From Oscillospiraceae bacterium (GTDB taxonomy: Bacteria; Bacillota; Clostridia; Oscillospirales; Acutalibacteraceae): a stretch of DNA of 64,000 bases. Below, one piece after another: positions 1 to 64,000 of the stretch. The notes beneath the pieces are model-generated. The model was not told the DNA's origin and did no database searches. It saw nothing but the letters and a program-made list of their open reading frames with translations. Positions within the stretch are counted from its first letter, which is position 1, and each line of letters opens with the position of its first letter. The DNA lies in assembly GCA_015065925.1 (NCBI GenBank), contig SVPL01000004.1:1-64000 (forward strand), in the 5' to 3' direction. Made by a program: the position numbers and the translations under genes.

Positions 1-406
1 CGTAGAAGGCGCTGCATCCCACGTCGATTTCTACACAATCGGCGCACATACCGCACTCCTCGCACCATTCGCCCACATCAAAATAGCATTGGTCACAACC
101 GGTACAGTGGGTACCTTTTTCAATAGCGCACTCCAGACACATATTGTCGCCGATTTCCTCGGTGGAGCAGCCGTCGCAGATTTCAGAGCCTGAGCAATCG
201 GTACAAACGCCGCACTCAATACACAGAGCAACGCAGGCATCACATTTGTAACATTCACTGCAATAGGGTGAGCCGTCTATCAAGTCTTCACAATCGGGGC
301 ATCTATGTGCCGCAAATGCCGTAAAGGTGGAAAGGGGAAGCATCCCCACCACCATAACAAACGCAAGGAATATACTTAAAGTCTTTTTAAAAACCTTATT
401 TTTCAT
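1..406 (-). CDS. Secreted Cys-rich (multiple CxxC) protein, truncated by the window edge
   Basis: Hand translation of the minus strand from ATG at 406..404: MKNKVFKKTLSIFLAFVMVVGMLPLSTFTAFAAHRCPDCEDLIDGSPYCSECYKCDACVALCIECGVCTDC...; signal peptide, then >20 Cys in ~100 residues. Open to position 1, so missing from the ORF track; the listed ORF 31..258 is a wrong frame of the same DNA. Confidence 0.8.
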   Translation of the reverse strand, partial: MKNKVFKKTLSIFLAFVMVVGMLPLSTFTAFAAHRCPDCEDLIDGSPYCSECYKCDACVALCIECGVCTDCSGSEICDGCSTEEIGDNMCLECAIEKGTHCTGCDQCYFDVGEWCEECGMCADCVEIDVGCSAFY

Positions 407-454
407 TTTTTCACAGTTCCTCCTTTGGGAGTTTTCGCAATTTTTATGGGTTGT

Positions 455-2089
455 TTATTTTGCTTGCTTTTTCTTTTTTAAAACTATAAAGGTAACAACC
501 GAACCTGCTGCAAGCACTAATACTGCGCCTAAAATAATCCATAAAAGGGCGTTACCGCCGTCCTCCTGGTCAGAGGCTTCGGCGCCTGTTGTTTCGGTAT
601 CGCCTATATCCTCGGTATCGGTAGCTTCATCGGTAGGGATGTCTGTATCTTCGGTATCGTCAGTATTGTTTGTTTCGGTATTATCGGGTTTTTGAGCAGA
701 AGCGGTATTCTTGCTTGTTGTTTCTTCCGCGGGGGTTTGTGTAGTTGAAGTAACCTCGTTGGTTGTTCCCTCGGGGGTAGAAACAGCTTTTTGATAACCG
801 CATACATCACATTTGTTATCCTTATTTGAATCGGTATGGGCAACCTTATCACCAATTAATGAACCGCAGGTGGAATCGGTGCAGACCTTCCAATGGTAGC
901 CTTCATCATTTTTCCAACCCGAGGCGGTATGGGTGTGTCCCTTTTTGGTGGCGGTGAGGGTAACCGAAGCATTAATACTGCCATCGTCAAATCTTTCAAC
1001 AGTTGCAGATTTTCCGTTGATTTTAGCAGTTACATTATCTGCGAATTTATAACCGTCCTTTGGAGTTAAGGCAATTTTAAGTATGTAATTTGTACCGCCT
1101 GCAAAGGTCTCAGTGGTGCCGGGGCTAATAAAGGATGAGGCAGATTTATACCAAGCAATACCGTTTTTGTAAATTCGGGTAGATACGCCGTTTATTCCGT
1201 TATCACTGTAATAGCCTGTTCCGTCAATTTTGTCATAAGAGGGTTTTGCACCGTCGGCGGGGGCAGTAATGTTAAGACTAAGGGAGTCAACCACTCTTTT
1301 GCCGTCACCGGGTACTAAATTGCTAAGAGAAACAATTGCGTGGGTGCTGTCGGTAAGGCTGATGCTTGCGGTAGAGCCGTTAATGGTGCAAGCGGTGTTA
1401 GATGTAAACTTATAGCCTGTTTTTGCGGTAAGATAGTAGGATACCTTATATTTTGCGCCCTCTTTAAATGGGTTGTTTATGGTAATGTTAATACCGTTAG
1501 ACTGATTTGTCCAAGTAACACCGTTTGTGCAGTTGGACACTGTGCCGTATTTTTCGCTGAAATATTGAGCAGTATCAACCTTTGCATAGGTGGGGGTTTT
1601 ATTAATAACGGGATTCACTACATTAAGACTAACCGAAGTAATAGCCTCTGGCGCCTTTGTTGCTGTTAAGGTTGTTTCTACCATAATGCTGCCATCATCA
1701 AATGAATCAACCGTAGCTGATTTACCGTTGATTTTTGCCGTAACATTTGCGGCAAATGAAAAGTTTCCCTTTGCGGTGAGGGTGATTTTTACGGTATAGG
1801 TTTTGTTAGCCTCAAAGGTAGCGGTAGTACCCGGGCTAAAATAAGAGGAAGCGGATTTGTACCAAGCAATACCGTTTTTGAAAATTCGGGTAGAGGTACC
1901 GTGAAGACCGTTATCACTATAATAACCGCGTCCTTCAATTTTATTGTATGAAGGCTTTTCACCTGCCACGGGAGCAGTTACGGTTAAATCAAGAGTGCTG
2001 ATAGTCTCCGCCTTCGCCGCAAAAACCGAGGTGGGCACCATAGATAAAATAAGCATTGCAACCAATAAAACAGATAATAATTTTTTCAT
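455..2089 (-). CDS. Secreted, membrane-anchored surface protein with three Ig-like repeat modules, Thr/Ser/Glu-rich stalk and C-terminal TM + KKKK
   Basis: Signal peptide MKKLLSVLLVAMLILSMVPTSVFA; modules 1 and 3 nearly identical (GYYSDNG..G.STRI.KNGIAWYKSASS); C-term LLWIILGAVLVLAAGSVVTFIVLKKKKQAK. Confidence 0.85.
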   Translation of the reverse strand: MKKLLSVLLVAMLILSMVPTSVFAAKAETISTLDLTVTAPVAGEKPSYNKIEGRGYYSDNGLHGTSTRIFKNGIAWYKSASSYFSPGTTATFEANKTYTVKITLTAKGNFSFAANVTAKINGKSATVDSFDDGSIMVETTLTATKAPEAITSVSLNVVNPVINKTPTYAKVDTAQYFSEKYGTVSNCTNGVTWTNQSNGINITINNPFKEGAKYKVSYYLTAKTGYKFTSNTACTINGSTASISLTDSTHAIVSLSNLVPGDGKRVVDSLSLNITAPADGAKPSYDKIDGTGYYSDNGINGVSTRIYKNGIAWYKSASSFISPGTTETFAGGTNYILKIALTPKDGYKFADNVTAKINGKSATVERFDDGSINASVTLTATKKGHTHTASGWKNDEGYHWKVCTDSTCGSLIGDKVAHTDSNKDNKCDVCGYQKAVSTPEGTTNEVTSTTQTPAEETTSKNTASAQKPDNTETNNTDDTEDTDIPTDEATDTEDIGDTETTGAEASDQEDGGNALLWIILGAVLVLAAGSVVTFIVLKKKKQAK

Positions 2090-2118
2090 AACATTTAATC
2101 TCCTTTTAATAATTTTTA

Positions 2119-2424
2119 TTATGCGTTTTTTAAAATTGGCGTGTTAGCTGACACCTGCTTTCCACAGTTAGAGCAATACTGAGCATCGGGAGTGAGTATT
2201 GTGTCACATTCGGGACAGCATTTATGCCTTCTTTTGTAGCGATCAAAAAGGGTATCCAGAGGTAATTTTTCGCCACATTCGGGGCAATCGGAGGCTTTTG
2301 ACCTTACTGTTTTTCCGCATCTTGGACAGACGCGAAGCTTTTTCATAATATTGGGGCCAAAACCAAATCGCTCTAAATTTTTAAATCTAACCTTTTCTGT
2401 CAATGGCATTCGCGCTCCCTTCAT
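2119..2424 (-). CDS. Zinc-ribbon protein (two CxxC pairs per ribbon)
   Basis: CPRCGKTVRSKASDCPECG ... CCPECDTILTPDAQYCSNCGKQ; overlaps the upstream ORF end; true start may be 2409. Confidence 0.7.
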   Translation of the reverse strand: MKGARMPLTEKVRFKNLERFGFGPNIMKKLRVCPRCGKTVRSKASDCPECGEKLPLDTLFDRYKRRHKCCPECDTILTPDAQYCSNCGKQVSANTPILKNA

Positions 2425-2782
2425 AAATTAGCTTTTTTCCGCAGTGGGGACAGGCAGAAGAAATTTTTTCTAACCGTACCCCGCAGTTTTTACAGTATTT
2501 AGGCTCTGCCTCATAGGGGGCACATTCCACGCACTCCAGAACCTCGGCATTATAAACCGCGTCAATCACCCATTTGCCACATTTATGGCATTGGTTAAAG
2601 TGCTTGCTCGCCTCACCCTCCCAAGCGGTGAGTAAAGCGGATTCCTTGCTTTCGCCCCCATAAATTTCCTTGGTTGTGTAAACGTGAGCGTCAGATACAT
2701 CGCAGTAAAACAAAAATCTATATCCGCCGCTGTCTGTAACACATTTGTATTTTGCTGTGTTGTTTTTTGGCATTACCATCAC
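2387..2782 (-). CDS. Zinc-ribbon domain protein
   Basis: CHKCGKWVIDAVYNAEVLECVEC ... YCKNCGVRLEKISSACPHCGKK. Confidence 0.7.
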   Translation of the reverse strand: MMVMPKNNTAKYKCVTDSGGYRFLFYCDVSDAHVYTTKEIYGGESKESALLTAWEGEASKHFNQCHKCGKWVIDAVYNAEVLECVECAPYEAEPKYCKNCGVRLEKISSACPHCGKKLIYEGSANAIDRKG

Positions 2783-2811
2783 TCCTTTTATCAGGTAAAG
2801 TTTTTATAATC

Positions 2812-2840
2812 TTGACTGAATTAAATATTTATAGTATAAT
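2812..2840 (+). promoter_or_regulatory. Sigma-A-type promoter TTGACT-N17-TATAAT
   Basis: TTGACT 2812-2817, 17-bp spacer, TATAAT 2835-2840; intergenic, reading toward the gene at 3020. Confidence 0.6.
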
Positions 2841-2892
2841 GCTAATATAAACCTTACAAGTATAATTTTACTAATATTACCAACAAATTTCG

Positions 2893-2961
2893 CCACACTT
2901 TGGGCAGAAAAAAGTGTGGGTTTTAAGATTTATTTTTAAAAAAGTGTGGGAAAAAGTGTGG
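2893..2961. repeat. Cluster of AAAGTGTGG motifs (three direct, one inverted) upstream of the LuxR-type regulator
   Basis: CCACACTTT 2893-2901; AAAGTGTGG at 2911, 2941 and 2953. Confidence 0.6.
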
Positions 2962-3019
2962 TATAGCTATTAAATTTGTTAAATCAGAGTAGTTTATATT
3001 TTGGCCTAGGAGAAATTCT

Positions 3020-4117
3020 ATGAAAAAATATGTAATTGGAATATTCGCCTTAATGTGGGTAACCTTTGGGCTTTCGGGGTGTACTTCCCCGGGAAAGAAA
3101 TCGGCAAGCTTATCGATTGTTTACTGCGTTGCCACCCTGATTTCTTTATTGCTTTTAATAGGTTGCCTTTGTTTGGTGCGCAAAAATAAAAAATGGTTTG
3201 TATTACTTTTTTCCTCTGTTTTGGTGGTTAATATCGGCTACACCTTTTTATCGGTATCCTCAAATCTGCAAACCGCCCTTCTTGCCAACCGTATATCCTA
3301 TTTGGGTTCGGTATTTTTGCCCTTGGCAATGCTAATGATAATTTTGAAAATCACCAATACCAAATATAAAAAATGGTTTCCGATTTCACTGTTTATACTT
3401 GCTATAATTATATTCCTGATTGCCGCAAGTCCCGGAATATTAAAAATTTACTATAAAGAGGTTTCCTTCCAAATTGTTAACGGTATTTCAAACCTTGTAA
3501 AGGTTTACGGGCCCTTGCATCCCATATATCTTGTGTATTTGTTGGGATATTTCACCGCTATGGTTATGGTTATTATTCGGGCATCCATAAAGAAAACCTT
3601 TGATAACGCCTCCCATGCCATAATTGTTGCAATTGCAGTGCTTGTTAACATTGGAGTATGGTATATTGAGCAGATTACAAAAATTGATTTTGAGTTTCTT
3701 TCGGTATCCTACATAATCAGCGAACTGTTTTTACTGGGCGTTCATATGGTTATAAAGGAAAACCAACGATTGCGGGAGTTGGTAAAACAAAAAGAGGAAG
3801 CTCTTTTGACTATAAATAGCACAGACGAGCCTAAAATCATTGGCACCGTATCGGTTGAAGCTATGGATTTTTTCGCCCGCGGAGCTGAAACTCTGACCTC
3901 GCAAGAGCGCCAAATTTTTGAGGCATATATAAACGGAAAATCCACAAAAGAAATAATGAGCACCCTAAACATAAAAGAAAACACCTTGAAATTCCATAAT
4001 AAAAATCTTTATGGAAAATTAGGTGTATCATCACGAAAACAACTTCTTGAGGTTTATAGAGCAATTAAAGCAGATATGAAAAAAAGCGGAGACAAAGCTA
4101 CCGTGGTTATTAAATAG
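3020..4117 (+). CDS. Membrane-tethered LuxR-family regulator (N-terminal histidine-kinase-type 7TM region + C-terminal HTH)
   Basis: Seven hydrophobic segments in N-terminal ~240 aa; C-term LTSQERQIFEAYINGKSTKEIMSTLNIKENTLKFHNKNLYGKLGVSSRKQLLEV is a LuxR/GerE HTH. Confidence 0.8.
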   Translation: MKKYVIGIFALMWVTFGLSGCTSPGKKSASLSIVYCVATLISLLLLIGCLCLVRKNKKWFVLLFSSVLVVNIGYTFLSVSSNLQTALLANRISYLGSVFLPLAMLMIILKITNTKYKKWFPISLFILAIIIFLIAASPGILKIYYKEVSFQIVNGISNLVKVYGPLHPIYLVYLLGYFTAMVMVIIRASIKKTFDNASHAIIVAIAVLVNIGVWYIEQITKIDFEFLSVSYIISELFLLGVHMVIKENQRLRELVKQKEEALLTINSTDEPKIIGTVSVEAMDFFARGAETLTSQERQIFEAYINGKSTKEIMSTLNIKENTLKFHNKNLYGKLGVSSRKQLLEVYRAIKADMKKSGDKATVVIK

Positions 4118-4183
4118 CAATTATAAAAAGCATTTTTTGATTACAAAATCATAAAATAAAGCAACTTAAATTAAAATAAAACG

Positions 4184-4214
4184 GGGAAGAAGCGATAATT
4201 TTTTGCTTCTTCCC
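4184..4214. terminator. Terminator-like hairpin GGGAAGAAGC...GCTTCTTCCC (recurrent family)
   Basis: 10-bp perfect stem; similar hairpins at 18513, 33801 and 35495. Confidence 0.6.
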
Positions 4215-4289
4215 TATTATTTATTAGGTTTTTATTATTTAATTTGTTGTGTAAATTGGGGTTTGAAGATGAAATTGTATTAAACAGAT

Positions 4290-4398
4290 GTAGGGAACGG
4301 CCAGCGTGCCGTTCCTAAAAAATGTGGTAATTATACGGAACAACACATTGGTTGTTCCCTACAAGTTTGAAAGGCATTTCGCCTTTCAAACTACAATT
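4290..4398. repeat. Interspersed hairpin element (copy A)
   Basis: GTAGGGAACGGCC..GGCCGTTCC-type hairpin, AAAAATGTGGTAATTATACGGAACAACACATTGGTTGTTCCCTAC, then TTTGAAAGGC..GCCTTTCAAA; inverted relative at 23502. Confidence 0.65.
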
Positions 4399-4461
4399 TA
4401 TCTGTTAAATTAATTCTGCATTCACAAAACTATCTCGCAATAAAAACGCTTAGCGTTCAAT

Positions 4462-5064
4462 TTAAGTATGATTGTTTTGTTTGGTTTTAAGTATGGGAGA
4501 GAGTTTTTTATAAATCATAAAGCAAATTACGGCGTCGATAATTCCCTTCGCAAAATTAAAGGGAAGATTGAAAATTACAAGGCACTTTAAAAGGGAATTA
4601 CAGGATGGCAACAAGGCTTGATAGGCGCCTATAATGGCTTCCATTGGCATAAAATTGGTATAAAACGGATATGTTATAAAATAGTTTGTTGCAATACCTA
4701 TTACCGCCATCAAAATGGCACCCGATACCGAGCCTATTAACGCTCCCGTGCGAGTTTTTTTGTATTTGTAGATAAGGCCTGCGCTTCCCACAAAAATTGC
4801 TCCTAAAATAAAGTTGGAAAGCTCACCTACACCCGCCGTTGTTGTGATAAATAGATGAAGCAGATTTTTAACAAAGCAAACCACAATTCCCTGAACGGGG
4901 CCTAAGGCAAAGGCTGTTATAAGTGCGGGTAGCTCCGAAAAATCAAACTTAATAAATCCCGGAATTATAAAGGGTAGTGGAAATTCCAAAATCATTAAAA
5001 TAAATCCAATTGCGCTCATTATTCCCATAACCGTAATGCTTTTTGTGTTTATTGCTTTTTGCAT
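4462..5064 (-). CDS. ribU: ECF transporter S component, riboflavin (RibU-like)
   Basis: MQKAINTKSITVMGIMSAIGFILMILEFPLPFIIPGFIKFDFSELPALI; downstream of an FMN riboswitch. The ORF-track start (5157) lies inside the riboswitch; the Met at 5064 is preferred. Confidence 0.85.
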   Translation of the reverse strand: MQKAINTKSITVMGIMSAIGFILMILEFPLPFIIPGFIKFDFSELPALITAFALGPVQGIVVCFVKNLLHLFITTTAGVGELSNFILGAIFVGSAGLIYKYKKTRTGALIGSVSGAILMAVIGIATNYFITYPFYTNFMPMEAIIGAYQALLPSCNSLLKCLVIFNLPFNFAKGIIDAVICFMIYKKLSPILKTKQNNHT

Positions 5065-5086
5065 TTTTAAATTACCTCCAAAAAAA

Positions 5087-5117
5087 GCCCTGTCTTTTAA
5101 AAATAAAAAGACAGGGC
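5087..5117 (-). terminator. Intrinsic terminator / expression platform of the FMN riboswitch
   Basis: Minus strand: GCCCTGTCTTTT...AAAAGACAGGGC followed by TTTTTT, between aptamer and ribU start. Confidence 0.75.
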
Positions 5118-5145
5118 ATAAGTGTTTTAGTATAATATTAACACT

Positions 5146-5301
5146 TTCTTCTCTCATCCGGACTTTACAGACTATATAAATCTGTTTACCGTCGGTTTTG
5201 GAGTTTCACCAAATCGGCTACGAAAATTTCCGTAGTTCACGGACTTAAAGGCATTTGCCTTATCACCGTCGGTGGGGAATTTCACCCCGCCCCGAAGAAA
5301 T
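5146..5301 (-). promoter_or_regulatory. FMN riboswitch (RFN element)
   Basis: Minus strand: TTCTTCGGGGCGGGGTGAAATTCCCCACCGACGGTGAT...AGTCCGTGAAC...GGTGAAACTCCAAAACCGACGGT...AGTCCGGATGAGAGAAGAAAG matches the RFN consensus blocks. Confidence 0.95.
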
Positions 5302-5344
5302 CTTTTTTACATTATATGATAATCAGTGGCTTTTGTCAACCGTT

Positions 5345-6721
5345 TTACAGCAAATCGGTAAAGGTTGCAACATAACCCAAAATAAATACGGCTAAAACAA
5401 TTACGGGTAAAATGTAGCTAACATAAACTCTCATCCAGTTGGGGAACTTAATGCCCTTACCTGTGTTAGCTTCCTCTTGGAAGTTTTTAAAGCCCCAACC
5501 CTTTTTACGGGTGCAGAAGAACAGGTACACAAGGCAACCCAAGGGAAGAAGGTTGTAGCTTACAATAAAGTCCTCTAAATCCAAAACACCTGTGCCTTCG
5601 CCAAGGGGCTGGAAGCTCGACCAAAGGTTAAAGCCAAGCACACAGGGTATGGAAAGAACGATTATTGCAATTATGTTTACTAAAACTGCCTTTTTGCGGG
5701 ACCAATTAAGTAAATCCATAGCAAAGGAAATAATGTTTTCAAACACCGCAATAAGGGTGGAAAGGGCGGCGAAGCTTAAGAATACAAAGAATAGAGTACC
5801 CCAAATTCTTCCGCCCGTCATTTTTGCAAATATGTTGGGCAGGGTTTCAAAAATAAGTCCGGGGCCTGCACCTGCGTCAACACCAAAGGAGAAGCAGGCG
5901 GGGAATATAATAAGACCAGCCATAAGGGCAACACCCGTATCTAAAAGGGTGATGTTAATGGATTCGGTGAGAAGTGTGCGGTCCTTTCCAACATAGCTAC
6001 CGAAAATAGCCATTGAGCCAATACCTATGGAAAGGGTGAAAAGCGCCTGACTCATTGCGGCATAGATGGCATTAAAAATTCCGTTTTTGGCAAGGTTTTC
6101 AAAATTGGGAACAAGGTAGAAGGCAATTCCTTCTGACGCGCCATCAAGCAAAATACTGTTTATGGATAGCACAACCATAAGCCCAAGCAGACAAACCATC
6201 ATAACCTTTGTTACACGCTCAACCCCCTTTTGAAGTCCAAGACTGCAAATGCCAAAGCCTAAAAGGATGGCAATAACCATCCAGATTATTTGGGGGATGG
6301 GCTCTGCCAACATAGAGTTGTAGGAAGCGGTTATGGCGTCGGAGCTTGCGTTTGCAAAATCGCCCTTTGCCATTTTAAAAACATAAGATAGCATCCAGCC
6401 CGAAACATTGGTGTAGAACATCATAAGCAGATAGTTACCCGCCATACCGAAGTATGACGCAAGATGCCACTTTGTGCCCTCGGGCTCTAGGGTTTTAAAG
6501 CTTGAAGCACAGCTTTTTCGCGAGGCTCTGCCGACGGCAAACTCCATTGTCATAAGGGGAATACCGAAAATTGCCAAAAAGAAAAGATAAATAAGTACAA
6601 ATGCCGCGCCGCCGTACTGACCTGTTATGTAGGGGAATTTCCACACATTGCCAATTCCAATGGCACAACCGGCACTTATAAGCAAGAAACCAAGTCTGGA
6701 GCCGAATTTTTCTCTTGCCAT
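5345..6721 (-). CDS. Neurotransmitter:sodium symporter (NSS/SNF) family transporter
   Basis: MAREKFGSRLGFLLISAGCAIGIGNVWKFPYITGQYGGAAFVLIYLFFL is the NSS signature region. ATG at 6721 follows AAAGGA; ORF track begins at a GTG (6730). Confidence 0.9.
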   Translation of the reverse strand: MAREKFGSRLGFLLISAGCAIGIGNVWKFPYITGQYGGAAFVLIYLFFLAIFGIPLMTMEFAVGRASRKSCASSFKTLEPEGTKWHLASYFGMAGNYLLMMFYTNVSGWMLSYVFKMAKGDFANASSDAITASYNSMLAEPIPQIIWMVIAILLGFGICSLGLQKGVERVTKVMMVCLLGLMVVLSINSILLDGASEGIAFYLVPNFENLAKNGIFNAIYAAMSQALFTLSIGIGSMAIFGSYVGKDRTLLTESINITLLDTGVALMAGLIIFPACFSFGVDAGAGPGLIFETLPNIFAKMTGGRIWGTLFFVFLSFAALSTLIAVFENIISFAMDLLNWSRKKAVLVNIIAIIVLSIPCVLGFNLWSSFQPLGEGTGVLDLEDFIVSYNLLPLGCLVYLFFCTRKKGWGFKNFQEEANTGKGIKFPNWMRVYVSYILPVIVLAVFILGYVATFTDLL

Positions 6722-6785
6722 AAAAAACACATCCTTTAGATTTGAAATTCTTAATAAGTATATCGAAAATTCGGCTCTAAGTCAA

Positions 6786-7604
6786 TCATTTTTTAACTCT
6801 GCGGGATAATAAATTGAAAATTATTGTCCACAGAACGCCCATTAAGGTTACGATAACAACGGTAGTAAAATTAACTGCTGTAATTCCCGTAATATCAAAC
6901 TCGCCCGTTTCAGCGTTTTGCAGCTTAGGAGCAATAAGTAAAATATCGGTAATAAATGCGGCAAGAGCCCCCAAAGAACCTAAAGCCCTTAAATAAAATG
7001 TGGGTTTGGGAAGGTTTTCTTTTTTGGTTCGGGTGAGATTTTCGCCCTCAAAATTTATTGCACTGCTTAAATAAAGGGCGCCCGCTACTGCAATAATAAG
7101 CTCGGGGAGCATATATGTTGCGTTGTAGGCAATGGAGTAAATAAAGGCTTGGGTGTTTGGAATGGAAAGTCCTGCCCACACCGTACAGCCCGAAATAACG
7201 TGGCAGATATACCTTAAAAGGCATACAAGAGCAGTACCCGAAACGATGGAATAGCTTTGTTTTTTGAAAATATTTTTGAAAATGCCGCCAAATCCGCTTA
7301 CTGAGAAGGCGATTATATAATCAAGCAGAATTATTGCAACCGCCGCCGTGGGAGAGGTGGCGTAGGATAGGGTGTTAAGTCCCATTAATAGCTGTAAAAT
7401 ACCGTTTGCAAAGCCTACTCCAAAGCCCCAAACAAGCCCAAAACGATAGGCAATCAAAATGGGTGGGAGCATACTGCATAGGGTTATGCTTCCGCCATAG
7501 GGCAGGTCAAGAAGCTTTAAATAACTTAAAATCAGGGTAAGCGCAAGCAGAACCGCGCTTTCGGTAAGCCTTTTTGTGAAATTTTTTTTGTTGTTTTTCA
7601 ACAT
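6786..7604 (-). CDS. thiT: ECF-type thiamine transporter S component (ThiT-like)
   Basis: Small hydrophobic protein (LLALTLILSYLKLLDLPYGGSITLCSMLPPILIAYRFGLVWG) directly downstream of a TPP riboswitch. Confidence 0.85.
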   Translation of the reverse strand: MLKNNKKNFTKRLTESAVLLALTLILSYLKLLDLPYGGSITLCSMLPPILIAYRFGLVWGFGVGFANGILQLLMGLNTLSYATSPTAAVAIILLDYIIAFSVSGFGGIFKNIFKKQSYSIVSGTALVCLLRYICHVISGCTVWAGLSIPNTQAFIYSIAYNATYMLPELIIAVAGALYLSSAINFEGENLTRTKKENLPKPTFYLRALGSLGALAAFITDILLIAPKLQNAETGEFDITGITAVNFTTVVIVTLMGVLWTIIFNLLSRRVKK

Positions 7605-7639
7605 TCATCATCCTTTAAAAATAAATTATGACAAACAAA

Positions 7640-7668
7640 AACCGCCCTCACATTTAAGTGGGGCGGAA
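7640..7668 (-). terminator. Terminator between TPP aptamer and thiT
   Basis: Minus strand CCGCCCCACTTAAATGTGAGGGCGGTTTTTG. Confidence 0.65.
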
Positions 7669-7745
7669 CTGATAACTGTTAAAGTCAAGCCAAAGTTAAA
7701 GCCTAAGCTCTGCTTTAACCCAAGCGCTTAGAGGCTTGAAAAAAC

Positions 7746-7851
7746 ATCCCTCCGTCGGAATTACCCGAATCAGGTTCCAGAGTTGGGTAGTAAACCCTCT
7801 CAGCCGAATGACAAAAATCCGCGGAATTTTCGTCAAAAACAGCACCCCTTG
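7746..7851 (-). promoter_or_regulatory. TPP (thi-box) riboswitch
   Basis: Minus strand: GGGGTGCTG...CGGCTGAGAGGGT...ACCCAACTCTGGAACCTGATTCGGGTAATTCCGACGGAGGGATG. Confidence 0.95.
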
Positions 7852-7903
7852 TTTTGTTGTCAAGGCAATTATAATACAGCTTTATAAATTTGTCAAGAAA
7901 AAA

Positions 7904-8605
7904 TTATTTTTCTAAATATTCAAGGGGGTCAACCGCTTTGCCGTCCTTCAGAAACTCAAGATGAAGGTGGGGGGCATCCAAGCACTCGTTGCTCACCGTA
8001 CCAAGGGGGCCTAAATTTGTGCCCGATTTTACAATATCGTCCACCTCAACCGCAACCGATTTGTTAAGTCCCGCATAAACGCCAACCATTCCGTTTCCGT
8101 GGTCAATTTTAACGGTGTAGCCCAGTTGAGGATCGTTTACAATTTCGGTTACCTTGCCGTCCCCTGCCGATTTTACAGCGGTACCCTCATCGGCTTTAAT
8201 GTCAATGCCTGTGTGAAGTCGCATATCGTTAAAGGTTACGGAATACTGAAGCTCGGTGGAGCTGAATTTTTTTATAACCTCGCCAACTACGGGAAAAATA
8301 AAATATTTTGCGGTGGGTGTTTCTTCGATTTTTTCCTCTATTGAGCTTACTTTGTTTTCCTCTTTTTGGGTTTTGGAGGATAAATCTTCTCTTTGGTCGG
8401 GAATGTCACTTTGTTCTTTATTAACCGTTGCTTCGTCAGAGGACTGTTCGCTTACGGTTTGGGCTGTGTTGTTGCTTGACAAATCCTTTGGTGGAGTGGA
8501 AACCTTGTCAAGCGCTGACCAAGCCGAAACACCAATTGCTATCATACAAATTCCAAGGGCAACATAAAATCCCTTACCGTTTAAAAATCTGTTAAGTCTG
8601 CTCAT
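7904..8605 (-). CDS. M23 (LytM) peptidase-domain membrane protein, SpoIIQ-like
   Basis: Single N-terminal TM, then FIFPVVGEVIKKFSS...RLHTGIDIKADEGTAVKSAGDGKV...APHLHLEFLKDGKAVDPLEYL; HxxxD and HxH motifs retained. Confidence 0.8.
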   Translation of the reverse strand: MSRLNRFLNGKGFYVALGICMIAIGVSAWSALDKVSTPPKDLSSNNTAQTVSEQSSDEATVNKEQSDIPDQREDLSSKTQKEENKVSSIEEKIEETPTAKYFIFPVVGEVIKKFSSTELQYSVTFNDMRLHTGIDIKADEGTAVKSAGDGKVTEIVNDPQLGYTVKIDHGNGMVGVYAGLNKSVAVEVDDIVKSGTNLGPLGTVSNECLDAPHLHLEFLKDGKAVDPLEYLEK

Positions 8606-8804
8606 ATTTTTTTACCAATCGGCAAAAGCCGTCCTTTCAAAAAATCTTTGTAATTATTTTGAGCAGAAAATAACGGGTTTATTCAAATTTTAAATTTAAA
8701 AATCCTTTTTTGTAAAAGGTGATATTTACAATCTCTTTTTGAATTTTTTAACACTTGCTTTGTAAAAAGAATTGATGTATACTGAATAAAAAGGGGGATT
8801 TTTT

Positions 8805-11630
8805 ATGTTTTTTAAAAATTCGCAAAAAATAAAAAATTATGATTTAATAGTTGTTGGCAATAGCCTTGCCGCTGTAATTGCGGCGGGAACGGTTGCAAAA
8901 AGCGGTAAATCGGTTGCCCTTGTTACCCAAAGCGAACTGCTTTCGGGTGAAATCAGCGAAGGGCTTTTAGGATTTGTTAAAAATAATTCTCCCCTTTATG
9001 ATTTACTTTTGGAGCTTGGCGCAAACCCCACACGGGTTGGGGAGGAATACCACATCGGGGGCGGAATGGCATCAAAAATTGCATTGAGGTTTTTAAGCGA
9101 AAACAATGTAAATACCTTTTTAAAGGCGGCGCCTATTGGTCTGCTTACAAATGACCAAAAGGTTAGCGGTATAGCCGTTGCAACCAAGTTTGGTGCTTTT
9201 GCCCTAAAGGGTGGCTTTGTTGCCGATTTTTCTAACCGAAAATTTTATCCTTCTGATAAAACAGAGCAAAATGAATATACCTACGCATTTCAAATGGGGG
9301 ATGTGGAGCTTGGTGATATTAAAATTCCTACATCTCTTGATGCTAAGGTGGAGGGGGCAAAAAACATAACCCTTCACGGTGATAGCAGAAGTGATGATAC
9401 CTGCATTATAACCTTTAAAACAAATAAAAAATATGCTTTTCAGGCAATTGATGTTGCCCTTAATGTGGCGCAATATTTAATAAAAAATAACCCCTCATTT
9501 GCTAAAAGCGGAATTTTAAAATATTCTTTGCGACCTATATTAACAAATGGGTATTTCGGTACGCCGCAAAAAAATTTGCTGGAGTTTAAAATGGGGGATA
9601 TTTTAAATTCTGACGATTATTACAACACCCTTGTTTTTGCATGTGATTTGGTGAGTAGCTTTGCCAAAAATTCCAATTTTGTGGAGCCTTCTACTCTTAA
9701 TACCACCTATGGAGAGTTTGATTTAAATTCTCTTTATACAGGTGAGGAGTTGGATGAATTTTTAGGTGCTCAGGTTTTAAAGATTAATATTCCAACCCAA
9801 AATATGCCCGAAATCACCACACGGCTTTTTATAGCAGGTCTTGGCGCGGGTGGTGCGGCGGCTATGAAATCCGCCCTTGAGAGTGGTGTAAAGGTTGTTG
9901 GCGCAGAGGCTTTACCCGTACCCGCAGGTACCAGAGGTCAGGGTATGGTTTCGGCATTCTGGCATGGATATCAGGGTGGCTTTGCTACTGAAAATTTGCG
10001 AGAAATAAAAGCCTTTTCCAAGGCGAATTTAGGCAAAGGTGTTCCCACCTTTACTGCTGAAATCGCCTACGATATAAGCTTTGGCAAGGGTGCGAAGGTG
10101 TTTTATGAGTCCCTTGCCTTTGGGGTGATAAAAAGCAAAAATAACACCTGTGGCGCGGTTTTGGCAACTCCTGATGGAGTGGTGAAAATTATTGCAAACA
10201 AGGTGATAGATGCAACGGGTGATGCAGATTTGGCAATGCTTTCGGGTGCAGAGTATATGCCAAACGGCGACTCCCGTGACAAGGTTACTCAGGGCTATTC
10301 GGTTTGGGGTGAGGAAAAAATCGGAACCCCATTTCAGGAGTCCCTTTATAAAAGTGATGAGGATAATATTTCCACCGAAAGCTACAGCGAGTTTTTAAGG
10401 GGAATATATACGGCTCATCTTAAGCAGTCGGACGCAGGCTTTTCGGCGCTTCTTACGGTGCGCGAATCCCGAAGAATAAAGGGCAAATACACCCTTAATA
10501 TGAAGGACATTTTGCGTGGTACTACCTTTGATGATACCATTTCGGTTTCGCTTTGTAAATATGACGCTCACGGTATGGGAAGCTCCCCTGCATATTATAC
10601 AGTCTTTTTAAATGCACTTCGCAGTAAGGAAATCCCCGATGTTGTAACCCGCATACCCTTAAGAGCGCTTTTGCCCAAAAATGATGATGGACTTATGGTT
10701 ATTTCCAAGGCTATTTCTGCTACTCGTGATGCGGGATGCCTTATAAGAATGAATCCCGATATTCAAAACACAGGCTATGCGGCGGGGCTTATTGCCGCCA
10801 ATGCCGCCAAAAATAATATAGATTTTGAATTGGCATATGGGGAGGATATAAAAAACGAGCTTATTCAAAAGCAAATTTTACCCGATTTTTATAATAAAGC
10901 TCAGGAAGTTAATATAGATGAGCTTTTAGAAAAAATTGAAAAAGCCGATATAAGAGCAATGGCATTGGGTTCGGTTTCACCAGAATTTTTACACCGTTTT
11001 GAAGAAAAATGCCAAAACAATTCCAGTCTTGGAGTGGTGGCACTTGCCCTTGGAAGTGATAAACCCTTTCATACCGAGCTAGCCGTTTTTGACTTTTATA
11101 TAGCGGCGTATAATAACGGCGAAAAGCTCGCAGAGCAAATAAAAAGCCACGCACTTCTGCTTTCAAGAATTGCGGCAGAAAATGAGCGTAAAAAGGAACT
11201 TTTTGTTAAATCCTTGGCAAAGGCAATAGAGGCTATGGAGGCTGGAGGCGGTTATGGTAATGCGGCATGGGGAATTTATCAAAATTCCAAGGTTAGCAAC
11301 CGCACCATACCTAACTTTAAGGTTATTATGGCGCTTTGCATAGCCGCCGAAACGGTAGCGGATAAATCACTTGCCGAGCCGCTTATGAATTTAAGGCAAA
11401 AGCCAAACATCCGACTTTCGGATGGGGATGAAATTCATTCAGTTCAGCTTTATTTAAGGATAATTGCCGCCGCCGCAAGGTGCGGTAGCAAGGAGGCAAG
11501 GGCAGAGCTTGAAAAATATATTCAAAGCGAGCGACTTTTCTTCCGCGAGTTTGCAAAAGGTGAGCTTGAAGCCTTAAACTCGGCAAAAACCGAAGTTTTA
11601 CCCGTAGAGGTCGGCGAATTTTGGGTATAA
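8805..11630 (+). CDS. FAD-dependent oxidoreductase (FAD_oxidored family), large
   Basis: N-term YDLIVVGNSLAAVIAAGTVAKSGKSVALV (Rossmann); internal AGLGAGGAAAMKSALESGVKVVGAEALPVPAGTRGQG; VIDATGDADLAMLSGAEY. Confidence 0.75.
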   Translation: MFFKNSQKIKNYDLIVVGNSLAAVIAAGTVAKSGKSVALVTQSELLSGEISEGLLGFVKNNSPLYDLLLELGANPTRVGEEYHIGGGMASKIALRFLSENNVNTFLKAAPIGLLTNDQKVSGIAVATKFGAFALKGGFVADFSNRKFYPSDKTEQNEYTYAFQMGDVELGDIKIPTSLDAKVEGAKNITLHGDSRSDDTCIITFKTNKKYAFQAIDVALNVAQYLIKNNPSFAKSGILKYSLRPILTNGYFGTPQKNLLEFKMGDILNSDDYYNTLVFACDLVSSFAKNSNFVEPSTLNTTYGEFDLNSLYTGEELDEFLGAQVLKINIPTQNMPEITTRLFIAGLGAGGAAAMKSALESGVKVVGAEALPVPAGTRGQGMVSAFWHGYQGGFATENLREIKAFSKANLGKGVPTFTAEIAYDISFGKGAKVFYESLAFGVIKSKNNTCGAVLATPDGVVKIIANKVIDATGDADLAMLSGAEYMPNGDSRDKVTQGYSVWGEEKIGTPFQESLYKSDEDNISTESYSEFLRGIYTAHLKQSDAGFSALLTVRESRRIKGKYTLNMKDILRGTTFDDTISVSLCKYDAHGMGSSPAYYTVFLNALRSKEIPDVVTRIPLRALLPKNDDGLMVISKAISATRDAGCLIRMNPDIQNTGYAAGLIAANAAKNNIDFELAYGEDIKNELIQKQILPDFYNKAQEVNIDELLEKIEKADIRAMALGSVSPEFLHRFEEKCQNNSSLGVVALALGSDKPFHTELAVFDFYIAAYNNGEKLAEQIKSHALLLSRIAAENERKKELFVKSLAKAIEAMEAGGGYGNAAWGIYQNSKVSNRTIPNFKVIMALCIAAETVADKSLAEPLMNLRQKPNIRLSDGDEIHSVQLYLRIIAAAARCGSKEARAELEKYIQSERLFFREFAKGELEALNSAKTEVLPVEVGEFWV

Positions 11631-11631
11631 T

Positions 11632-11666
11632 AAAAAACGGCAGAGGGATAACCTATGCCGTTTTTT
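11632..11666. terminator. Bidirectional intrinsic terminator
   Basis: AAAAAACGGCA...TGCCGTTTTTT between convergent genes. Confidence 0.75.
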
Positions 11667-11733
11667 GCCATTGGTTTCAAATTTCAATTTATCGGTTTAA
11701 TAATTAATTTTCAATTTTCAAAACGCCTAGCGT

Positions 11734-12588
11734 TTATTTTTTTGAATTTCGGTATTCTGATGGCGAAATCCTATATTTATCATAAAATACCTTGCTAAAA
11801 TAATGTTGGTTGGAAAAGCCTAATTTTTCAGAAATAACCTTTATTGAATCCTCGCTGTATAAAAGCAAGGGCAGGGCTTTTTCAAGCTTTTTAATCATAA
11901 GGTATTTATGGGGCGAAACACCCATTGCCTTTTTAAAAAATCTTATAAAATAAACCTCGCTAAAGTGAATTTGGTCGGCATAAAACTTAATGGGATAATT
12001 CTCATGGCAGGTTAAATCCATAAGCTTTAAAATTTTGTTAAAGCCCTTGTGGGTTGTAATTTCTTTTTGCTTTAAATAATCGGAAAGGTAAATAAGCAGT
12101 TCTTGAAAAAGCAGGTCGCAAAGCTCGGAATAATGGCTACTGTTTCTACCCGCATCCATACGGTTGAGTATTTCTTCAAAAATTTCAAAATCTTCATCAA
12201 ATTTCATTACAGCTTGAGTTATACCGTATTTATTTAAAATATTTTCTGCATCGCTACCCGAAAAATGAATATAAAGGCAAACGCATTTTTCTTTTTCTAT
12301 AAGAATACGGCGGAAATTGGGCACATTTGGTTTTATAAGGAATAAGGTATTTTTGCCGTAAACAATAGGCTTGTTATCAAAGGTAACTTCAATAAATCCC
12401 TTTTTAATGTATAAAAGCTGGTAATCCTTTCTTCCGTATGGTCTGGCGACGGTATTAGTATTTTCTTCCCGCTCATGAATCATTTTTGCATATGTTAATA
12501 CGGTAAGAGGCTTATCTAAAATTTCAATATCTAAAAGGTTGGTACCCTTGCGATATTCGTCCTTTATAATTTTGCCTATCCATTTCAT
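11734..12588 (-). CDS. AraC-family transcriptional regulator
   Basis: Cupin-like N-terminus; C-term IKFYADQIHFSEVYFIRFFKKAMGVSPHKYLMIKKLEKALPLLLYSEDSIKVISEKLGFSNQHYFSKVFYDKYRISPSEYR. Confidence 0.92.
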   Translation of the reverse strand: MKWIGKIIKDEYRKGTNLLDIEILDKPLTVLTYAKMIHEREENTNTVARPYGRKDYQLLYIKKGFIEVTFDNKPIVYGKNTLFLIKPNVPNFRRILIEKEKCVCLYIHFSGSDAENILNKYGITQAVMKFDEDFEIFEEILNRMDAGRNSSHYSELCDLLFQELLIYLSDYLKQKEITTHKGFNKILKLMDLTCHENYPIKFYADQIHFSEVYFIRFFKKAMGVSPHKYLMIKKLEKALPLLLYSEDSIKVISEKLGFSNQHYFSKVFYDKYRISPSEYRNSKK

Positions 12589-12813
12589 TGCTTTTCCTCC
12601 TTAAGAGGTTTATTTTTTGTACATAATGTTAATTTTGTTTATTTACACATTCGGCATTGGTGTGGTATATTAATTATGGTATGTTGCATAAAAAATATAT
12701 CTAAAACCAACTTTTTTGTTACTTACATCAATAAAATAGCATATTTTATTCTTTAAGTCAACAAAAAAACAAAATTTATTATTAAAAAAACAATAATAAA
12801 GGAGAAATGCTTA

Positions 12814-15800
12814 GTGTTTAATTTTTCGTACAAAAAGCTAATCAGTATTTTTTGTTCGTTGCTTATAATTGCCGCGTCCTTTGTAAGCGCCTTTACCTTG
12901 GCAAACGCTGCCCCCGAGGTAATAATACAAGACTTTGAAAACCATACAGGTTTAAAAAATGTCAAGTATTTTACCGTTTATGAGGCATCCTCGTCAGGCG
13001 ATACCAATGTTTATGAGGGAAGCAAATCTCTTAAATGGACTACGGGCAGCGGTACAGATGCCGTTTCCTTCTGGCAAAGCGGTATGGATTTAACGGCAGG
13101 TCAGCTTTATAAGCTGGAGATAAAAATTAAGCCCACCGCCGCTAATGCAAACACCATTGTTTTAAAGCATCTTACCACCCGTGATAACGGGTGGGCAAAT
13201 AACGGCACTAATCTTGCGGTAAACATTTCATCCTTTACTGCGGGCGAGTGGAACACCTACGAAACCTATGTTACCGCCGAAACTAAGGCAATGGGTATGT
13301 ACATTTACGGCAGTGCCGATATGTATTTTGACTACATAAAATTCACACCCATTGTTAGTCAGAATGTAACCGTTACCCTGAACACCGCTACCGACCAAGG
13401 CATAACAACCTTAACGGGCGCGGTAGGAAGCGCAATGACAATGCCTACCCTTACTAAAGAGGGCTACTATTTTGCGGGTTGGTATTCTGATGCCGAATTT
13501 AAAAATCTTTTTGAAGCTACAACCCTTTTCCCCGAAGCAAATACCGAGCTTTACGCAAAATGGCTCCCCGAAGGCTATATTATTCAGGATTTTGAAAATA
13601 ATTACACCTTTTCAGGAGGAGGCTTCTCACTTTACACCGCTACTGATGAGAATGACGAAAATGTAAAGGATGGTACAAAATCCTTAAAATGGACTCATAC
13701 CAGCGGAAGCAAAGCAATATCCCTTTATCCGGGCAAAGACCTTGTAATAGGTCAGGCATATAAGCTTGAAATATGGATAAAGGCGGTAACCTCTACAGGT
13801 TCGGGTATTGATATAACTCAGCTTAATGATGTTAAAAACGGTTGGTCATATAGTACAAATACAAGAATTACCCTGCCCTATTTCGGAACATCTTACGACT
13901 CGGTAAATCAGTGGAAAAGGTTTGAATACACCTTTACCGCCGAAAAGAAGGCAATGGGAATTTTGCTTTACGGAAGTGACGATTTTTACTTTGACTCCAT
14001 CAGCTGGACTCCCGTTAAGGCAGATGTAACGGTAAATATTGTTACTAATAATGAAAGTGATGCCGAGCCCCTTAAAGGCGCCCCCGGTGCCCAGCTTACC
14101 CTCCCCACCCTTACCAAGGCAGGCTATTATTTTGCGGGTTGGTATTTAGATAGCGAATTTAAGGTTCCCTTTACCAATATAACCGCCTTCCCCGAGGAAG
14201 ATACAACAATCTATGCAAAATGGTTGTCCGAGGGCTACATTTTGCAGAATTTTGAAAATTATAATAATACAATATCGGCAGATACAGGATTTTCCATTTA
14301 CACCGCCACCGATGAAAATGACGAAAATGTAAAGGATGGCACAAAATCCTTAAAATGGGCTCATACCAACGGAAGTAAAGTAGTTACTCTTTATCCCGAT
14401 AAAAACCTCACCGTAGGTGAAACCTACCGACTTGAAATGTGGGTAAAGGCGGTAACCTCTACAGGTTCGGGTATTGATATAACTCAGCTTAATGATGCCA
14501 AAAACGGATGGTCATATAGTACAAACACAAGAATTACTTTGCCTTATTTCGGCACATCTTATGACTCGGTAAATCAGTGGAAAAGGTTCGAATACACCTT
14601 CACCGCCGAAGCCAAGGCAATGGGTATTTTGCTTTACGGCGCCGATGATTTTTACTTCGACTCCATTAGCTGGACGGCTTTAGAGGCTAATATTCAGGTG
14701 GATATTGTTACCAATAACGGCACAACCTGTGAGCCCTTAATGGGTGCTTCGGGAATGGAATTAAAGCTCCCCACCCTTACTAAGGAAGGCTACTATTTTG
14801 CGGGATGGTTTAAAAATGCCGAATTTACAAAGCCTCTTAACAGTAATGTATTCCCTGCAGAAAGCACAACCCTTTATGCTAAATGGCTTGAAAACGGCGC
14901 TATAACCCAGAATTTTGAAAGCTACGACCAAGCCTTTGGTGTTGATAGCGGTTTTGAGCTTTACACCGCTACCGATTCTAACGACACAAATGTTTATGAG
15001 GGTGAACATTCCCTTTTCCGTACCAACTTTAACAAAACCCGCGTTGCAACTATTTCCGACCAATATTCCAGCCTTACTGTTGGAAAGGCTTACAGGCTAA
15101 CCTTTAAATTAAAGGTTGTGGATTTGGGAACAGGCGGCGAAATTCAGTTTACCGACCTTAGTGTTCGCGATAATCCTTGGAGCTATAGCAAGCTGGCAAA
15201 GATAAGATATATAGGCACCGACTATGCAAAGCTTAATGAATGGGTGGAAATAAGCTATATCTTTATAGCCGAAAAGCCCTATTTCGGTATTGCAAGCTGG
15301 GGCAATATTTCCTATTATGTAGACGATTTTAATGTTGTTGAGGTTCCCATTGTCACCGTTAATTTTGAAATGGGTGAGGGCGAAGCAAAAGAGTCTATGG
15401 TTGGTGCCGCAGGCGCTGCTATGACGGTTGAAAACCCCACACCTCCTGAAGGAAAAGCCTTTGGCGGATGGTATTCTGATGCGGATTTTACCAGTCCCTT
15501 TGCAATCTCCACCTTCCCCGACAGTGATTTAACCCTCTACGCCCGTTGGATAAAGGCGGGTACCTTTGAGCAGGATTATGAAACCTGGCCCAATAAAGCA
15601 GGTGCCTATTTAACCTCTGATGTATTTTCCATTTACACCGCTACCAATGAAAATGACCCCAATGTTTACAGCGGCAAACACTCTATGCATTATAATGTTG
15701 AGGAAGGCAACAGAACATATGCCCTTGCCATTTTTGATGAAAAGATGGGCAAGCTTACCGTAGGCGAAAAATATTATGTTTCCATTCGCTTTAAGCTGGA

Positions 15801-16740
15801 TAAGGTGTATAGTTATAACAATGCCTCCAAAACCCAAACCTATCACAGTATTTATTATACAACTCAGCAATCAAATGTATGGACATATACCTCTCAAGGT
15901 CCCATAGGCAGATTTGATTCTTCTCTATTTAGTAAAGAAACTACCAAATTGGGTGACAAATGGGCGGGTACAGCAAATATGGTTACCGTGTCAGATGAAA
16001 AGGACCAAAACGGCTGGATTACAATGACCTATGAAATCGAAGCAGCAGCTCCGTATATTGCCCTTTATATGACAGGCCCATTCTCTATCTTCATTGATTA
16101 TATTACCATTGAGCCCTTACCGTCAGGCGTTATTGCCACCGATTATGCCTATCCCTACTCTGAGGAATTTTATAATATTTTGGCAGAAAAGGGAATTGAA
16201 AAAGCTCCCAATAAAAATGAAAAGAATATTTATAAACTAGAGCTTGCCCCCCGCGGAGATTATGTTCTCACCGCCTCGCTTATGCAGGGTGTCTACGGCA
16301 ACAGTAAGGTTTATCTTGCCTGGGATAGCGAAGGAAAAAATATGGTTGAAAACTCTCTGTTTGAGGGAAATGCAACCGATTATAAATTGTATTCTGCACG
16401 CATAATGACCGACCTTACAGGCGTTGTTTATTTGGTGGTTGAGGGCGCAGGCGCAGGCTCATCTGAATATTTCTCCCTATTTAAATCACAGTTCGGGCAC
16501 GAGGAGGATCCTAACCCCTACTATGTTCAGCCTGCGGTGGATTATAGCAAGCTACCGTCAAAATTTGCAGGTGCTTCTATTGATGCATTGAGTGACAGTT
16601 ATGAAGATAGTTATGACGGCGATTTTACAGCTTCACCGTCTACAGGCGATAATACCTTAGTAATGCCCTTGATTTTATTGCTTCTTACTGCTATTAGCGC
16701 ATTATTAATTTCAAGAAAGAGAGGAATTTGCAATGAATAA
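12814..16740 (+). CDS. Large surface protein: alternating InlB-type B-repeats (Flg_new) and carbohydrate-binding-like modules, sortase-like C-terminus
   Basis: GTG start with GGAG RBS; repeated 'LTKEGYYFAGWYSDAEFK..F..TTLFPE..TELYAKW' units alternating with 'DFEN....YTATDENDENV.DGTKSLKW...' modules; C-term SPSTGDNTLVMPLILLLLTAISALLISRKRG. Confidence 0.85.
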   Translation: MFNFSYKKLISIFCSLLIIAASFVSAFTLANAAPEVIIQDFENHTGLKNVKYFTVYEASSSGDTNVYEGSKSLKWTTGSGTDAVSFWQSGMDLTAGQLYKLEIKIKPTAANANTIVLKHLTTRDNGWANNGTNLAVNISSFTAGEWNTYETYVTAETKAMGMYIYGSADMYFDYIKFTPIVSQNVTVTLNTATDQGITTLTGAVGSAMTMPTLTKEGYYFAGWYSDAEFKNLFEATTLFPEANTELYAKWLPEGYIIQDFENNYTFSGGGFSLYTATDENDENVKDGTKSLKWTHTSGSKAISLYPGKDLVIGQAYKLEIWIKAVTSTGSGIDITQLNDVKNGWSYSTNTRITLPYFGTSYDSVNQWKRFEYTFTAEKKAMGILLYGSDDFYFDSISWTPVKADVTVNIVTNNESDAEPLKGAPGAQLTLPTLTKAGYYFAGWYLDSEFKVPFTNITAFPEEDTTIYAKWLSEGYILQNFENYNNTISADTGFSIYTATDENDENVKDGTKSLKWAHTNGSKVVTLYPDKNLTVGETYRLEMWVKAVTSTGSGIDITQLNDAKNGWSYSTNTRITLPYFGTSYDSVNQWKRFEYTFTAEAKAMGILLYGADDFYFDSISWTALEANIQVDIVTNNGTTCEPLMGASGMELKLPTLTKEGYYFAGWFKNAEFTKPLNSNVFPAESTTLYAKWLENGAITQNFESYDQAFGVDSGFELYTATDSNDTNVYEGEHSLFRTNFNKTRVATISDQYSSLTVGKAYRLTFKLKVVDLGTGGEIQFTDLSVRDNPWSYSKLAKIRYIGTDYAKLNEWVEISYIFIAEKPYFGIASWGNISYYVDDFNVVEVPIVTVNFEMGEGEAKESMVGAAGAAMTVENPTPPEGKAFGGWYSDADFTSPFAISTFPDSDLTLYARWIKAGTFEQDYETWPNKAGAYLTSDVFSIYTATNENDPNVYSGKHSMHYNVEEGNRTYALAIFDEKMGKLTVGEKYYVSIRFKLDKVYSYNNASKTQTYHSIYYTTQQSNVWTYTSQGPIGRFDSSLFSKETTKLGDKWAGTANMVTVSDEKDQNGWITMTYEIEAAAPYIALYMTGPFSIFIDYITIEPLPSGVIATDYAYPYSEEFYNILAEKGIEKAPNKNEKNIYKLELAPRGDYVLTASLMQGVYGNSKVYLAWDSEGKNMVENSLFEGNATDYKLYSARIMTDLTGVVYLVVEGAGAGSSEYFSLFKSQFGHEEDPNPYYVQPAVDYSKLPSKFAGASIDALSDSYEDSYDGDFTASPSTGDNTLVMPLILLLLTAISALLISRKRGICNE
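13640..14660 (+). repeat. Near-identical intragenic tandem repeat (~660 bp period)
   Basis: 13787.. and 14447.. share AAGGCGGTAACCTCTACAGGTTCGGGTATTGATATAACTCAGCTTAATGATG.. almost base for base. Confidence 0.75.
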
Positions 16741-18481
16741 GTATTTATTAAAAGCATTATATTTTGTTTTGGTATTAGCCATTGCAGTTTCTGCTCTTGG
16801 CGCTTGCAGTGAAAAAGAGGATACTGTGAACAGCTCCTCAGATGTTTCCTCTGAGGTATCTTCAAATGAGGATGTTTCAGAGGTAGAAGATACTGACGAA
16901 GCAAGCAGTGAGGAGGATACCACCGAAGAAGATGTTTGGTATGACGATTTAGAGGATACCGAGGCAGATGATGAATTTGAATATGACGATATGCTTACGG
17001 CATCTTTAAACATCTACAACTCAAAAGCCGTTCAGGATGACTTTATGGGCTTTGGCGGTGTTTATCACGCCTTCCCCTTCAGAACTGATGATATTTATGG
17101 CAGAAATTACACCGAAAAAATGGCAAATGCTGAAATTAAGCGTGTTATAAATTCGGGTATTACAATGGCAAGAACATTTTACTCAATAGACGATTCCTGG
17201 GATTCCAAAGCAAAAGCCTTTAACTGGGAAAGCGACCAAATGCAGGCAATATACAAATACTGCCTTGCACTTAAAGAGGGCGGTGTAGAGGTTTTAATTA
17301 ACCATTGGTATTGCTCTAGTTTCCTTTTCACAACCTATCCTTGGGGTAGTGACGGTAATAAGGTTGAAAAACCCGGTCAACAAAATGAATGTCACGAATC
17401 CATTCGTGTACCTGGTGACCAACAAGCCACTATAGAAAACTTTGCGGAATTTATGGCAGAAACGGTTCGTCAGCTTCGTGCTCACGGTTGTACAAATGCC
17501 ACTACCATTTCCATTGCTACCGAGCCTTATGCCACTTGGAAGGAAGAATGGGCAGATATTGTTTCTAATGATGAGATAAAAAATGCCGCTTCCAAGGATA
17601 TAGCACAGACTATAAACGCCGTAAGTGCTAATTTTAAAAAAGCGGGCATACGCAAATATATTAAAATTATGGGACCAAACTTTGCGGGCGGTACAGATGC
17701 AACCCTTTACTATAAATATTTCAAAAAGCATATTGATCCCGACGCCTGTGATTTAGTATCCCTTCATAATTACTACGGTAATGACCTTACAAAGGATAAC
17801 TACGATTTATGGAAGACCTGCGCCGAGGATTATAAAACCGAGGTCGGCTCATTTTCTAACTTTGTTTGGGATGAATATAACTGTTCTCCCAAGGCAGAGG
17901 AATCTATCGAGTCCAGACACAGCGCTTATAACGGAGTTCAGTTGGCTTTGGCTCAGGTTTGCTTTATGAACTACGGTATGAAAAGCTCCTTTATTTGGAG
18001 TCTGCTTGACCAACAATGGCCGAATAACAGCTCTACCAGTCTTGACTCCTTTAAAGACGGCGTTCATATGTGTGGTGTTGCGCCTACCTTCCTGCAATCA
18101 AGTATTGTTTTCCCGCCATACTATTCCTTCTCACTTGCCGCTAATATTGTTGGCGAAAAGGGGTCTAAGCTATATCGCGGAGACGACGACACCTATGAGG
18201 GTGTTTATGCCGCTATGGCAGAGAATAAGGATGGCGAATTAAGTATTTTGGTTGTTAATACAAATATTACCGAAACAGCAACCGAGCTTAAGTTTGAAAA
18301 ATCCTTAAAGGGCAAAACCTTCTACCGCCATGTTTATAATGTTAATGATATTACCTGTACGGCAGAGGGCGAGCTTATAGCCCCCGATTTAAAGCTTACA
18401 AATGCTACAACGGTTTTAAGGGATGTAATTGAACCCTATTCGGTAGTTGTTTATACCACTAAAAAGGTTCTTCAAAAATAG
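16733..18481 (+). CDS. Lipoprotein glycoside hydrolase, clan GH-A-like TIM barrel
   Basis: Lipobox (SALGAC); MGFGGVYHAFPF...; TISIATEPYATWKEEW (acid/base-like); NFVWDEYNCSP; overlaps the upstream gene by 8 bp (translational coupling). Confidence 0.7.
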   Translation: MNKYLLKALYFVLVLAIAVSALGACSEKEDTVNSSSDVSSEVSSNEDVSEVEDTDEASSEEDTTEEDVWYDDLEDTEADDEFEYDDMLTASLNIYNSKAVQDDFMGFGGVYHAFPFRTDDIYGRNYTEKMANAEIKRVINSGITMARTFYSIDDSWDSKAKAFNWESDQMQAIYKYCLALKEGGVEVLINHWYCSSFLFTTYPWGSDGNKVEKPGQQNECHESIRVPGDQQATIENFAEFMAETVRQLRAHGCTNATTISIATEPYATWKEEWADIVSNDEIKNAASKDIAQTINAVSANFKKAGIRKYIKIMGPNFAGGTDATLYYKYFKKHIDPDACDLVSLHNYYGNDLTKDNYDLWKTCAEDYKTEVGSFSNFVWDEYNCSPKAEESIESRHSAYNGVQLALAQVCFMNYGMKSSFIWSLLDQQWPNNSSTSLDSFKDGVHMCGVAPTFLQSSIVFPPYYSFSLAANIVGEKGSKLYRGDDDTYEGVYAAMAENKDGELSILVVNTNITETATELKFEKSLKGKTFYRHVYNVNDITCTAEGELIAPDLKLTNATTVLRDVIEPYSVVVYTTKKVLQK

Positions 18482-18512
18482 AGTTTATAAAATAAGAAAA
18501 TTTAGTTAAAAA

Positions 18513-18546
18513 AAGGGAAGAAGTGATAATTTTCGCTTCTTCCCTT
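18513..18546. terminator. Terminator hairpin AAGGGAAGAAGTGA..TCGCTTCTTCCCTTTTTT (recurrent family)
   Basis: 14-bp stem with wobble, U-tract, followed by AGATGTTAGAT. Confidence 0.8.
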
Positions 18547-18890
18547 TTTTAGATGTTAGATAAACCAATGAATTTGTGTCATTTAATCTATTTTATAATT
18601 TCAACGGTTATATATAATTATTAAAAAACAAAAATATCGGCATAATATTCTTTGAAATGTGGGATATTAAATTAAAGATATAAATTCAAAAAAGAAGGCT
18701 TTTATTTTGTTGCTTTTTGTTAAAAACACTACATTTTTGTAATAAATGCACAAAAATCAATATGCAAATATTTATATCTGCAATTTAAAATATACAAAAT
18801 TCCCCTTGCCAAGCAATGCAGATGGTGGTATAATAAATTAGTAATATTGTATCCATTGTTTGGCAGGAGCTTTTAAAAGGATGTTATTTT

Positions 18891-20831
18891 ATGCCAAATA
18901 ATATTTTTCCTGTAAACAAAAATTGGGGTAACACAGTCATAGATAACGCCTATGAGTTTTTAGGCGGTCATCTGTGCGAAATAAACTCCCAAAAGGGTGT
19001 ACTGTTCAGAGTTTGGGCTCCAAATGCCAAGGCGGTATGGGTTGTTGGCGATTTTAACGGCTGGCAGACGGGCTTAAACAAAATGAAACAGGTCTTTGGC
19101 GGTATATGGGAGCTTTTTATTCCTGATGTTAAGGAATATGAATCATATAAATTCGCTGTTTCTACGGCAGATGACAGAATGGTTTTGAAGTCTGACCCCT
19201 ATGCCTTTCATACCGAAACCCCACCCGCTAATGCTTCCAAAATTTTTGGTATGGACGATTATATCTGGCGGGATGAAAATTGGCTTAAAAATCAGGAAAA
19301 TAAAAATATTTACAACTCACCCGTTAATATATATGAGGTGCATTTACCGTCTTGGCGAAAAAAGGAAAACGGCGCGCCTCTTACCTATACCGAGGCGGCA
19401 GAGGCTCTTGCCGATTATGTTACCTATATGGGCTATACTCATATTGAGCTTATGCCCATAACCGAATACCCCTTTGACGGCTCCTGGGGATATCAGGTAA
19501 CGGGGTATTTTGCTCCTACCTCCCGTTTTGGAACTCCAAAAGATTTTAAAAATTTTATTGATATTTTACATTCTCGCGGCATAGGTATTATTTTAGATTG
19601 GGTGCCTGCCCACCTTCCCAAGGATGAGTTTGGGCTTTATAATTTTGACGGCACCCACCTTTATGAATACTCCAACCCCTTAAAGGGTGAGCATAAGCAG
19701 TGGGGCACCGCCGTTTTTGACTATGGCAGAGTAGAGGTCGCAAGCTTTTTAATTTCTTCAGCTTGTTTTTGGCTAAGGGAATATCATATAGACGGGCTTC
19801 GTGTGGACGCCGTAGCCTCAATGCTTTATCTGGATTACGGGCGCGAGGCGGGGCAGTGGTGTCCCAATTCTAACGGAGGTAATGAGAATTTAGAAGCCGT
19901 TTGGTTTTTGTCCGAGCTTAGCAAAAGCGTTTTTAATATAAGCCCGTCAATAATGCTTATAGCCGAGGAGTCTACCGCTTGGCCTATGGTTACAAAGCCC
20001 ACCTATGACGGGGGACTGGGGTTTAACTTCAAGTGGAATATGGGCTGGATGAACGATATGTTGAAATTTATGTCCATTGACCCCCTTGGCAGAAAATACA
20101 ACCACAGCGCCATAACATTTTCATTTTTCTATGCCTTTAGCGAGAATTTTATTCTACCACTCTCCCATGATGAGGTTGTTTACGGAAAATGCTCTATGAT
20201 AGGCAAAATGTTTGGGGATTATGAGTTAAAATTTGCTTCTCTCCGCACCTTTTATGCCTATATGATGGCACATCCGGGTAAAAAGCTTATATTTATGGGG
20301 CAGGAGTTTGCCCAGTTTAATGAATGGCGTTATTATGAACAGCTTGATTGGTTTTTGCTCCAATTTGAAGCCCATAAAAAAATGCAGGATTTTGTAAGGG
20401 CTCTTAATAAGTTTTATTTAAGTGAACCCGCCCTTTGGCAACAGGATTTCAGTTGGCAGGGCTTTAGCTGGATTTCTCACGACGATATAAATAACAGTAT
20501 AATCGCATTCCGTAGGTTTGATTTATCGGGCAATGAGATAATAGCGGTTTGCAATTTTGTGCCCGTGGAAAGAAAAAACTACAGAATAGGACTGCCCTTT
20601 TACGGCGAATATGAGCAGATTTTTTCCACCGACCATAAAGCTTTTGGCGGTAGCGGTGGTGGAATAACCAAAATTAAAAGCGAGTTAATACCAATGCATT
20701 CTCTTGATTTTTCGGCAGAATTTACGGTGCCTGCAATGTCCTTGCAGCATTACCGTTGCAGTAAAAAATTAAAGGTGCCAAATACCGCAACAAAGGTAAA
20801 AGCCTTAAAGCGGAGTCAGAATAAAAAATAA
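18891..20831 (+). CDS. glgB: 1,4-alpha-glucan branching enzyme
   Basis: [79 protein letters not shown]. Confidence 0.95.
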
Positions 20832-20850
20832 ACCATTAGGAGATGAGGTT

Positions 20851-22068
20851 TTGAAAAAAACAGAATGTGTTGCCATGCTATTGGCAGGCGGTCAGGGTAG
20901 CCGACTTGGGGTTCTTACCCAAAAGCAAGCAAAACCCGCAGTTCCCTACGGCGGAAAATACAGAATTATAGATTTTCCCCTTTCTAACTGCGTTAATTCG
21001 GGTATTGAAACGGTAGGTGTACTCACCCAGTACCAACCCTTGGAGCTTAACGATTATATTGGCTCAGGTAAGCCTTGGGATTTGGACAGACTTAGTGGCG
21101 GTGTTCACATTTTGCCCCCTTATCAGAAAATTGAGGGCGCCGATTGGTATAAGGGTACCGCAAATGCAATTTACCAAAACATCCCCTTTATTGAGCGATA
21201 TAATCCTGAATATGTACTTATTTTATCGGGCGATCACATATATAAAATGGATTATGCCGAAATGCTAAAAAAACACAAGGAAACCAAAGCCGACTGCACC
21301 ATAGCTGTTTTGGAGGTATCTTTAGAGGAGGCATCCCGTTTTGGTATTATGAATACCAATCCCGATGGCACCATCTATGAGTTTGAGGAAAAACCCGCAA
21401 ATCCCAAAAGCAATCTTGCTTCTATGGGTATTTATATTTTCAATTGGAGGGTGCTTCGTGAATATCTTGAAAAGGACGAAGACGATCCTTCATCATCAAA
21501 CGATTTTGGTAAAAATATAATTCCCGCAATGCTGGGTTCGGGTGAAAAGCTTGTTGCATACTCCTTCTCAGATTATTGGAAGGATGTTGGTACCATAGAT
21601 TCCCTTTGGGAGGCTAATTTAGACCTGCTTAATCCTAAGGTGGAGCTTGATTTGTCCGATCCTAACTGGCGAATTTATTCCCGTACACCCTCTGCGCCGC
21701 CTCAGTATATTGCTGATACCGCCGAGGTTCAAAACTCCCTTATTACAGAAGGCTGCACCGTTGCAGGCAAGGTGGATTTCTCCATTCTTTTTGATAATGT
21801 TACCGTTGAAGAGGGTGCCGAGGTGCGTGATTCCCTTATTATGCCCGGCGCGGTTATTAAAAGCGGAGCCTCTGTTCAGTATGCAATAATTGCCGAAAAC
21901 GCAGTTATTGAAGGCGGGGCTACGGTAGGCGAGCGTCCGGAGGATGTATCTGATTTAGGTAACTGGGGTATTGCCGTAGTGGGTGCCGACCTCACTATTG
22001 AAAAAGATGCCTTTGTTAGTGCTAAGGCAATGATTACCGAATCGGTAAAGGAGGGTGAAAAGGTATGA
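20851..22068 (+). CDS. glgC: Glucose-1-phosphate adenylyltransferase
   Basis: [47 protein letters not shown] start. Confidence 0.95.
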
Positions 22069-23183
22069 AAAACAATAATGTAATGGGCGTGGTTTTCGCC
22101 AATGTTCACGACGAATTAATACGCGAGCTTACCGAGGTTCGCTCTATGGCATCTGTTCCCTTTGGCGGCAGATACCGTATGATAGATTTCCCTCTTTCAA
22201 ACCTTGTAAATGCAGGCGTCTCCAAGGTTGGAATTATACCTAAGTATAACTACCACTCCCTTATGGACCATCTTGGCTCGGGAAAGCCTTGGGACCTTGA
22301 CCGCAAAAGCGGTGGACTTTCCATTCTTCCCCCATATCTCACCTCTGATGTAAATATGGATGCAGGTCATATAGATTCGCTTAACACAGTTATGAGTTAT
22401 CTTAGAGGAAGCAAGGAAAAATACATTGTTCTTTGTGACGCAGATGTGGTTGGAAATATAGATATTTCTAAAATGTTTGCCTACCATATGGAAACCGATG
22501 CCGATATTACAATAGGCTATAAAAACGGTCCCCTTCCCAAAAGCAAAAACGATATTATGTCCTTTGAAATGGATAAAAACGGCAGGGTTGTAAAAATTCG
22601 TATACCCGAAAATTATGGTGTTACCTGTAATTTCAGTCTGGATGTTGTTATTATGGAGCGCACCCTTCTTATGGATTTGGTTAAAACCGCTAGGGAAGAA
22701 AATATGAGCCGTCGTTGGCGTGATGTTATCTCGGCAAAGATTGACCAGCTTAAAATCTTCGGCTATGCCGTTAAGGAATTTGCTTGGGTTATTGATGGCA
22801 CCGAATCCTATGCCAATGCAAACTTTGCCCTGCTTAATCCAAAGGTTCGCGCCGAGCTTTTTACCAATGAACGCCCCATTTACACCAAAAACCGTGATGA
22901 TGTTCCCACCCGTTACGGACTTAATTCCAAGGTTTCCAATTCCCTCATTGCCGATGGCTGTGTAATAGAGGGTGAGGTTACAAACTGTATTATATTCCGC
23001 GGTGTGCATATTGAGGAGGGTGCAACCCTTTCCAACTGCATTATTATGCAGGATTCTATTGTTCGCCGCGCCGCCGATTTAAAATTTGTTATTACCGATA
23101 AAAACACCGAAATTACTGAAGGCAGAGCTCTTTGTGGAGCGCCGACGCACTATATGTCAATTCGCAAATCCGCTAAAGTTTAG
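22065..23183 (+). CDS. glgD: Glucose-1-phosphate adenylyltransferase subunit GlgD
   Basis: GlgC paralogue lacking the GGQGSRL loop ([46 protein letters not shown]); 4-bp overlap with glgC. Confidence 0.92.
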
Positions 23184-23190
23184 GCTTTAG

Positions 23191-23333
23191 TTAAATTCTC
23201 CACAGCACTTCCTTGGGGCTCGGGCGGTGCAAATAGCACAGCCACTCGCCCCAAAAAAGCACTGTGAAAAATTTTCCTTAAAGCCTTGCGAGGTTAATTT
23301 CTCCACAGCCCTTCCTTGAGCCTCGGGCAGTGC
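23191..23333. repeat. Pair of ~40-bp direct repeats in the glgD-glgA spacer
   Basis: TTAAATTCTCCACAGCACTTCCTTGGGGCTCGGGCGGTGC (23191) vs TTAATTTCTCCACAGCCCTTCCTTGAGCCTCGGGCAGTGC (23294). Confidence 0.7.
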
Positions 23334-23501
23334 CGCAAATTGAAAATTGAAAAAAAGGAAATTGAAAATTAATTGAAACGCGTGGCGTTTCATCCATGCA
23401 CGCGAATGTATAAACCCATAAATCGGGCGATTAATAATCCCGCGGGCGTGGTTTGTGGCATCCAATAAATTGGGATTTATTGCACAAATCGGCGAATTGC
23501 A

Positions 23502-23570
23502 CCGTAGGGAACGACCTATGTGTCGTTCCGTATAATTACCACATTTTTTCTTGAAAGGCGTTTCGCGTTT
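23502..23570. repeat. Interspersed hairpin element (copy B, inverted relative to copy A at 4290)
   Basis: GTAGGGAACGACCTATGTGTCGTTCCGTATAATTACCACATTTTTTCTTGAAAGGCGTTTCGCGTTTCAAA. Confidence 0.65.
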
Positions 23571-23669
23571 CAAATTTCAATTTATCGGTTAAAAAACAAT
23601 TCTTCATTCAACATTCTGAATTTTACATTTAAATCATCCAGCATTTATAACGAAAGGAATTAAACATTA

Positions 23670-25085
23670 ATGAAAGTATTATTTGCCGCAAGTGAAGCGT
23701 ATCCCTTTGCTATGTCGGGCGGTTTAGCCGATGTAGCGGGTGCCCTTCCGAAGGCGCTTAGAAATCGCTTTGTAGGTTGTCGTGTTGTTCTGCCTCTGTA
23801 CGGCACCATAAGTGAAGAAATGCGCAGTAAAATGAAATTTATAACTCACATTACCGTACCTGTTGCCTGGCGCAGACAGTATTGTGGCGTTTTTGAAGCC
23901 CATATAAACGGCGTTATTTATTATCTTTTGGATAATCAGTATTACTTCAAGCGCGATACCCTCTACGGTCATTATGATGATGCCGAAAGATTTGCCTTTT
24001 TCTCCCGTGCCGTTTTGGAAATTCTTCCCCATATTGATTTTATACCCGATGTTATTCATTGCAACGATTGGCAAACCGCAATGATTCCCGTTTATAAGGA
24101 TAGATATTATCACGATGGTATTTACCAAAACATTAAAACCGTTTTCACCATTCATAACATTCAGTATCAGGGTAAATATGGCTATGAGCTTATGAAGGAT
24201 GTCTTAGGTCTTGGTGATGAGTCTGCCCATATTGTAGAGTACGAGGACTGTGTAAACCTTATGAAGGGCGGTATTGAGTGCGCCGACCGAGTAACCACCG
24301 TTAGCCGTACCTATGCCGAAGAAATTTTAACACCTTGGTTTTCTCACGGGCTGGATGAGATTTTAAAAATAAGGCAGTTTAAGTTAAGCGGAATTGTAAA
24401 CGGTATTGATACAGATGTTTATAATCCCGAAACCGATCCCCTTATTTATAAAGCCTTTTCTATGAATGATATTTCGGGCAAGGCTGTTAATAAAGCCGAG
24501 CTTCAAAAGGAAATGGGATTGCCTGAAAGAGCTGATGTTCCTGTAATAGGTATTGTAAGCCGACTTGTAGGTCATAAGGGCTTTGACCTTGTAAAGGCTG
24601 TTTTTGAGGATATGCTGAAGGCAGATGTTCAGTTTGCAATACTCGGCTCGGGAGAATGGGAGTTTGAAACATTTTTCTATGATATGAAGGAAAAATATCC
24701 CGATAAGGTAGGTCTTAGACTTGGCTTTGTGCCTCAGCTTGCCCACCGAATTTATGCGGGTGCCGATATATTCCTGATGCCCTCTAAAAGTGAGCCCTGC
24801 GGACTTGCCCAAATGGTGGCGCTCCGTTACGGCACAATTCCTATTGTTCGTGAAACGGGCGGTCTTAAGGACACCATTCAGGATAGCGGTGACGGTGAGG
24901 GTAACGGATTTACCTTTGCTACCTACAACGCCCACGATATGCTAGAGGCTGTTTGGCGCGCCCTTGCAGGTTACTCGGACGCCGAGGGCTGGAAAACCCT
25001 ATGCCTTCGCGCTATGAACTGCGACAACAGTTGGAAACGCTCGGCAGGGGAGTACCTTAAAATTTATAAAGAGCTTATGGCATAA
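23670..25085 (+). CDS. glgA: Glycogen synthase
   Basis: MKVLFAASEAYPFAMSGGLADVAGALPKAL; DVIHCNDWQTAMIPVY; MPSKSEPCGLAQMVALRYGTIPIVRETGGLKDT. Confidence 0.96.
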   Translation: MKVLFAASEAYPFAMSGGLADVAGALPKALRNRFVGCRVVLPLYGTISEEMRSKMKFITHITVPVAWRRQYCGVFEAHINGVIYYLLDNQYYFKRDTLYGHYDDAERFAFFSRAVLEILPHIDFIPDVIHCNDWQTAMIPVYKDRYYHDGIYQNIKTVFTIHNIQYQGKYGYELMKDVLGLGDESAHIVEYEDCVNLMKGGIECADRVTTVSRTYAEEILTPWFSHGLDEILKIRQFKLSGIVNGIDTDVYNPETDPLIYKAFSMNDISGKAVNKAELQKEMGLPERADVPVIGIVSRLVGHKGFDLVKAVFEDMLKADVQFAILGSGEWEFETFFYDMKEKYPDKVGLRLGFVPQLAHRIYAGADIFLMPSKSEPCGLAQMVALRYGTIPIVRETGGLKDTIQDSGDGEGNGFTFATYNAHDMLEAVWRALAGYSDAEGWKTLCLRAMNCDNSWKRSAGEYLKIYKELMA

Positions 25086-25110
25086 AACAGATGTTATAAA
25101 TGGATTATAA

Positions 25111-25148
25111 TTCAGCCCCATAGTCACTTATGCGACTATGGGGCTGAA
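25111..25148. terminator. Intrinsic terminator-like hairpin
   Basis: TTCAGCCCCATAGTC...GACTATGGGGCTGAA followed by AT-rich sequence. Confidence 0.75.
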
Positions 25149-25256
25149 AATTTTAATTTGAATTATTTATTTACAATTTATACTTTATTTTTTGTATGAT
25201 TTTTGGTATAATGTATTATGTATTATTTTATTCATTTATCGAAAGGATTTTTATAT

Positions 25257-27992
25257 ATGGGTTTATTGGAAAAACTGTTTGGTAATTACAGTAAAAAAGA
25301 GATTAAAAGAATTACCCCTTTGCAGGAAAAGGTGCTTTCCTTAGAGGAAGAATACAAAAAGCTTACCGATGCTGAGCTAAAGGCAAAAACCGCAGAATTT
25401 AAAGAGCGACTTTCTGCTATGGAAACCTTGGATGATATTCTCCCCGAGGCTTTTGCTACCTGCCGTGAGGCTAGTGCCCGTGTACTTGGTATGCGTCATT
25501 TCCCCGTTCAGATTTTGGGCGGTATTGTGCTTCATCAGGGCAGAATAAGCGAAATGAAAACGGGTGAAGGTAAAACTCTTGTTGCAACCCTTCCTGCCTA
25601 TCTTAATGCCCTTTCGGGCAAGGGGGTTCACATTGTTACCGTAAACGACTACCTTGCAAAGCGTGACTCGGAGTGGATGGGCAAGCTTTACGGATTTTTA
25701 GGTCTTACGGTTGGTCTTATTATTCACGGTATGAATCACGACGAGAAAAAAGCCGCTTATGATGCCGATATTACCTATTGCACCAATAATGAGCTTGGTT
25801 TTGATTATCTTCGCGATAATATGGCAATCTATAGTGAGCATCGCGTTCAGCGTGAGCATAATTTTGCCATAGTGGATGAGGTTGACTCCATTTTAATTGA
25901 TGAGGCAAGAACCCCTCTTATTATTTCGGGCAAGGGCGAGGAGTCTACCAGCCTTTACACCGCCGCAAATCGCTTTGCTAAAGGTCTTAAAATGGTTAAG
26001 GTTACCGAAACCGACGACAAAAAAAGCGATGAGGATACTAAATATGACGGCGACTATGTTGTAGACGAAAAGGCAAAAACCGCAACTCTTACTCCACAGG
26101 GTGTTAAAAAAGCCGAGGCAGAATTTAAACTTGATAATCTTACCGATGCCGAAAATATGACCATTGCCCACCACATTAATCAGGCAATAAAGGCTCACGG
26201 CATTATGAAGCGTGATGTTGACTATGTTGTAAAAGACGGCGAGATTATTATTGTTGACGAGTTTACAGGCCGTTTGATGTTTGGCAGACGCTATAATGAG
26301 GGACTTCATCAAGCCATTGAGGCTAAAGAGGGGGTTAAGGTGGCAAGCGAGTCCAAAACTCTTGCAACCATTACCTTCCAAAACTTTTTCCGCCTTTACT
26401 CCAAGCTTTCGGGTATGACGGGTACTGCCCTTACCGAGGAAGCCGAGTTTAGAAAAATCTATAATTTGGATGTTGTGGAAATTCCTACAAATAAGCCTGT
26501 TATCCGTGAGGATAATGACGATATCGTTTATAAAACCGAGCTTGCAAAATTCACTGCGGTTATTAATCAAATAAAGGAATGTTATGCCAAAGGTCAGCCC
26601 GTTTTGGTTGGCACCGTTACAATTGAAAAATCTGAAATTTTAAGCGCTATGCTTAAAAAGGAGAATATTCCTCATAATGTTCTCAATGCAAAGCACCACG
26701 AAAAAGAGGCTGAAATTGTTGCTCAGGCAGGTAAGCTCGGCGCCGTTACCATTGCTACAAATATGGCGGGACGCGGTACCGATATTATGCTTGGCGGTAA
26801 TGCTGAATTTTTGGCAAGAAAAGAGCTTAAAGCCGAAGGCTATAGTGACGAAATCATTGCCGAAGCCACAGGCTATGCCGATACAGATGACACCGACATT
26901 TTAACCGCCAGAGAAAAATTTGCTGATTATATGGCAAAATTCAAGGCTCAGATTGCTCCCGAAGCCGAAAAGGTAAAGCAGGCAGGCGGTCTTTTCATCA
27001 TAGGCACAGAGCGTCACGAATCCCGCCGAATAGATAATCAGCTTCGCGGTCGTGCAGGTCGTCAGGGTGACCCCGGTAACACAAGATTTTATGTTTCCTT
27101 TGAAGATGATTTAATGCGTCTTTTTGCGGGTGATAAGCTAAGTCACTTTCTGACGGTTTTCAAGGTGGATGAAAATATGCCTTTCCAAACGGGTGTACTT
27201 TCAAGCACCATCGAAAGCGCTCAGGGCAGAGTAGAGGCTAGAAATTTTGGCATCCGTGAAAGAGTTTTGGAATACGATGATGTTATGAACCAACAGCGCG
27301 CCCTTATCTATAAACAGCGTAATCAGGTGTTGGACGGTGAGGACATTAAGCAAAAAATCCGTGGTATGGTTGCTAAAACCTTAACCGAAGAAATTGAAAA
27401 GCACATTGACGCTAGCGCAACTCCCGATGAGTGGAATTTCGCCTTTTTAAGGGAGAATTTTGCGTGGCTTTTAAAACAAGGCGATTTAGAATATACTGTT
27501 GATGACCTTAATAATCTTGAATATGAAGATATTGAAAAGCTCTTTACCACCCGTGCCGAAGAATTTTTAGACGCTAAGGAAGAAAGATACGGCGAAGAAA
27601 AAATGCGCGAAATTGAAAGAACCGTGCTTTTAAGAACGGTTGACGAGCATTGGATGGTGCATATTGACGCTATGGATGAGCTGCGTCAGGGTGTGGGACT
27701 CCGTAGCTACGGTCAGCATAATCCCGTTATTGAATACCGTAATGACGGTACAGATATGTTCAATGAAATGATTGAGTCTATTCGTCGAGAAACGGCTATA
27801 AAAATACTTGTTAATGAGTATAAAACTGCCGAGGAAATCAAGCGTGAAAAGGTAGCTGAAGAAACAGGCTCCTCTGATGACGGCAGTGTTAATCGCACCG
27901 TCCGCGGTAAAGGTGTTGTAAGCAAAAATGCCCTTTGCCCTTGCGGAAGCGGTAAAAAATATAAGCGTTGCTGTGGTAAGGATATAGATTAG
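25257..27992 (+). CDS. secA: Protein translocase subunit SecA
   Basis: [59 protein letters not shown]-terminal [16 protein letters not shown]. The Met at 25257 follows GAAAGGA; the ORF-track start is upstream. Confidence 0.97.
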
Positions 27993-28007
27993 GTTGGTGT
28001 TTTTAAA

Positions 28008-30320
28008 ATGATTAAAAATTTGCGCGTATGTGATAATTTAAATCAGTTGGCGGCAGAGCCACCCTATCGCCTTACTTTTGAGTATGAGGAATTTGAACCA
28101 AAAAAGCTTCAGGCAGAAATAAAAAACAAAAACGGTGAAGTTGTTTGGCAGTGCAGTGAGGATTTTAAAATCCCTTATGTTTTTGCCAAAACCGAATTAA
28201 CACGGCTGGAGGATTACTTTTTTGGTATTACCCTTATAAACGAAAAAGGCGAAACCGATACCGCAGAGGTTCCCTTTAAGGTGGGACTTTTGGGGGATTT
28301 TGAAAATGCCGAGTATATAGGCGCCGCCTTTTCAGATACCGCGCCTATTCTTCATAAGAGCTTTGAGGTTTCATCCACCGAAAATGCAGTTTTGTACCTT
28401 TTAACACTTGGCTTTTCTAAGTGTTATATAAACGGTGTTTTGGTAAGTGATGAATATTTTGCCGTTAATTCCGATTATCATAAGCGTGATTTCAACCATA
28501 TGAAACTTATTTATCCTCTTAATGATGAATTTTCTTATTCCCAGTATTACAGAGCCTATGATGTATCAAATCTTTTAGAGGTTGGAGAAAATCATATAGC
28601 CATCATTTTAGGTAACGGCTGGTATAATCAGTGTGCCCGAATTGACGAGGGTCATATGGAATACGGTGAACCTCAAATCAAACTAATGCTTAAAACCAAA
28701 AACGATACCCTTATTTCCGATGATGAATTTGAGTCGGTTGAAAGCAATATAATTTACAATCAACTTTTTATCGGTGAAATGCATTATCTGGAAACGCCCT
28801 TAACTCCGGCTCTTTTCGGCGACGGTGAAATTTCATCGGTAATGGTTTATCCACCACAAAATGCAGTTCTCCGTGCCGCCTATTTCCCTGCCGATAGGGT
28901 TGTAAATAGAATTAAACCAAGTGTGGTATTTAAAAATGAAGACTACACAATTTATGATGCGGGCAGAAATTTAAGCGGAATTGTGGAGGTTACCACATCG
29001 GCAGAATATGGCGAAAAAATCACTTTAACCTTTGCCGAAAGATTAAAGACAGATGCCGAAGGTGAACTTTCTACAGGTTCGGCAGGTAAGGATGTTCAAA
29101 CCGATGCCTTTGTTGCTTCGGGCAAGGAAAACGAAAAGTTTTCGCCAATGTTTGTGTGGCATGGGTTTAGATATTTTAAGGTTGAAGGCTATGTTAACGA
29201 TGTAACAGTTTTGGAAATCAGAGCGGATTTAAAGCCGGAAGGCAGTTTTTCATCTCCCAACGAACTCTTAAATAAAACGGTAGAAATATATCAAAATACC
29301 CAGTGGAGCAATATGCACTGCGGAGTGCCAAGTGATTGTCCCCACCGCGAGCGGCTTGGTTATACGGGTGACGGTCAGCTTACAGCATCCTCTGCTATGT
29401 ACCTTGCCGATTGCCGTAGCTTTTACCGCAAATGGATAAGAGATATTGCAGACGGTCAGTGCAAAAAATCGGGTCACATTCAGCATACCGCCCCCTTTGG
29501 CGGTGGCGGTGGCGGTCCTGCAGGCTGGGGCGGTGCAATAATAGTGGTTCCATGGCAGTATTATCTCCATTACGGTGAGCTTGATATTTTAGAGGAATAT
29601 TACCAAAATATGCTCCGCTTTGTGGATTATATGGAAAGCCGCAGTGAAAACAACATAGTTGTCCGTGAAGAAGAGGGCGGCTGGTGCCTTGGTGAGTGGT
29701 GTACCCCCGAAAAGGTTGAGCTTACCGAAGGCTATGTAAACACCTGCCTTTATACTGAGCAGCTTGGTATGTTAAAGCAGATTGCCGAAATTTTGGGTGA
29801 TTACGGTGTATCGGGCGAAATAGAAAATAAAATCAATGCCAAGCGCCTTGCCATACGCAATGAATTTTTTGCAGATGGCATTTGGGATTGCGGCAAGCAG
29901 GCATCGCCCCTATTTGCCTATGCAGCGGGCGCGGCAACTCTGGATGAAATAATCCCCACCCTTGAGGGTTATAAGGGCGGCAGTCTGGATACCGGTATTT
30001 TAGGTTTTCCAATACTTATAAAAGCCTTTTTTGATGCCGATATGGGTGATGTGGCAATTGAATTGCTTACAAATGCCAATGCGCCCTCTATTACAAGTAT
30101 GGTAAGCAGGCTGGGTTGCACCACTCTTTGTGAAAACTTAAATGGTAAAGGCTCACTCAATCATCCTATGTTTGGCTCATTTGTGGGCATATTAATTGAA
30201 AATATGCTGGGTGTGGAGCTTAATCGCCATACGGCAGGCTTTACGGGAGATTGGCGCACCGCCCCCTTAAAGGGAGTCGGCGGCAAAATCTTTACCCCCA
30301 ACGGATATATAAATATTTAA
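28008..30320 (+). CDS. Alpha-L-rhamnosidase (GH78-like)
   Basis: DCPHRERLGYTGDGQLTASSAMYLADCRSFYRKWIRDIADGQ is the GH78 catalytic region. Confidence 0.85.
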   Translation: MIKNLRVCDNLNQLAAEPPYRLTFEYEEFEPKKLQAEIKNKNGEVVWQCSEDFKIPYVFAKTELTRLEDYFFGITLINEKGETDTAEVPFKVGLLGDFENAEYIGAAFSDTAPILHKSFEVSSTENAVLYLLTLGFSKCYINGVLVSDEYFAVNSDYHKRDFNHMKLIYPLNDEFSYSQYYRAYDVSNLLEVGENHIAIILGNGWYNQCARIDEGHMEYGEPQIKLMLKTKNDTLISDDEFESVESNIIYNQLFIGEMHYLETPLTPALFGDGEISSVMVYPPQNAVLRAAYFPADRVVNRIKPSVVFKNEDYTIYDAGRNLSGIVEVTTSAEYGEKITLTFAERLKTDAEGELSTGSAGKDVQTDAFVASGKENEKFSPMFVWHGFRYFKVEGYVNDVTVLEIRADLKPEGSFSSPNELLNKTVEIYQNTQWSNMHCGVPSDCPHRERLGYTGDGQLTASSAMYLADCRSFYRKWIRDIADGQCKKSGHIQHTAPFGGGGGGPAGWGGAIIVVPWQYYLHYGELDILEEYYQNMLRFVDYMESRSENNIVVREEEGGWCLGEWCTPEKVELTEGYVNTCLYTEQLGMLKQIAEILGDYGVSGEIENKINAKRLAIRNEFFADGIWDCGKQASPLFAYAAGAATLDEIIPTLEGYKGGSLDTGILGFPILIKAFFDADMGDVAIELLTNANAPSITSMVSRLGCTTLCENLNGKGSLNHPMFGSFVGILIENMLGVELNRHTAGFTGDWRTAPLKGVGGKIFTPNGYINI

Positions 30321-30366
30321 ATCAGAGGGTAAAATATCAATTCTCTGTTCAAAGAAGGTTTTAAAA

Positions 30367-31161
30367 ATGCATATTAAGGATGCAAAAAGAATTGTAATAA
30401 AAATCGGCTCTTCAAGTTTAACCTATGATAACGGAAAGCCAAATCTTAGAAAAATAGAAAAGTTAGCCCGCGTTGTTTCCGACCTTAAAAACAGCGGCAA
30501 GGAGGTTGTGCTTGTTTCGTCGGGCGCCATTGCCGTTGGTGTGGGTAGGCTCGGTCTTAAACAGCGCCCCACAACAACAAGGGAAAAACAGGCGGCAGCG
30601 GCAATCGGTCAATGTGATTTAATGAGCATTTATGACCGCTTTTTCTCTGAATACGGCTATGTTCCCGCCCAAATTCTCATAACCCGTGATGTTATTGATA
30701 ATGAGGAGCGCAGAAACAATGTTATAAACACCATCGAAGCCCTTTTGGAGATGGATGCAATTCCCGTTATTAATGAAAACGACAGTGTTTCCTTTGAGGA
30801 AATTCTGTTTGGCGATAATGATAATCTTTCGGCTATTGTTGCTGATTTATCCTCTGCCGATGCTCTTATAATAATGACCGATATAGACGGCTTTTATGAC
30901 AGTAATCCTAAAGAAAATGAGGATGCGCGTCTCATTTGCAGAGTCAAGGAAATCACCGACGAAATGTTTAATGCGGCGGGGGGAAGCGGCTCTAACCGCG
31001 GTACGGGCGGTATGCACACCAAGTTAGAGGCGGCGCGCTTTGCCACCCTTCGCGGAATAGGTGTTGTTGTAATGTCGGGAGATAATCCAGCCCTTCTTTA
31101 TGACCTTTTTGACGGTCATTCGGTGGGTACATTCTTTGAACCAAGCTTGACGGGAGAATAA
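30367..31161 (+). CDS. proB: Glutamate 5-kinase (short form, no PUA domain)
   Basis: RIVIKIGSSSLTYDNG; VVLVSSGAIAVGVGRLGL; GTGGMHTKLEAARFAT. Confidence 0.95.
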   Translation: MHIKDAKRIVIKIGSSSLTYDNGKPNLRKIEKLARVVSDLKNSGKEVVLVSSGAIAVGVGRLGLKQRPTTTREKQAAAAIGQCDLMSIYDRFFSEYGYVPAQILITRDVIDNEERRNNVINTIEALLEMDAIPVINENDSVSFEEILFGDNDNLSAIVADLSSADALIIMTDIDGFYDSNPKENEDARLICRVKEITDEMFNAAGGSGSNRGTGGMHTKLEAARFATLRGIGVVVMSGDNPALLYDLFDGHSVGTFFEPSLTGE

Positions 31162-31165
31162 ATAA

Positions 31166-32413
31166 ATGAAAACAGTTGAACAACTTGGCATAGCCGCAAA
31201 AAAGGCGGCAGCAGTATTAGCATCTGCCTCAAGTGAGCAGAAAAACAAGCTTTTGCTTTTAGCGGCAGATATGCTTATTGAAAATGAGGCAGAGCTTATA
31301 GCAGAAAATGAAAAGGATATTCAAGCAGGCAAAGCGGCAGGGCTTACAAAATCTCTTATAGACAGACTTCGCCTTACCAACGGGCGAATTGCAGATATGG
31401 CAAAGGGACTTAAAGAAATTGCCGCCGAAACCGACCCCGTGGGCGAAATTGTAGAGGGAATAACCCGTCCAAACGGTATAAGAATTTCAAAAATCCGCGT
31501 ACCGTTAGGTGTTGTGGGGATTATTTATGAGGCAAGACCAAATGTAACCGCTGATGCCTTCGGAATTTGCATCAAGGCGGGTAATGCCGTTATTTTGCGC
31601 GGTGGCAAGGAGGCAATTTTCTCCAATCTTGCAATTATGAAGGTTTTAAAATCGGCTGTAGAGGCGGTTGGACTTCCCGAAGGTACGGTGGATTTGGTGG
31701 AGGATACTTCAAGAAGCTCCGCAACCGAGCTTATGAAGCTTAAATATCTTGATTTGCTTATTCCGCGCGGTGGAGCCTCCCTTATTCGTGCAACGGTAGA
31801 GAACGCAACCGTACCCGTAATTGAAACGGGTGTGGGCAACTGCCACGCCTTTGTGGACGAAACTGCCGACCTTAATATGGCGGTTAACATTGTGGAAAAC
31901 GCAAAATGTCAGCGTCCCTCTGTCTGCAATGCCCTTGAAACCTTGCTGGTACACAAAAATATAGCTCAAAAGGTTTTGCCCCTTATTAACGAGGCACTTT
32001 TGAGGCATAATACCGAGGTTAGGGGTTGTGAGCGCACCTGTGCTATTTTAAAAAATGCAGTTCCCGTTACCGATGATGATTATGCTACTGAGTTTTTGGA
32101 TTATGTTTTGGCGGTGCGTGTAGTGGATAGCCTTGATGACGCTATGGAGCATATCAGAAAATACTCCACAGGTCATAGCGAGTGCATTATTACCGAGAGC
32201 TATAAAAATGCCGAAATATTTGTAAATGGGCTCGACGCGGCAGCCCTTTATGTAAATGCCTCTACCAGATTTACCGATGGCGGTCAGTTTGGTATGGGTG
32301 CCGAAATTGGTATATCCACAGGTAAGCTTCACGCCAGAGGCCCAATGGGAATTAAGGATTTAACCACCGTTAAATTTGTTATCCGCGGCGACGGGCAAAC
32401 GCGTGGCGTTTGA
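31166..32413 (+). CDS. proA: Gamma-glutamyl phosphate reductase
   Basis: RISKIRVPLGVVGIIYEARPNVTADAFGICIKAGNAVILRGG; LYVNASTRFTDGGQFGMGAEIGISTGKLHARGPMG. Confidence 0.96.
   Translation: MKTVEQLGIAAKKAAAVLASASSEQKNKLLLLAADMLIENEAELIAENEKDIQAGKAAGLTKSLIDRLRLTNGRIADMAKGLKEIAAETDPVGEIVEGITRPNGIRISKIRVPLGVVGIIYEARPNVTADAFGICIKAGNAVILRGGKEAIFSNLAIMKVLKSAVEAVGLPEGTVDLVEDTSRSSATELMKLKYLDLLIPRGGASLIRATVENATVPVIETGVGNCHAFVDETADLNMAVNIVENAKCQRPSVCNALETLLVHKNIAQKVLPLINEALLRHNTEVRGCERTCAILKNAVPVTDDDYATEFLDYVLAVRVVDSLDDAMEHIRKYSTGHSECIITESYKNAEIFVNGLDAAALYVNASTRFTDGGQFGMGAEIGISTGKLHARGPMGIKDLTTVKFVIRGDGQTRGV
32396..32412. repeat. Short palindrome CAAACGC-GTG-GCGTTTG overlapping the proA stop
   Basis: Same family as 4445-4457, 11721-11735 and 23375-23391. 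Confidence 0.55.
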
Positions 32414-32528
32414 TCCAATTACGAATAGGTTTTAATCACCGCAAAAGTCTCGTTCCGCGTCCACATCAAATGCAGTTTTAAGGCGTTTTTTAATCAATTG
32501 AAAGTTGAAAATTAAAGGAAGTGTATTT

Positions 32529-33725
32529 ATGCAAAATAAAAAAGCAGGTATTTCAAATTTCAGAAGATTTTGGTTGCCATTGTTTTTGTTTGTTGTGGCA
32601 ATAATAGTTTTTTACAAAATTGTTGACCGTTTGCCACAGGTTTTCGCTACAATCTTTGATGTTATAAGTGTTATTAGCCCCTTCATAGGCGGTATTATAA
32701 TAGCATTTATACTTTACAAACCTGCCTTTGCTCTTGAAAGATTATGTCTTAAAAGTGAAAAGAGGTTCATAAAAAACAACGCAAAGGGAATTTCGGTTTT
32801 AAGCTGTTATTTAGCTCTTTTTATAATTCTTGCGGTTATTCTTTATCTGCTTTTGCCAAGACTTTTTGGCAGTGCAATGAATCTTGTTCAGAATTTGCCG
32901 ACATATTATAATTCTGCAATAGAATACCTTAAAAATATGGCTGGTACCGATGGTAAAATACTAGGCTTTGACCTTGTGGGATTTTTAAACAATCTTAGCG
33001 TAGGCAGTATTTTAAGCTTTTTTGATATAGGCTCGGTTGGTAAATACGCAGGTGAAATCGTGGGCGCTACCGGTACAATTGTGGATATTTTTATGGCGTT
33101 TGTTGTATCAATTTATGTGTTACTGGGTAGAAATCACCTTATAAAGGTTGCAAAGATGCTCCTTAGTCTTGTTATTCCAAGGGAGCGCGTTTCAAGACTC
33201 GGCGGTGTGGCAAAGCGCTCATCCCACATATTTTACGGGTACATTTACAGTCAGCTTATAGATTCGGCAATAGTAAGCGTTATTTTATCTATTGTTTTTG
33301 CTATTATAGGCTTGCCTTATGCATTGCTATTAGGAATTTTAATGGGACTTTGTAACATTATTCCCTATTTTGGCTCAATAATAGGCGGCGTTGCGGTTGT
33401 GCTTGTAACCATTATCTCCAGCGGAGATATTTTAAAGGCGGTTATTGCCCTTGTATGCATTATTGTGGTTCAACAGCTTGATGCGAACCTAATTCAGCCA
33501 AGAATAGTTGCAGAATCTGTAGGACTTCGTCCCATTTATGTTCTTTTAGCCATTATGATAGGTAGCGGACTTTTCGGATTTGTGGGAATTTTAATAAGCG
33601 TTCCCGTAATGGCGGTTATAAGAATGTTAATAGTTGAATATATAAAAAGCTTGGGCGGAAAGGATACTCCCCTTGTTGAAAAACAAAGAGAACTCGCAGA
33701 AATGCACGATTCAGACCAAAGATAA
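32529..33725 (+). CDS. AI-2E transporter (TqsA/YdiK) family membrane protein
   Basis: GIISFIG-type TM pattern: IVDIFMAFVVSIYVLLGRNHL; LPYALLLGILMGLCNIIPYFGSIIGGVAVVL; QQLDANLIQPRIVAESVGLRPIYVLLAIMIGSGLFG. Met at 32529 follows AAAGGAAG. Confidence 0.88.
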   Translation: MQNKKAGISNFRRFWLPLFLFVVAIIVFYKIVDRLPQVFATIFDVISVISPFIGGIIIAFILYKPAFALERLCLKSEKRFIKNNAKGISVLSCYLALFIILAVILYLLLPRLFGSAMNLVQNLPTYYNSAIEYLKNMAGTDGKILGFDLVGFLNNLSVGSILSFFDIGSVGKYAGEIVGATGTIVDIFMAFVVSIYVLLGRNHLIKVAKMLLSLVIPRERVSRLGGVAKRSSHIFYGYIYSQLIDSAIVSVILSIVFAIIGLPYALLLGILMGLCNIIPYFGSIIGGVAVVLVTIISSGDILKAVIALVCIIVVQQLDANLIQPRIVAESVGLRPIYVLLAIMIGSGLFGFVGILISVPVMAVIRMLIVEYIKSLGGKDTPLVEKQRELAEMHDSDQR

Positions 33726-33800
33726 TAAAGGGACTATTCTAAAAACATCCCTCAATTTATCGGTTTATTTATCTTGCATCTAATATCTGACATCTAAAAT

Positions 33801-33833
33801 GGGGAAGAAATGAAAAATCATCATTTCTTCCCC
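33801..33833. terminator. Terminator hairpin GGGGAAGAAATGA...TCATTTCTTCCCC (recurrent family, inverted copy)
   Basis: 13-bp perfect stem between convergent genes; AGATGTCAGAT tail on the opposite strand. Confidence 0.75.
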
Positions 33834-33852
33834 ATTTAAATTCTAACCGTAT

Positions 33853-34722
33853 TTATCTTTGTGTTCCCATAAAGAAAAGGGCGAGTGTGCCGGGACCTGC
33901 GTGACAACCTATAACGGGCTCAATATAATGAATAAAAACTTCCTTAACACCAAGCTCATTTTTTACAAGGTCGGCTAAAAGCTCGGCGTCCTCTAAGCAA
34001 TCACCGTGGGAAATAAATATTGTTTGCTCGGCAGGATTTATGGCGGTTTCCTTCATTTTACTAACAAGGGTTTCTATTGCGCGTTTTCTGCCAATAACCT
34101 TTGCTTTGGGAATAAGCTTACCGTTGTTGTCTACATGCATAACGGGCTTAATGCTAAGCACAGTACCCATTACGGCGGCGGCGCCCGAAACTCTGCCGCC
34201 ACGCTTCAGGTAGAATAAATCATCTACCGTAAACCAATGGCAAAGATTAAGGCGATTATCCATAAGCCACTGATGAAGCTCCTCAATAGTAGCGCCTTCG
34301 TTTTTCTTATTTACTGCGTAATGCACCAAAAGGCCTTGACCAAGGGAGGCAGCTAAAGAATCTACATCATAAATTTTGCGGTCGGGATATTTTTCCTTAA
34401 GCTCCTCCAAAACATTGTGAGCAACCTGATATGTACCGCTAAGTCCAGAGGAAAAGCCTATGTAAATAAGGTCACTGCCACCTGCTAAAATTCTATCAAA
34501 GGTTTGTTCGCAAAGCTCGGGAGAGGCAAGTGTGGTGGAAAGGGGCTCTTTTTTTCGTGCCATATTATAAAAGGCTTTGAAATCGGGATCAACACCTTTT
34601 GTGTAGCTTTCAAAAGCTTTTTCACCTGCAAAATATTTAAGTGAAATTATTTCAACACCGTAATCCTCTATCATTTTTGCAGTAAGATTACATGAAGAAT
34701 CGGTAACAATAGTATAACTCAT
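33853..34722 (-). CDS. DegV family (fatty-acid binding) protein
   Basis: MSYTIVTDSSCNLTAKMIEDYGVEIISLKYF; DLIYIGFSSGLSGTYQVA; HAGPGTLALFFMG. Confidence 0.92.
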   Translation of the reverse strand: MSYTIVTDSSCNLTAKMIEDYGVEIISLKYFAGEKAFESYTKGVDPDFKAFYNMARKKEPLSTTLASPELCEQTFDRILAGGSDLIYIGFSSGLSGTYQVAHNVLEELKEKYPDRKIYDVDSLAASLGQGLLVHYAVNKKNEGATIEELHQWLMDNRLNLCHWFTVDDLFYLKRGGRVSGAAAVMGTVLSIKPVMHVDNNGKLIPKAKVIGRKRAIETLVSKMKETAINPAEQTIFISHGDCLEDAELLADLVKNELGVKEVFIHYIEPVIGCHAGPGTLALFFMGTQR

Positions 34723-34888
34723 AAATTTTACTCCTTGTATCTAGTTTCCAAAACTAGTATAATTGATTTTGCTTATTCTGTCAAGTGCTATTTGTAAACA
34801 TTTATTGTTAATTTTGAAAGCAGTTATTGACTTTTTCAAAATCATTTGTTATAAATATATTATACAATACTATTAAGGAAGAAAAATA

Positions 34889-35491
34889 ATGAATTTTGAC
34901 GATGAATTTATTTTAGAACAAAGATACACACTAATTTGCGAAAAGCTTGCTAATCATAAGCTTCCGCGCTGGAATTCCTTTCCCGACATTGAGCTTTATA
35001 TGGATCAGGTTGTTGCGGTTATGGAAAAGGCATTGGAGCTTTACAACAAGGCGGGCGAGGAGGAAAGCAAGCTTATAACCCCCTCCATAATAAACAACTA
35101 TGTTAAACTAAAAATAATTCCTGCCCCAAATAAAAAGAAGTATAGCCGCGAGCATTTAGCCTATCTTGTTATGATTTGCATTTTAAAGCAAACCCTTCCA
35201 ATATCCTCAATTGTAAAGATAATAGAATCCAATTTAGAAAGCAAAACAATAAGCGAACTCTACAATGAGTTTTGCAATATTTATGAAAATGTAATTCCCT
35301 TTGTTAATATGGGCGAACCTTTTTTTGAGGGGGATGAGCAAGGGGTAACCTTAAACACCGAGGCAGAGGATGATATTAACGGATTTATATTAAAATCCGC
35401 TATACTCTCAACAGCGGGTAAGTTTGTTTGCGAGGAAATGCTTTCAGCAATGAAAACAGAAACAAAAGAGTCAAAAAATAAAAAGGAATAA
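34889..35491 (+). CDS. DUF1836 domain protein
   Basis: LPRWNSFPDIELYMDQVV...LITPSIINNYVKLKIIPAPNKKKYSREHLAYLVMICILKQTLPISSI. Confidence 0.85.
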   Translation: MNFDDEFILEQRYTLICEKLANHKLPRWNSFPDIELYMDQVVAVMEKALELYNKAGEEESKLITPSIINNYVKLKIIPAPNKKKYSREHLAYLVMICILKQTLPISSIVKIIESNLESKTISELYNEFCNIYENVIPFVNMGEPFFEGDEQGVTLNTEAEDDINGFILKSAILSTAGKFVCEEMLSAMKTETKESKNKKE

Positions 35492-35494
35492 TAA

Positions 35495-35534
35495 AAAGGG
35501 AAGAAGTGAGCGTTTTTCACTTCCTCCCTTTTTT
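35495..35534. terminator. Terminator hairpin AAAAGGGAAGAAGTGA...TTCACTTCCTCCCTTTT (recurrent family)
   Basis: Long stem, U-tract, AGATGTTAGAT tail. Confidence 0.78.
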
Positions 35535-35605
35535 AGATGTTAGATTTCTGATGTCGGGCGCGGAACGAGGTTTAGTCCAAAGATAAAAACTATCCCGCAA
35601 TAAAA

Positions 35606-36556
35606 CTAAAATCTTTTTTTAGCTTCGGCAACAAGGTCGGCGGCGTGGGTTAAGGTTTTATACCAAGGCTCGGTAACCATTGTCCAGGTGGTTTGAAGCA
35701 TACCTAGAAAATGCTCATCAGAGATTGTTTTTTTGCAATATTGGGTAAGAGAATTAAAATTTTCGTCACTAAAACAACTGCTTCCGCCGGGGAATTGGTC
35801 AAATCCGTGTTGCTCTAACAGCTCAAATGGGCGAATTCTTATTTCGTCATCTCTGGAGCGATTTTTATCAAAATTGTTCATATAATACCAGTTGCAGGCA
35901 ATTACCGATTTAGGGCATTTTTCTAAAAATTCTTCAGGATGTTCTCGCATATAATCGGTCCACATAATGGGGCGGCAACCGTTTTTTTCTACCGCTTTTA
36001 TAATTCTATACAGGTCATTCCACCAAAGCTCCCCGCTGCGTATAACGGCATAGCTGTAGTGCTTTTGGGTTTCGTAGTCCTCCTCGTCCATTCCAATATG
36101 GAAGTATGGAGATTTGAACATCTCACAAACCTCATCAATAATATCCTCGCAGAATTTGTAATAGGTTGGCGTTGAAAGCATACGGGAATATTCCTTCATC
36201 CAAATATCGTGGCAGGAGGAAAAATTAAGCTTGGGAATAAGGTTAAAGCCCATATTTTTAAGCCTTTCAAGCTCGGATAAAAAATCCGCCTTAGTCCAAG
36301 AGCCCTTTATGGCAATTTCGGGGTGCGAGTCGTAAATTACTCCGTCACCAATATCAATAATAAGGGTGTTAATACCGCTTTGCTTTAAATAGTCCATATA
36401 TTTAATCCAAATGTCCTTGTCAAGACGCATTTCAGCAGAGCCCGGTATTTCCCAAAGCTTGGTAAAGGCTTCGTGTCCCTTGTCGCATACATCGTACCAC
36501 ATATTCGTGCCAAAGTGAACCAGTGTAGCCCACATAAAATCTTGTTTTTGTTTCAT
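35606..36556 (-). CDS. TIM-barrel glycosidase-like protein (GH20-like)
   Basis: INTLIIDIGDGV...LIPKLNFSSCHD...FHIGMDEEDYETQKHY (Asp-Glu pair as in GH20). Confidence 0.6.
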   Translation of the reverse strand: MKQKQDFMWATLVHFGTNMWYDVCDKGHEAFTKLWEIPGSAEMRLDKDIWIKYMDYLKQSGINTLIIDIGDGVIYDSHPEIAIKGSWTKADFLSELERLKNMGFNLIPKLNFSSCHDIWMKEYSRMLSTPTYYKFCEDIIDEVCEMFKSPYFHIGMDEEDYETQKHYSYAVIRSGELWWNDLYRIIKAVEKNGCRPIMWTDYMREHPEEFLEKCPKSVIACNWYYMNNFDKNRSRDDEIRIRPFELLEQHGFDQFPGGSSCFSDENFNSLTQYCKKTISDEHFLGMLQTTWTMVTEPWYKTLTHAADLVAEAKKRF

Positions 36557-36630
36557 AAAAGCACCTCCATAGCCTAATAATAACTCATATGAAGGTGAAA
36601 GTCAATGCAAAATTAAGCAACCGTTAAATT

Positions 36631-38910
36631 TTAAACATTCCAAATTTTTCGGTTGTAATTTTTTACTGTTTGGTCGGCAGAAAAATGAGATGCGGCGGCA
36701 ATATTTTTCAAAGCCTTTTGAGAATAAACCCTACTGTTTTTGTAATCCTCATTCGCCTCTAATCGGGCGTTTTGGTAGGAGGGATAGTCCAAAAGCACCT
36801 TGTATCGGTCGGCATTTTCTCCAAATAAAAGGGAGTTGAAAAGATGGGTGAAATCACCTGCGGGGCCCTGCTTTAAAAGGTCTAACACTCGGCTTATGCG
36901 GTCGCTGGAGTAATAAATGTCCATAGGGTCGTAAGCTTCAAGCTTTTGAAGCTGTTCTTTTTTTGCTCCGAATATATAGTTGTTTTCCTGCCCCGCATAG
37001 TCTACAATTTCAATGTTTGCCCCGTCAAGGGTACCTATTGTTGGCGCTCCGTTAAGACTGAGCTTCATATTACCCGTTCCGCTGGCTTCAGTACCTGCGG
37101 TGGATAGCTGTTCCGATAAATCTGCGGCGGGGATTATTTTCATTGCGTTTTTAACATTGTAGTCGGGAATGAATAAAACCTTGAAATATTTTCTGGCGGC
37201 TTCGTCCCTTTCAATGAGGGCTGAAACAGCATTTATAAGCCTAATTATTTGCTTTGCATTGTAATAAGAGGGAGCCGCCTTACCCGCAAAAATAAAGGCA
37301 GTGGGATAAAAATCCTTAAGCTCACCGTTTTTAAGGTCGATATAAAGCCCCAATACCGACAAAATGTTCAAAAGCTGACGCTTGTATTCGTGTATTCTTT
37401 TAATTTGTACACTGAACATATAGTCGGGGTCAACAGATAAGCCAAAATCACTTTTTAAATATCTAACAAGTGATTTTTTATTATCCGATTTAATTTTTGC
37501 AAGCTCATCCAAATCGGCGGTTGAGTTGAATTTTTCAAGCTGCTCTAAGAGGGGAAGATTTTCTCTCCACTCGGTACCAATTCTGTTATCTGCAAATTCA
37601 CAAAGCCCTTTATTGGCAAGACAAAGCCACCTTCTGTGAGCAATTCCGTTGGTGATGTTTAAAAACCTTTCGGGATAAATTCCATAGAAATTTTTAAAAA
37701 TGGACTCTTTAATAATCTCACTGTGAATTTTTGCTACTCCGTTGATTTTATGACTCACATAAACCGCCATATTCGCCATATGAATAACCGAGTTTTTTAT
37801 TATTAACAATTGGTTTAAAGCTTCGGTACCCACAAGCCTTTGCCTTAAATGATTGTTAAGCATAACTATATAAGGATAAACCTTTGGCAGTACCTTGCAG
37901 AAAAGCCCTTCCTCCCAACATTCAAGAGCCTCTGCCATAACGGTGTGATTAGTGTACGAAAAAATTTCGCCACAAATTTTAAAGGCGGTCTCAAAATCTC
38001 TGCCGTATTCTTCACACAAAAGGCGAAGCAATTCAGGGATTGCCACCGTGGGGTGGGTGTCGTTTAGCTGAATTTTAATATAGTCGGATAAAAGATTAAT
38101 CGGTTTGCCGATTTTTTCAAAATCCCGTAATATGGATTTCAGGGAAGCGGCAGAAAAAAAGTATTGTTGCTTCAGGCGAAGAATTTTTCCCGCCTCGGTA
38201 TTGTCGGGCGGATATAAAAATCCCGAAATAGCTTCGGCATTATTCATCTGCTTGAAGGCAGAGCAAAAATCTCCATCGCAAAAGGCTTGGAAATCTATGG
38301 GGGTGATTGCTTCGGCGCTCCAAAGCCTGAGACGGTTGATTTTATTTTTGCCCACTATGGGAACATCGAAGGGTACTGCTAAAACATCCTCGTCGCTAAA
38401 ATGAACAACTACGGCTTGGTCACGGCGCTCCTTTTCAAGGGGGCAATCCTCTTGCCAGATATCGGGGGTTTCGGTTTGGCTAAAATCCTTTATGCCTTGC
38501 CTAAAAATTCCGTAGCGGTAGCGAATTCCGTAGCCGTCAAGGGAGATATCGGTGGCGGCGGCTGAATCCATAAGGCAAGCGGCAAGTCTGCCAAGACCGC
38601 CGTTGCCCAGTGCGGGGTCTCTCGGACGGCAAAGACATTCGGCGCTATAACCCTTTTGTGTTAGAATTTGTTTGCAAATATCCCATAAATTTAAATTGGC
38701 AAGACTACCCATTACAAAGCTACCGGGCAAAAATTCTGCCGAAAAATATGCCGCGCGGGGTGTAGCGGGTTTTCTTGTGGGAAGCCTGCAAATTACATCT
38801 AAAAGAGCCGCAGAAACTGCTCGGTTAATACCTTTTTCTACATTTTTATTGGGACCTGCGGCAAGCTTTTCCAAATTAGCTTCAAGGGATTTTTTAAAAA
38901 TATCTTCCAT
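36631..38910 (-). CDS. glgP: Glycogen/starch/alpha-glucan phosphorylase
   Basis: CRPRDPALGNGGLGRLAACLMDSAA; QLNDTHPTVAIPELLRLL; TAGTEASGTGNMKLSLNGAPTIGTLDGANIEI. Met at 38910 preferred; the ORF-track start (39054) runs into malQ. Confidence 0.95.
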   Translation of the reverse strand: MEDIFKKSLEANLEKLAAGPNKNVEKGINRAVSAALLDVICRLPTRKPATPRAAYFSAEFLPGSFVMGSLANLNLWDICKQILTQKGYSAECLCRPRDPALGNGGLGRLAACLMDSAAATDISLDGYGIRYRYGIFRQGIKDFSQTETPDIWQEDCPLEKERRDQAVVVHFSDEDVLAVPFDVPIVGKNKINRLRLWSAEAITPIDFQAFCDGDFCSAFKQMNNAEAISGFLYPPDNTEAGKILRLKQQYFFSAASLKSILRDFEKIGKPINLLSDYIKIQLNDTHPTVAIPELLRLLCEEYGRDFETAFKICGEIFSYTNHTVMAEALECWEEGLFCKVLPKVYPYIVMLNNHLRQRLVGTEALNQLLIIKNSVIHMANMAVYVSHKINGVAKIHSEIIKESIFKNFYGIYPERFLNITNGIAHRRWLCLANKGLCEFADNRIGTEWRENLPLLEQLEKFNSTADLDELAKIKSDNKKSLVRYLKSDFGLSVDPDYMFSVQIKRIHEYKRQLLNILSVLGLYIDLKNGELKDFYPTAFIFAGKAAPSYYNAKQIIRLINAVSALIERDEAARKYFKVLFIPDYNVKNAMKIIPAADLSEQLSTAGTEASGTGNMKLSLNGAPTIGTLDGANIEIVDYAGQENNYIFGAKKEQLQKLEAYDPMDIYYSSDRISRVLDLLKQGPAGDFTHLFNSLLFGENADRYKVLLDYPSYQNARLEANEDYKNSRVYSQKALKNIAAASHFSADQTVKNYNRKIWNV

Positions 38911-38926
38911 TAAACAAGGCATCCTT

Positions 38927-40423
38927 TCATAATCTTTTGTAAATATCAGCAAGGGCGCGAATTTCATCAGCCAACATATTGTCGGGGGCTTTTGTAACCC
39001 GCCACTCCCAATTGTTGTTGGTGGTGGCGGGAAGGTTAATCCGCGCTTGGTCATCTAGCATCAAATAGTCATAAAGAGGTATAATAACGGTGTTTGCCCG
39101 GCTTTTATGACACTCTTTTATAAGCGAATAGGCAAGAACTTTGTTTTGCTTAACATTCATATATTTACGGGCATTTTTACGCTCGTTTTTTGTGCAGGAA
39201 TTAAAAAATCCAACCGCCGTATGATTATCGTGTGTGCCTGTGTAAACAACAGCGTTTTTAGGAATGTTGTGAAGCAAATTAGGGTTATCACTGCCATCAA
39301 AGGCGAATTGCAGTATTTTCATACCGGGAAAACCGCTTGATTTAATAAGTTTTCTAACATCCTTTGTGACTACACCTAAATCCTCTGCTATAAACTTAAT
39401 GCCGTTTGATGCCTCTAAAAAAGCATTTATAAGCTCCTCACGGGGGCCTTTTTTCCATTCCCCGTTTATGGCATTTTTTGCATCAACGGGAATAGAATAA
39501 TAATTTGAAATACCTATAAAATGGTCTATTCTTATAACATCAAAAAACTCCGATTGGCGAAAAATTCTCGCCTTCCACCAAGCGTAGCTGTTTAAAGCGT
39601 GGTTTTCCCATTTGTAAAGAGGATTACCCCAAAGCTGACCTGTAGATGAAAAATCGTCGGGGGGAACACCTGCAACATCTGTAGGATTTCCCAAGTCATC
39701 TAATTGAAAAAGCTGAGGATTTGCCCACACATCGGCGCTGTCATTTGCCACATATAACGGGATATCTCCAACAAGCAGTATTTTCTTTTGCTTGGCATAA
39801 GCCTTAATCTCGCTCCATTGCTTTTCAAAGGCGTATTCTAAAAAGGCAAAGCGTTCCATTTCATTTTTAAGGTTTTTTTCGGCAAATAAAAGGGCGGCTT
39901 CATTTTTCGTTTTGAACCTTGGAAACTCACCTCTGCCACATTCGTTAAAATGCTCCTTTAAGGCTAAAAAAACGGTGTAATCCTTTAGCCAGTAATCATT
40001 TTTTTCTTTAAATTCTTTAAGTTCATTTTTTTGGTTAACGGTTGCGTATTTTTTGAACTGCGAAAAAATTTCGCCCAAAAGCTCTTTACGGTTTTGGTAC
40101 AGGTAGCCGTAATCCACCCTTCCCGTATTAGGGATTTTAAATTTTTGCAGAAGCTCTGAGCTTATCCAACCCATTTTTAAAAACCATTCGGGATTTAAAA
40201 AATAACTGTTACCCGCAAATGCAGAAAAGCACTGGTATGGACTGTTACCGTAGCCCGTTGGCCCCAAGGGTAAAAGCTGCCACATATTACACCCTGCTCT
40301 GGATAAAAAGTCTAAAAAGGATTTGGCTTCTTCACCCAATGTGCCAATGCCGTATTGACTGTTTAATGAAAAAATGGGCATTAAAATTCCGTGTCCGCGG
40401 GGAAAAGGTTTTTGCTTTTTCAT
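38927..40423 (-). CDS. malQ: 4-alpha-glucanotransferase
   Basis: RGHGILMPIFSLNSQYGIGTLGEEAKSFLDFL; LPLGPTGYGNSPYQCFSAFAGNSYFLNPE; FIAEDLGVVTKDVRKLI. Confidence 0.95.
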   Translation of the reverse strand: MKKQKPFPRGHGILMPIFSLNSQYGIGTLGEEAKSFLDFLSRAGCNMWQLLPLGPTGYGNSPYQCFSAFAGNSYFLNPEWFLKMGWISSELLQKFKIPNTGRVDYGYLYQNRKELLGEIFSQFKKYATVNQKNELKEFKEKNDYWLKDYTVFLALKEHFNECGRGEFPRFKTKNEAALLFAEKNLKNEMERFAFLEYAFEKQWSEIKAYAKQKKILLVGDIPLYVANDSADVWANPQLFQLDDLGNPTDVAGVPPDDFSSTGQLWGNPLYKWENHALNSYAWWKARIFRQSEFFDVIRIDHFIGISNYYSIPVDAKNAINGEWKKGPREELINAFLEASNGIKFIAEDLGVVTKDVRKLIKSSGFPGMKILQFAFDGSDNPNLLHNIPKNAVVYTGTHDNHTAVGFFNSCTKNERKNARKYMNVKQNKVLAYSLIKECHKSRANTVIIPLYDYLMLDDQARINLPATTNNNWEWRVTKAPDNMLADEIRALADIYKRL

Positions 40424-40427
40424 AAAC

Positions 40428-41261
40428 TTACCCCTTTACTGCACCCGCAACAACACCCCTTATAATATATTTTTGGCAGATAATATAAAACGCTATTATA
40501 GGGATAATTGCAAGTACAAGCATCGCCATTAAAGCACCCATATCTCTGGCACCGTAACCACCCTGCAAATACTGAATTGCAATGGGAATTGTTTTGTAGT
40601 CGTTGCCTACTGTAAGGTAGGGCAAAAGGTAGTCGTTCCATATCCACATAGTGTTTAAAATGGCTACCGTTACGGCTGTTGGTCGCAAAATGGGAAAAAT
40701 CACGCTGAAAAACATCTTTATGGGGTTGCAACCATCCACCACGGCGGCTTCTTCAATCTCCAAAGGAATAGCTTTAACAAATCCGCTGAAAATGAAAATA
40801 GAAAGACCGGCACCAAATCCCAAATACAGAATTATTAATCCCAAGGGATTATCCAAATTTAAAATATTTGCGATTTTGGACATTGTAAACATTACCATTT
40901 GAAAGGGTACAATCATACTGAATACAAAAAGGTAGTAAAGAAGGGTGGAAACCTTATTTTTTGCTCTGATTAGATACCAGGAGGTCATAGAGGCGCCGAG
41001 AGTAAGGAGCAAAACCGAGCCTACCGTTACAAAAAGAGAGTATAAAAAGGCGGTAAAAAAGCCTGTTTTTTCTATGCCGTTGAGGTAGTTTGTGAGTCCA
41101 GAAAAGGTAAGTGCGTTTGGCAGAGAAAAGGGGGCGTCGGAAATATAAAACTGTCCTTTGAAGGAGTTAATTAAAACAACAAAAACGGGGGCAATGAAAA
41201 GCACCGCCAAAATAACCAATAAAATAAAGGTGGGTATGCTTTTGGATTTTCGCATCTCCAT
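40428..41261 (-). CDS. CUT1 carbohydrate ABC transporter permease (MalG-like)
   Basis: EEAAVVDGCNPIKMFFSVIFPILRPTAVTVAI (EAA motif). Confidence 0.88.
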   Translation of the reverse strand: MEMRKSKSIPTFILLVILAVLFIAPVFVVLINSFKGQFYISDAPFSLPNALTFSGLTNYLNGIEKTGFFTAFLYSLFVTVGSVLLLTLGASMTSWYLIRAKNKVSTLLYYLFVFSMIVPFQMVMFTMSKIANILNLDNPLGLIILYLGFGAGLSIFIFSGFVKAIPLEIEEAAVVDGCNPIKMFFSVIFPILRPTAVTVAILNTMWIWNDYLLPYLTVGNDYKTIPIAIQYLQGGYGARDMGALMAMLVLAIIPIIAFYIICQKYIIRGVVAGAVKG

Positions 41262-42106
41262 TATGCCTCAACCTCCCTGCTTCTTGTTATATAAAGCTGT
41301 AAAAGGGCTAGTCCCGCCACCAATAAAAAGAAAACTACACCCTTGGCTTGACCTACTCCCTCGTAGCCTATTTTTCCGTAAAAGGTGTTGTAAATATCTA
41401 GCGCCAACATAGAGGTTTCTCTATTTGGGGCGCCTGCGGTAAGGGCGAGGTTCTGGTCAAACAGCTTAAAGGAATTTGTAAGTGTTAAAAAGGTGCAAAT
41501 GGTGAAGGAGGGCATTGTAAGTGGGAGGGTTATTTTTCTTAAAATCTGTAAAGGTGTTGCTCCGTCAATTTTTGCCGCCTCAATAAGCTGAGGTGGGATG
41601 TTATTAATTCCTGCTATATAAATAACCATCATATAACCAATCATTTGCCAGTTTGTAAGGATTACAAGGCCCCAAAATCCGTAGTCGGCATTTACGGTAA
41701 TATCAACACCCCAAAAAAGCAAAAATCCGTTAATAATAACCTGCCAGATGTAGCCCAAAACAATGCCGCCAATAAGATTAGGCATAAAAAACACTGCCCT
41801 GAAAAGGTTGGTGCCTTTTATGCCTTTTGTAAGAGCAAGAGCCAATAAAAAGGCAAAAAGATTAATTGTGATTATTGAAACTACTGCGAATTTTACCGTG
41901 AACCATAAGGCATCCAAAAAGCCTGTGTCATCCGCAAAAGCGGCAATATAGTTGGAAAATCCAACAAACTGAGCGTCGGTAACGGTTGTAAACTCGGTAA
42001 ACGAAAGGTAAATTCCCAGTAAAAAAGGAATTAAAAATGCCACTGAAAAGGCAAGCAGAGTAGGTAGAGCAAAAACACCAAAATATCTGCTTAAATGTTT
42101 ATGCAT
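41261..42106 (-). CDS. CUT1 carbohydrate ABC transporter permease (MalF-like)
   Basis: QLIEAAKIDGATPLQILRKITLPLTMPSFTI (EAA motif); coupled to the downstream permease. Confidence 0.88.
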   Translation of the reverse strand: MHKHLSRYFGVFALPTLLAFSVAFLIPFLLGIYLSFTEFTTVTDAQFVGFSNYIAAFADDTGFLDALWFTVKFAVVSIITINLFAFLLALALTKGIKGTNLFRAVFFMPNLIGGIVLGYIWQVIINGFLLFWGVDITVNADYGFWGLVILTNWQMIGYMMVIYIAGINNIPPQLIEAAKIDGATPLQILRKITLPLTMPSFTICTFLTLTNSFKLFDQNLALTAGAPNRETSMLALDIYNTFYGKIGYEGVGQAKGVVFFLLVAGLALLQLYITRSREVEA

Positions 42107-42122
42107 AGTATCCTTATCCCCG

Positions 42123-43451
42123 CTATTTGCTTTCCTTTTTCCAATCGTTAATCATATCGTTTTTAATCTCCTCAAAGGTCTTAGAGCCTTGTGAGTAGCT
42201 AAGCAAGCCTGCACCAAAGTTTTCCTTAAAGGTTTGGCTTGGAAAAACGGTAAAGTCCCAAGGAATTGTGGTAACATTATCTCTGTTCATATAGCGAATA
42301 ATCTCCTTGGCAAGAGGGTCCTTTGGTGCTTCGGCTTCCTCGAAGGTGGAAAAAGGCGCAATGAAGTCAAGCTTTTCGGTTACAAGCTTTTTGCCTGTAT
42401 CGCTTGAATAAAGCCAGTATAAAAATTCTTCAGAGAGCTTTTGCTGTTCCTCGGAGGCGTTTTTGTTAATACAAATAAAGCTTTCAGTACCAATGCAAAG
42501 ACCTTGGGTTTCTTCACCCTCTATACCTGTATAAATGGGCAAAAACTTAATGTTTTCTTCCTTCACCTTGTTGCCTGCAACATCTCTTATCTGGCTCCAA
42601 GCCCAGTTGCCGTTTTGAACCATAGCGCATTTGCCAAGGGCAAATTCCGCCATAGAATCGGTAACCGATTTACTACCTAAAAGCTTTTTATCCGTAACCG
42701 AATTGTTTATATAAAGGTCAAAAATGTTTTTAAAGTTTTCGGCATATTCAAATTTAATTTCGCTTAAATCGTCGGTGGAAATGTTTGTGCCGTTCTTTTT
42801 GAACTCATAGTGAATTGGAATGTTTGCAAGATGGGTTTGCCAACGCCAATCCTCACCCGTTTTAAGGGAGGTAGAGGCAAAAACACCGTCGATGCCAAGC
42901 TTTTCTTTGTTTGCGGTCATATCCTCTACAACTGCTTTTAAATCGGCAAAGCTTTTAATTTCTTCAACCGAGTTAAGCTTAACCTTTTTGTTGTCGAGAG
43001 CAAAATATTTATCCACAATTTCAGAATTATAAATTATTCCGTAGCCTTCAACAACATAGGGAATTCCGTAAACACCGTCACCCTCGGTTATGGCTAGATT
43101 TTTGTCGGTTAATGCGTTGTAAAGGGCGGTGTCCTTTAAATCCTTGCAGTAGCTTTTCCAGTTGGCATACCCCTTGGGGCCGTTTATTTGGAAAATTGTG
43201 GGGGCGGTGGATTTAGCCATTTCGGATTTAAGGGTTTGCTCATAGGTGCCCGAAGCGGCGGTCACAACCTTCAGCTCAACCCCTTTTTCCTCCTTGTAAA
43301 CCTTGGCTATTTCGTCGTATGCGGCGGCGCTTTCAGGCTTGAAGTTTAAAAAGTAGATAGTTTCAGCCGATTCTTTGTTGCAGCCTCCTAAAACCGATAG
43401 GGAAATAACAAAAATTACCGCAATCATAAAAAATGATATTGCTTTTTTCAT
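42123..43451 (-). CDS. Carbohydrate ABC transporter extracellular solute-binding lipoprotein
   Basis: MKKAISFFMIAVIFVISLSVLGGCNKESAETIYFLNFKPESAAAYDEIAKVYKEEKGVELKVVTAASGTYEQTLKSEMAKSTAPTIFQING; start at 43451 after GGAGG (ORF-track TTG start lies within the RBS). Confidence 0.9.
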   Translation of the reverse strand: MKKAISFFMIAVIFVISLSVLGGCNKESAETIYFLNFKPESAAAYDEIAKVYKEEKGVELKVVTAASGTYEQTLKSEMAKSTAPTIFQINGPKGYANWKSYCKDLKDTALYNALTDKNLAITEGDGVYGIPYVVEGYGIIYNSEIVDKYFALDNKKVKLNSVEEIKSFADLKAVVEDMTANKEKLGIDGVFASTSLKTGEDWRWQTHLANIPIHYEFKKNGTNISTDDLSEIKFEYAENFKNIFDLYINNSVTDKKLLGSKSVTDSMAEFALGKCAMVQNGNWAWSQIRDVAGNKVKEENIKFLPIYTGIEGEETQGLCIGTESFICINKNASEEQQKLSEEFLYWLYSSDTGKKLVTEKLDFIAPFSTFEEAEAPKDPLAKEIIRYMNRDNVTTIPWDFTVFPSQTFKENFGAGLLSYSQGSKTFEEIKNDMINDWKKESK

Positions 43452-43520
43452 AAAAATAACCTCCAAATTTTAAGTGTGGTAATAGTTTTATCCAAAAATC
43501 AAAAAAAATTCAAAAAAGAC

Positions 43521-43549
43521 TTGATTTTTGTTAAAAGAGGTTGTATAAT
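43521..43549 (+). promoter_or_regulatory. Promoter of tRNA-Ser (TTGATT-N17-TATAAT)
   Basis: TTGATT 43521, TATAAT 43544, ~35 bp before tRNA. Confidence 0.65.
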
Positions 43550-43584
43550 AATATGGTCTTGTGAAAGATAGGTTTAATATGTAT

Positions 43585-43676
43585 GGAGAGATGGCTGAGC
43601 TGGTCTAAGGCGCACGACTGGAAATCGTGTTCAGGCTTAAACCCTGACGGGGGTTCGAATCCCCCTCTCTCCGCCA
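43585..43676 (+). tRNA. tRNA-Ser (anticodon GGA), CCA encoded
   Basis: GGAGAGATGGCTGAGCTGGTCTAAGGCGCACGACTGGAAATCGTG...variable arm...GGGGGTTCGAATCCCCCTCTCTCCGCCA. Confidence 0.95.
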
Positions 43677-43825
43677 AACGAAAATCCGTTCACGAAAGTG
43701 GGCGGATTTTCGTTTTATTATTCATTATTCAATATTCATCATTCATTATTCATTAAAAGTGAACGGATTTTCGAATGAATAATGAATATTGAAGTCGCCT
43801 TCGGCTGATGAATAATGAATAATTT
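43677..43825. repeat. Imperfect-palindromic repeat, copy 1
   Basis: AACGAAAATCCGTTCACGAAAGTGGGCGGATTTTCG...GTGAACGGATTTTCGAATGAATAATGAA..GTCGCCTTCGGC..GAATAATGAATAAT. Confidence 0.75.
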
Positions 43826-44038
43826 AGTTGTGGCTTTGCCGAAGACGGTTCTTTTGTTGATTCTAAAACAGCTAAAGAATATGTTGTTGTAAGGCAGAGT
43901 GTTGCACCGAACACAGAATTAAAATACACTTTCAAAATGAATGAAGACGGCACAGAATCCAAATACCTTATTGAATCACAAAACATTGAAGAAATCGAGG
44001 TATATGTTAAGCGCATTTCAGAAGAAAAACAAGAATAA
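43823..44038 (+). pseudogene. Start-less C-terminal coding remnant
   Basis: Open frame CGFAEDGSFVDSKTAKEYVVVRQSVAPNTELKYTFKMNEDGTESKYLIESQNIEEIEVYVKRISEEKQE* with a stop at its 5' end inside the repeat and no plausible start. Confidence 0.5.
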
Positions 44039-44108
44039 ATTATAGTTAAAGAGTACTTTAACAACAAGAAAAATAATTTTTTGGTATCGAAATGGTTCGA
44101 AACACCCA

Positions 44109-44265
44109 AACGAAAATCCGTTCTCGAAAGAGGGCGGATTTTCGTTTTATTATTCAATATTCATCATTCATTATTCATTAAAAAAGAACGGATTTTCGAA
44201 TGAAAACGCAAGCCGCTTCGCTAATGAAGTCGCTCACTTCGTTCGCTAATGAATAATGAATAATA
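44109..44265. repeat. Imperfect-palindromic repeat, copy 2
   Basis: AACGAAAATCCGTTCTCGAAAGAGGGCGGATTTTCG...GAACGGATTTTCGAATGAAAACGCAAGCCGCTTCGC...GAATAATGAATAAT. Confidence 0.75.
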
Positions 44266-44314
44266 TTGTCTAAATTAGTAATTTGTGCTATAATACCATA
44301 AAGGATGTGATTTA

Positions 44315-44671
44315 ATGAAGGAAAATGTTTTGATAGATAAATCTATTGCATTTGCTTCAAGAATAGTAAAACTACATGATTTCTTAATCAAAAACAAAAA
44401 AGGCTTAACCCTAGCGAAACAAATCATTCGCAGTGGAACGAGTATAGGTGCAAATATAAATGAGGCAAATTACGGTCAAAGTCCTGCAGATTTTATTTCC
44501 AAAATGCATATTGCATTAAAAGAAACTGCCGAAACAGAATATTGGATTAAATTGCTTCATATGTCTGAATATATTGATTACAAAATGAGCAGTTCACTAC
44601 TTGATGATTGTTTAGAAATTAAGCGAATTTTGGTTGCATCCATAAATACTGCAAAGGAGAATAACAAATAA
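44315..44671 (+). CDS. Four-helix bundle protein (23S rRNA intervening-sequence protein family)
   Basis: LAKQIIRSGTSIGANINEANYGQSPADFISKMHIALKETAETEYWIKLL signature. Confidence 0.9.
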   Translation: MKENVLIDKSIAFASRIVKLHDFLIKNKKGLTLAKQIIRSGTSIGANINEANYGQSPADFISKMHIALKETAETEYWIKLLHMSEYIDYKMSSSLLDDCLEIKRILVASINTAKENNK

Positions 44672-45165
44672 TGTTTGAGTTCAAATTTGCAGATAAATTG
44701 CAAATAGAAGTGTTGCTTCCCGATTTGTTTTGTATTTTACATTCCAATATGAGTCTAATTGCTCCAACAAATAATACTTACGATGCTGATTATGAAATTT
44801 GGAAATCTCACATAATCCCTGCTATGCAGAAAGAACAACGTCAAATTGTTTTGATGTATGTTAATGATACACTTGCGGGGTATTTTCAGTATTATATCAA
44901 TGTTGATATAAGTTCCTTAATGATGGAAGAAATACAAATTATCAAAGAGTATCAAGGAACAGGAGTTTTTTCTGCATTTTATAAGTGGTTTGTTGAACAG
45001 ATTCCGAAGGATATTGAATTTGTTGAAGCTTATACAAATAAAAAGAATTATAAATCACAAAGTGTCTTGGAGCATTTGGGGTTAATTAGGTTAGGCGAAA
45101 ACAAAAACGGCAATTCTTTATATTTTAAAGGCAAATATATTGAATTGTTGAATAAATATAGTTGA
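44671..45165 (+). CDS. GNAT-family N-acetyltransferase
   Basis: MYVNDTLAGYFQYYINVDISSLMMEEIQIIKEYQGTGVFSAFYKWFVEQIPKDIEFVEAYTNKKNYKSQSVLEHLGL; overlaps the upstream gene by 1 bp. Confidence 0.75.
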   Translation: MFEFKFADKLQIEVLLPDLFCILHSNMSLIAPTNNTYDADYEIWKSHIIPAMQKEQRQIVLMYVNDTLAGYFQYYINVDISSLMMEEIQIIKEYQGTGVFSAFYKWFVEQIPKDIEFVEAYTNKKNYKSQSVLEHLGLIRLGENKNGNSLYFKGKYIELLNKYS

Positions 45166-45217
45166 TTTTTTAGAAAATCAGGTTTTTAGACCGGTTCCAT
45201 TTTGCGTGTCGGTCCCA

Positions 45218-45362
45218 AACGAAAATCCGTTCTCGAAAGAGGGCGGATTTTCGCCCCAATTATTTATTATTTCATCATTCATTATTCATTAAATAAAAGA
45301 ACGGATTTTCGAATGAATAATGAAGAATGAAGTCGCCTACGGCTGATGAATAATGAATAATT
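45218..45362. repeat. Imperfect-palindromic repeat, copy 3
   Basis: AACGAAAATCCGTTCTCGAAAGAGGGCGGATTTTCG...GAACGGATTTTCGAATGAATAATGAAGAATGAAGTCGCCTACGGC..GAATAATGAATAAT. Confidence 0.75.
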
Positions 45363-45450
45363 TTAAGGCTAACCATTTGTTTAAGCGACCTATTTTTAAT
45401 CAAAAAATGCCCCCAACATTTTTTTGATTAAAAATTAAATATAAACAAAA

Positions 45451-45807
45451 CTATAACAAAAATAAAATTAAAATAAAATACTGTAAACACTTTAAATATT
45501 CTTCAGTTAAATTTGGAGCATTTGGATAAGCCGACTGGTATGCGTCCTTCTTTATATTCTTTCTATTCTTTATATTCTTATATTGTTGCCCTTGGTTTGT
45601 CTTTTGAATGTCATTGGATTGCCCTTGGTTTGCCCCATTACACTTATCCGACTCCTCATATGTTTGATAATTTCCCCATTTCATCACGGTTATGACGGTA
45701 TATTTGTTTGCCCCTTGTTTGCCCAATTTTTTAGATTTGCAGAGTTTTTCTAATGCGCTGCGAACCTGTTTAGGGGTTAAATCCAATTCCTTTGCCATAT
45801 TTTTCAT
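45451..45807 (-). pseudogene. Phage replisome-organizer-like (DnaD-type N-terminal wHTH) fragment
   Basis: MKNMAKELDLTPKQVRSALEKLCKSKKLGKQGANKYTVITVMKWGNYQTYEESDKCNGANQGQ..NIKNRKNIKK, short with a degenerate C-terminus. Confidence 0.5.
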
Positions 45808-45898
45808 TTAATTATACAACAAATGAGAAAATATTTCCCCCTATCATTAAAAGTGTTTGCGAAGCAAATTGATATCAAGGTTAAACGGAAAGGTTACA

Positions 45899-46128
45899 GA
45901 TAAATTGGGGTTTAGTAGTAAGTAGCGGCTTTCTTTGAGGCCGTCCCTAGACAGGGAAGGGGGCCCACGAAGTGGGGGAAGGGTTGAATAAAAAATCCCT
46001 CAAAATGCTTAAATGAAGGGCTTTTTGCTATAACTTTTCTCCCCTTCCACCGCTAACGCGGTCCCCCTTCCCCGTCCGGGGACGGCCAAATTTAACCCAT
46101 AATTTGTGCTTTCAAACCCCAATTTATC
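45899..46128. mobile_element. MITE-like non-coding element, 230 bp, perfect 15-bp TIR GATAAATTGGGGTTT
   Basis: GATAAATTGGGGTTT at 45899, AAACCCCAATTTATC at 46114-46128; subterminal arms GGCCGTCCCTAGACAGGGAAGGGGG / CCCCCTTCCCCGTCCGGGGACGGCC. Confidence 0.75.
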
Positions 46129-46350
46129 GGGCGTTTGTTTTTTTACATCCCTTTTCGTTTGTATTATTCATTATTTCATTTGCCGCAACAACTACTGCTA
46201 AAGAAAACAATAAATAGGTAAAAAGAAAATTTATGAAAAAATATTGGATATAATAAAAATGTTAAAAAAATTTAAATATTAAAAAAAATATGGTGACTGA
46301 TTGTATTTTTTGTGGTATAATTATTAAAAATGTTTTGGAGGAAATGGCTT

Positions 46351-48141
46351 ATGATGATTACAGACACCATTAAATATATAGGCGTTAATGACCATGAGGT
46401 AGACCTTTTTGAAGGTCAGTATGATGTTCCCAACGGTATGGCGTATAATTCTTACATTATTTTCGATGAAAAAATTGCCATTATGGATACGGTAGATGCT
46501 CGTTTTACCCACGCTTGGTTGGATAATATTCAAAATGCTCTTGGTGGCAAACAACCCGACTATCTTGTTGTTCAGCATATGGAGCCCGACCATTCGGCAA
46601 ATATTCATAATTTTGCTAAGACCTATCCCAATGCTAAAATCGTATCATCTGCAAAGGCTTTTGTAATGATGAAGCAGTTTTTTGGCACAGATTTTGCTGA
46701 AAATCAGGTTGTTGTAGGCGAGGGTGATACTCTGTCTTTAGGTGAGCGAACCTTAACCTTTGTAACGGCTCCTATGGTGCATTGGCCCGAGGTTATTGTT
46801 ACCTATGACAGTAAGGACAAGGTGCTTTTCTCTGCTGATGGCTTTGGTAAATTCGGCGCATTGGATGTGGAGGAAGATTGGGCTTGTGAGGCAAGACGCT
46901 ATTATATAGGTATAGTAGGCAAGTACGGGCCACAGGTACAAAGCCTTCTTAAAAAGGCGGCAACCTTGGATATTGCTAAAATATGCCCACTTCACGGCCC
47001 CATTCTTACCGAAAATTTAGGATATTATATTGATTTATACAATACCTGGTCGTCCTATCAGCCCGAAACCGAAGGCATTGTTATTGCCTATACCTCGGTT
47101 TATGGAAACACCAAAAAAGCGGTTTTACAGCTTGCCGAAAAATTAAAGGCAAACGGTTGCCCCAAGGTTGTTGTGAACGACCTTGCAAGGTGCGATATGG
47201 CAGAATCCGTTGAGGATGCCTTCCGTTACAGTAAAATGGTTTTGGCAACCACCACCTATAATGCCGATATTTTCCCCTTTATGAGGGAGTTTATAAATCA
47301 TTTAACCGAGCGAAGCTATCAAAACCGAACGGTTGCCTTTATTGAAAACGGAAGCTGGGCACCATTAGCCACAAAGGTTATGAAGGAGATGCTTTCTAAA
47401 AGCAAAAATCTGACCTTCTGTGATACAACCGTTAAAATTTTATCGGCGCTTAGTGAGGAGAGCTCTGCCGATTTGGATAAGCTTGCAAACGAGCTTTGCA
47501 AAGACTATTTGGCTCAGCAATCCGAAACTGCAAATAAAAACGATTTAAACGCCCTTTTCAATATTGGCTACGGACTTTATGTTGTAACCTCTAATGACGG
47601 CAAAAAGGATAACGGACTTATTGTTAACACCGTTACGCAGGTTACAAATACCCCAAATAAAATTGCAGTTACCATCAGCAAGGAAAATTATTCCCATCAT
47701 ATAATTAAGCAAACGGGTAAAATGAACATCAACTGTCTTACCACCGACGCTCCCTTCTCTGTTTTTGAAACCTTTGGATTTAAAAGCGGAAGAAATACAA
47801 ATAAGTTTGAAAATTGTGAGCCTCTTCGCTCGGATAACGGACTTGTATTCCTGCCCCGCCACATAAATTCCTTTATGTCCTTAAAGGTTGAGCAGTATGT
47901 GGATTTAGATACCCACGGTATGTTTATTTGCAGCATTACCGAGGCTAGGGTTATTTCCAATCAGGAAACTATGACCTATACCTACTATCAAAACAATGTA
48001 AAGCCAAAGCCTGAGACCGAGGGCAAAAAAGGCTTTGTATGTAAAATTTGCGGCTATGTTTATGAGGGCGAAACCCTTCCCGATGATTTTATTTGTCCCC
48101 TTTGTAAGCACGGCGCAGCCGATTTTGAAGAAATAAAATAA
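46351..48141 (+). CDS. Flavodiiron protein fused to flavin reductase-like and rubredoxin domains
   Basis: [21 protein letters not shown] (beta-lactamase fold di-iron site); [16 protein letters not shown] (flavodoxin); C-term [34 protein letters not shown] (rubredoxin). Start after GGAGG. Confidence 0.92.
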
Positions 48142-48170
48142 TAAGTTTATCTTTTTTGGAGGTGAAACAA

Positions 48171-48329
48171 ATGAAATATGTATGTGATGTATGCGGCTGG
48201 GTTTATGACGAGGCTGAGGGCGCAGAGGATTTAGGCATTGCTCCCGGCACCAAGTTTGAAGACCTTCCTGAGGATTTCGCTTGTCCCCTTTGCGGAGTGG
48301 ATAAGGATAATTTCAGCGCAGAGGAATAA
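48171..48329 (+). CDS. Rubredoxin
   Basis: [52 protein letters not shown]; 52 aa, absent from the ORF track; GGAGG RBS. Confidence 0.97.
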
Positions 48330-48345
48330 TTAATAATTTTTAAAG

Positions 48346-48389
48346 AAAAAGACTTTGGAGAGCAAAACGCTTTTCCAAAGTCTTTTTTT
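48346..48389. terminator. Intrinsic terminator
   Basis: AAAAAGACTTTGGA...TCCAAAGTCTTTTTTT. Confidence 0.85.
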
Positions 48390-48395
48390 GTGGGG

Positions 48396-48860
48396 CTAAT
48401 TTGATGTGTTTTTTAAAATTTCAACAGCTTTTTGTATATGCCGTTGTTCAAGTCCGTGACCAATGCGGGGATTTGTTATAACCGTAAAGGCTGTTAATTC
48501 CTCCCACCCCAAAGCCATATCATCAATAATACAAAAGGACTTTACCTTATTGTTGCTTGAAAGCCAAGCCAAAATCTCATCCTTTCGGGTGCTTTTGATG
48601 GGGGTTTTGTCAAAAATCTCAAGTCCCGCAGAGGCGAAAATTTCATTAATTTCTTTACCTGTTTGGCTAATAACAGCTTCGTCCTTTTCCCAAAACTTGC
48701 GCCATGAGCTGGTTAAAACAATTTTAGCCTTAGTGGAGTCAACAAGCTTTTTTAAAAGAGGAAGTCTGGTAATATCGATATTTGAGTCGTCAGGAGAGCG
48801 ACTCATATCGTATTTGAGGGAATTTAAAACCCCGTCAATGTCTAAAAAAATTATTTTCAT
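48396..48860 (-). CDS. HAD-domain protein (DUF of the HAD superfamily)
   Basis: MKIIFLDIDGVLNSLKYD...KIVLTSSWRKFW...FCIIDDMALGWEEL. Confidence 0.85.
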   Translation of the reverse strand: MKIIFLDIDGVLNSLKYDMSRSPDDSNIDITRLPLLKKLVDSTKAKIVLTSSWRKFWEKDEAVISQTGKEINEIFASAGLEIFDKTPIKSTRKDEILAWLSSNNKVKSFCIIDDMALGWEELTAFTVITNPRIGHGLEQRHIQKAVEILKNTSN

Positions 48861-51031
48861 ATTGTTGTGTACAAGTACATTGTGTGGTTGGGCGAAAGAT
48901 GCTCGGTGATAACGCCGTTTTTATATTCCGCAGGGGAGAGTGGCGCTGAAACCTCGGTAGGCTTTTCACCCTTTCCAACACAGTAGCTTAACTTTTTAAA
49001 GGGTTTATCGGTGAGAACGGGCAAATGAATTGTTAAATCGCGTTCGCCCGAGCCGTTTGTTTCTACAACTATGGTAACATCACCGTCTTTTTCAAAAACT
49101 GCTGCGCGTACATCCATAGGATTGGAAGCCTCACATTTAAACACGCGGGAGTGGGCGGGAATGTACTTTATAGAAGGTCCAATTTCGGCGCAAATAGGCT
49201 CAATATAAAGGCCTTCGTTTTTAAAGCCGTCGTTTCTGATAAGGCAAATATCCTCATCAAAGGGGCCGTTGAAGGGGTCGGTAAGCACCGAGCTTGCAAG
49301 ACACCAATGAAGGGCAACAACCGCGCCGCCGTTTACGGCAGAAATCATATTACCTACGGTGGAGTTTCCAAAGTTGGGGAAATGGCAAGCAAATTCGGTA
49401 AGACCAATTCTGCCACCGTTTGTATCTTTAATATGAAGGGGCATTTTTTCATTTAAAATATCGTCGTTGTTTGGAACATAATGATGTTTTGTGTAAACAT
49501 CAATAACATCGCCCGCCATTTGGTGCATATCACGCAACCAATCTCTGTCGGGAGTGGCTGCGCTGTCCTCTGCGCCCCAAATTTCAAAACGGTGGCGAAG
49601 CCCCGCCTTTTTAAGCTCGCTGTCAATATCTTTAAGAGTCTTTACAAGATATTTTTTCTTAAGCTCTATGTTATTATCGGGGGTTACGGCGAAGTTACCG
49701 TTTTCAGGCTCGTTAGAAACGGCTATATATTTAATATTGTAGCCCTTTTCGTCTGTGAGGAATTTTAGCGCCGCTACTACCGAACGGGCGAACTGCTTGG
49801 TATCTCTCGGTGCGCTTCTTCCTTGGTCGGGAATTTCGGGGATGGTGTACCAGGAGTGCAGATTTTTGCCAACAACCCAAGAAAAATTAAGCTCAATTTC
49901 AGTTCCAAGCTCACGGAAAACATCCATATATTCCAAAAACCAGCGCATTTTTTCGCTTTCAAAATCGTATTCATCGGGCCCTATTTGGAACCAGTCGTTT
50001 TGGAACCAAACACGAATTATTTTAATATCCAAATCGCGAATGGCTTTATGCTCTAATTTTATAAATTCGGGGTCGTAACCGAATTTTTGGGTAGATTCAG
50101 GCATAAGCTGGAAGGGGAGCACATTTGTGCCTACACCCAAAAAGTCTTCGGTAATAACTTCATCTTGAATGTAAAGGGAGGTTGTTTTTGAAAATGCACC
50201 AATAAGATTATCTTTTTCGGTCGTAATGTATCTTCCGCTAAGGTGTTTAGTGCAAATATAAGCCTCGGTGTTACCTATTTTTATGGGCTTGAAATCGTCT
50301 TCAAGATGGTGAACAACAGACATATTACCTTTTAGGGAGGTTTTTATGGGGAGCGCCGGATCTCTTACAATAATGGTTTCAATATCGGTGGGGAAGCCAA
50401 TGTCAAAGGAGTGCATATTGCCTTTCACTTCAATGTTGGCACTTTCCAATAAATCTACACCGTATGGGTCAAGGCATAGTTGTTCTTCAGCGGCATTAAC
50501 AGAAAATACGCCTGCAAAATCCAAACGAACAACTCTATCTACCGCGTATCCGTGGGTGAATTTTATGCCAAAGAATTTGGCTGAAAGCGGAGCATCAAGG
50601 GTGAAAATCTGAGCAGTACCTTTTAAAAGGTCTTTGGGGTTAAAAATCTCTCTGCGGTCATATTCGGCAATGAAGTTCTCCTTTGAATAAAGAGCTTCTT
50701 TATCATTTGAGAGATAAACCTCGTACCTTCCGTAGCCAAAATCCTGAGCGTTTGCGTAGGTGGAAACCAAAAGCTTGTTTATTAATTCATCACTTTCTAT
50801 TGTGTAGGTGACGGTAAAGGGCAGCTTGCCGTCAAGCTGAACATGACGCCTATCACACAAAGTATGACCTTTAGCACCTGTTATTTCTTCAATTTTTCCG
50901 GTTTTCGCCGAAAACTCATTTCCCGAAGCATCAATAAGCTGGGGGATAGGCGAAAACTTTAAAAGATTTTTTTTAAGCGGCAGCTTTGCAATATCTGCCA
51001 TTGTAACGCGATCGTTTACTGTAACCTTCAT
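48857..51031 (-). CDS. Clan GH-A-like glycoside hydrolase with N-terminal beta-sandwich region
   Basis: IKYIAVSNEPENGNF (acid/base Glu after Asn); IGLTEFACHFP (nucleophile-like); TIM-barrel organisation; 4-bp overlap with the next gene. Confidence 0.65.
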   Translation of the reverse strand: MKVTVNDRVTMADIAKLPLKKNLLKFSPIPQLIDASGNEFSAKTGKIEEITGAKGHTLCDRRHVQLDGKLPFTVTYTIESDELINKLLVSTYANAQDFGYGRYEVYLSNDKEALYSKENFIAEYDRREIFNPKDLLKGTAQIFTLDAPLSAKFFGIKFTHGYAVDRVVRLDFAGVFSVNAAEEQLCLDPYGVDLLESANIEVKGNMHSFDIGFPTDIETIIVRDPALPIKTSLKGNMSVVHHLEDDFKPIKIGNTEAYICTKHLSGRYITTEKDNLIGAFSKTTSLYIQDEVITEDFLGVGTNVLPFQLMPESTQKFGYDPEFIKLEHKAIRDLDIKIIRVWFQNDWFQIGPDEYDFESEKMRWFLEYMDVFRELGTEIELNFSWVVGKNLHSWYTIPEIPDQGRSAPRDTKQFARSVVAALKFLTDEKGYNIKYIAVSNEPENGNFAVTPDNNIELKKKYLVKTLKDIDSELKKAGLRHRFEIWGAEDSAATPDRDWLRDMHQMAGDVIDVYTKHHYVPNNDDILNEKMPLHIKDTNGGRIGLTEFACHFPNFGNSTVGNMISAVNGGAVVALHWCLASSVLTDPFNGPFDEDICLIRNDGFKNEGLYIEPICAEIGPSIKYIPAHSRVFKCEASNPMDVRAAVFEKDGDVTIVVETNGSGERDLTIHLPVLTDKPFKKLSYCVGKGEKPTEVSAPLSPAEYKNGVITEHLSPNHTMYLYTTI

Positions 51032-51305
51032 AAAAAATACCTCCCGTAGGAAAAAGAGTAGTCAAAAATTCATCTATGCTTATAATAACGGATTTTTTAG
51101 GTTTTTTCAAGTGAAAAAATCCTCCACAAAAGCCCAAATGTTTATATTTGCAATAAGTAAAAATAGATGTGTATGCAAAAACCTTTTAATTATGCGTAAA
51201 TTTTGGAGTTTGAAGCTTTAAAATAATGTTTAAAAAAGACAGATGTAATTCAGACTGTTTTGGAGATTGAAATAAAATTTTAGTTTTTGCGTTTTTATTT
51301 AAAAT

Positions 51306-51340
51306 CTACCCTTGACAAAACATAACATTTAGGGTAGAAT
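51306..51340 (+). promoter_or_regulatory. Promoter TTGACA-N17-TAGAAT overlapped by inverted repeat CTACCCT/AGGGTAG
   Basis: TTGACA 51312-51317, TAGAAT 51335-51340; CTACCCT 51306-51312 and AGGGTAG 51331-51337. Confidence 0.6.
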
Positions 51341-51521
51341 TATAAAGGCTTAAAAATTAGGCTGTTTGTTTTGATGGTAACGCGCTAGACTTAGGTTCTG
51401 TACTGTATGTGATTTTGTTGTTGATTACGGTTTTTGCCGTTTTCATAAATGAGGGTTAAGCAATACGCTCCTCCTCGGTTTACCTCCACCGTGTAAAAAT
51501 TAAGAGGTAAAAGCTTAATAT

Positions 51522-51933
51522 GCGGGTGTGGCGGAATTGGGCGAAGCGGAGTGCCGCATCCGGTGGATGAAGAAGGCGCTTCGCTGAGGTGAAAAAATAA
51601 GGAGCAATGCGACGCGCTCCAAGCGAGCAGGGCGACTATATTTTTGAGGGTAACGCGCGTGGCGCGGCTGCCACTTAAAATAAATACTATTTATTATTTT
51701 TTACCTATTATTTATTGCTTTAAATATGCGGGTGTGGCGGAATTGGGCGAAGCAAGGTGCCGCATCCGGTGGATGAAGAAGGCAGCTTGCTGAGGTGAAA
51801 AAACAAGGAGCAATGCGACGCGCTCCAAGCGAGCAGGGCGACTATGTTTTTGAGGGTAACGCGCGTGGCGCGGCTGCCACTTAAAATAAATACTACTTAT
51901 TATTTTTTACCTATTACTTATTGCTTTAAATAT
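51522..51933 (+). repeat. Two tandem 206-bp units, each = 5' end of tRNA-Leu (19 nt) + structured sequence
   Basis: GCGGGTGTGGCGGAATTGG starts at 51522, 51728 and 51934 (the true tRNA); exact 206-bp period; the two units differ at few positions. Confidence 0.9.
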
Positions 51934-52017
51934 GCGGGTGTGGCGGAATTGGCAGACGCGCTAGACTTAGGATCTAGTGTCTTCGATGTGCAGGTTCAAG
52001 TCCTGTCACCCGCACCA
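51934..52017 (+). tRNA. tRNA-Leu (anticodon TAG), CCA encoded
   Basis: GCGGGTGTGGCGGAATTGGCAGACGCGCTAGACTTAGGATCTAGTGTCTTCGATGTGCAGGTTCAAGTCCTGTCACCCGCACCA. Confidence 0.95.
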
Positions 52018-52022
52018 ATTTT

Positions 52023-52050
52023 CGAGGGCAGACCTATGAGTTTGCCCTCG
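52023..52050 (+). terminator. tRNA-Leu terminator
   Basis: CGAGGGCAGACCTATGAGTTTGCCCTCG then TTATTTTAT. Confidence 0.7.
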
Positions 52051-52303
52051 TTATTTTATGTCAAGAGATAAAGGCTTCCCCTATCCTCGCCCCTGATAAA
52101 TAAAGGGATTTTACAACACATATCAAAAACAGGCTAAAAAATAACCAAACCCTTAGTAATCAAAAAGTAAAGGCTACCGAGGATTTTTGTTATAATTATT
52201 TTTTGGAACTAATTGGGAGCAAAAATATAATACTTGTTGAAAATGATGTCTTATTTTGATATAATAATATCAATACAAATCTGCAATTAAGGAGAAAATT
52301 ATT

Positions 52304-53308
52304 TTGACAAAATTTGAACAGGCACTTGAAACTTGCGAAAAAATATTAACAGGAATTGAATTAGGTACGCTAACAACATCTTCAATGCTTATGATGTGTT
52401 TACGAGTGGCAAGGTTAACAAATGATACGGATGCTATTGAATGGCTCCAATACGAAAATAGCGGATATCCACGAGATGTAAAAGGTCATATACTTTCATC
52501 TGCTTGGAATATCGGTTGGAAACACGGTCGTGGAAGTTATAACAAAGAAAAGCAACAGGTTATCTTTAGTGATTTAGCATCAGAATTAGAGCAAAAAATA
52601 ACCGTACAGAAAAATGCTATTGCTAATTATAGAACGGAGGGTGTTTCTGTTTCAGGAGATAGAGCAGCTGTTGCTATGTCTACTTTAACAAATTCAGTTA
52701 AATCTAATACAAATGATTTACTTGCTCGTATATCTTTAGGAGAAAGCAGATTATCAATTTTGCGAAGCAGATATTATGATTATGCTTTAAAGAAGCAAAT
52801 TGAACTATCTTTCAGCAGTACAACAGCAGATGTCTTTTCTGTATATAGAGAAAAGGTAGATAACTACTTTTCTAAACTCCCCTCTGATATTATTTCAAAG
52901 TTACGTGCAATTGATGACAAAATCAATTCTGATAATCCTGAACTGTACTCACAAGCGTTAACTACTTGCCGAAGATTGTTTGGCGATGTTGCGGAGGAAC
53001 TATTTAAAATCAATTTCCCTAATTATAAAGAAAAAATGTATAAAACTAAATCTGGAAAAGAAATTGATGTGAGTGGTGAACATTACAAAAACAAATTATC
53101 TGCAGTAATTGAAAAATTACAAGACAAATCTTCCAACAAATGCTTAGTAGGAAGTAATATACTTTATTTGATTGATAGAATGGATGCTCTCAATGATTTA
53201 CAATGCAAAGGTGTTCATAATGAGATTTCCAAAGAAGATGCTATGCAATGTATAATACATACTTACATCTGCTTAGGTGACATTCTATCATTGCAATATC
53301 CAAACTAA
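52304..53308 (+). CDS. AbiTii-domain-like protein (candidate abortive infection / defense)
   Basis: N-terminal LETCEKILTGIELGTLTTSSMLMMCLRVARLTNDTDAIEWLQYENSGYPRD resembles the AbiTii domain pattern (..LARxxxDxxxxxWLxxExxGY). Confidence 0.6.
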   Translation: MTKFEQALETCEKILTGIELGTLTTSSMLMMCLRVARLTNDTDAIEWLQYENSGYPRDVKGHILSSAWNIGWKHGRGSYNKEKQQVIFSDLASELEQKITVQKNAIANYRTEGVSVSGDRAAVAMSTLTNSVKSNTNDLLARISLGESRLSILRSRYYDYALKKQIELSFSSTTADVFSVYREKVDNYFSKLPSDIISKLRAIDDKINSDNPELYSQALTTCRRLFGDVAEELFKINFPNYKEKMYKTKSGKEIDVSGEHYKNKLSAVIEKLQDKSSNKCLVGSNILYLIDRMDALNDLQCKGVHNEISKEDAMQCIIHTYICLGDILSLQYPN

Positions 53309-53461
53309 TAAATAACTATTTTGACCTATGTTCTGTTTAATCAGAGCATAGGTCCTTTTTATTTTGTGATTATATGGAATTTTTTGGGGAATAGTTCCCG
53401 TGAACTGTGCGGCTACACAGTTCCAAAGTTATAATTTATAATACAGAAAGGAGTTTTAAAT

Positions 53462-53755
53462 ATGCGAGGTGTTTCAATGTCTACCATAGATAAAGTTAAA
53501 ATCAAGGGTGAGTATTTAAATGGTGCTTATAGTGAGCTTGCGGCACTACTCGGTATTGATGCAGTTCTTAAAATTCATTCAAAATATCGAGGCACTCAGA
53601 TATTCTTCCCTGTAGAACTATTTAGTAGAGAGTTCATTGTTAAGCAGATAGTCGAAGAATATAATGGCTATAACGTCCGTGAACTTGCTACAAAATACGG
53701 GTACACAGAAAAGTGGATTCGTAAGATTCTTAAAGAACATATAGACAAAGAATAA
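53462..53755 (+). CDS. Mor-like transcription activator family protein
   Basis: LAALLGIDAVLKIHSKYRGTQIFFPVELFSREFIVKQIVEEYNGYNVRELATKYGYTEKWIRKIL. Confidence 0.75.
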   Translation: MRGVSMSTIDKVKIKGEYLNGAYSELAALLGIDAVLKIHSKYRGTQIFFPVELFSREFIVKQIVEEYNGYNVRELATKYGYTEKWIRKILKEHIDKE

Positions 53756-53771
53756 ATTAAGGAGATTAGCT

Positions 53772-54683
53772 ATGAAAATAAGAGTATTATCAATAATTGT
53801 TGCCGTTTCTATTATCCTGTGTTTATGCAGTTGTGGTAAAGATAACAATGAAAATATAGACGGTTCATCATCTTCGAAGAAAAACGATACTGTTTCAGTA
53901 TCTTCATCCCAAAAGCTTGAAACAAGAGAAGACTATCTAAATGTTTTATACGGTTACTACGAAACCGATGAAGCCTATGTGTATATAAGCAAGGATTATT
54001 ATGAAGAAAAATCCAAAATCGAAGAATATGATTACAGATATGGTGATGTTGATGCTATAAATGTTTCGATGGGTGATAACAACATTACAACATACGAAAT
54101 TTCAGTTTATAGACAATTTATAGTTTACTATGTTTTTGACGGCACCCAATTAAAAACATCGAATGGTTCTACTGCAAAAAAAATCACAAAAGAAGTATAT
54201 GATAAAATTCCTCTAAAAACCTATACATATACTCCTCCTGTATCAAGCGAAACACAATCTAACGAAACTATAGTTGAGACAGAACCCGATTACATTGTAC
54301 CCATTTCAAAAGCAAAAGTGGGAGATATCATTTATTTTGGTACATACGAACAAGACGGATATACAAATAACGGTTTAGAGAAAATCGAGTGGCGTGTTTT
54401 GGAAAAGAAAAACGGTCGCCTTTTTGTAATTTCAAATCGTGTGCTTGACAGACAACCATATAACAAGGATGAAATTCACACCAATTATCCACCCGAAACC
54501 ACTTGGGAGAAATGCTCGCTCAGAACTTGGCTTAACAATAATTTCTTCAATACCGCATTTTCAAATTCGGAAAAAAAGAAGATACCTTCTGTTAGCATAC
54601 ATACCGACCGTTATGAAAATGCTCAAAGAAATGCCGCTCAAAAACTCGATGAGAGCATTAAAAACACCAATATGACAGGATAA
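53772..54683 (+). CDS. Lipoprotein with C-terminal DUF6273-like domain
   Basis: Lipobox CLCSCGKD; VGDIIYFGTYEQDGYTNNGLEKIEWRVLEKKNGRLFVISNRVLDRQPYN...WEKCSLRTWLNNNFFNTAFS. Confidence 0.75.
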   Translation: MKIRVLSIIVAVSIILCLCSCGKDNNENIDGSSSSKKNDTVSVSSSQKLETREDYLNVLYGYYETDEAYVYISKDYYEEKSKIEEYDYRYGDVDAINVSMGDNNITTYEISVYRQFIVYYVFDGTQLKTSNGSTAKKITKEVYDKIPLKTYTYTPPVSSETQSNETIVETEPDYIVPISKAKVGDIIYFGTYEQDGYTNNGLEKIEWRVLEKKNGRLFVISNRVLDRQPYNKDEIHTNYPPETTWEKCSLRTWLNNNFFNTAFSNSEKKKIPSVSIHTDRYENAQRNAAQKLDESIKNTNMTG

Positions 54684-54871
54684 TCATTACATACAGTTCC
54701 CCAAAACTCTCGTTGTTTTGAATAAAATAATCATTATTTTTAAATAATGGAGCAAAAATGGAACTGAAAACAAAGAACACAAATTGTATTATAAACATTA
54801 AAAATGCTTTTCCCCTTAATTGTTTGACACATAGCAATTTTTAATTTTGAGTTTTTATTTTATGATATATG

Positions 54872-54896
54872 GGTTCAAGTCCTGTCACCCGCACCA
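54872..54896 (+). repeat. Duplicated 3' end of tRNA-Leu (att-like)
   Basis: 25/25 match to 51993-52017. Confidence 0.9.
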
Positions 54897-54964
54897 AAGC
54901 ATTCAAACCCGAACCTTTTACCCATCGGTGAAACGTTCGGGTTTGTTGTTTTCTTAAAAGATGT

Positions 54965-55171
54965 TATTCTATTGGCATTGCTTCTGTTTGGCTTAAAGCA
55001 AAGGATGTGTCTTGGATTTGGAAAGCGTTTGTTGTAATTGCCGTTATTTTAATCTGCCTTTCTACTATGTTTATAAAACAACACTCGGCAGCAGATTTCT
55101 TTGCGGCATTACCTGTGTGTCTGCTTGCTGAGATATTAGTGTTCAAGGTCTTTTATAAGAAAAAAGCATAA
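54965..55171 (+). pseudogene. 5'-truncated membrane-protein remnant
   Basis: Frame YSIGIASVWLKAKDVSWIWKAFVVIAVILICLSTMFIKQHSAADFFAALPVCLLAEILVFKVFYKKKA*; no suitable start; lies just past the att-like repeat. Confidence 0.5.
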
Positions 55172-55182
55172 AGTTTAGAGGG

Positions 55183-56316
55183 ATGGGGTTTATGAGTATT
55201 AACATAAAGGAAGTTATATCAAAAAAGGATTTAAAGAAGTGGATTGAGTTTCCAAATTCGCTTTATAAGGATAACGAGTATTACGTTCCGTTTCTTATGA
55301 GTGACGAAATGGAGACATTTACACCTGACAAAAATCCTGCCTACGCTTTTTGTGAAACAAAGCTGTTTTTAGCATATAAGGATAAAAAAACAGTCGGCAG
55401 AATTGCGGGGCTAATTAACCACGCTTACAATAAGAAATGGGACAAAAACGCAATCCGCTTCACCCGATTTGATTTTATTGACGATTATGAGGTTTCGCAA
55501 GCATTATTCGATAAAGTTATCGATTGGGGAAAGGAAAACGGATTTACTGAAATTATGGGGCCGATTGGCTTTACCGATATGGATCACGAGGGTATGCTGA
55601 TTGAAGGCTTCGAAGAATTCAACCTTTCTATTACGTTCTATAATCATCCTTATTATATCGACCATATGGAGCGTTTGGGGCTTAAAAAGGATATTGATTG
55701 GTTTGAATATCGCATCAATGTCCCTGAAAGTTTGGACCCTCGCTTTGCAAAAATCAGCAACCGTATCTGCGAGAAAAACAATTATTCGGTTGTAACCTAT
55801 AACAACCGCAAGGTGCTGTATAACGATGCTTCGGAAGCCTTTAAGATTATTGACGTTGCTTTTTCAAAGCTATACGGCACCGTGCCGCTTACTCCCGAAG
55901 TGATTAAGCACGCTATCGACGGATACGTACCTGTGGTAAATCTCGATTACGTATGCTCGATTAAAGATAAAGACGGCAATATCATCGGATTTGGTGTGCT
56001 TGTTCCGTCTATTGCTAAGGCACTTAAAAAGTCTGACGGTAAAATGCTTCCCTTTGGTGTGTTCCGCTTACTTCGAGCCCTTAACGGTAAAAACGACACT
56101 CTTGAAATGTTCTTTGTAGCGGTTAAGCCCGAATACCAATCACTCGGACTTCCGGCTATACTTATTAACACCTTGGCTCCCAAAATTATAGAAAACGGTG
56201 TCAAATACTGCGAAACGGGCCCGATGCTTGAAACCAACACCGCCATCCACAGTATGTGGAGACACTTTGAAAAACGTCAGCACCGTCGCCGTCGTTGTTA
56301 CATAAAGGATATCTGA
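55183..56316 (+). CDS. GNAT-like acyl/N-acetyltransferase protein
   Basis: KDNEYYVPFLMSDEMETFTPDKNPAYAFCETKLFLAYKDKKTVGRIAGLINHAYN; FTEIMGPIGFTDMDHEGMLIEGFEE; EMFFVAVKPEYQSLGLPAILI. Confidence 0.7.
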   Translation: MGFMSINIKEVISKKDLKKWIEFPNSLYKDNEYYVPFLMSDEMETFTPDKNPAYAFCETKLFLAYKDKKTVGRIAGLINHAYNKKWDKNAIRFTRFDFIDDYEVSQALFDKVIDWGKENGFTEIMGPIGFTDMDHEGMLIEGFEEFNLSITFYNHPYYIDHMERLGLKKDIDWFEYRINVPESLDPRFAKISNRICEKNNYSVVTYNNRKVLYNDASEAFKIIDVAFSKLYGTVPLTPEVIKHAIDGYVPVVNLDYVCSIKDKDGNIIGFGVLVPSIAKALKKSDGKMLPFGVFRLLRALNGKNDTLEMFFVAVKPEYQSLGLPAILINTLAPKIIENGVKYCETGPMLETNTAIHSMWRHFEKRQHRRRRCYIKDI

Positions 56317-56384
56317 TAACTTGAATTATTAATGCAAATGTTTTATAATATATGTTATAATTTCTAATTTAATGGAGCGAAAAT

Positions 56385-57770
56385 ATGAATGATAACAAGG
56401 AAATGCTCGGCACGGCACCGATTGGCAAACTGCTGTTTAAATTGGCGGTTCCGACGGTTGTAGCCCAGCTTATCAATATGCTATACAATATCGTTGACCG
56501 CATCTATATCGGCCATATTAAGGATGTCGGAAGTCTTGCCCTTACGGGCGTTGGAGTGTGTATGCCGATTATTATGATTATATCGGCATTTGCGGCATTG
56601 ATTGCTTCGGGCGGTGCGCCGAAAGCATCTATCGCTATGGGTGAGGGTGACAACGATTCCGCCGAAAAAATTATGGGCGGTTGTTTCTCTCTGCAACTTA
56701 TTATATCCGCCATTCTGACCGCCGTTTTGCTGATTTGGAACAAAGACCTGCTTTTGATGTTCGGCGCAAGTGAAAACACCATTGGGTATGCAACAAGCTA
56801 TATGAACATCTACGCTATCGGCACAGTCTTTGTGCAGTTAACGCTTGGTATGGGTGCGTTTATCACCGCACAGGGCTACACCAAAATCAGTATGATTACG
56901 GTGCTTATAGGTGCTGTCAGCAACATAATTCTTGACCCGATTTTCATTTTCGGACTCGGCATGGGTGTGAAAGGTGCGGCGCTTGCTACGATTCTTTCGC
57001 AAGCTATTTCTTGCGTTTGGGTGATCACCTTCCTCTGCGGTAAGAAAACGTATTTAAAACTCAAAAAACATAATCTTCCGATAGATGCAAAACTCGTTTT
57101 GCCTTGTATTGCGCTTGGAACGGCGACCTTTATTATGCAAAGTAGTGAAAGCGTGATTTCGGTTTGTTTTAATTCCTCGCTCTTAAAATACGGCGGCGAT
57201 ATTGCCGTTGGTGCTATGACCATTCTCACAAGCGTGATGCAGTTTGCGATGCTTCCGATGCAAGGTATTGCACAGGGCGCACAGCCAATTTTAAGCTATA
57301 ACTTCGGTGCCAAAAACGCCGAGCGTGTCAAGAAAACCTTTAAGCTTTTGCTTATCTCTTGTCTTACTTATTCATTTGTGATTTGGGGAGCCATTATGTT
57401 GTTGCCGCAAATGTTTGCAGGGATATTTACACCCGATGCAGTACTTATCGAATTCACCGCAACGGCACTTCGTATTTATTGTGGCGTGATGTGCATCTTC
57501 GGTATTCAGATTGCTTGCCAGATGACCTTTGTTTCTATTGGCAACGCACCGTGTTCTATTATCGTTGCTATCGTTCGCAAGTTCGTTTTATTATTGCCGT
57601 TGATTTACGTTATGCCTAAGCTGATAACAGACAAAACATTAGGCGTTTATACGGCAGAGCCGGTTGCCGACGTGATAGCCGTAACCTTTACCGCTATCCT
57701 TTTCACCATACAATTTAAGAAGGCACTAAAATCTTTAACAATAGAAAATTCAAAGGAGACAGTACAATGA
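56385..57770 (+). CDS. MATE family efflux transporter
   Basis: LGTAPIGKLLFKLAVPTVVAQLINMLYNIVDRIYIGHI; GMGAFITAQGYTKISM; two-half organisation. Confidence 0.95.
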   Translation: MNDNKEMLGTAPIGKLLFKLAVPTVVAQLINMLYNIVDRIYIGHIKDVGSLALTGVGVCMPIIMIISAFAALIASGGAPKASIAMGEGDNDSAEKIMGGCFSLQLIISAILTAVLLIWNKDLLLMFGASENTIGYATSYMNIYAIGTVFVQLTLGMGAFITAQGYTKISMITVLIGAVSNIILDPIFIFGLGMGVKGAALATILSQAISCVWVITFLCGKKTYLKLKKHNLPIDAKLVLPCIALGTATFIMQSSESVISVCFNSSLLKYGGDIAVGAMTILTSVMQFAMLPMQGIAQGAQPILSYNFGAKNAERVKKTFKLLLISCLTYSFVIWGAIMLLPQMFAGIFTPDAVLIEFTATALRIYCGVMCIFGIQIACQMTFVSIGNAPCSIIVAIVRKFVLLLPLIYVMPKLITDKTLGVYTAEPVADVIAVTFTAILFTIQFKKALKSLTIENSKETVQ

Positions 57771-58162
57771 AAATTGCAGTAACTTATGAGAACGGACAGA
57801 TCTTTCAGCACTTCGGTCATACCGAGCAGTTTAAGATCTATACCGCAGAGAATGGAAAAATTATAAACAGCGAGGTTGTTGATACTAACGGTAGCGGTCA
57901 CGGAGCACTTGCGGGACTTCTTTCGGTTCTCGGTGTTGATACTCTTATTTGCGGCGGCATCGGTGGCGGCGCACAGATGGCACTTGCCAAGGCCGGCATC
58001 AAGCTTTTCGGTGGTGTTAACGGTTCCTGCGATGCTGCAGTCGAAGCATTCCTCGGCGGCACGCTCGGATTCAATCCTAATGTAAAATGCGACCACCACG
58101 ACCATCACGGCGAGGGTCACACCTGCGGCGACCACGGTTGCGGGCATAACTGTAGTAAATAG
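57767..58162 (+). CDS. NifX/NifB-type (dinitrogenase Fe-Mo cofactor) domain protein with His/Cys-rich tail
   Basis: MKIAVTYENGQIFQHFGHTEQFKIY...TLICGGIGGGAQMALAKAGIKLFGGVNGSCDAAVEAFLGG; tail CDHHDHHGEGHTCGDHGCGHNC; 4-bp overlap with MATE. Confidence 0.9.
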   Translation: MKIAVTYENGQIFQHFGHTEQFKIYTAENGKIINSEVVDTNGSGHGALAGLLSVLGVDTLICGGIGGGAQMALAKAGIKLFGGVNGSCDAAVEAFLGGTLGFNPNVKCDHHDHHGEGHTCGDHGCGHNCSK

Positions 58163-58344
58163 CCATATTATTGAAATCCATATAACAAAGTGGCAAAAAC
58201 TATTCAATTGCATTAACGAAATATTTGTTTATTGATTGTCACTGTGAACCGCTATGAATATATAATACTTATGACAGACTGACTGACTATTATATATAAC
58301 TATAATTAATCTTTATATTATCAATCTTTCTTGTGTGCAAAAAC

Positions 58345-58403
58345 GGCATATCTAGAACTGCGATTTTGGCATGTCTTGATATGCCATTTTTGCATGTCTG
58401 GGA
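58345..58403. repeat. Three iteron-like motifs at 23-bp spacing
   Basis: GGCATATCTAGA (58345), GGCATGTCTTGA (58368), TGCATGTCTGGGA (58391). Confidence 0.6.
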
Positions 58404-58414
58404 TTTAAGCGGGC

Positions 58415-59488
58415 TTACGGGTGATTTACATACACATTTACACACTTTCCCGATTTAGTTTTAAACGGCTCACCTTTGTTTGTTTCATGTTTTCTGGATA
58501 ATCCGAACACCCGCTCAACTTCATCAATGGAAATCGTATGAACATCACCCCAGCAGTATTTTTCAATCGTATCTACCTGATAATCAAAGGCAATGATATT
58601 CGGTGCGCCTGTATCGAGTGCCATTGCTTTTTTCATTCTTGGGATATTGCAGTCAATACCAACGATATAATTTTCACCCGTATGTTTGTTTATTGCGTCG
58701 GTATGTTCATTCCTTGGTGGGAGATAATCTTCGCCTAAAACTGCTTTGGCGATTTGTGTGCGGTAGTCTTTCAACTTTAAAACTTCCATAGTTCGTATAC
58801 CGTCTTCGTTCATTGGAATCATAGCAACCGGACATTCAAACTTTTCGAATGCTTCTGCATATGTATTGTAAGTCTGTTTTTTGTTTCTGCACCTCTCAGT
58901 CATTACGGTCTCGGCAATTTCAATAAGCGAGTCAGCACCCGTATAAACCACAAATGGTTTTCTACCGCACTTTAGGGTTTGCTCATTAAAATTGCGCTGC
59001 TCAACATTGGCATAGATTCCCAAATCATCTTTCGTAACATAATATGGAACAAACATCGTTTCATCGCTGTAATAGAAACCTATCATCTGTGTATTGTTTA
59101 GTAATGCGCCATTACTTGCGGATCTTATAGAATAAGCAGAAACATAAAAATCTTTGCATATTTCTGCACGAGGGGCATCTACGAAAACATCAGCACCAAA
59201 TCGGTTAAAAAACAACGCTATCTCTGCTCCTTGGTGCCTACGACTAACAATATGCTCCTCCGTTCTGTAGGCGTTATCCATCGAATGCTCAAATCCAGCC
59301 TTCTGTAATGTCTCGTATCCGCATGGGGTTAACCGATGGCTTGATTTATTCCTTGATACCCTTAACAAGCCGCACCACACTAACTCGTCAATTGTTTCTG
59401 CAGGGAGATTTTCCGACTTACGCGTGGGCAATTCCTTGCACCACGCGCAGAGCCGCAAAATCTCCATTTCTGCTCGTGTGAATAACAT
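58415..59488 (-). CDS. Hypothetical protein with N-terminal winged-helix-like region
   Basis: Long ORF (357 aa); FTRAEMEILRLCAWCKELPTRKSENLPAETIDELVWCGLLRVSRNKSSHRLTPCGYETLQ resembles wHTH; accessory context. Confidence 0.5.
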   Translation of the reverse strand: MLFTRAEMEILRLCAWCKELPTRKSENLPAETIDELVWCGLLRVSRNKSSHRLTPCGYETLQKAGFEHSMDNAYRTEEHIVSRRHQGAEIALFFNRFGADVFVDAPRAEICKDFYVSAYSIRSASNGALLNNTQMIGFYYSDETMFVPYYVTKDDLGIYANVEQRNFNEQTLKCGRKPFVVYTGADSLIEIAETVMTERCRNKKQTYNTYAEAFEKFECPVAMIPMNEDGIRTMEVLKLKDYRTQIAKAVLGEDYLPPRNEHTDAINKHTGENYIVGIDCNIPRMKKAMALDTGAPNIIAFDYQVDTIEKYCWGDVHTISIDEVERVFGLSRKHETNKGEPFKTKSGKCVNVYVNHP

Positions 59489-59668
59489 TAACCCACACCT
59501 CCCAATGGAAGCCTGTCATATTGATGCTTTTTTATTAGTGAAAAAACGCTGTCAAACCCGCTTAAACACTGGAGTTTGGTATATGTCAGTTTGTTGGTTT
59601 TTGACGGTGTATAATTCGTGGGGAGTGTGGTTTTGAAACCACATACCCCGAGACACATATTTTTAGTT

Positions 59669-60535
59669 TTAATTTTCATATGTATTCTCCCTTTTCATTG
59701 CTATACAGCAATACCAACGTCCTTGATCATATGTAACACCGACGGCGATATAATTATATTCTCCTCCGCCAACATAGGACCAATGACTTTTGCTGTTGTA
59801 GGTAAGTTTGGCAAGGTGCGCTGCAACCTGTTCTGCCGTTCCGTTATAATCGGTTTTGGCAATCGCCTCACGGGCATTGGCGGTATAATACGGCTCACCG
59901 GTCATACCGTAAAGGGAAGGTTCTATATATTCGCCATATTGGAGAGCCGTTGCAGCTGCACGCTCATCAAAAGTATCATGTGCGAAATTGGTTACCAACT
60001 GATTGCTTCGGTATTCAGCATACTTGGTAAGTACCGCCAAAATATCAGCCGATCGAACACCCTCGTTGTTACGATATTCGTTTATGTATTCTACTAACTT
60101 TTGAGCAATTCTTTCTGTATTTTTTTCGGTAGCCTTCGGTTCTGTTTGAGGTTCAGTTATAGCCGAAGTGGTTTCTGTATTTTGGGTTTGTGTCGTACTT
60201 ACAGACGGTTCTTCTTTAATGGGTGTTGTGGACACCTCAGTCACTTTTTCTGTATTTTCTTCCGGCTTATTCTCGTATGTAGTTGTTACCGAAATTTCAG
60301 AACTTACCGTATCGGTGGTTTCAATTTCTGTATTTGATGCCACATCAGTTTCCGCCGGTCGTTCATTCGTATCGTCCTCAGCAGTCTGTGAGGTGCTATC
60401 AGAAGACGTCATACTGCTTGATGATATTAGTGTGTTTTCTTTTTCTGAAATCGTTTCCTTTATGTTATCTTGAACATTGCAAGCAGATAACAAAAAGATA
60501 CAAAATATAGATAATGTACATATTAATTTTTTCAT
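59669..60535 (-). CDS. Lipoprotein with Ser/Thr-rich linker and C-terminal CAP/SCP-like domain
   Basis: Lipobox LLSACN; VEYINEYRNNEGV...TKYAEYRSNQLVTNFAHDTFDERAAATALQYGEY...SHWSYVGGGEYNYIAVGV. Confidence 0.7.
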   Translation of the reverse strand: MKKLICTLSIFCIFLLSACNVQDNIKETISEKENTLISSSSMTSSDSTSQTAEDDTNERPAETDVASNTEIETTDTVSSEISVTTTYENKPEENTEKVTEVSTTPIKEEPSVSTTQTQNTETTSAITEPQTEPKATEKNTERIAQKLVEYINEYRNNEGVRSADILAVLTKYAEYRSNQLVTNFAHDTFDERAAATALQYGEYIEPSLYGMTGEPYYTANAREAIAKTDYNGTAEQVAAHLAKLTYNSKSHWSYVGGGEYNYIAVGVTYDQGRWYCCIAMKRENTYEN

Positions 60536-60637
60536 AAATTCCGTCCTTTCGGACTGGTTACGAGATGATAAAACAGGATAGTGTACTGTTTACTGACTGC
60601 ACTAAACCCTTGAGTTTACTGCATTTTTTAGAAAAAT

Positions 60638-60657
60638 CCTGTATCGCCACCCGCACC
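60638..60657 (+). repeat. Degenerate third copy of tRNA-Leu 3' end
   Basis: TCCTGTATCGCCACCCGCACCA vs TCCTGTCACCCGCACCA: CACCCGCACCA identical, short internal insertion. Confidence 0.6.
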
Positions 60658-60667
60658 AAAAAATAAA

Positions 60668-62519
60668 GGGGCTGTAAAAAAACAGTCTAAAAAATCCGAG
60701 GTTCGCGGTTAAACACGAGTCTCGGATAATTTTTTATCTAAAAATCATAATATAATGACAAAATATAGAAAAAACAGGGATTTTGGGTACAAAAACCAAG
60801 CCGACCGTTTTTTGTCGGTTGATAACTTAAATAACTTTTTAGTTTTTTAAGCCGCAAGTTGTCGAGCAAGGCTTTTTAAGTGGTATTTGTGAAGATTAAA
60901 ACCGCAAGAAATCATTGCAATCTCTAAAATTACACTTTTTAAACCTCTTCTTCGTATCCTTTGGTATGATTTGTTACATTTTATTGTACCAAAGGCTCCT
61001 TCAGCTTGTATGCTTCTGTTCATTCGAAGTAATGCACCGTGAACGCTGTTAAGATTACTTAAAACTTCTTTATGAAATTCGGTTAGTTCCTCGTTCAAAC
61101 GGACTATCCTATTGCCTTCGCATTTACAACATTTTTCTTTGTGAGGGCAATTAGTACAGTCTTCGCATTGGTATAGTTCTTCTGTCCTGCCATACTTGTT
61201 TCCCTTGACAGGTCTACTGTAAAGATATGTAAATTCTTTGCCGTTGGGACAAACCGGATTACCATTTTCACTTATGGGAAAATTTACTGCTCTATATGGA
61301 TTATCTCTGTATTTACTATCTTCCGTTTCTTTTTTGAACATTGTGAACTTCATATATTTTTCCATTCCGTGTTCTTCGCAGTAAAGATAGTTGTTAAAGC
61401 TACCATACCCTGCATCAGCTACAGGATATTTGGGGTATTTTCCGTATGTTTTATTAAACTTTTCCATTAAGGGCTGAAAGCAATCCATATCTGATGCATA
61501 TTGCTTTACATCAAATACAGAAATGTATTCGTCACATATGCCAATCTGAATGTTGTAGCCAGGTAAAAGCTGGTCGTTACCCATATAGTCTTTTTTCATA
61601 CGCATAAAAGTAGCGTCTGTGTCGGTTTTTGAGTAACTATTTCTTTCTTCTCCGCAAATCTTTATGTGTTCAGCGTATTTCTTTAATTTATTTGTGTATT
61701 CCACCAGCTTGTCGTAATTCCTCTGCTCTACAGACTTGTGATGTCCTCTGCCTCTAACTATCTTCTCTGGATGCAACCAAAAAAGACGTGCATATTGCTC
61801 TGCTATCTGTTCTAGATATTCTATTGCGTATTCGGTGCGAATACCAAACTTTACGCATCTGCAAGCTACTGTTTCGTTTATCTCTTGCAATAGTAAAGTT
61901 ATCTTTTCAAAGGTTTTATTACGATTTTTTAAGCAACTCTTTTTCCATACCCAACCGTATTTATATGCATTTGCCGGAATTTTAGTCCCGTCGATGTAGA
62001 TGTGCTCGGTATCTACTTTTTCTTTTGAAAAAATACATCCGTTTATTTCAGCAAAAATATCTTCTATATTTTCTAAAAGTGTTTCATTCATAAAATTGTC
62101 TATGGTCATATGACTTGGGGGAGCATTGTCCTGTAAAAGCCACATAAAACGAATGTCTGTTTTGCAGAGTTTTTCTATTTCACGCAGTGATACATAGCCT
62201 TTTTCCATAAATGCAAACAGTATTACTTTTAGCAAGATTTCTGAATTATATCTTTTGCGACCTGTCTTGCTTTCCTTAACAGCAAGATATTTTCTTAGGT
62301 CGATACAATCCATAACCTCGCAAAATGTATATACCGGATCAGAAATTTCTATTATTGTTGAAATTTCTACTGGTAATTTTAATTGATATGTGGTATTATA
62401 TTCTTGTCGGTTATTTTGTTTTTTCATCAACTACATTATACCGCAAAAAAGACTACATTCCTATCCTTTTTGGATAAGTTTGTAGTCTTTTTTTATTTGA
62501 GCCGTTTTTTTACAGCCCC
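60668..62519 (-). mobile_element. IS1182-family insertion sequence
   Basis: Terminal GGGGCTGTAAAAAAAC (60668) and GTTTTTTTACAGCCCC (to 62519) flank a full transposase gene. Confidence 0.88.
60847..62430 (-). CDS. IS1182-family transposase
   Basis: DLRKYLAVKESKTGRKRYNSEILLKVILFAFMEKGYVSLREIEKLCKTDIRFMWLLQDNAPPSHMTIDNF; IDGTKIPANAYKYGWVWKKS; NPVCPNGKEFTY; C-terminal RSIQAEGAFGTIK. Confidence 0.92.
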   Translation of the reverse strand: MMKKQNNRQEYNTTYQLKLPVEISTIIEISDPVYTFCEVMDCIDLRKYLAVKESKTGRKRYNSEILLKVILFAFMEKGYVSLREIEKLCKTDIRFMWLLQDNAPPSHMTIDNFMNETLLENIEDIFAEINGCIFSKEKVDTEHIYIDGTKIPANAYKYGWVWKKSCLKNRNKTFEKITLLLQEINETVACRCVKFGIRTEYAIEYLEQIAEQYARLFWLHPEKIVRGRGHHKSVEQRNYDKLVEYTNKLKKYAEHIKICGEERNSYSKTDTDATFMRMKKDYMGNDQLLPGYNIQIGICDEYISVFDVKQYASDMDCFQPLMEKFNKTYGKYPKYPVADAGYGSFNNYLYCEEHGMEKYMKFTMFKKETEDSKYRDNPYRAVNFPISENGNPVCPNGKEFTYLYSRPVKGNKYGRTEELYQCEDCTNCPHKEKCCKCEGNRIVRLNEELTEFHKEVLSNLNSVHGALLRMNRSIQAEGAFGTIKCNKSYQRIRRRGLKSVILEIAMISCGFNLHKYHLKSLARQLAA

Positions 62520-62530
62520 TTTATTTTTAT

Positions 62531-62740
62531 CCAATCCGAAGGATTGGTATGTAATCTCGCACAGCGAGGATGTAATCACGCGGAGCGTGTATGGCATCAC
62601 CGCAGGTGCATTTTCCTTCGGATTGATTACATACATCACTTTGTGATGATTACATACCGACTTCGTCGGATTACATCCACGGCGTTGCCGTGATTACATA
62701 CATTTTCTGACGAAAATGATTACATACAATGCTCCGCATT
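62531..62740. repeat. Array of ~10 non-identical hairpins joined by a constant ~10-nt linker (GATTACATAC / GTATGTAATC)
   Basis: GATTACATAC exact at 62625, 62648, 62692 and 62718 plus GATTACATC at 62669; reverse-orientation linkers at 62548, 62569 and 62590; hairpins with mostly 3-nt loops between them. Confidence 0.9.
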
Positions 62741-62787
62741 GATTTATTTCCGCTTTTATGCTATACTAAGCTAAAGGCGGTGATAAA

Positions 62788-64000
62788 ATGAAGGATAAAT
62801 TAAATAACCGACAAGACGCTGGTTTTGTTAAGCGCATATGTTTTTCAAAAGAGTGTACTGTTTTTTATGTTATATTAGCGATATTGTTTATTCTATTAAA
62901 TATTTTTACTGTTCCAAATCTTTTTTCATCAGGGGGGTGGCTCTTTGATACAGAAGATAGGGCTGTTCTTTTAAGTGTGGCAGCTTTGATAGTTTTTCTT
63001 ATTTTGATTATTATTTTGACGCCGTCTAGGTTGAAAAAGAAAAACACGGAACGTGTGGATGATGAGCCACAGCCATCAGTCTGGGATAAAATATTTGCAT
63101 TTTGGCTTCCTTTTTGCTTCTATATAATAGCGCAAATGATAGTATTGGGGATTTGCGAGAAATATTCACCTTATTTTGATACATCACTTATTGTAATTTT
63201 GTTCAATGGTATTGCTTTATGTGGTTTGGTTTTTATTTGGATAACAATTTGTGCAGTTCTGTATATTGTTGCACGGTCTGCGCTCTGGTACTTTATTGGC
63301 TTTTTGACGCTTAATTTTGCTCCGATAATTATTAGCTATGGCTGTTATGAAATTTATAATACCATTTCTGTGGCACCTTATAAAGCGTGGAATCCTTTTA
63401 ATTTTAATCTGTTTTTTGTATCAACGGTAACATCAATCGGCTTCCCCATAGTTTTTATTTTAATAACAAGCGTTATTATTGGTGTTTTTGTGTATTTATG
63501 GCGTAGAAATAAAAAACTCAAAATAATTGGGTTAACCGCATTTCAAATTATTTACAAGATATTAGTAATTTTTTTGATTTCACTTTCTGCGGCTTTTTAT
63601 TTATCAAGCCTTTTTATTGGGGAAGTTCAAATTGCATTTAACTACATTTTATGCTTTTTAGTTGTGGCGTTGTTGGTGTCGATTGTTATGTGCTATTTTG
63701 CTTTTCGTAGAAATAAGCCTATATCCCGCACGATTATAACCGGTCTTGCTGTAGTTGTTTCCTGTACTATTATTTGGGGATTCATACCTTCTACTGCTCA
63801 AAAAGAGGCTTATATATTACCTGATATAGAAGACATAGAAAGTGTTGAATTGTTTTTGGACTCTATAGAAACATTTGAAGTAGACAAGTATTTTGAGGAT
63901 TGTATTGACCTACATAGTTTTTTATTGAAATTGTTTAAAGATGGATATTTGCCTGATGAGACCGAATATCCATACGAGGAGCCTGAATGTATTGCAGATT
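62788..64000 (+). CDS. Multi-pass membrane protein of unknown function, truncated by the window end
   Basis: Hand translation from ATG 62788: MKDKLNNRQDAGFVKRICFSKECTVFYVILAILFILLNIFTV...; open to 64000, absent from the ORF track. Confidence 0.75.
   Translation, partial: MKDKLNNRQDAGFVKRICFSKECTVFYVILAILFILLNIFTVPNLFSSGGWLFDTEDRAVLLSVAALIVFLILIIILTPSRLKKKNTERVDDEPQPSVWDKIFAFWLPFCFYIIAQMIVLGICEKYSPYFDTSLIVILFNGIALCGLVFIWITICAVLYIVARSALWYFIGFLTLNFAPIIISYGCYEIYNTISVAPYKAWNPFNFNLFFVSTVTSIGFPIVFILITSVIIGVFVYLWRRNKKLKIIGLTAFQIIYKILVIFLISLSAAFYLSSLFIGEVQIAFNYILCFLVVALLVSIVMCYFAFRRNKPISRTIITGLAVVVSCTIIWGFIPSTAQKEAYILPDIEDIESVELFLDSIETFEVDKYFEDCIDLHSFLLKLFKDGYLPDETEYPYEEPECIAD

What the first reader, a model, noticed from the sequence alone, without database searches (positions are those of the whole stretch)
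51522..52017. tRNA-Leu preceded by two exact-period (206 bp) chimeras carrying its 5' 19 nt fused to a covarying structured element
GCGGGTGTGGCGGAATTGG occurs at 51522, 51728 and 51934; only the last continues as a real tRNA. After it each chimera folds: AGCGGAGTGCC...GGCGCTTCGCT (11/11 pairs counting two G-U) in unit 1 versus AGCAAGGTGCC...GGCAGCTTGCT (10/11) in unit 2, with paired substitutions (G-C to A-T, A-T to G-C) that preserve pairing. An inner hairpin CATCC-GGT-GGATG, GGAGC...GCTCC and GTGGC...GCCAC follow. Compensatory change between tandem copies in the same genome implies the fold matters (RNA or DNA hairpin). It could be a mobile structured element that inserts in the tRNA D-arm and regenerates the tRNA.
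Basis: seen in the sequence. Interest (0 to 1): 0.75.

Follow-up and report, generated by a model that had tools for sequence, protein, structure and literature searches.

The report
Hairpin RNA element interrupting tRNA copies
The two odd units in front of a leucine tRNA gene carry a ~110-base, two-hairpin element found in many gut Clostridia, where it repeatedly sits inside broken spare copies of tRNA genes; it looks like an undescribed small mobile element whose mover is unknown.

Summary
Two 206-bp units (95% identical) precede tRNA-Leu(UAG) at 51934-52017. Each is the tRNA's first 19 nt, then a ~110-nt two-hairpin element ("el"), then an AT-rich spacer. Nine of the 11 unit differences lie in paired positions: three pairs are fully compensated and one is broken. 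Across 20 homologs the fold covaries strongly (81 double-sided changes vs 24.7 expected; 0/500 shuffles) on the tRNA-sense strand. No Rfam family matches.

Homologs show that el is not leucine-specific. A covariance model finds it in 43 of 250 family genomes (1-15 copies each). It interrupts partial or extra tRNA copies beside an intact tRNA: Leu (4 anticodons), Thr, Ala, Pro, Asn, Ser and Trp. It also lies at the guaA 3' end, inside a prophage gene, and in intergenic palindromes. 27 of 60 copies lie within 400 nt of an intact tRNA (random 1.7%), 25 of them on its strand.

In the window the only good promoter lies upstream of everything, so both chimeras probably form the tRNA's transcribed leader.

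Best reading: a non-autonomous, structure-bearing mobile element, here in a decayed tandem tRNA-Leu copy and multiplied by recombination between 24-bp repeats. The mobilising enzyme is unidentified. "Regenerates the tRNA" is not shown.

The parts
51312..51340 (+). sigma-70-type promoter TTGACA-17-TAGAAT, the only good promoter for pseudoknot, chimeras and tRNA
   Evidence: 11/12 matches; the only others in the leader match 9/12; same arrangement in homologous loci
51369..51399 (+). remnant of a further unit: element/D-loop 3' end (TTTTGATGGTAACGCGC) running into a tRNA-Leu fragment (ACGCGCTAGACTTAGGTTCT)
   Evidence: families D3, D5; similar remnants upstream in L018 and L105
51476..51510 (+). 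H-type pseudoknot in the tRNA-Leu leader: CGGT 51476-51479 with ACCG 51488-51491; TTACCTC 51480-51486 with GAGGTAA 51504-51510
   Evidence: 14 instances, all upstream of tRNA-Leu (CAG or UAG) genes or their 5' fragments; own loop/tail pairing reached by 0/1000 shuffles
51522..51540 (+). first 19 nt of tRNA-Leu in unit 1 (direct repeat 51517-51540)
51541..51650 (+). two-hairpin element, copy 1
   Evidence: model R1 131 bits, E 1e-26; structure
51648..51672 (+). tail of unit 1: D-loop/D-stem 3' side (GGTAACGCGC) followed by a near-perfect inverted copy of the tRNA D-arm (GCGCGGCTGCC)
   Evidence: and comparison: varies together with the tRNA sequence between genomes
51728..51746 (+). first 19 nt of tRNA-Leu in unit 2 (direct repeat 51723-51746)
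51747..51856 (+). two-hairpin element, copy 2; its unit differs at 1 of 152 nt from the copy before tRNA-Leu(UAG) in congener G004
   Evidence: model R1 129.8 bits, E 2e-26
51854..51878 (+). tail of unit 2, as in unit 1
51934..52017 (+). intact tRNA-Leu(UAG); direct-repeat block 51929-51952
52023..52050 (+). intrinsic terminator of the tRNA transcription unit

Best explanation
The structured part is one copy of a small (~110 nt) non-autonomous mobile element family of gut Clostridia, made of two adjacent hairpins. It inserts, in the sense orientation of the host gene, preferentially into tRNA genes (after G18G19 in the D-loop, in the anticodon arm, in the T-stem) and also at guaA 3' ends and palindromic sites. 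Because an interrupted tRNA is useless, it survives only in spare copies. In the window it sits in the D-loop of a decayed upstream tRNA-Leu duplicate whose 3' half is lost. The unit [tRNA 5' 19 nt - element - spacer] then multiplied and contracted by recombination between the 24-bp repeats, and is read through from one promoter as the leader of the real pre-tRNA-Leu, which RNase P would trim off. Shown: anatomy, covariation, multi-target distribution, co-orientation, single promoter. Inferred: transcription, recombination history, mobility itself, and the mover (a hairpin-recognising single-strand enzyme of the Y1/RAYT type, or a site-specific recombinase, acting in trans).
For: Same element beside the second tRNA-Leu(UAG) of the genome and in congeners. 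43/250 family genomes, 30/135 genera, 1-15 copies. Inserts in copies of tRNA-Leu (CAG, UAG, CAA, UAA), Thr(CGU), Ala(CGC), Pro(UGG, CGG), Asn(GUU), Ser(GCU), Trp; clean full-length case GTTGG{el}TAGAGC in tRNA-Thr (L148). guaA 3' ends confirmed by PF00958. In frame in a prophage tail gene (L118). 27/60 copies within 400 nt of an intact tRNA vs 1.7% of random positions; 25 same strand, 2 opposite. Dispersed similar copies in one genome: G367, 11 copies, mean 92% identity, outer flanks about 49%. Covariation 81 vs 24.7, 0/500; G-U 79 vs A-C 17. One promoter. Decayed tRNA-Leu leaders without the element in G002, G005, G007.
Against: No empty site in a near-identical strain was found, so transposition is inferred. 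No mover identified: RT shows no association, IS110 is almost absent from element-bearing genomes, Y1 only a weak association, and no recombinase in 20 flanking genes. No terminal inverted repeats. Fold conservation on one strand would also suit a functional RNA. Window unit 2 is almost identical to the copy in another species, so the unit persists, as a useful part would.
Confidence: 0.6

Rival explanations
1. Mini integrative element or attachment-site scar: the units are tiny remnants moved in trans by tyrosine recombinases. tRNA genes and the guaA 3' end are classic targets, and the repeated tRNA end is the direct repeat left on integration.
For: IMEs with tyrosine recombinases use tRNA genes and the guaA 3' end, and one flanking repeat restores the gene end (PMC5704250). 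Here X-el-X repeats of 24 to ~85 nt occur, and targets include guaA. Copies in L121 and L138 carry only 12 nt matching the guaA end (GAGTGGGAATAA), like a carried core.
Against: No recombinase in 20 neighbouring genes. The repeated flank is local leader sequence of each genome. Many dispersed intergenic copies. Insertion points scatter over D-stem, D-loop, anticodon arm and T-stem. Not found in INPHARED phages, PLSDB plasmids or exactly in IMG/VR.
Confidence: 0.17
2. Functional leader: chimera plus pseudoknot is a cis-regulatory or processing leader of tRNA-Leu, and the tRNA 5' copy competes with the real one for the tRNA 3' half.
For: One promoter upstream; leader retained across a genus; the 19-nt fragment tracks its own tRNA and can still pair with the 3' acceptor strand; conserved pseudoknot; fold conserved on the sense strand.
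Against: The same element occurs downstream of tRNA-Asn, Ser and Trp, at guaA, in a phage gene and in intergenic palindromes. Congeners G002, G005 and G007 lack it (for G002 and G007). Tandem gene conversion would also keep the 19 nt matched.
Confidence: 0.13
3. Ordinary tandem tRNA duplicates decaying with incidental foldback repeats; the element is a passive intergenic repeat without mobility.
For: Decayed tRNA-Leu leaders without the element; inverted tRNA fragments beside many copies; arrays expand and contract.
Against: One homologous, covarying core in 11 tRNA anticodon classes plus non-tRNA sites; enrichment and co-orientation.
Confidence: 0.05

Closest known systems
Rickettsia palindromic elements (RPE)
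   Same: 100-150 bp, palindromic, many dispersed copies, inserted inside host genes and sometimes in frame (PMC3767692, PMC10969869); mover unknown (own knowledge)
   Different: Clostridia; mainly in tRNA gene copies; two covarying hairpins; no sequence relation was tested
REP/REPIN elements with RAYT (Y1) transposases; IS200/IS605-derived palindromic elements
   Same: short non-autonomous hairpin elements, conserved short tag (TGG) 5' of the hairpin, insertion into palindromes; weak association with Y1 genes
   Different: about 110 nt with two unlike hairpins; no element beside RAYT-like genes; no Y1 found in the window's MAG
Tyrosine-recombinase integrative elements (IME/ICE) at tRNA genes and the guaA 3' end
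   Same: target genes and duplicated gene end
   Different: no recombinase, ~200 bp unit, several insertion points, dispersed copies
tRNA introns (group I, archaeal bulge-helix-bulge)
   Same: structured insert in tRNA loops, same strand
   Different: host tRNA copies are mostly truncated and an intact copy usually stands alongside, so splicing is not indicated; 110 nt is below group I size

Membership tests
Any Rfam 15 family | match at gathering score | tested here: not met
   Searches (whole window; 15 homologous loci): only tRNA, FMN, TPP and Gut-1 hit; nothing credible at E up to 10
HEARO / omega RNA of IscB or TnpB | Rfam HEARO match or TnpB gene in the genome | tested here: not met
   no HEARO match; PF07282 not over cut-off in any of 9 genomes; IscB itself was not searched
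IS200/IS605 or RAYT/REP non-autonomous element | Y1 transposase in the genome and element beside it | tested here: inconclusive
   28/43 element-bearing vs 99/207 other genomes have Y1 (OR 2.0, p 0.045); RAYT-length subset OR 5.4, post hoc; no element next to five RAYT-like genes
IS110 bridge-RNA element | IS110 transposase in element-bearing genomes | tested here: not met
   among element-bearing genomes sampled, strong hit only in G050; weak hits are on ~970-1500-aa proteins
Retroelement / group II intron | reverse transcriptase association | tested here: not met
   14/43 vs 70/207, OR 0.94
Tyrosine-recombinase IME/ICE | recombinase gene at the site | tested here: not met
   none in 20 flanking proteins
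Tyrosine-recombinase IME/ICE | tRNA or guaA target with duplicated gene end | tested here: met
Classical MITE | terminal inverted repeats and target-site duplication | tested here: not met
   ends TGG/GCGAA and GAGGG or GACCG are not inverted repeats; at most a 2-nt GG repeat
Rickettsia palindromic elements | about 100-150 bp palindromic repeat inside genes, in frame | tested here: inconclusive
   size and one in-frame case (L118); sequence homology not tested
tRNA intron | spliced from an otherwise functional tRNA | not testable with these tools
   interrupted copies lack a 3' half or have degenerate acceptor ends; needs RNA data

The most novel reading that the evidence does not exclude
A selfish RNA-level element: it is always carried in the sense strand of transcribed RNAs, enters tRNAs by an RNA reaction (reverse-splicing-like) and returns to DNA by copying and recombination, which would explain sense orientation, preference for tRNA loops and X-el-X duplication of transcript ends.
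Probability: 0.1. Interest if true: 0.9.

Novelty: new variant of a known kind. Interest (0 to 1): 0.62.

Why it matters
A structured element that repeatedly enters tRNA gene copies of seven amino acids, in one orientation, with strong covariation and no Rfam entry, would be a new type of small mobile or RNA-bearing element in abundant gut bacteria. It offers a natural way to study what moves hairpin elements without their own transposase, why tRNA genes are favoured targets, and how tRNA genes are duplicated and repaired. It may also explain apparent tRNA pseudogenes and some assembly breaks in these genomes.

Tried and rejected
Rfam at gathering and permissive thresholds: nothing. omega-RNA idea (tRNA 5' end as guide): no HEARO match, no TnpB over cut-off. 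IS110 bridge RNA: IS110 almost absent from element-bearing genomes. Reverse-transcriptase mobility: no association. Y1/RAYT: weak association only, element not beside the gene. Phage or plasmid origin: no match in INPHARED or PLSDB, no exact core in IMG/VR. Insert-free leader pattern over 295 genomes: only the upstream remnant in G082 matched, so the ancestral leader was not recovered. Unrelated viral scan with the ORF after the tRNA: nothing. Literature searches found no description. Supplementary motif tables of Fremin & Bhatt (PMC8040213) could not be read, so an unnamed prior listing there is possible. A tool error (wrong frame) was dropped.

Full report
OBSERVATION. The window holds two 206-bp units at 51517-51722 and 51723-51928 (95% identical), each starting AATAT + the first 19 nt of tRNA-Leu, and then the intact tRNA-Leu(UAG) at 51934-52017. 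The 11 differences between the units fall on nine paired positions plus two in the spacer; three pairs are compensated on both sides, two switch between G-U and A-U, and one breaks. Unit 2 differs from the unit before tRNA-Leu(UAG) in congener G004 at 1 of 152 nt, whereas unit 1 differs at 10, and unit 1 is nearer the copy on contig C91 (8 differences). The two units are therefore not simply a fresh local duplication.

ANATOMY. Promoter TTGACA-17-TAGAAT at 51312-51340 is the only good promoter. Then come a remnant of an older unit (51369-51399), a pseudoknot (51476-51510), unit 1, unit 2, the tRNA and a terminator (52023-52050). Homologous loci keep one promoter upstream of the whole array, so the chimeras are inferred to be transcribed as the 5' leader of pre-tRNA-Leu. 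After the element each unit has a tail (GGTAACGCGC GTG GCGCGGCTGCC) whose second half is almost the reverse complement of the tRNA D-arm. It changes with the tRNA between genomes (TAGTGCGTCTGCC where the tRNA reads GGCAGACGCACTA, L104 and L105).

STRUCTURE. Twenty homologs (A1) give two adjacent hairpins: stem 1 (11 bp, asymmetric loop, 5-bp hairpin, triloop) and stem 2 (7 bp closing a conserved core with GCTCCAA near its tip). 94.9% of cells are paired, with 81 double-sided changes against 24.7 in shuffles and a covariation score of 0.351 against 0.122, never reached in 500 shuffles; sliding the partner by 1-3 columns destroys it (RNAalifold). In 52 further copies G-U pairs outnumber A-C 79 to 17 (47 to 17 without one doubtful column), so the fold that matters is of the tRNA-sense strand. 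Single-stranded DNA of that strand would also tolerate G-T, so this favours but does not prove RNA.

DISTRIBUTION. The covariance model R1 hits 43 of 250 genomes of the family in 30 of 135 sampled genera, 1-15 copies each; the window's genome has five, two of them weak. Across the class, 10 genomes outside the family give weak hits, and the five contexts inspected look the same or similar. It is absent from phage and plasmid records, and its exact core from IMG/VR.

CONTEXT. The element recurs inside broken copies of tRNA genes: Leu with four anticodons, Thr, Ala, Pro (UGG and CGG), Asn, Ser, and a Trp T-stem fragment. An intact copy usually lies next to it: upstream chimeras for Leu, Thr, Ala, Pro; downstream ones for Asn, Ser, Trp. 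Insertion points are after GG of the D-loop, in the D-stem (Pro), the anticodon arm (Asn) and the T-stem (Ser). L148 is a clean case in a full-length tRNA-Thr copy: GTTGG{element}TAGAGC against GTTGGTAGAGC. Non-tRNA sites: the 3' ends of three guaA genes (PF00958), a prophage tail gene in which the reading frame stays open across the insert (L118; phage c5 homologue without it), and the centres of palindromes GGGCGGG{element}ATATCCCGCCC in G367. Of 60 copies, 27 lie within 400 nt of an intact tRNA against 1.7% of random positions; 25 are on its strand, and the two opposite ones are not inside a tRNA fragment. Subfamilies differ at their ends (GCGAA...GAGGG versus GG...GACCG), and a type B has the same stem 1 with another stem 2 (L037, L134, L138, L139).

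HISTORY. Direct repeats of 24 to about 85 nt of local host sequence flank many copies, some in tandem X-el-X-el-X (L132, L105). Relatives without the element have decayed 5' tRNA-Leu copies in the same leader (G002, G005, G007), so a spare tRNA copy can precede insertion. The simplest account is insertion into a spare copy, loss of the rest of that copy, then growth and shrinkage of the array by recombination between the repeats. This order is inferred.

MOVER. Reverse transcriptase shows no association with the element over the same 250 genomes (OR 0.94), Y1 transposase a weak one (OR 2.0, p 0.045; RAYT-length subset 5.4, post hoc), and IS110 is almost absent from element-bearing genomes. No element lies beside five RAYT-like genes, and none of 20 flanking genes is a recombinase. 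Integrative elements that use tRNA genes and guaA 3' ends (PMC5704250) remain the main mechanistic rival.

KNOWN KINDS. Rickettsia palindromic elements are closest in behaviour (100-150 bp, in genes, sometimes in frame); REP/RAYT elements are closest in likely chemistry. Neither membership is established. No paper found describes this family; the large motif tables of PMC8040213 could not be checked.

VERDICT. It is a member of a wide family that interrupts spare tRNA copies, most likely a non-autonomous mobile element. tRNA regeneration by the element is not shown, and its mover and any host function are open.

Noticed in passing
window 51451-51510; also L012, L013 (two), L015 (two), L020 (two), L051 (two), L054, L057, L058, L106: A separate H-type pseudoknot (CGGT-loop-ACCG TGTAAAAAT tail, often preceded by a short GNGG/CCNC stem) lies in the leader of tRNA-Leu (CAG/UAG) genes or their 5' fragments. 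Loop and tail covary (0/1000 shuffles reach the real pairing). No Rfam match in the window.
   Followed up: partly
L037 unit 2, L134 3174-3245, L138 3956-4064, L139 1755-1863: Type B elements share stem 1 but have another second hairpin (GGCGCCGCGGTCGA...GTCGGGCACCGCAAGAGG); two of them are in the window's own genome.
   Followed up: partly
L127, upstream of the element: A second tRNA-Ala(CGC) copy is interrupted in the anticodon loop by a ~300-nt insert closed by AGGGTGAAAAGAG/CTCTTTTCACCC, a different structured insert in a tRNA.
   Followed up: no
L156-L159 (genome G050): Here the element lies inside a larger dispersed repeat of about 250 bp that continues on both sides; many copies sit at contig ends.
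   Followed up: no
L117, L125: Beside the tRNA-Trp associated copies the flank is an inverted copy of the tRNA-Trp 3' half, suggesting foldback template switching at tRNA genes.
   Followed up: no
L118 3789-4277 (G387): The element is inserted in frame in a prophage tail gene and would add about 37 residues.
   Followed up: partly
L010 and L037, downstream of the intact tRNA-Leu: Short tRNA 3' ends (CACCCGCACCA, ATCCGCACCA) lie after the tRNA-Leu terminator, remnants of a further tRNA copy.
   Followed up: no
window 5142-5303 (-) and 7730-7859 (-): FMN and TPP riboswitches (ordinary).
   Followed up: no
G000 contigs C80 and C91: The MAG has two tRNA-Leu(UAG) genes, both with the element, and is larger (2.57 Mb) than congeners (1.3-2.0 Mb), so mixed strains are possible.
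   Followed up: no

Follow-up and report, generated by a model that had tools for sequence, protein, structure and literature searches.

Linker-hairpin arrays behind tRNA genes in gut Clostridia and their association with IVP (PF05635) genes

Described relatives and the array in the window

Proteins of the PF05635 family became known in the 1990s, from intervening sequences in 23S rRNA. The intervening sequences (IVS) of Coxiella and Leptospira encode such a protein (S23p/IVP) and are regarded as selfish, and in Coxiella a variable number of heptameric repeats lies directly before the S23p ORF (PMC4990558). Xanthomonas S23p is described there as a pentamer of four-helix bundles that forms a toroid (Lin et al. 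2006, cited in PMC4990558), and PF05635 was still termed functionally uncharacterized in 2024 (PMC11270868). The nearest named RNA is Gut-1 (RF01706), a 77-nt model of a free-standing non-coding RNA from the human gut with unknown function (Weinberg et al. 2010, PMC2864571); the main text of that article does not mention the full array, the tRNA position or the IVP link reported here.

The window analyzed in this work, i.e., the whole stretch of 64,000 nucleotides from an Oscillospiraceae bacterium (contig SVPL01000004.1), carries an array that extends from 62529 to about 62744 in plus-strand coordinates, as read from the window sequence. The array and its surroundings consist of the following features.

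60645 to 60658, plus strand: CGCCACCCGCACCA, a tail resembling a tRNA-Leu 3' end, directly before the terminator half
60659 to 60667, plus strand: 5' half of the terminator hairpin, AAAAATAAA, split off by IS1182
60668 to 62519, minus strand: IS1182-like insertion (DDE_Tnp_1_6, DUF772) with TIR GGGGCTGTAAAAAAAC and a transposase ORF at 60847-62430
62520 to 62528, plus strand: 3' half of the terminator, TTTATTTTT
62531 to 62547, plus strand: hairpin H1, CCAATCC-GAA-GGATTGG (sequence reading, covariation)
62548 to 62609, plus strand: remainder of the left arm, with H2, H3, H4 and linkers oriented GTATGTAATC
62610 to 62624, plus strand: central segment TTTTCCTTCGGATTG; CCTTCGGATTG within it is complementary to the 5' arm and loop of H1
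62625 to 62744, plus strand: right arm of five hairpins, with linkers oriented GATTACATAC
62739 to 62767, plus strand: promoter-like TTGATT-17 nt-TATACT, by sequence reading, with its -35 inside the last array unit
62788 to 63999, plus strand: downstream gene for a membrane-type protein, 536 amino acids on the contig, no Pfam match

The array thus contains nine hairpins and one central segment, and its linkers flip orientation mid-array, so that the left and right arms can pair with one another. All stems named in a sequence-only reading of this DNA were found in place, and the flip noticed there is borne out by the positions and strands of the linkers. Exact copies of GATTACATAC lie at 62547 (minus strand), 62625, 62648, 62692 and 62718, the variant GATTACATCC lies at 62568 (minus strand) and 62669, and the window holds 11 linker matches with at most one mismatch versus 3.3 expected. 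That reading took TCCTTCGGATTG at 62614 for a fifth hairpin, which we assign to the central segment instead, and it rightly noted that this unit is the reverse complement of part of the first one, the match being to the 5' arm and loop of H1. Its description of the linker as invariant was too strict, for the left-arm copies vary (GTATGTAATC, GGATGTAATC and GTATGGCATC) and, in other genera, all linkers within an array switch together, to GATGATATAC or GATTCCATAC. The array is no CRISPR, as had been concluded there: 10-nt linkers that flip, and palindromic spacers that are reused between loci, set it apart in repeat layout.

On the left, CACCCGCACCA precedes the IS1182-like element, and the tRNA-Leu of the window (51934-52014 in Rfam coordinates, with CCA following) likewise ends in CACCCGCACCA. 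Other array copies have unsplit terminator hairpins (AAAAATAAAG..CTTTATTTTT). The IS1182-like element lies exactly within the terminator hairpin, and its terminal repeats, GGGGCTGT..ACAGCCCC, form a hairpin there again. We ruled out that the array belongs to this element, which its terminal repeats delimit to 60668-62519 and which cuts the terminator in two; among the ORFs inspected, no transposase of this kind adjoins the other copies. On the right, a promoter-like -35 overlapping the last unit recurs, by sequence reading, in many array copies. Elsewhere in the window, Rfam placed FMN and TPP riboswitches at 5142-5303 and 7730-7859, both on the minus strand.

Folding, dispersal and position of the arrays

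When the 221-nt array was compared with dinucleotide shuffles, its fold gave z = -7.8 as ssDNA and z = -7.2 (plus strand) and -5.7 (minus strand) as RNA. Of the 60 distinct units flanked by two linkers in the genus, 43 form a perfect stem of 4 bp or more, versus 5.9% of shuffled units. Pairing holds in 94.9% of the cells of 28 left arms, and 54 cells are double changes versus 18.9 in shuffles (0 of 500 shuffles as high), a signal that is lost when the partner is slid by 1-3 columns. With compensatory changes this abundant, hairpins are kept while the stem sequence changes, as the sequence-only reading had proposed, and the stem covariation whose absence it would have held against a new element is present.

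Complementarity of at least 9 nt between H1 and its own centre was found in 92/112 copies, which comprise 48 H1 types, versus 12% of cross pairs, and it covers the loop, beyond what the H1 hairpin alone requires. H1 is predicted from these sequences to have two alternative pairing partners, its own 3' arm or the centre.

The array is dispersed and not unique to this contig, as a search of related genomes of the kind suggested by that reading made clear. The window genome (2.57 Mb, 96 contigs, 86% complete) holds about 12 further copies, and a strict two-linker pattern matched in 6/8 genomes of the genus and in none when read backwards. Thirty-eight copies of the genus were read by sequence. 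Those with both arms readable share the flip and a common order of parts, the exception to the flip being L095, with a single linker orientation. From left to right, a copy consists of the 3' end of a stable-RNA gene (...CCA), a terminator hairpin, the left arm, the centre, the inverted right arm, a promoter and a gene. R1, a covariance model built on the left arm, matches the entire left arm of the window array (62529-62632) and yielded matches in 46 of 250 genomes from the taxonomic family (32/135 genera) and, across the order, in 53/297 genomes from at least 10 families. We also observed that MAG contigs break at or near arrays (G000 C68 end and C77 start, G002 C17 start, and the ends of G003 C41 and G004 C46); C68 and C77 of G000 carry the same tRNA-Thr array.

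In 16/38 genus copies, the terminator (left) side has an ARAGORN tRNA whose end is no more than about 200 nt away, a 5S rRNA gene precedes two more (L074 and L090), and several others are preceded by tails like tRNA 3' ends; the array begins immediately past the terminator hairpin. The orthologous Jag-tRNA-Met-tRNA-Trp locus carries a GATTACAT array in two genomes, an array with ATTCATT linkers in a third and other DNA in a fourth, and divergence among the four starts directly past CCA. In G005, two tandem cassettes of different linker type each lie behind a tRNA-Trp 3' end copy.

Two further observations concern these loci. Sequences resembling tRNAs (GGCGCAGCGGTC, a long hairpin with a small loop, CCGCAAGAGGGG, TTCAAGTCC and a CCA end) lie directly before some arrays with no ARAGORN call (L067 1-110 and 180-290; L093 2520-2645; L124; L148). 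In addition, tRNA-Trp cassettes carry tandem copies of a barnase-like ribonuclease (PF00545) with barstar (PF01337) as cargo (L069 5891-6691, L081 and L093 3010-3715). Cargo was rejected as the common denominator of the arrays, the downstream genes being diverse, among those listed, except for IVP and barnase/barstar.

IVP genes as probable partners of the arrays

Since PF05635 genes were found directly behind arrays in different genera, we tested their co-occurrence. PF05635 is present in 44/46 genomes of the taxonomic family with arrays versus 77/204 others (odds ratio 36, p 7e-14) and in 32/32 genera with an array versus 44/103 without (p 3e-10), relatedness being handled through the genus count alone; two array genomes had no detected IVP. 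Over the same 250 genomes, neither RVT_1 (p 0.86) nor Y1_Tnp (p 0.20) was associated with arrays, and a reverse transcriptase or a Y1 transposase was therefore rejected as the partner. From these sequence data, the trans partner of the arrays appears to be the four-helix-bundle "23S rRNA IVP" protein, PF05635.

The window itself contains one IVP gene, within a group of arrays of a second type.

43585 to 43676, plus strand: tRNA-Ser, then at its CCA the second-type sister array (ATTCATT heptamers)
43677 to 43831, plus strand: sister array copy 1, with terminator, ATTCATT repeats, centre GTGAACGGATTTTCG and inverted repeats
44109 to 44275, plus strand: sister array copy 2, directly 5' of the IVP gene
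44315 to 44671, plus strand: IVP gene (PF05635 / TIGR02436, four-helix-bundle), the cognate type of ATTCATT arrays
45218 to 45363, plus strand: sister array copy 3

The encoded IVP passes the curated cut-offs of PF05635 (88.6 bits vs 33.8) and TIGR02436 (101.2 vs 24) and matches PDB 2rld (five chains) at E 1.9e-33. In the ATTCATT-type terminator, pairing between the 3' arm and the 5' arm is partly G.U (e.g., CCGTTCAC with GTGGGCGG; centre GTGAACGG). G.U pairs are A.C mismatches on the opposite strand, and this handful of sequences points to plus-strand RNA as the structured molecule in ATTCATT arrays.

Other IVP clades have sister arrays of their own, with different linkers, in front of the IVP gene: ATTCATT, TTCTCTTTTC, GTGATATT, GTGAAGT, AATGATG, GTGAAAT, GATGAAATC, ATGAAGC, GTGATGT, AACATCGTT and more. 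R1 gave almost no matches on the first 30 IVP loci because those clades use other linkers. An intact same-strand tRNA lies within 700 bp upstream of 32/77 IVP genes, and none (0/77) lies there on the opposite strand. When linker types were placed on the IVP tree, 18 changes were needed (minimum 15) versus a shuffled mean of 48.7 (0/200 shuffles); the labels had been set by eye before the tree was built, and two rows are probably mislabelled (the first gene of L203, and L159). Linker types such as GATGAAATC and GTGAAAT are each spread over four or five genera and found behind several tRNAs, so host descent alone is insufficient to explain the match between linker and IVP.

An independent set was obtained by scanning the species genomes of GTDB with the IVP of G002, which is of the GATTACAT type; the scan yielded 70 loci, mostly from MAGs of ruminant-gut Clostridia, a few of them already seen (e.g., L233 and L234). 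An R1 array lies upstream on the same strand in 62/63 loci with enough upstream sequence, and in the remaining one (L300) the array is of the ATGAAGC type. An intact same-strand tRNA was found within 700 bp in 55/63, versus 1/63 on the opposite strand, and 14 isotypes are represented. The only IVP gene of the window genome, at 86% completeness, belongs to the ATTCATT clade despite the presence of about 12 GATTACAT arrays, and these copies may thus be relics.

About 20 further IVP genes of the taxonomic family have simple short repeats only, with neither hairpins nor a tRNA. PF05635 genes lacking hairpins and tRNA lie behind protein genes, many with simple repeats such as GGAATGCGGAATGC and TAGTATTTAGTTTTTAG (L129-L139, L141-L145, L147, L151-L153, L155, L193, L196-L199, L207, L208, L213 and L223).

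The boundaries of the units were read from pairs of copies. In G002, one unit follows tRNA-Gly and another tRNA-Arg; the two do not differ over the first 120 nt from CCA, similarity is then about 88% as far as the IVP stop (offset about 555), and outside these limits the sequences are unrelated. The second ATTCATT unit of the window aligns from CCA over about 1,058 bp with the unit behind tRNA-Leu in G004. In 60 locus pairs, which are non-independent and were anchored ungapped, identity is 0.73 before the IVP stop and drops to 0.36 there. At the level of sequence, such matching units at different sites are the most direct sign of movement; they speak for descent of the copies and not for a mechanism.

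Rfam relates these arrays to Gut-1 in part. The window array matched neither Gut-1 nor other Rfam models up to E = 5, in line with the sequence-only reading, which recognized no named family; sister arrays upstream of IVP genes do match Gut-1. L148 scored 55.8 bits against RF01706 (gathering 50), while L154, L159, L146, L158 and L150 reached 33-42 bits, below the gathering score, and some matches fall on the inverted second arm.

Proposed cassette and rival explanations

We favour, with a probability of about 0.55, the explanation that the array forms the non-coding portion of a small mobile cassette, which would be recognised and moved via its cognate IVP. The sequence comparisons establish dispersal with a fixed left end, conservation of structure and a matched protein. 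The sequence-only reading had offered a structured RNA, a mobile repeat or a protein-recognised hairpin array and made no choice; the evidence favours a combination of the latter two, a mobile protein-linked cassette. What escaped that reading, since other genomes are required to see it, is the location behind tRNA/5S genes, the overlap of the promoter with the last unit, the pairing of H1 with the centre and the link to PF05635 proteins. Such a cassette would insert immediately 3' of the CCA of tRNA and 5S rRNA genes and, when complete (the pair mapped best gives about 0.55 kb), would comprise a terminator hairpin, a left linker-hairpin arm, a centre that pairs with H1, an inverted right arm, a promoter and an IVP gene. 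IVP multimers would bind linker and hairpin repeats of the matching type, either as RNA or as single-stranded DNA, for which a toroidal pentamer like that of S23p would be suited, and this recognition would drive copying or insertion of the cassette. The IVP would also act in trans on copies that lack the gene, including the window array. To our knowledge, IVP has no known catalytic site or activity, so another enzyme must cut or copy the DNA. More tentatively, and at somewhat less than even odds, the IVP ring and the linker-hairpin array may form the matched pair of a new mobile-element class that targets stable-RNA 3' ends, probably via an RNA intermediate, with the 23S IVS and Gut-1 as its fragments.

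A serious rival is a regulatory role at the adjacent promoter, in which the array would be a multi-site operator or leader for an IVP regulator acting at the right-end promoter, and mobility would be incidental or due to homologous recombination at tRNA loci. The last unit overlaps the -35 of a conserved promoter before quite different genes, IVP is usually the first gene past the array, and variation in unit number would tune binding. We nevertheless consider this explanation unlikely, as it leaves unexplained why arrays follow the CCA in many tRNA isotypes, why units are bounded by CCA and by the IVP stop, and why H1 can pair with the centre. It is still less likely that the arrays are structured attachment sites used in trans by a tyrosine integrase, with IVP and barnase/barstar as cargo. 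Integrases classically target the 3' ends of tRNA genes, and copies of a tRNA 3' end separate tandem cassettes (TTCTGCCCCTGCCA in L069, CTCTGCCCCTGCCA in L093). An integrase gene, however, lies within about 5 kb of just 2 of about 37 arrays, G001 has sister arrays and IVPs but no PF00589 match, and cargo status alone would not predict that linker type tracks the IVP tree. Integron attC sites and tRNA-integrating elements share with the cassettes structured recombination sites, the tRNA 3' end as target and a tandem arrangement; the arrays differ in lacking a consistent integrase and in their linker-protein matching.

Two further explanations were weighed. Template switching during replication can perfect imperfect hairpins irrespective of their sequence, and the arrays could be neutral debris of such quasi-palindromes, with no selection and no partner. 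This we regard as highly improbable: a layout conserved over many genera, the matching to IVP and the location behind tRNAs would not be predicted, and the IVP association disfavours it. REPs are arrayed short palindromes in inverted orientation, with directional units and a conserved short flank. A REP/BIME-like repeat moved by a RAYT-type Y1 (HUH) transposase would accordingly share with our arrays the short inverted palindromes, their alternating orientation, units that have a direction and a short conserved flank, and the intergenic location seen for REP/BIME with TnpA-REP. It is the least probable of the explanations weighed, for the window genome has no PF01797 match, arrays and Y1 transposases do not co-occur, and stem sequences are not conserved, the linker being conserved and the stems variable over the 60 distinct units. 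REPs are treated in PMC2817692 and PMC8266576.

Returning to the IVP-linked cassette, one close likeness is to the 23S IVS, with which it shares the PF05635 family and a stable-RNA gene as insertion target. The IVS, in contrast, lies inside 23S rRNA and is cut out by RNase III, whereas the cassettes lie behind tRNA and 5S genes and carry their own promoter as well as long inverted arrays of hairpins. The gene behind the array at 62529 is not PF05635, but sister cassettes elsewhere encode it. The literature search, with subscription papers and preprints outside its range, returned no report tying PF05635 to tRNA 3' ends or hairpin arrays. On these sequence comparisons, the array cassettes are probably a variant of IVP-encoding selfish elements.

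Each IVP clade has its own repeat array, which makes ligand and specificity directly testable by array exchange. The orphan RNA family Gut-1 gains a context, and widespread cassettes, some with toxin-immunity cargo, are described at the tRNA 3' ends of gut Clostridia.
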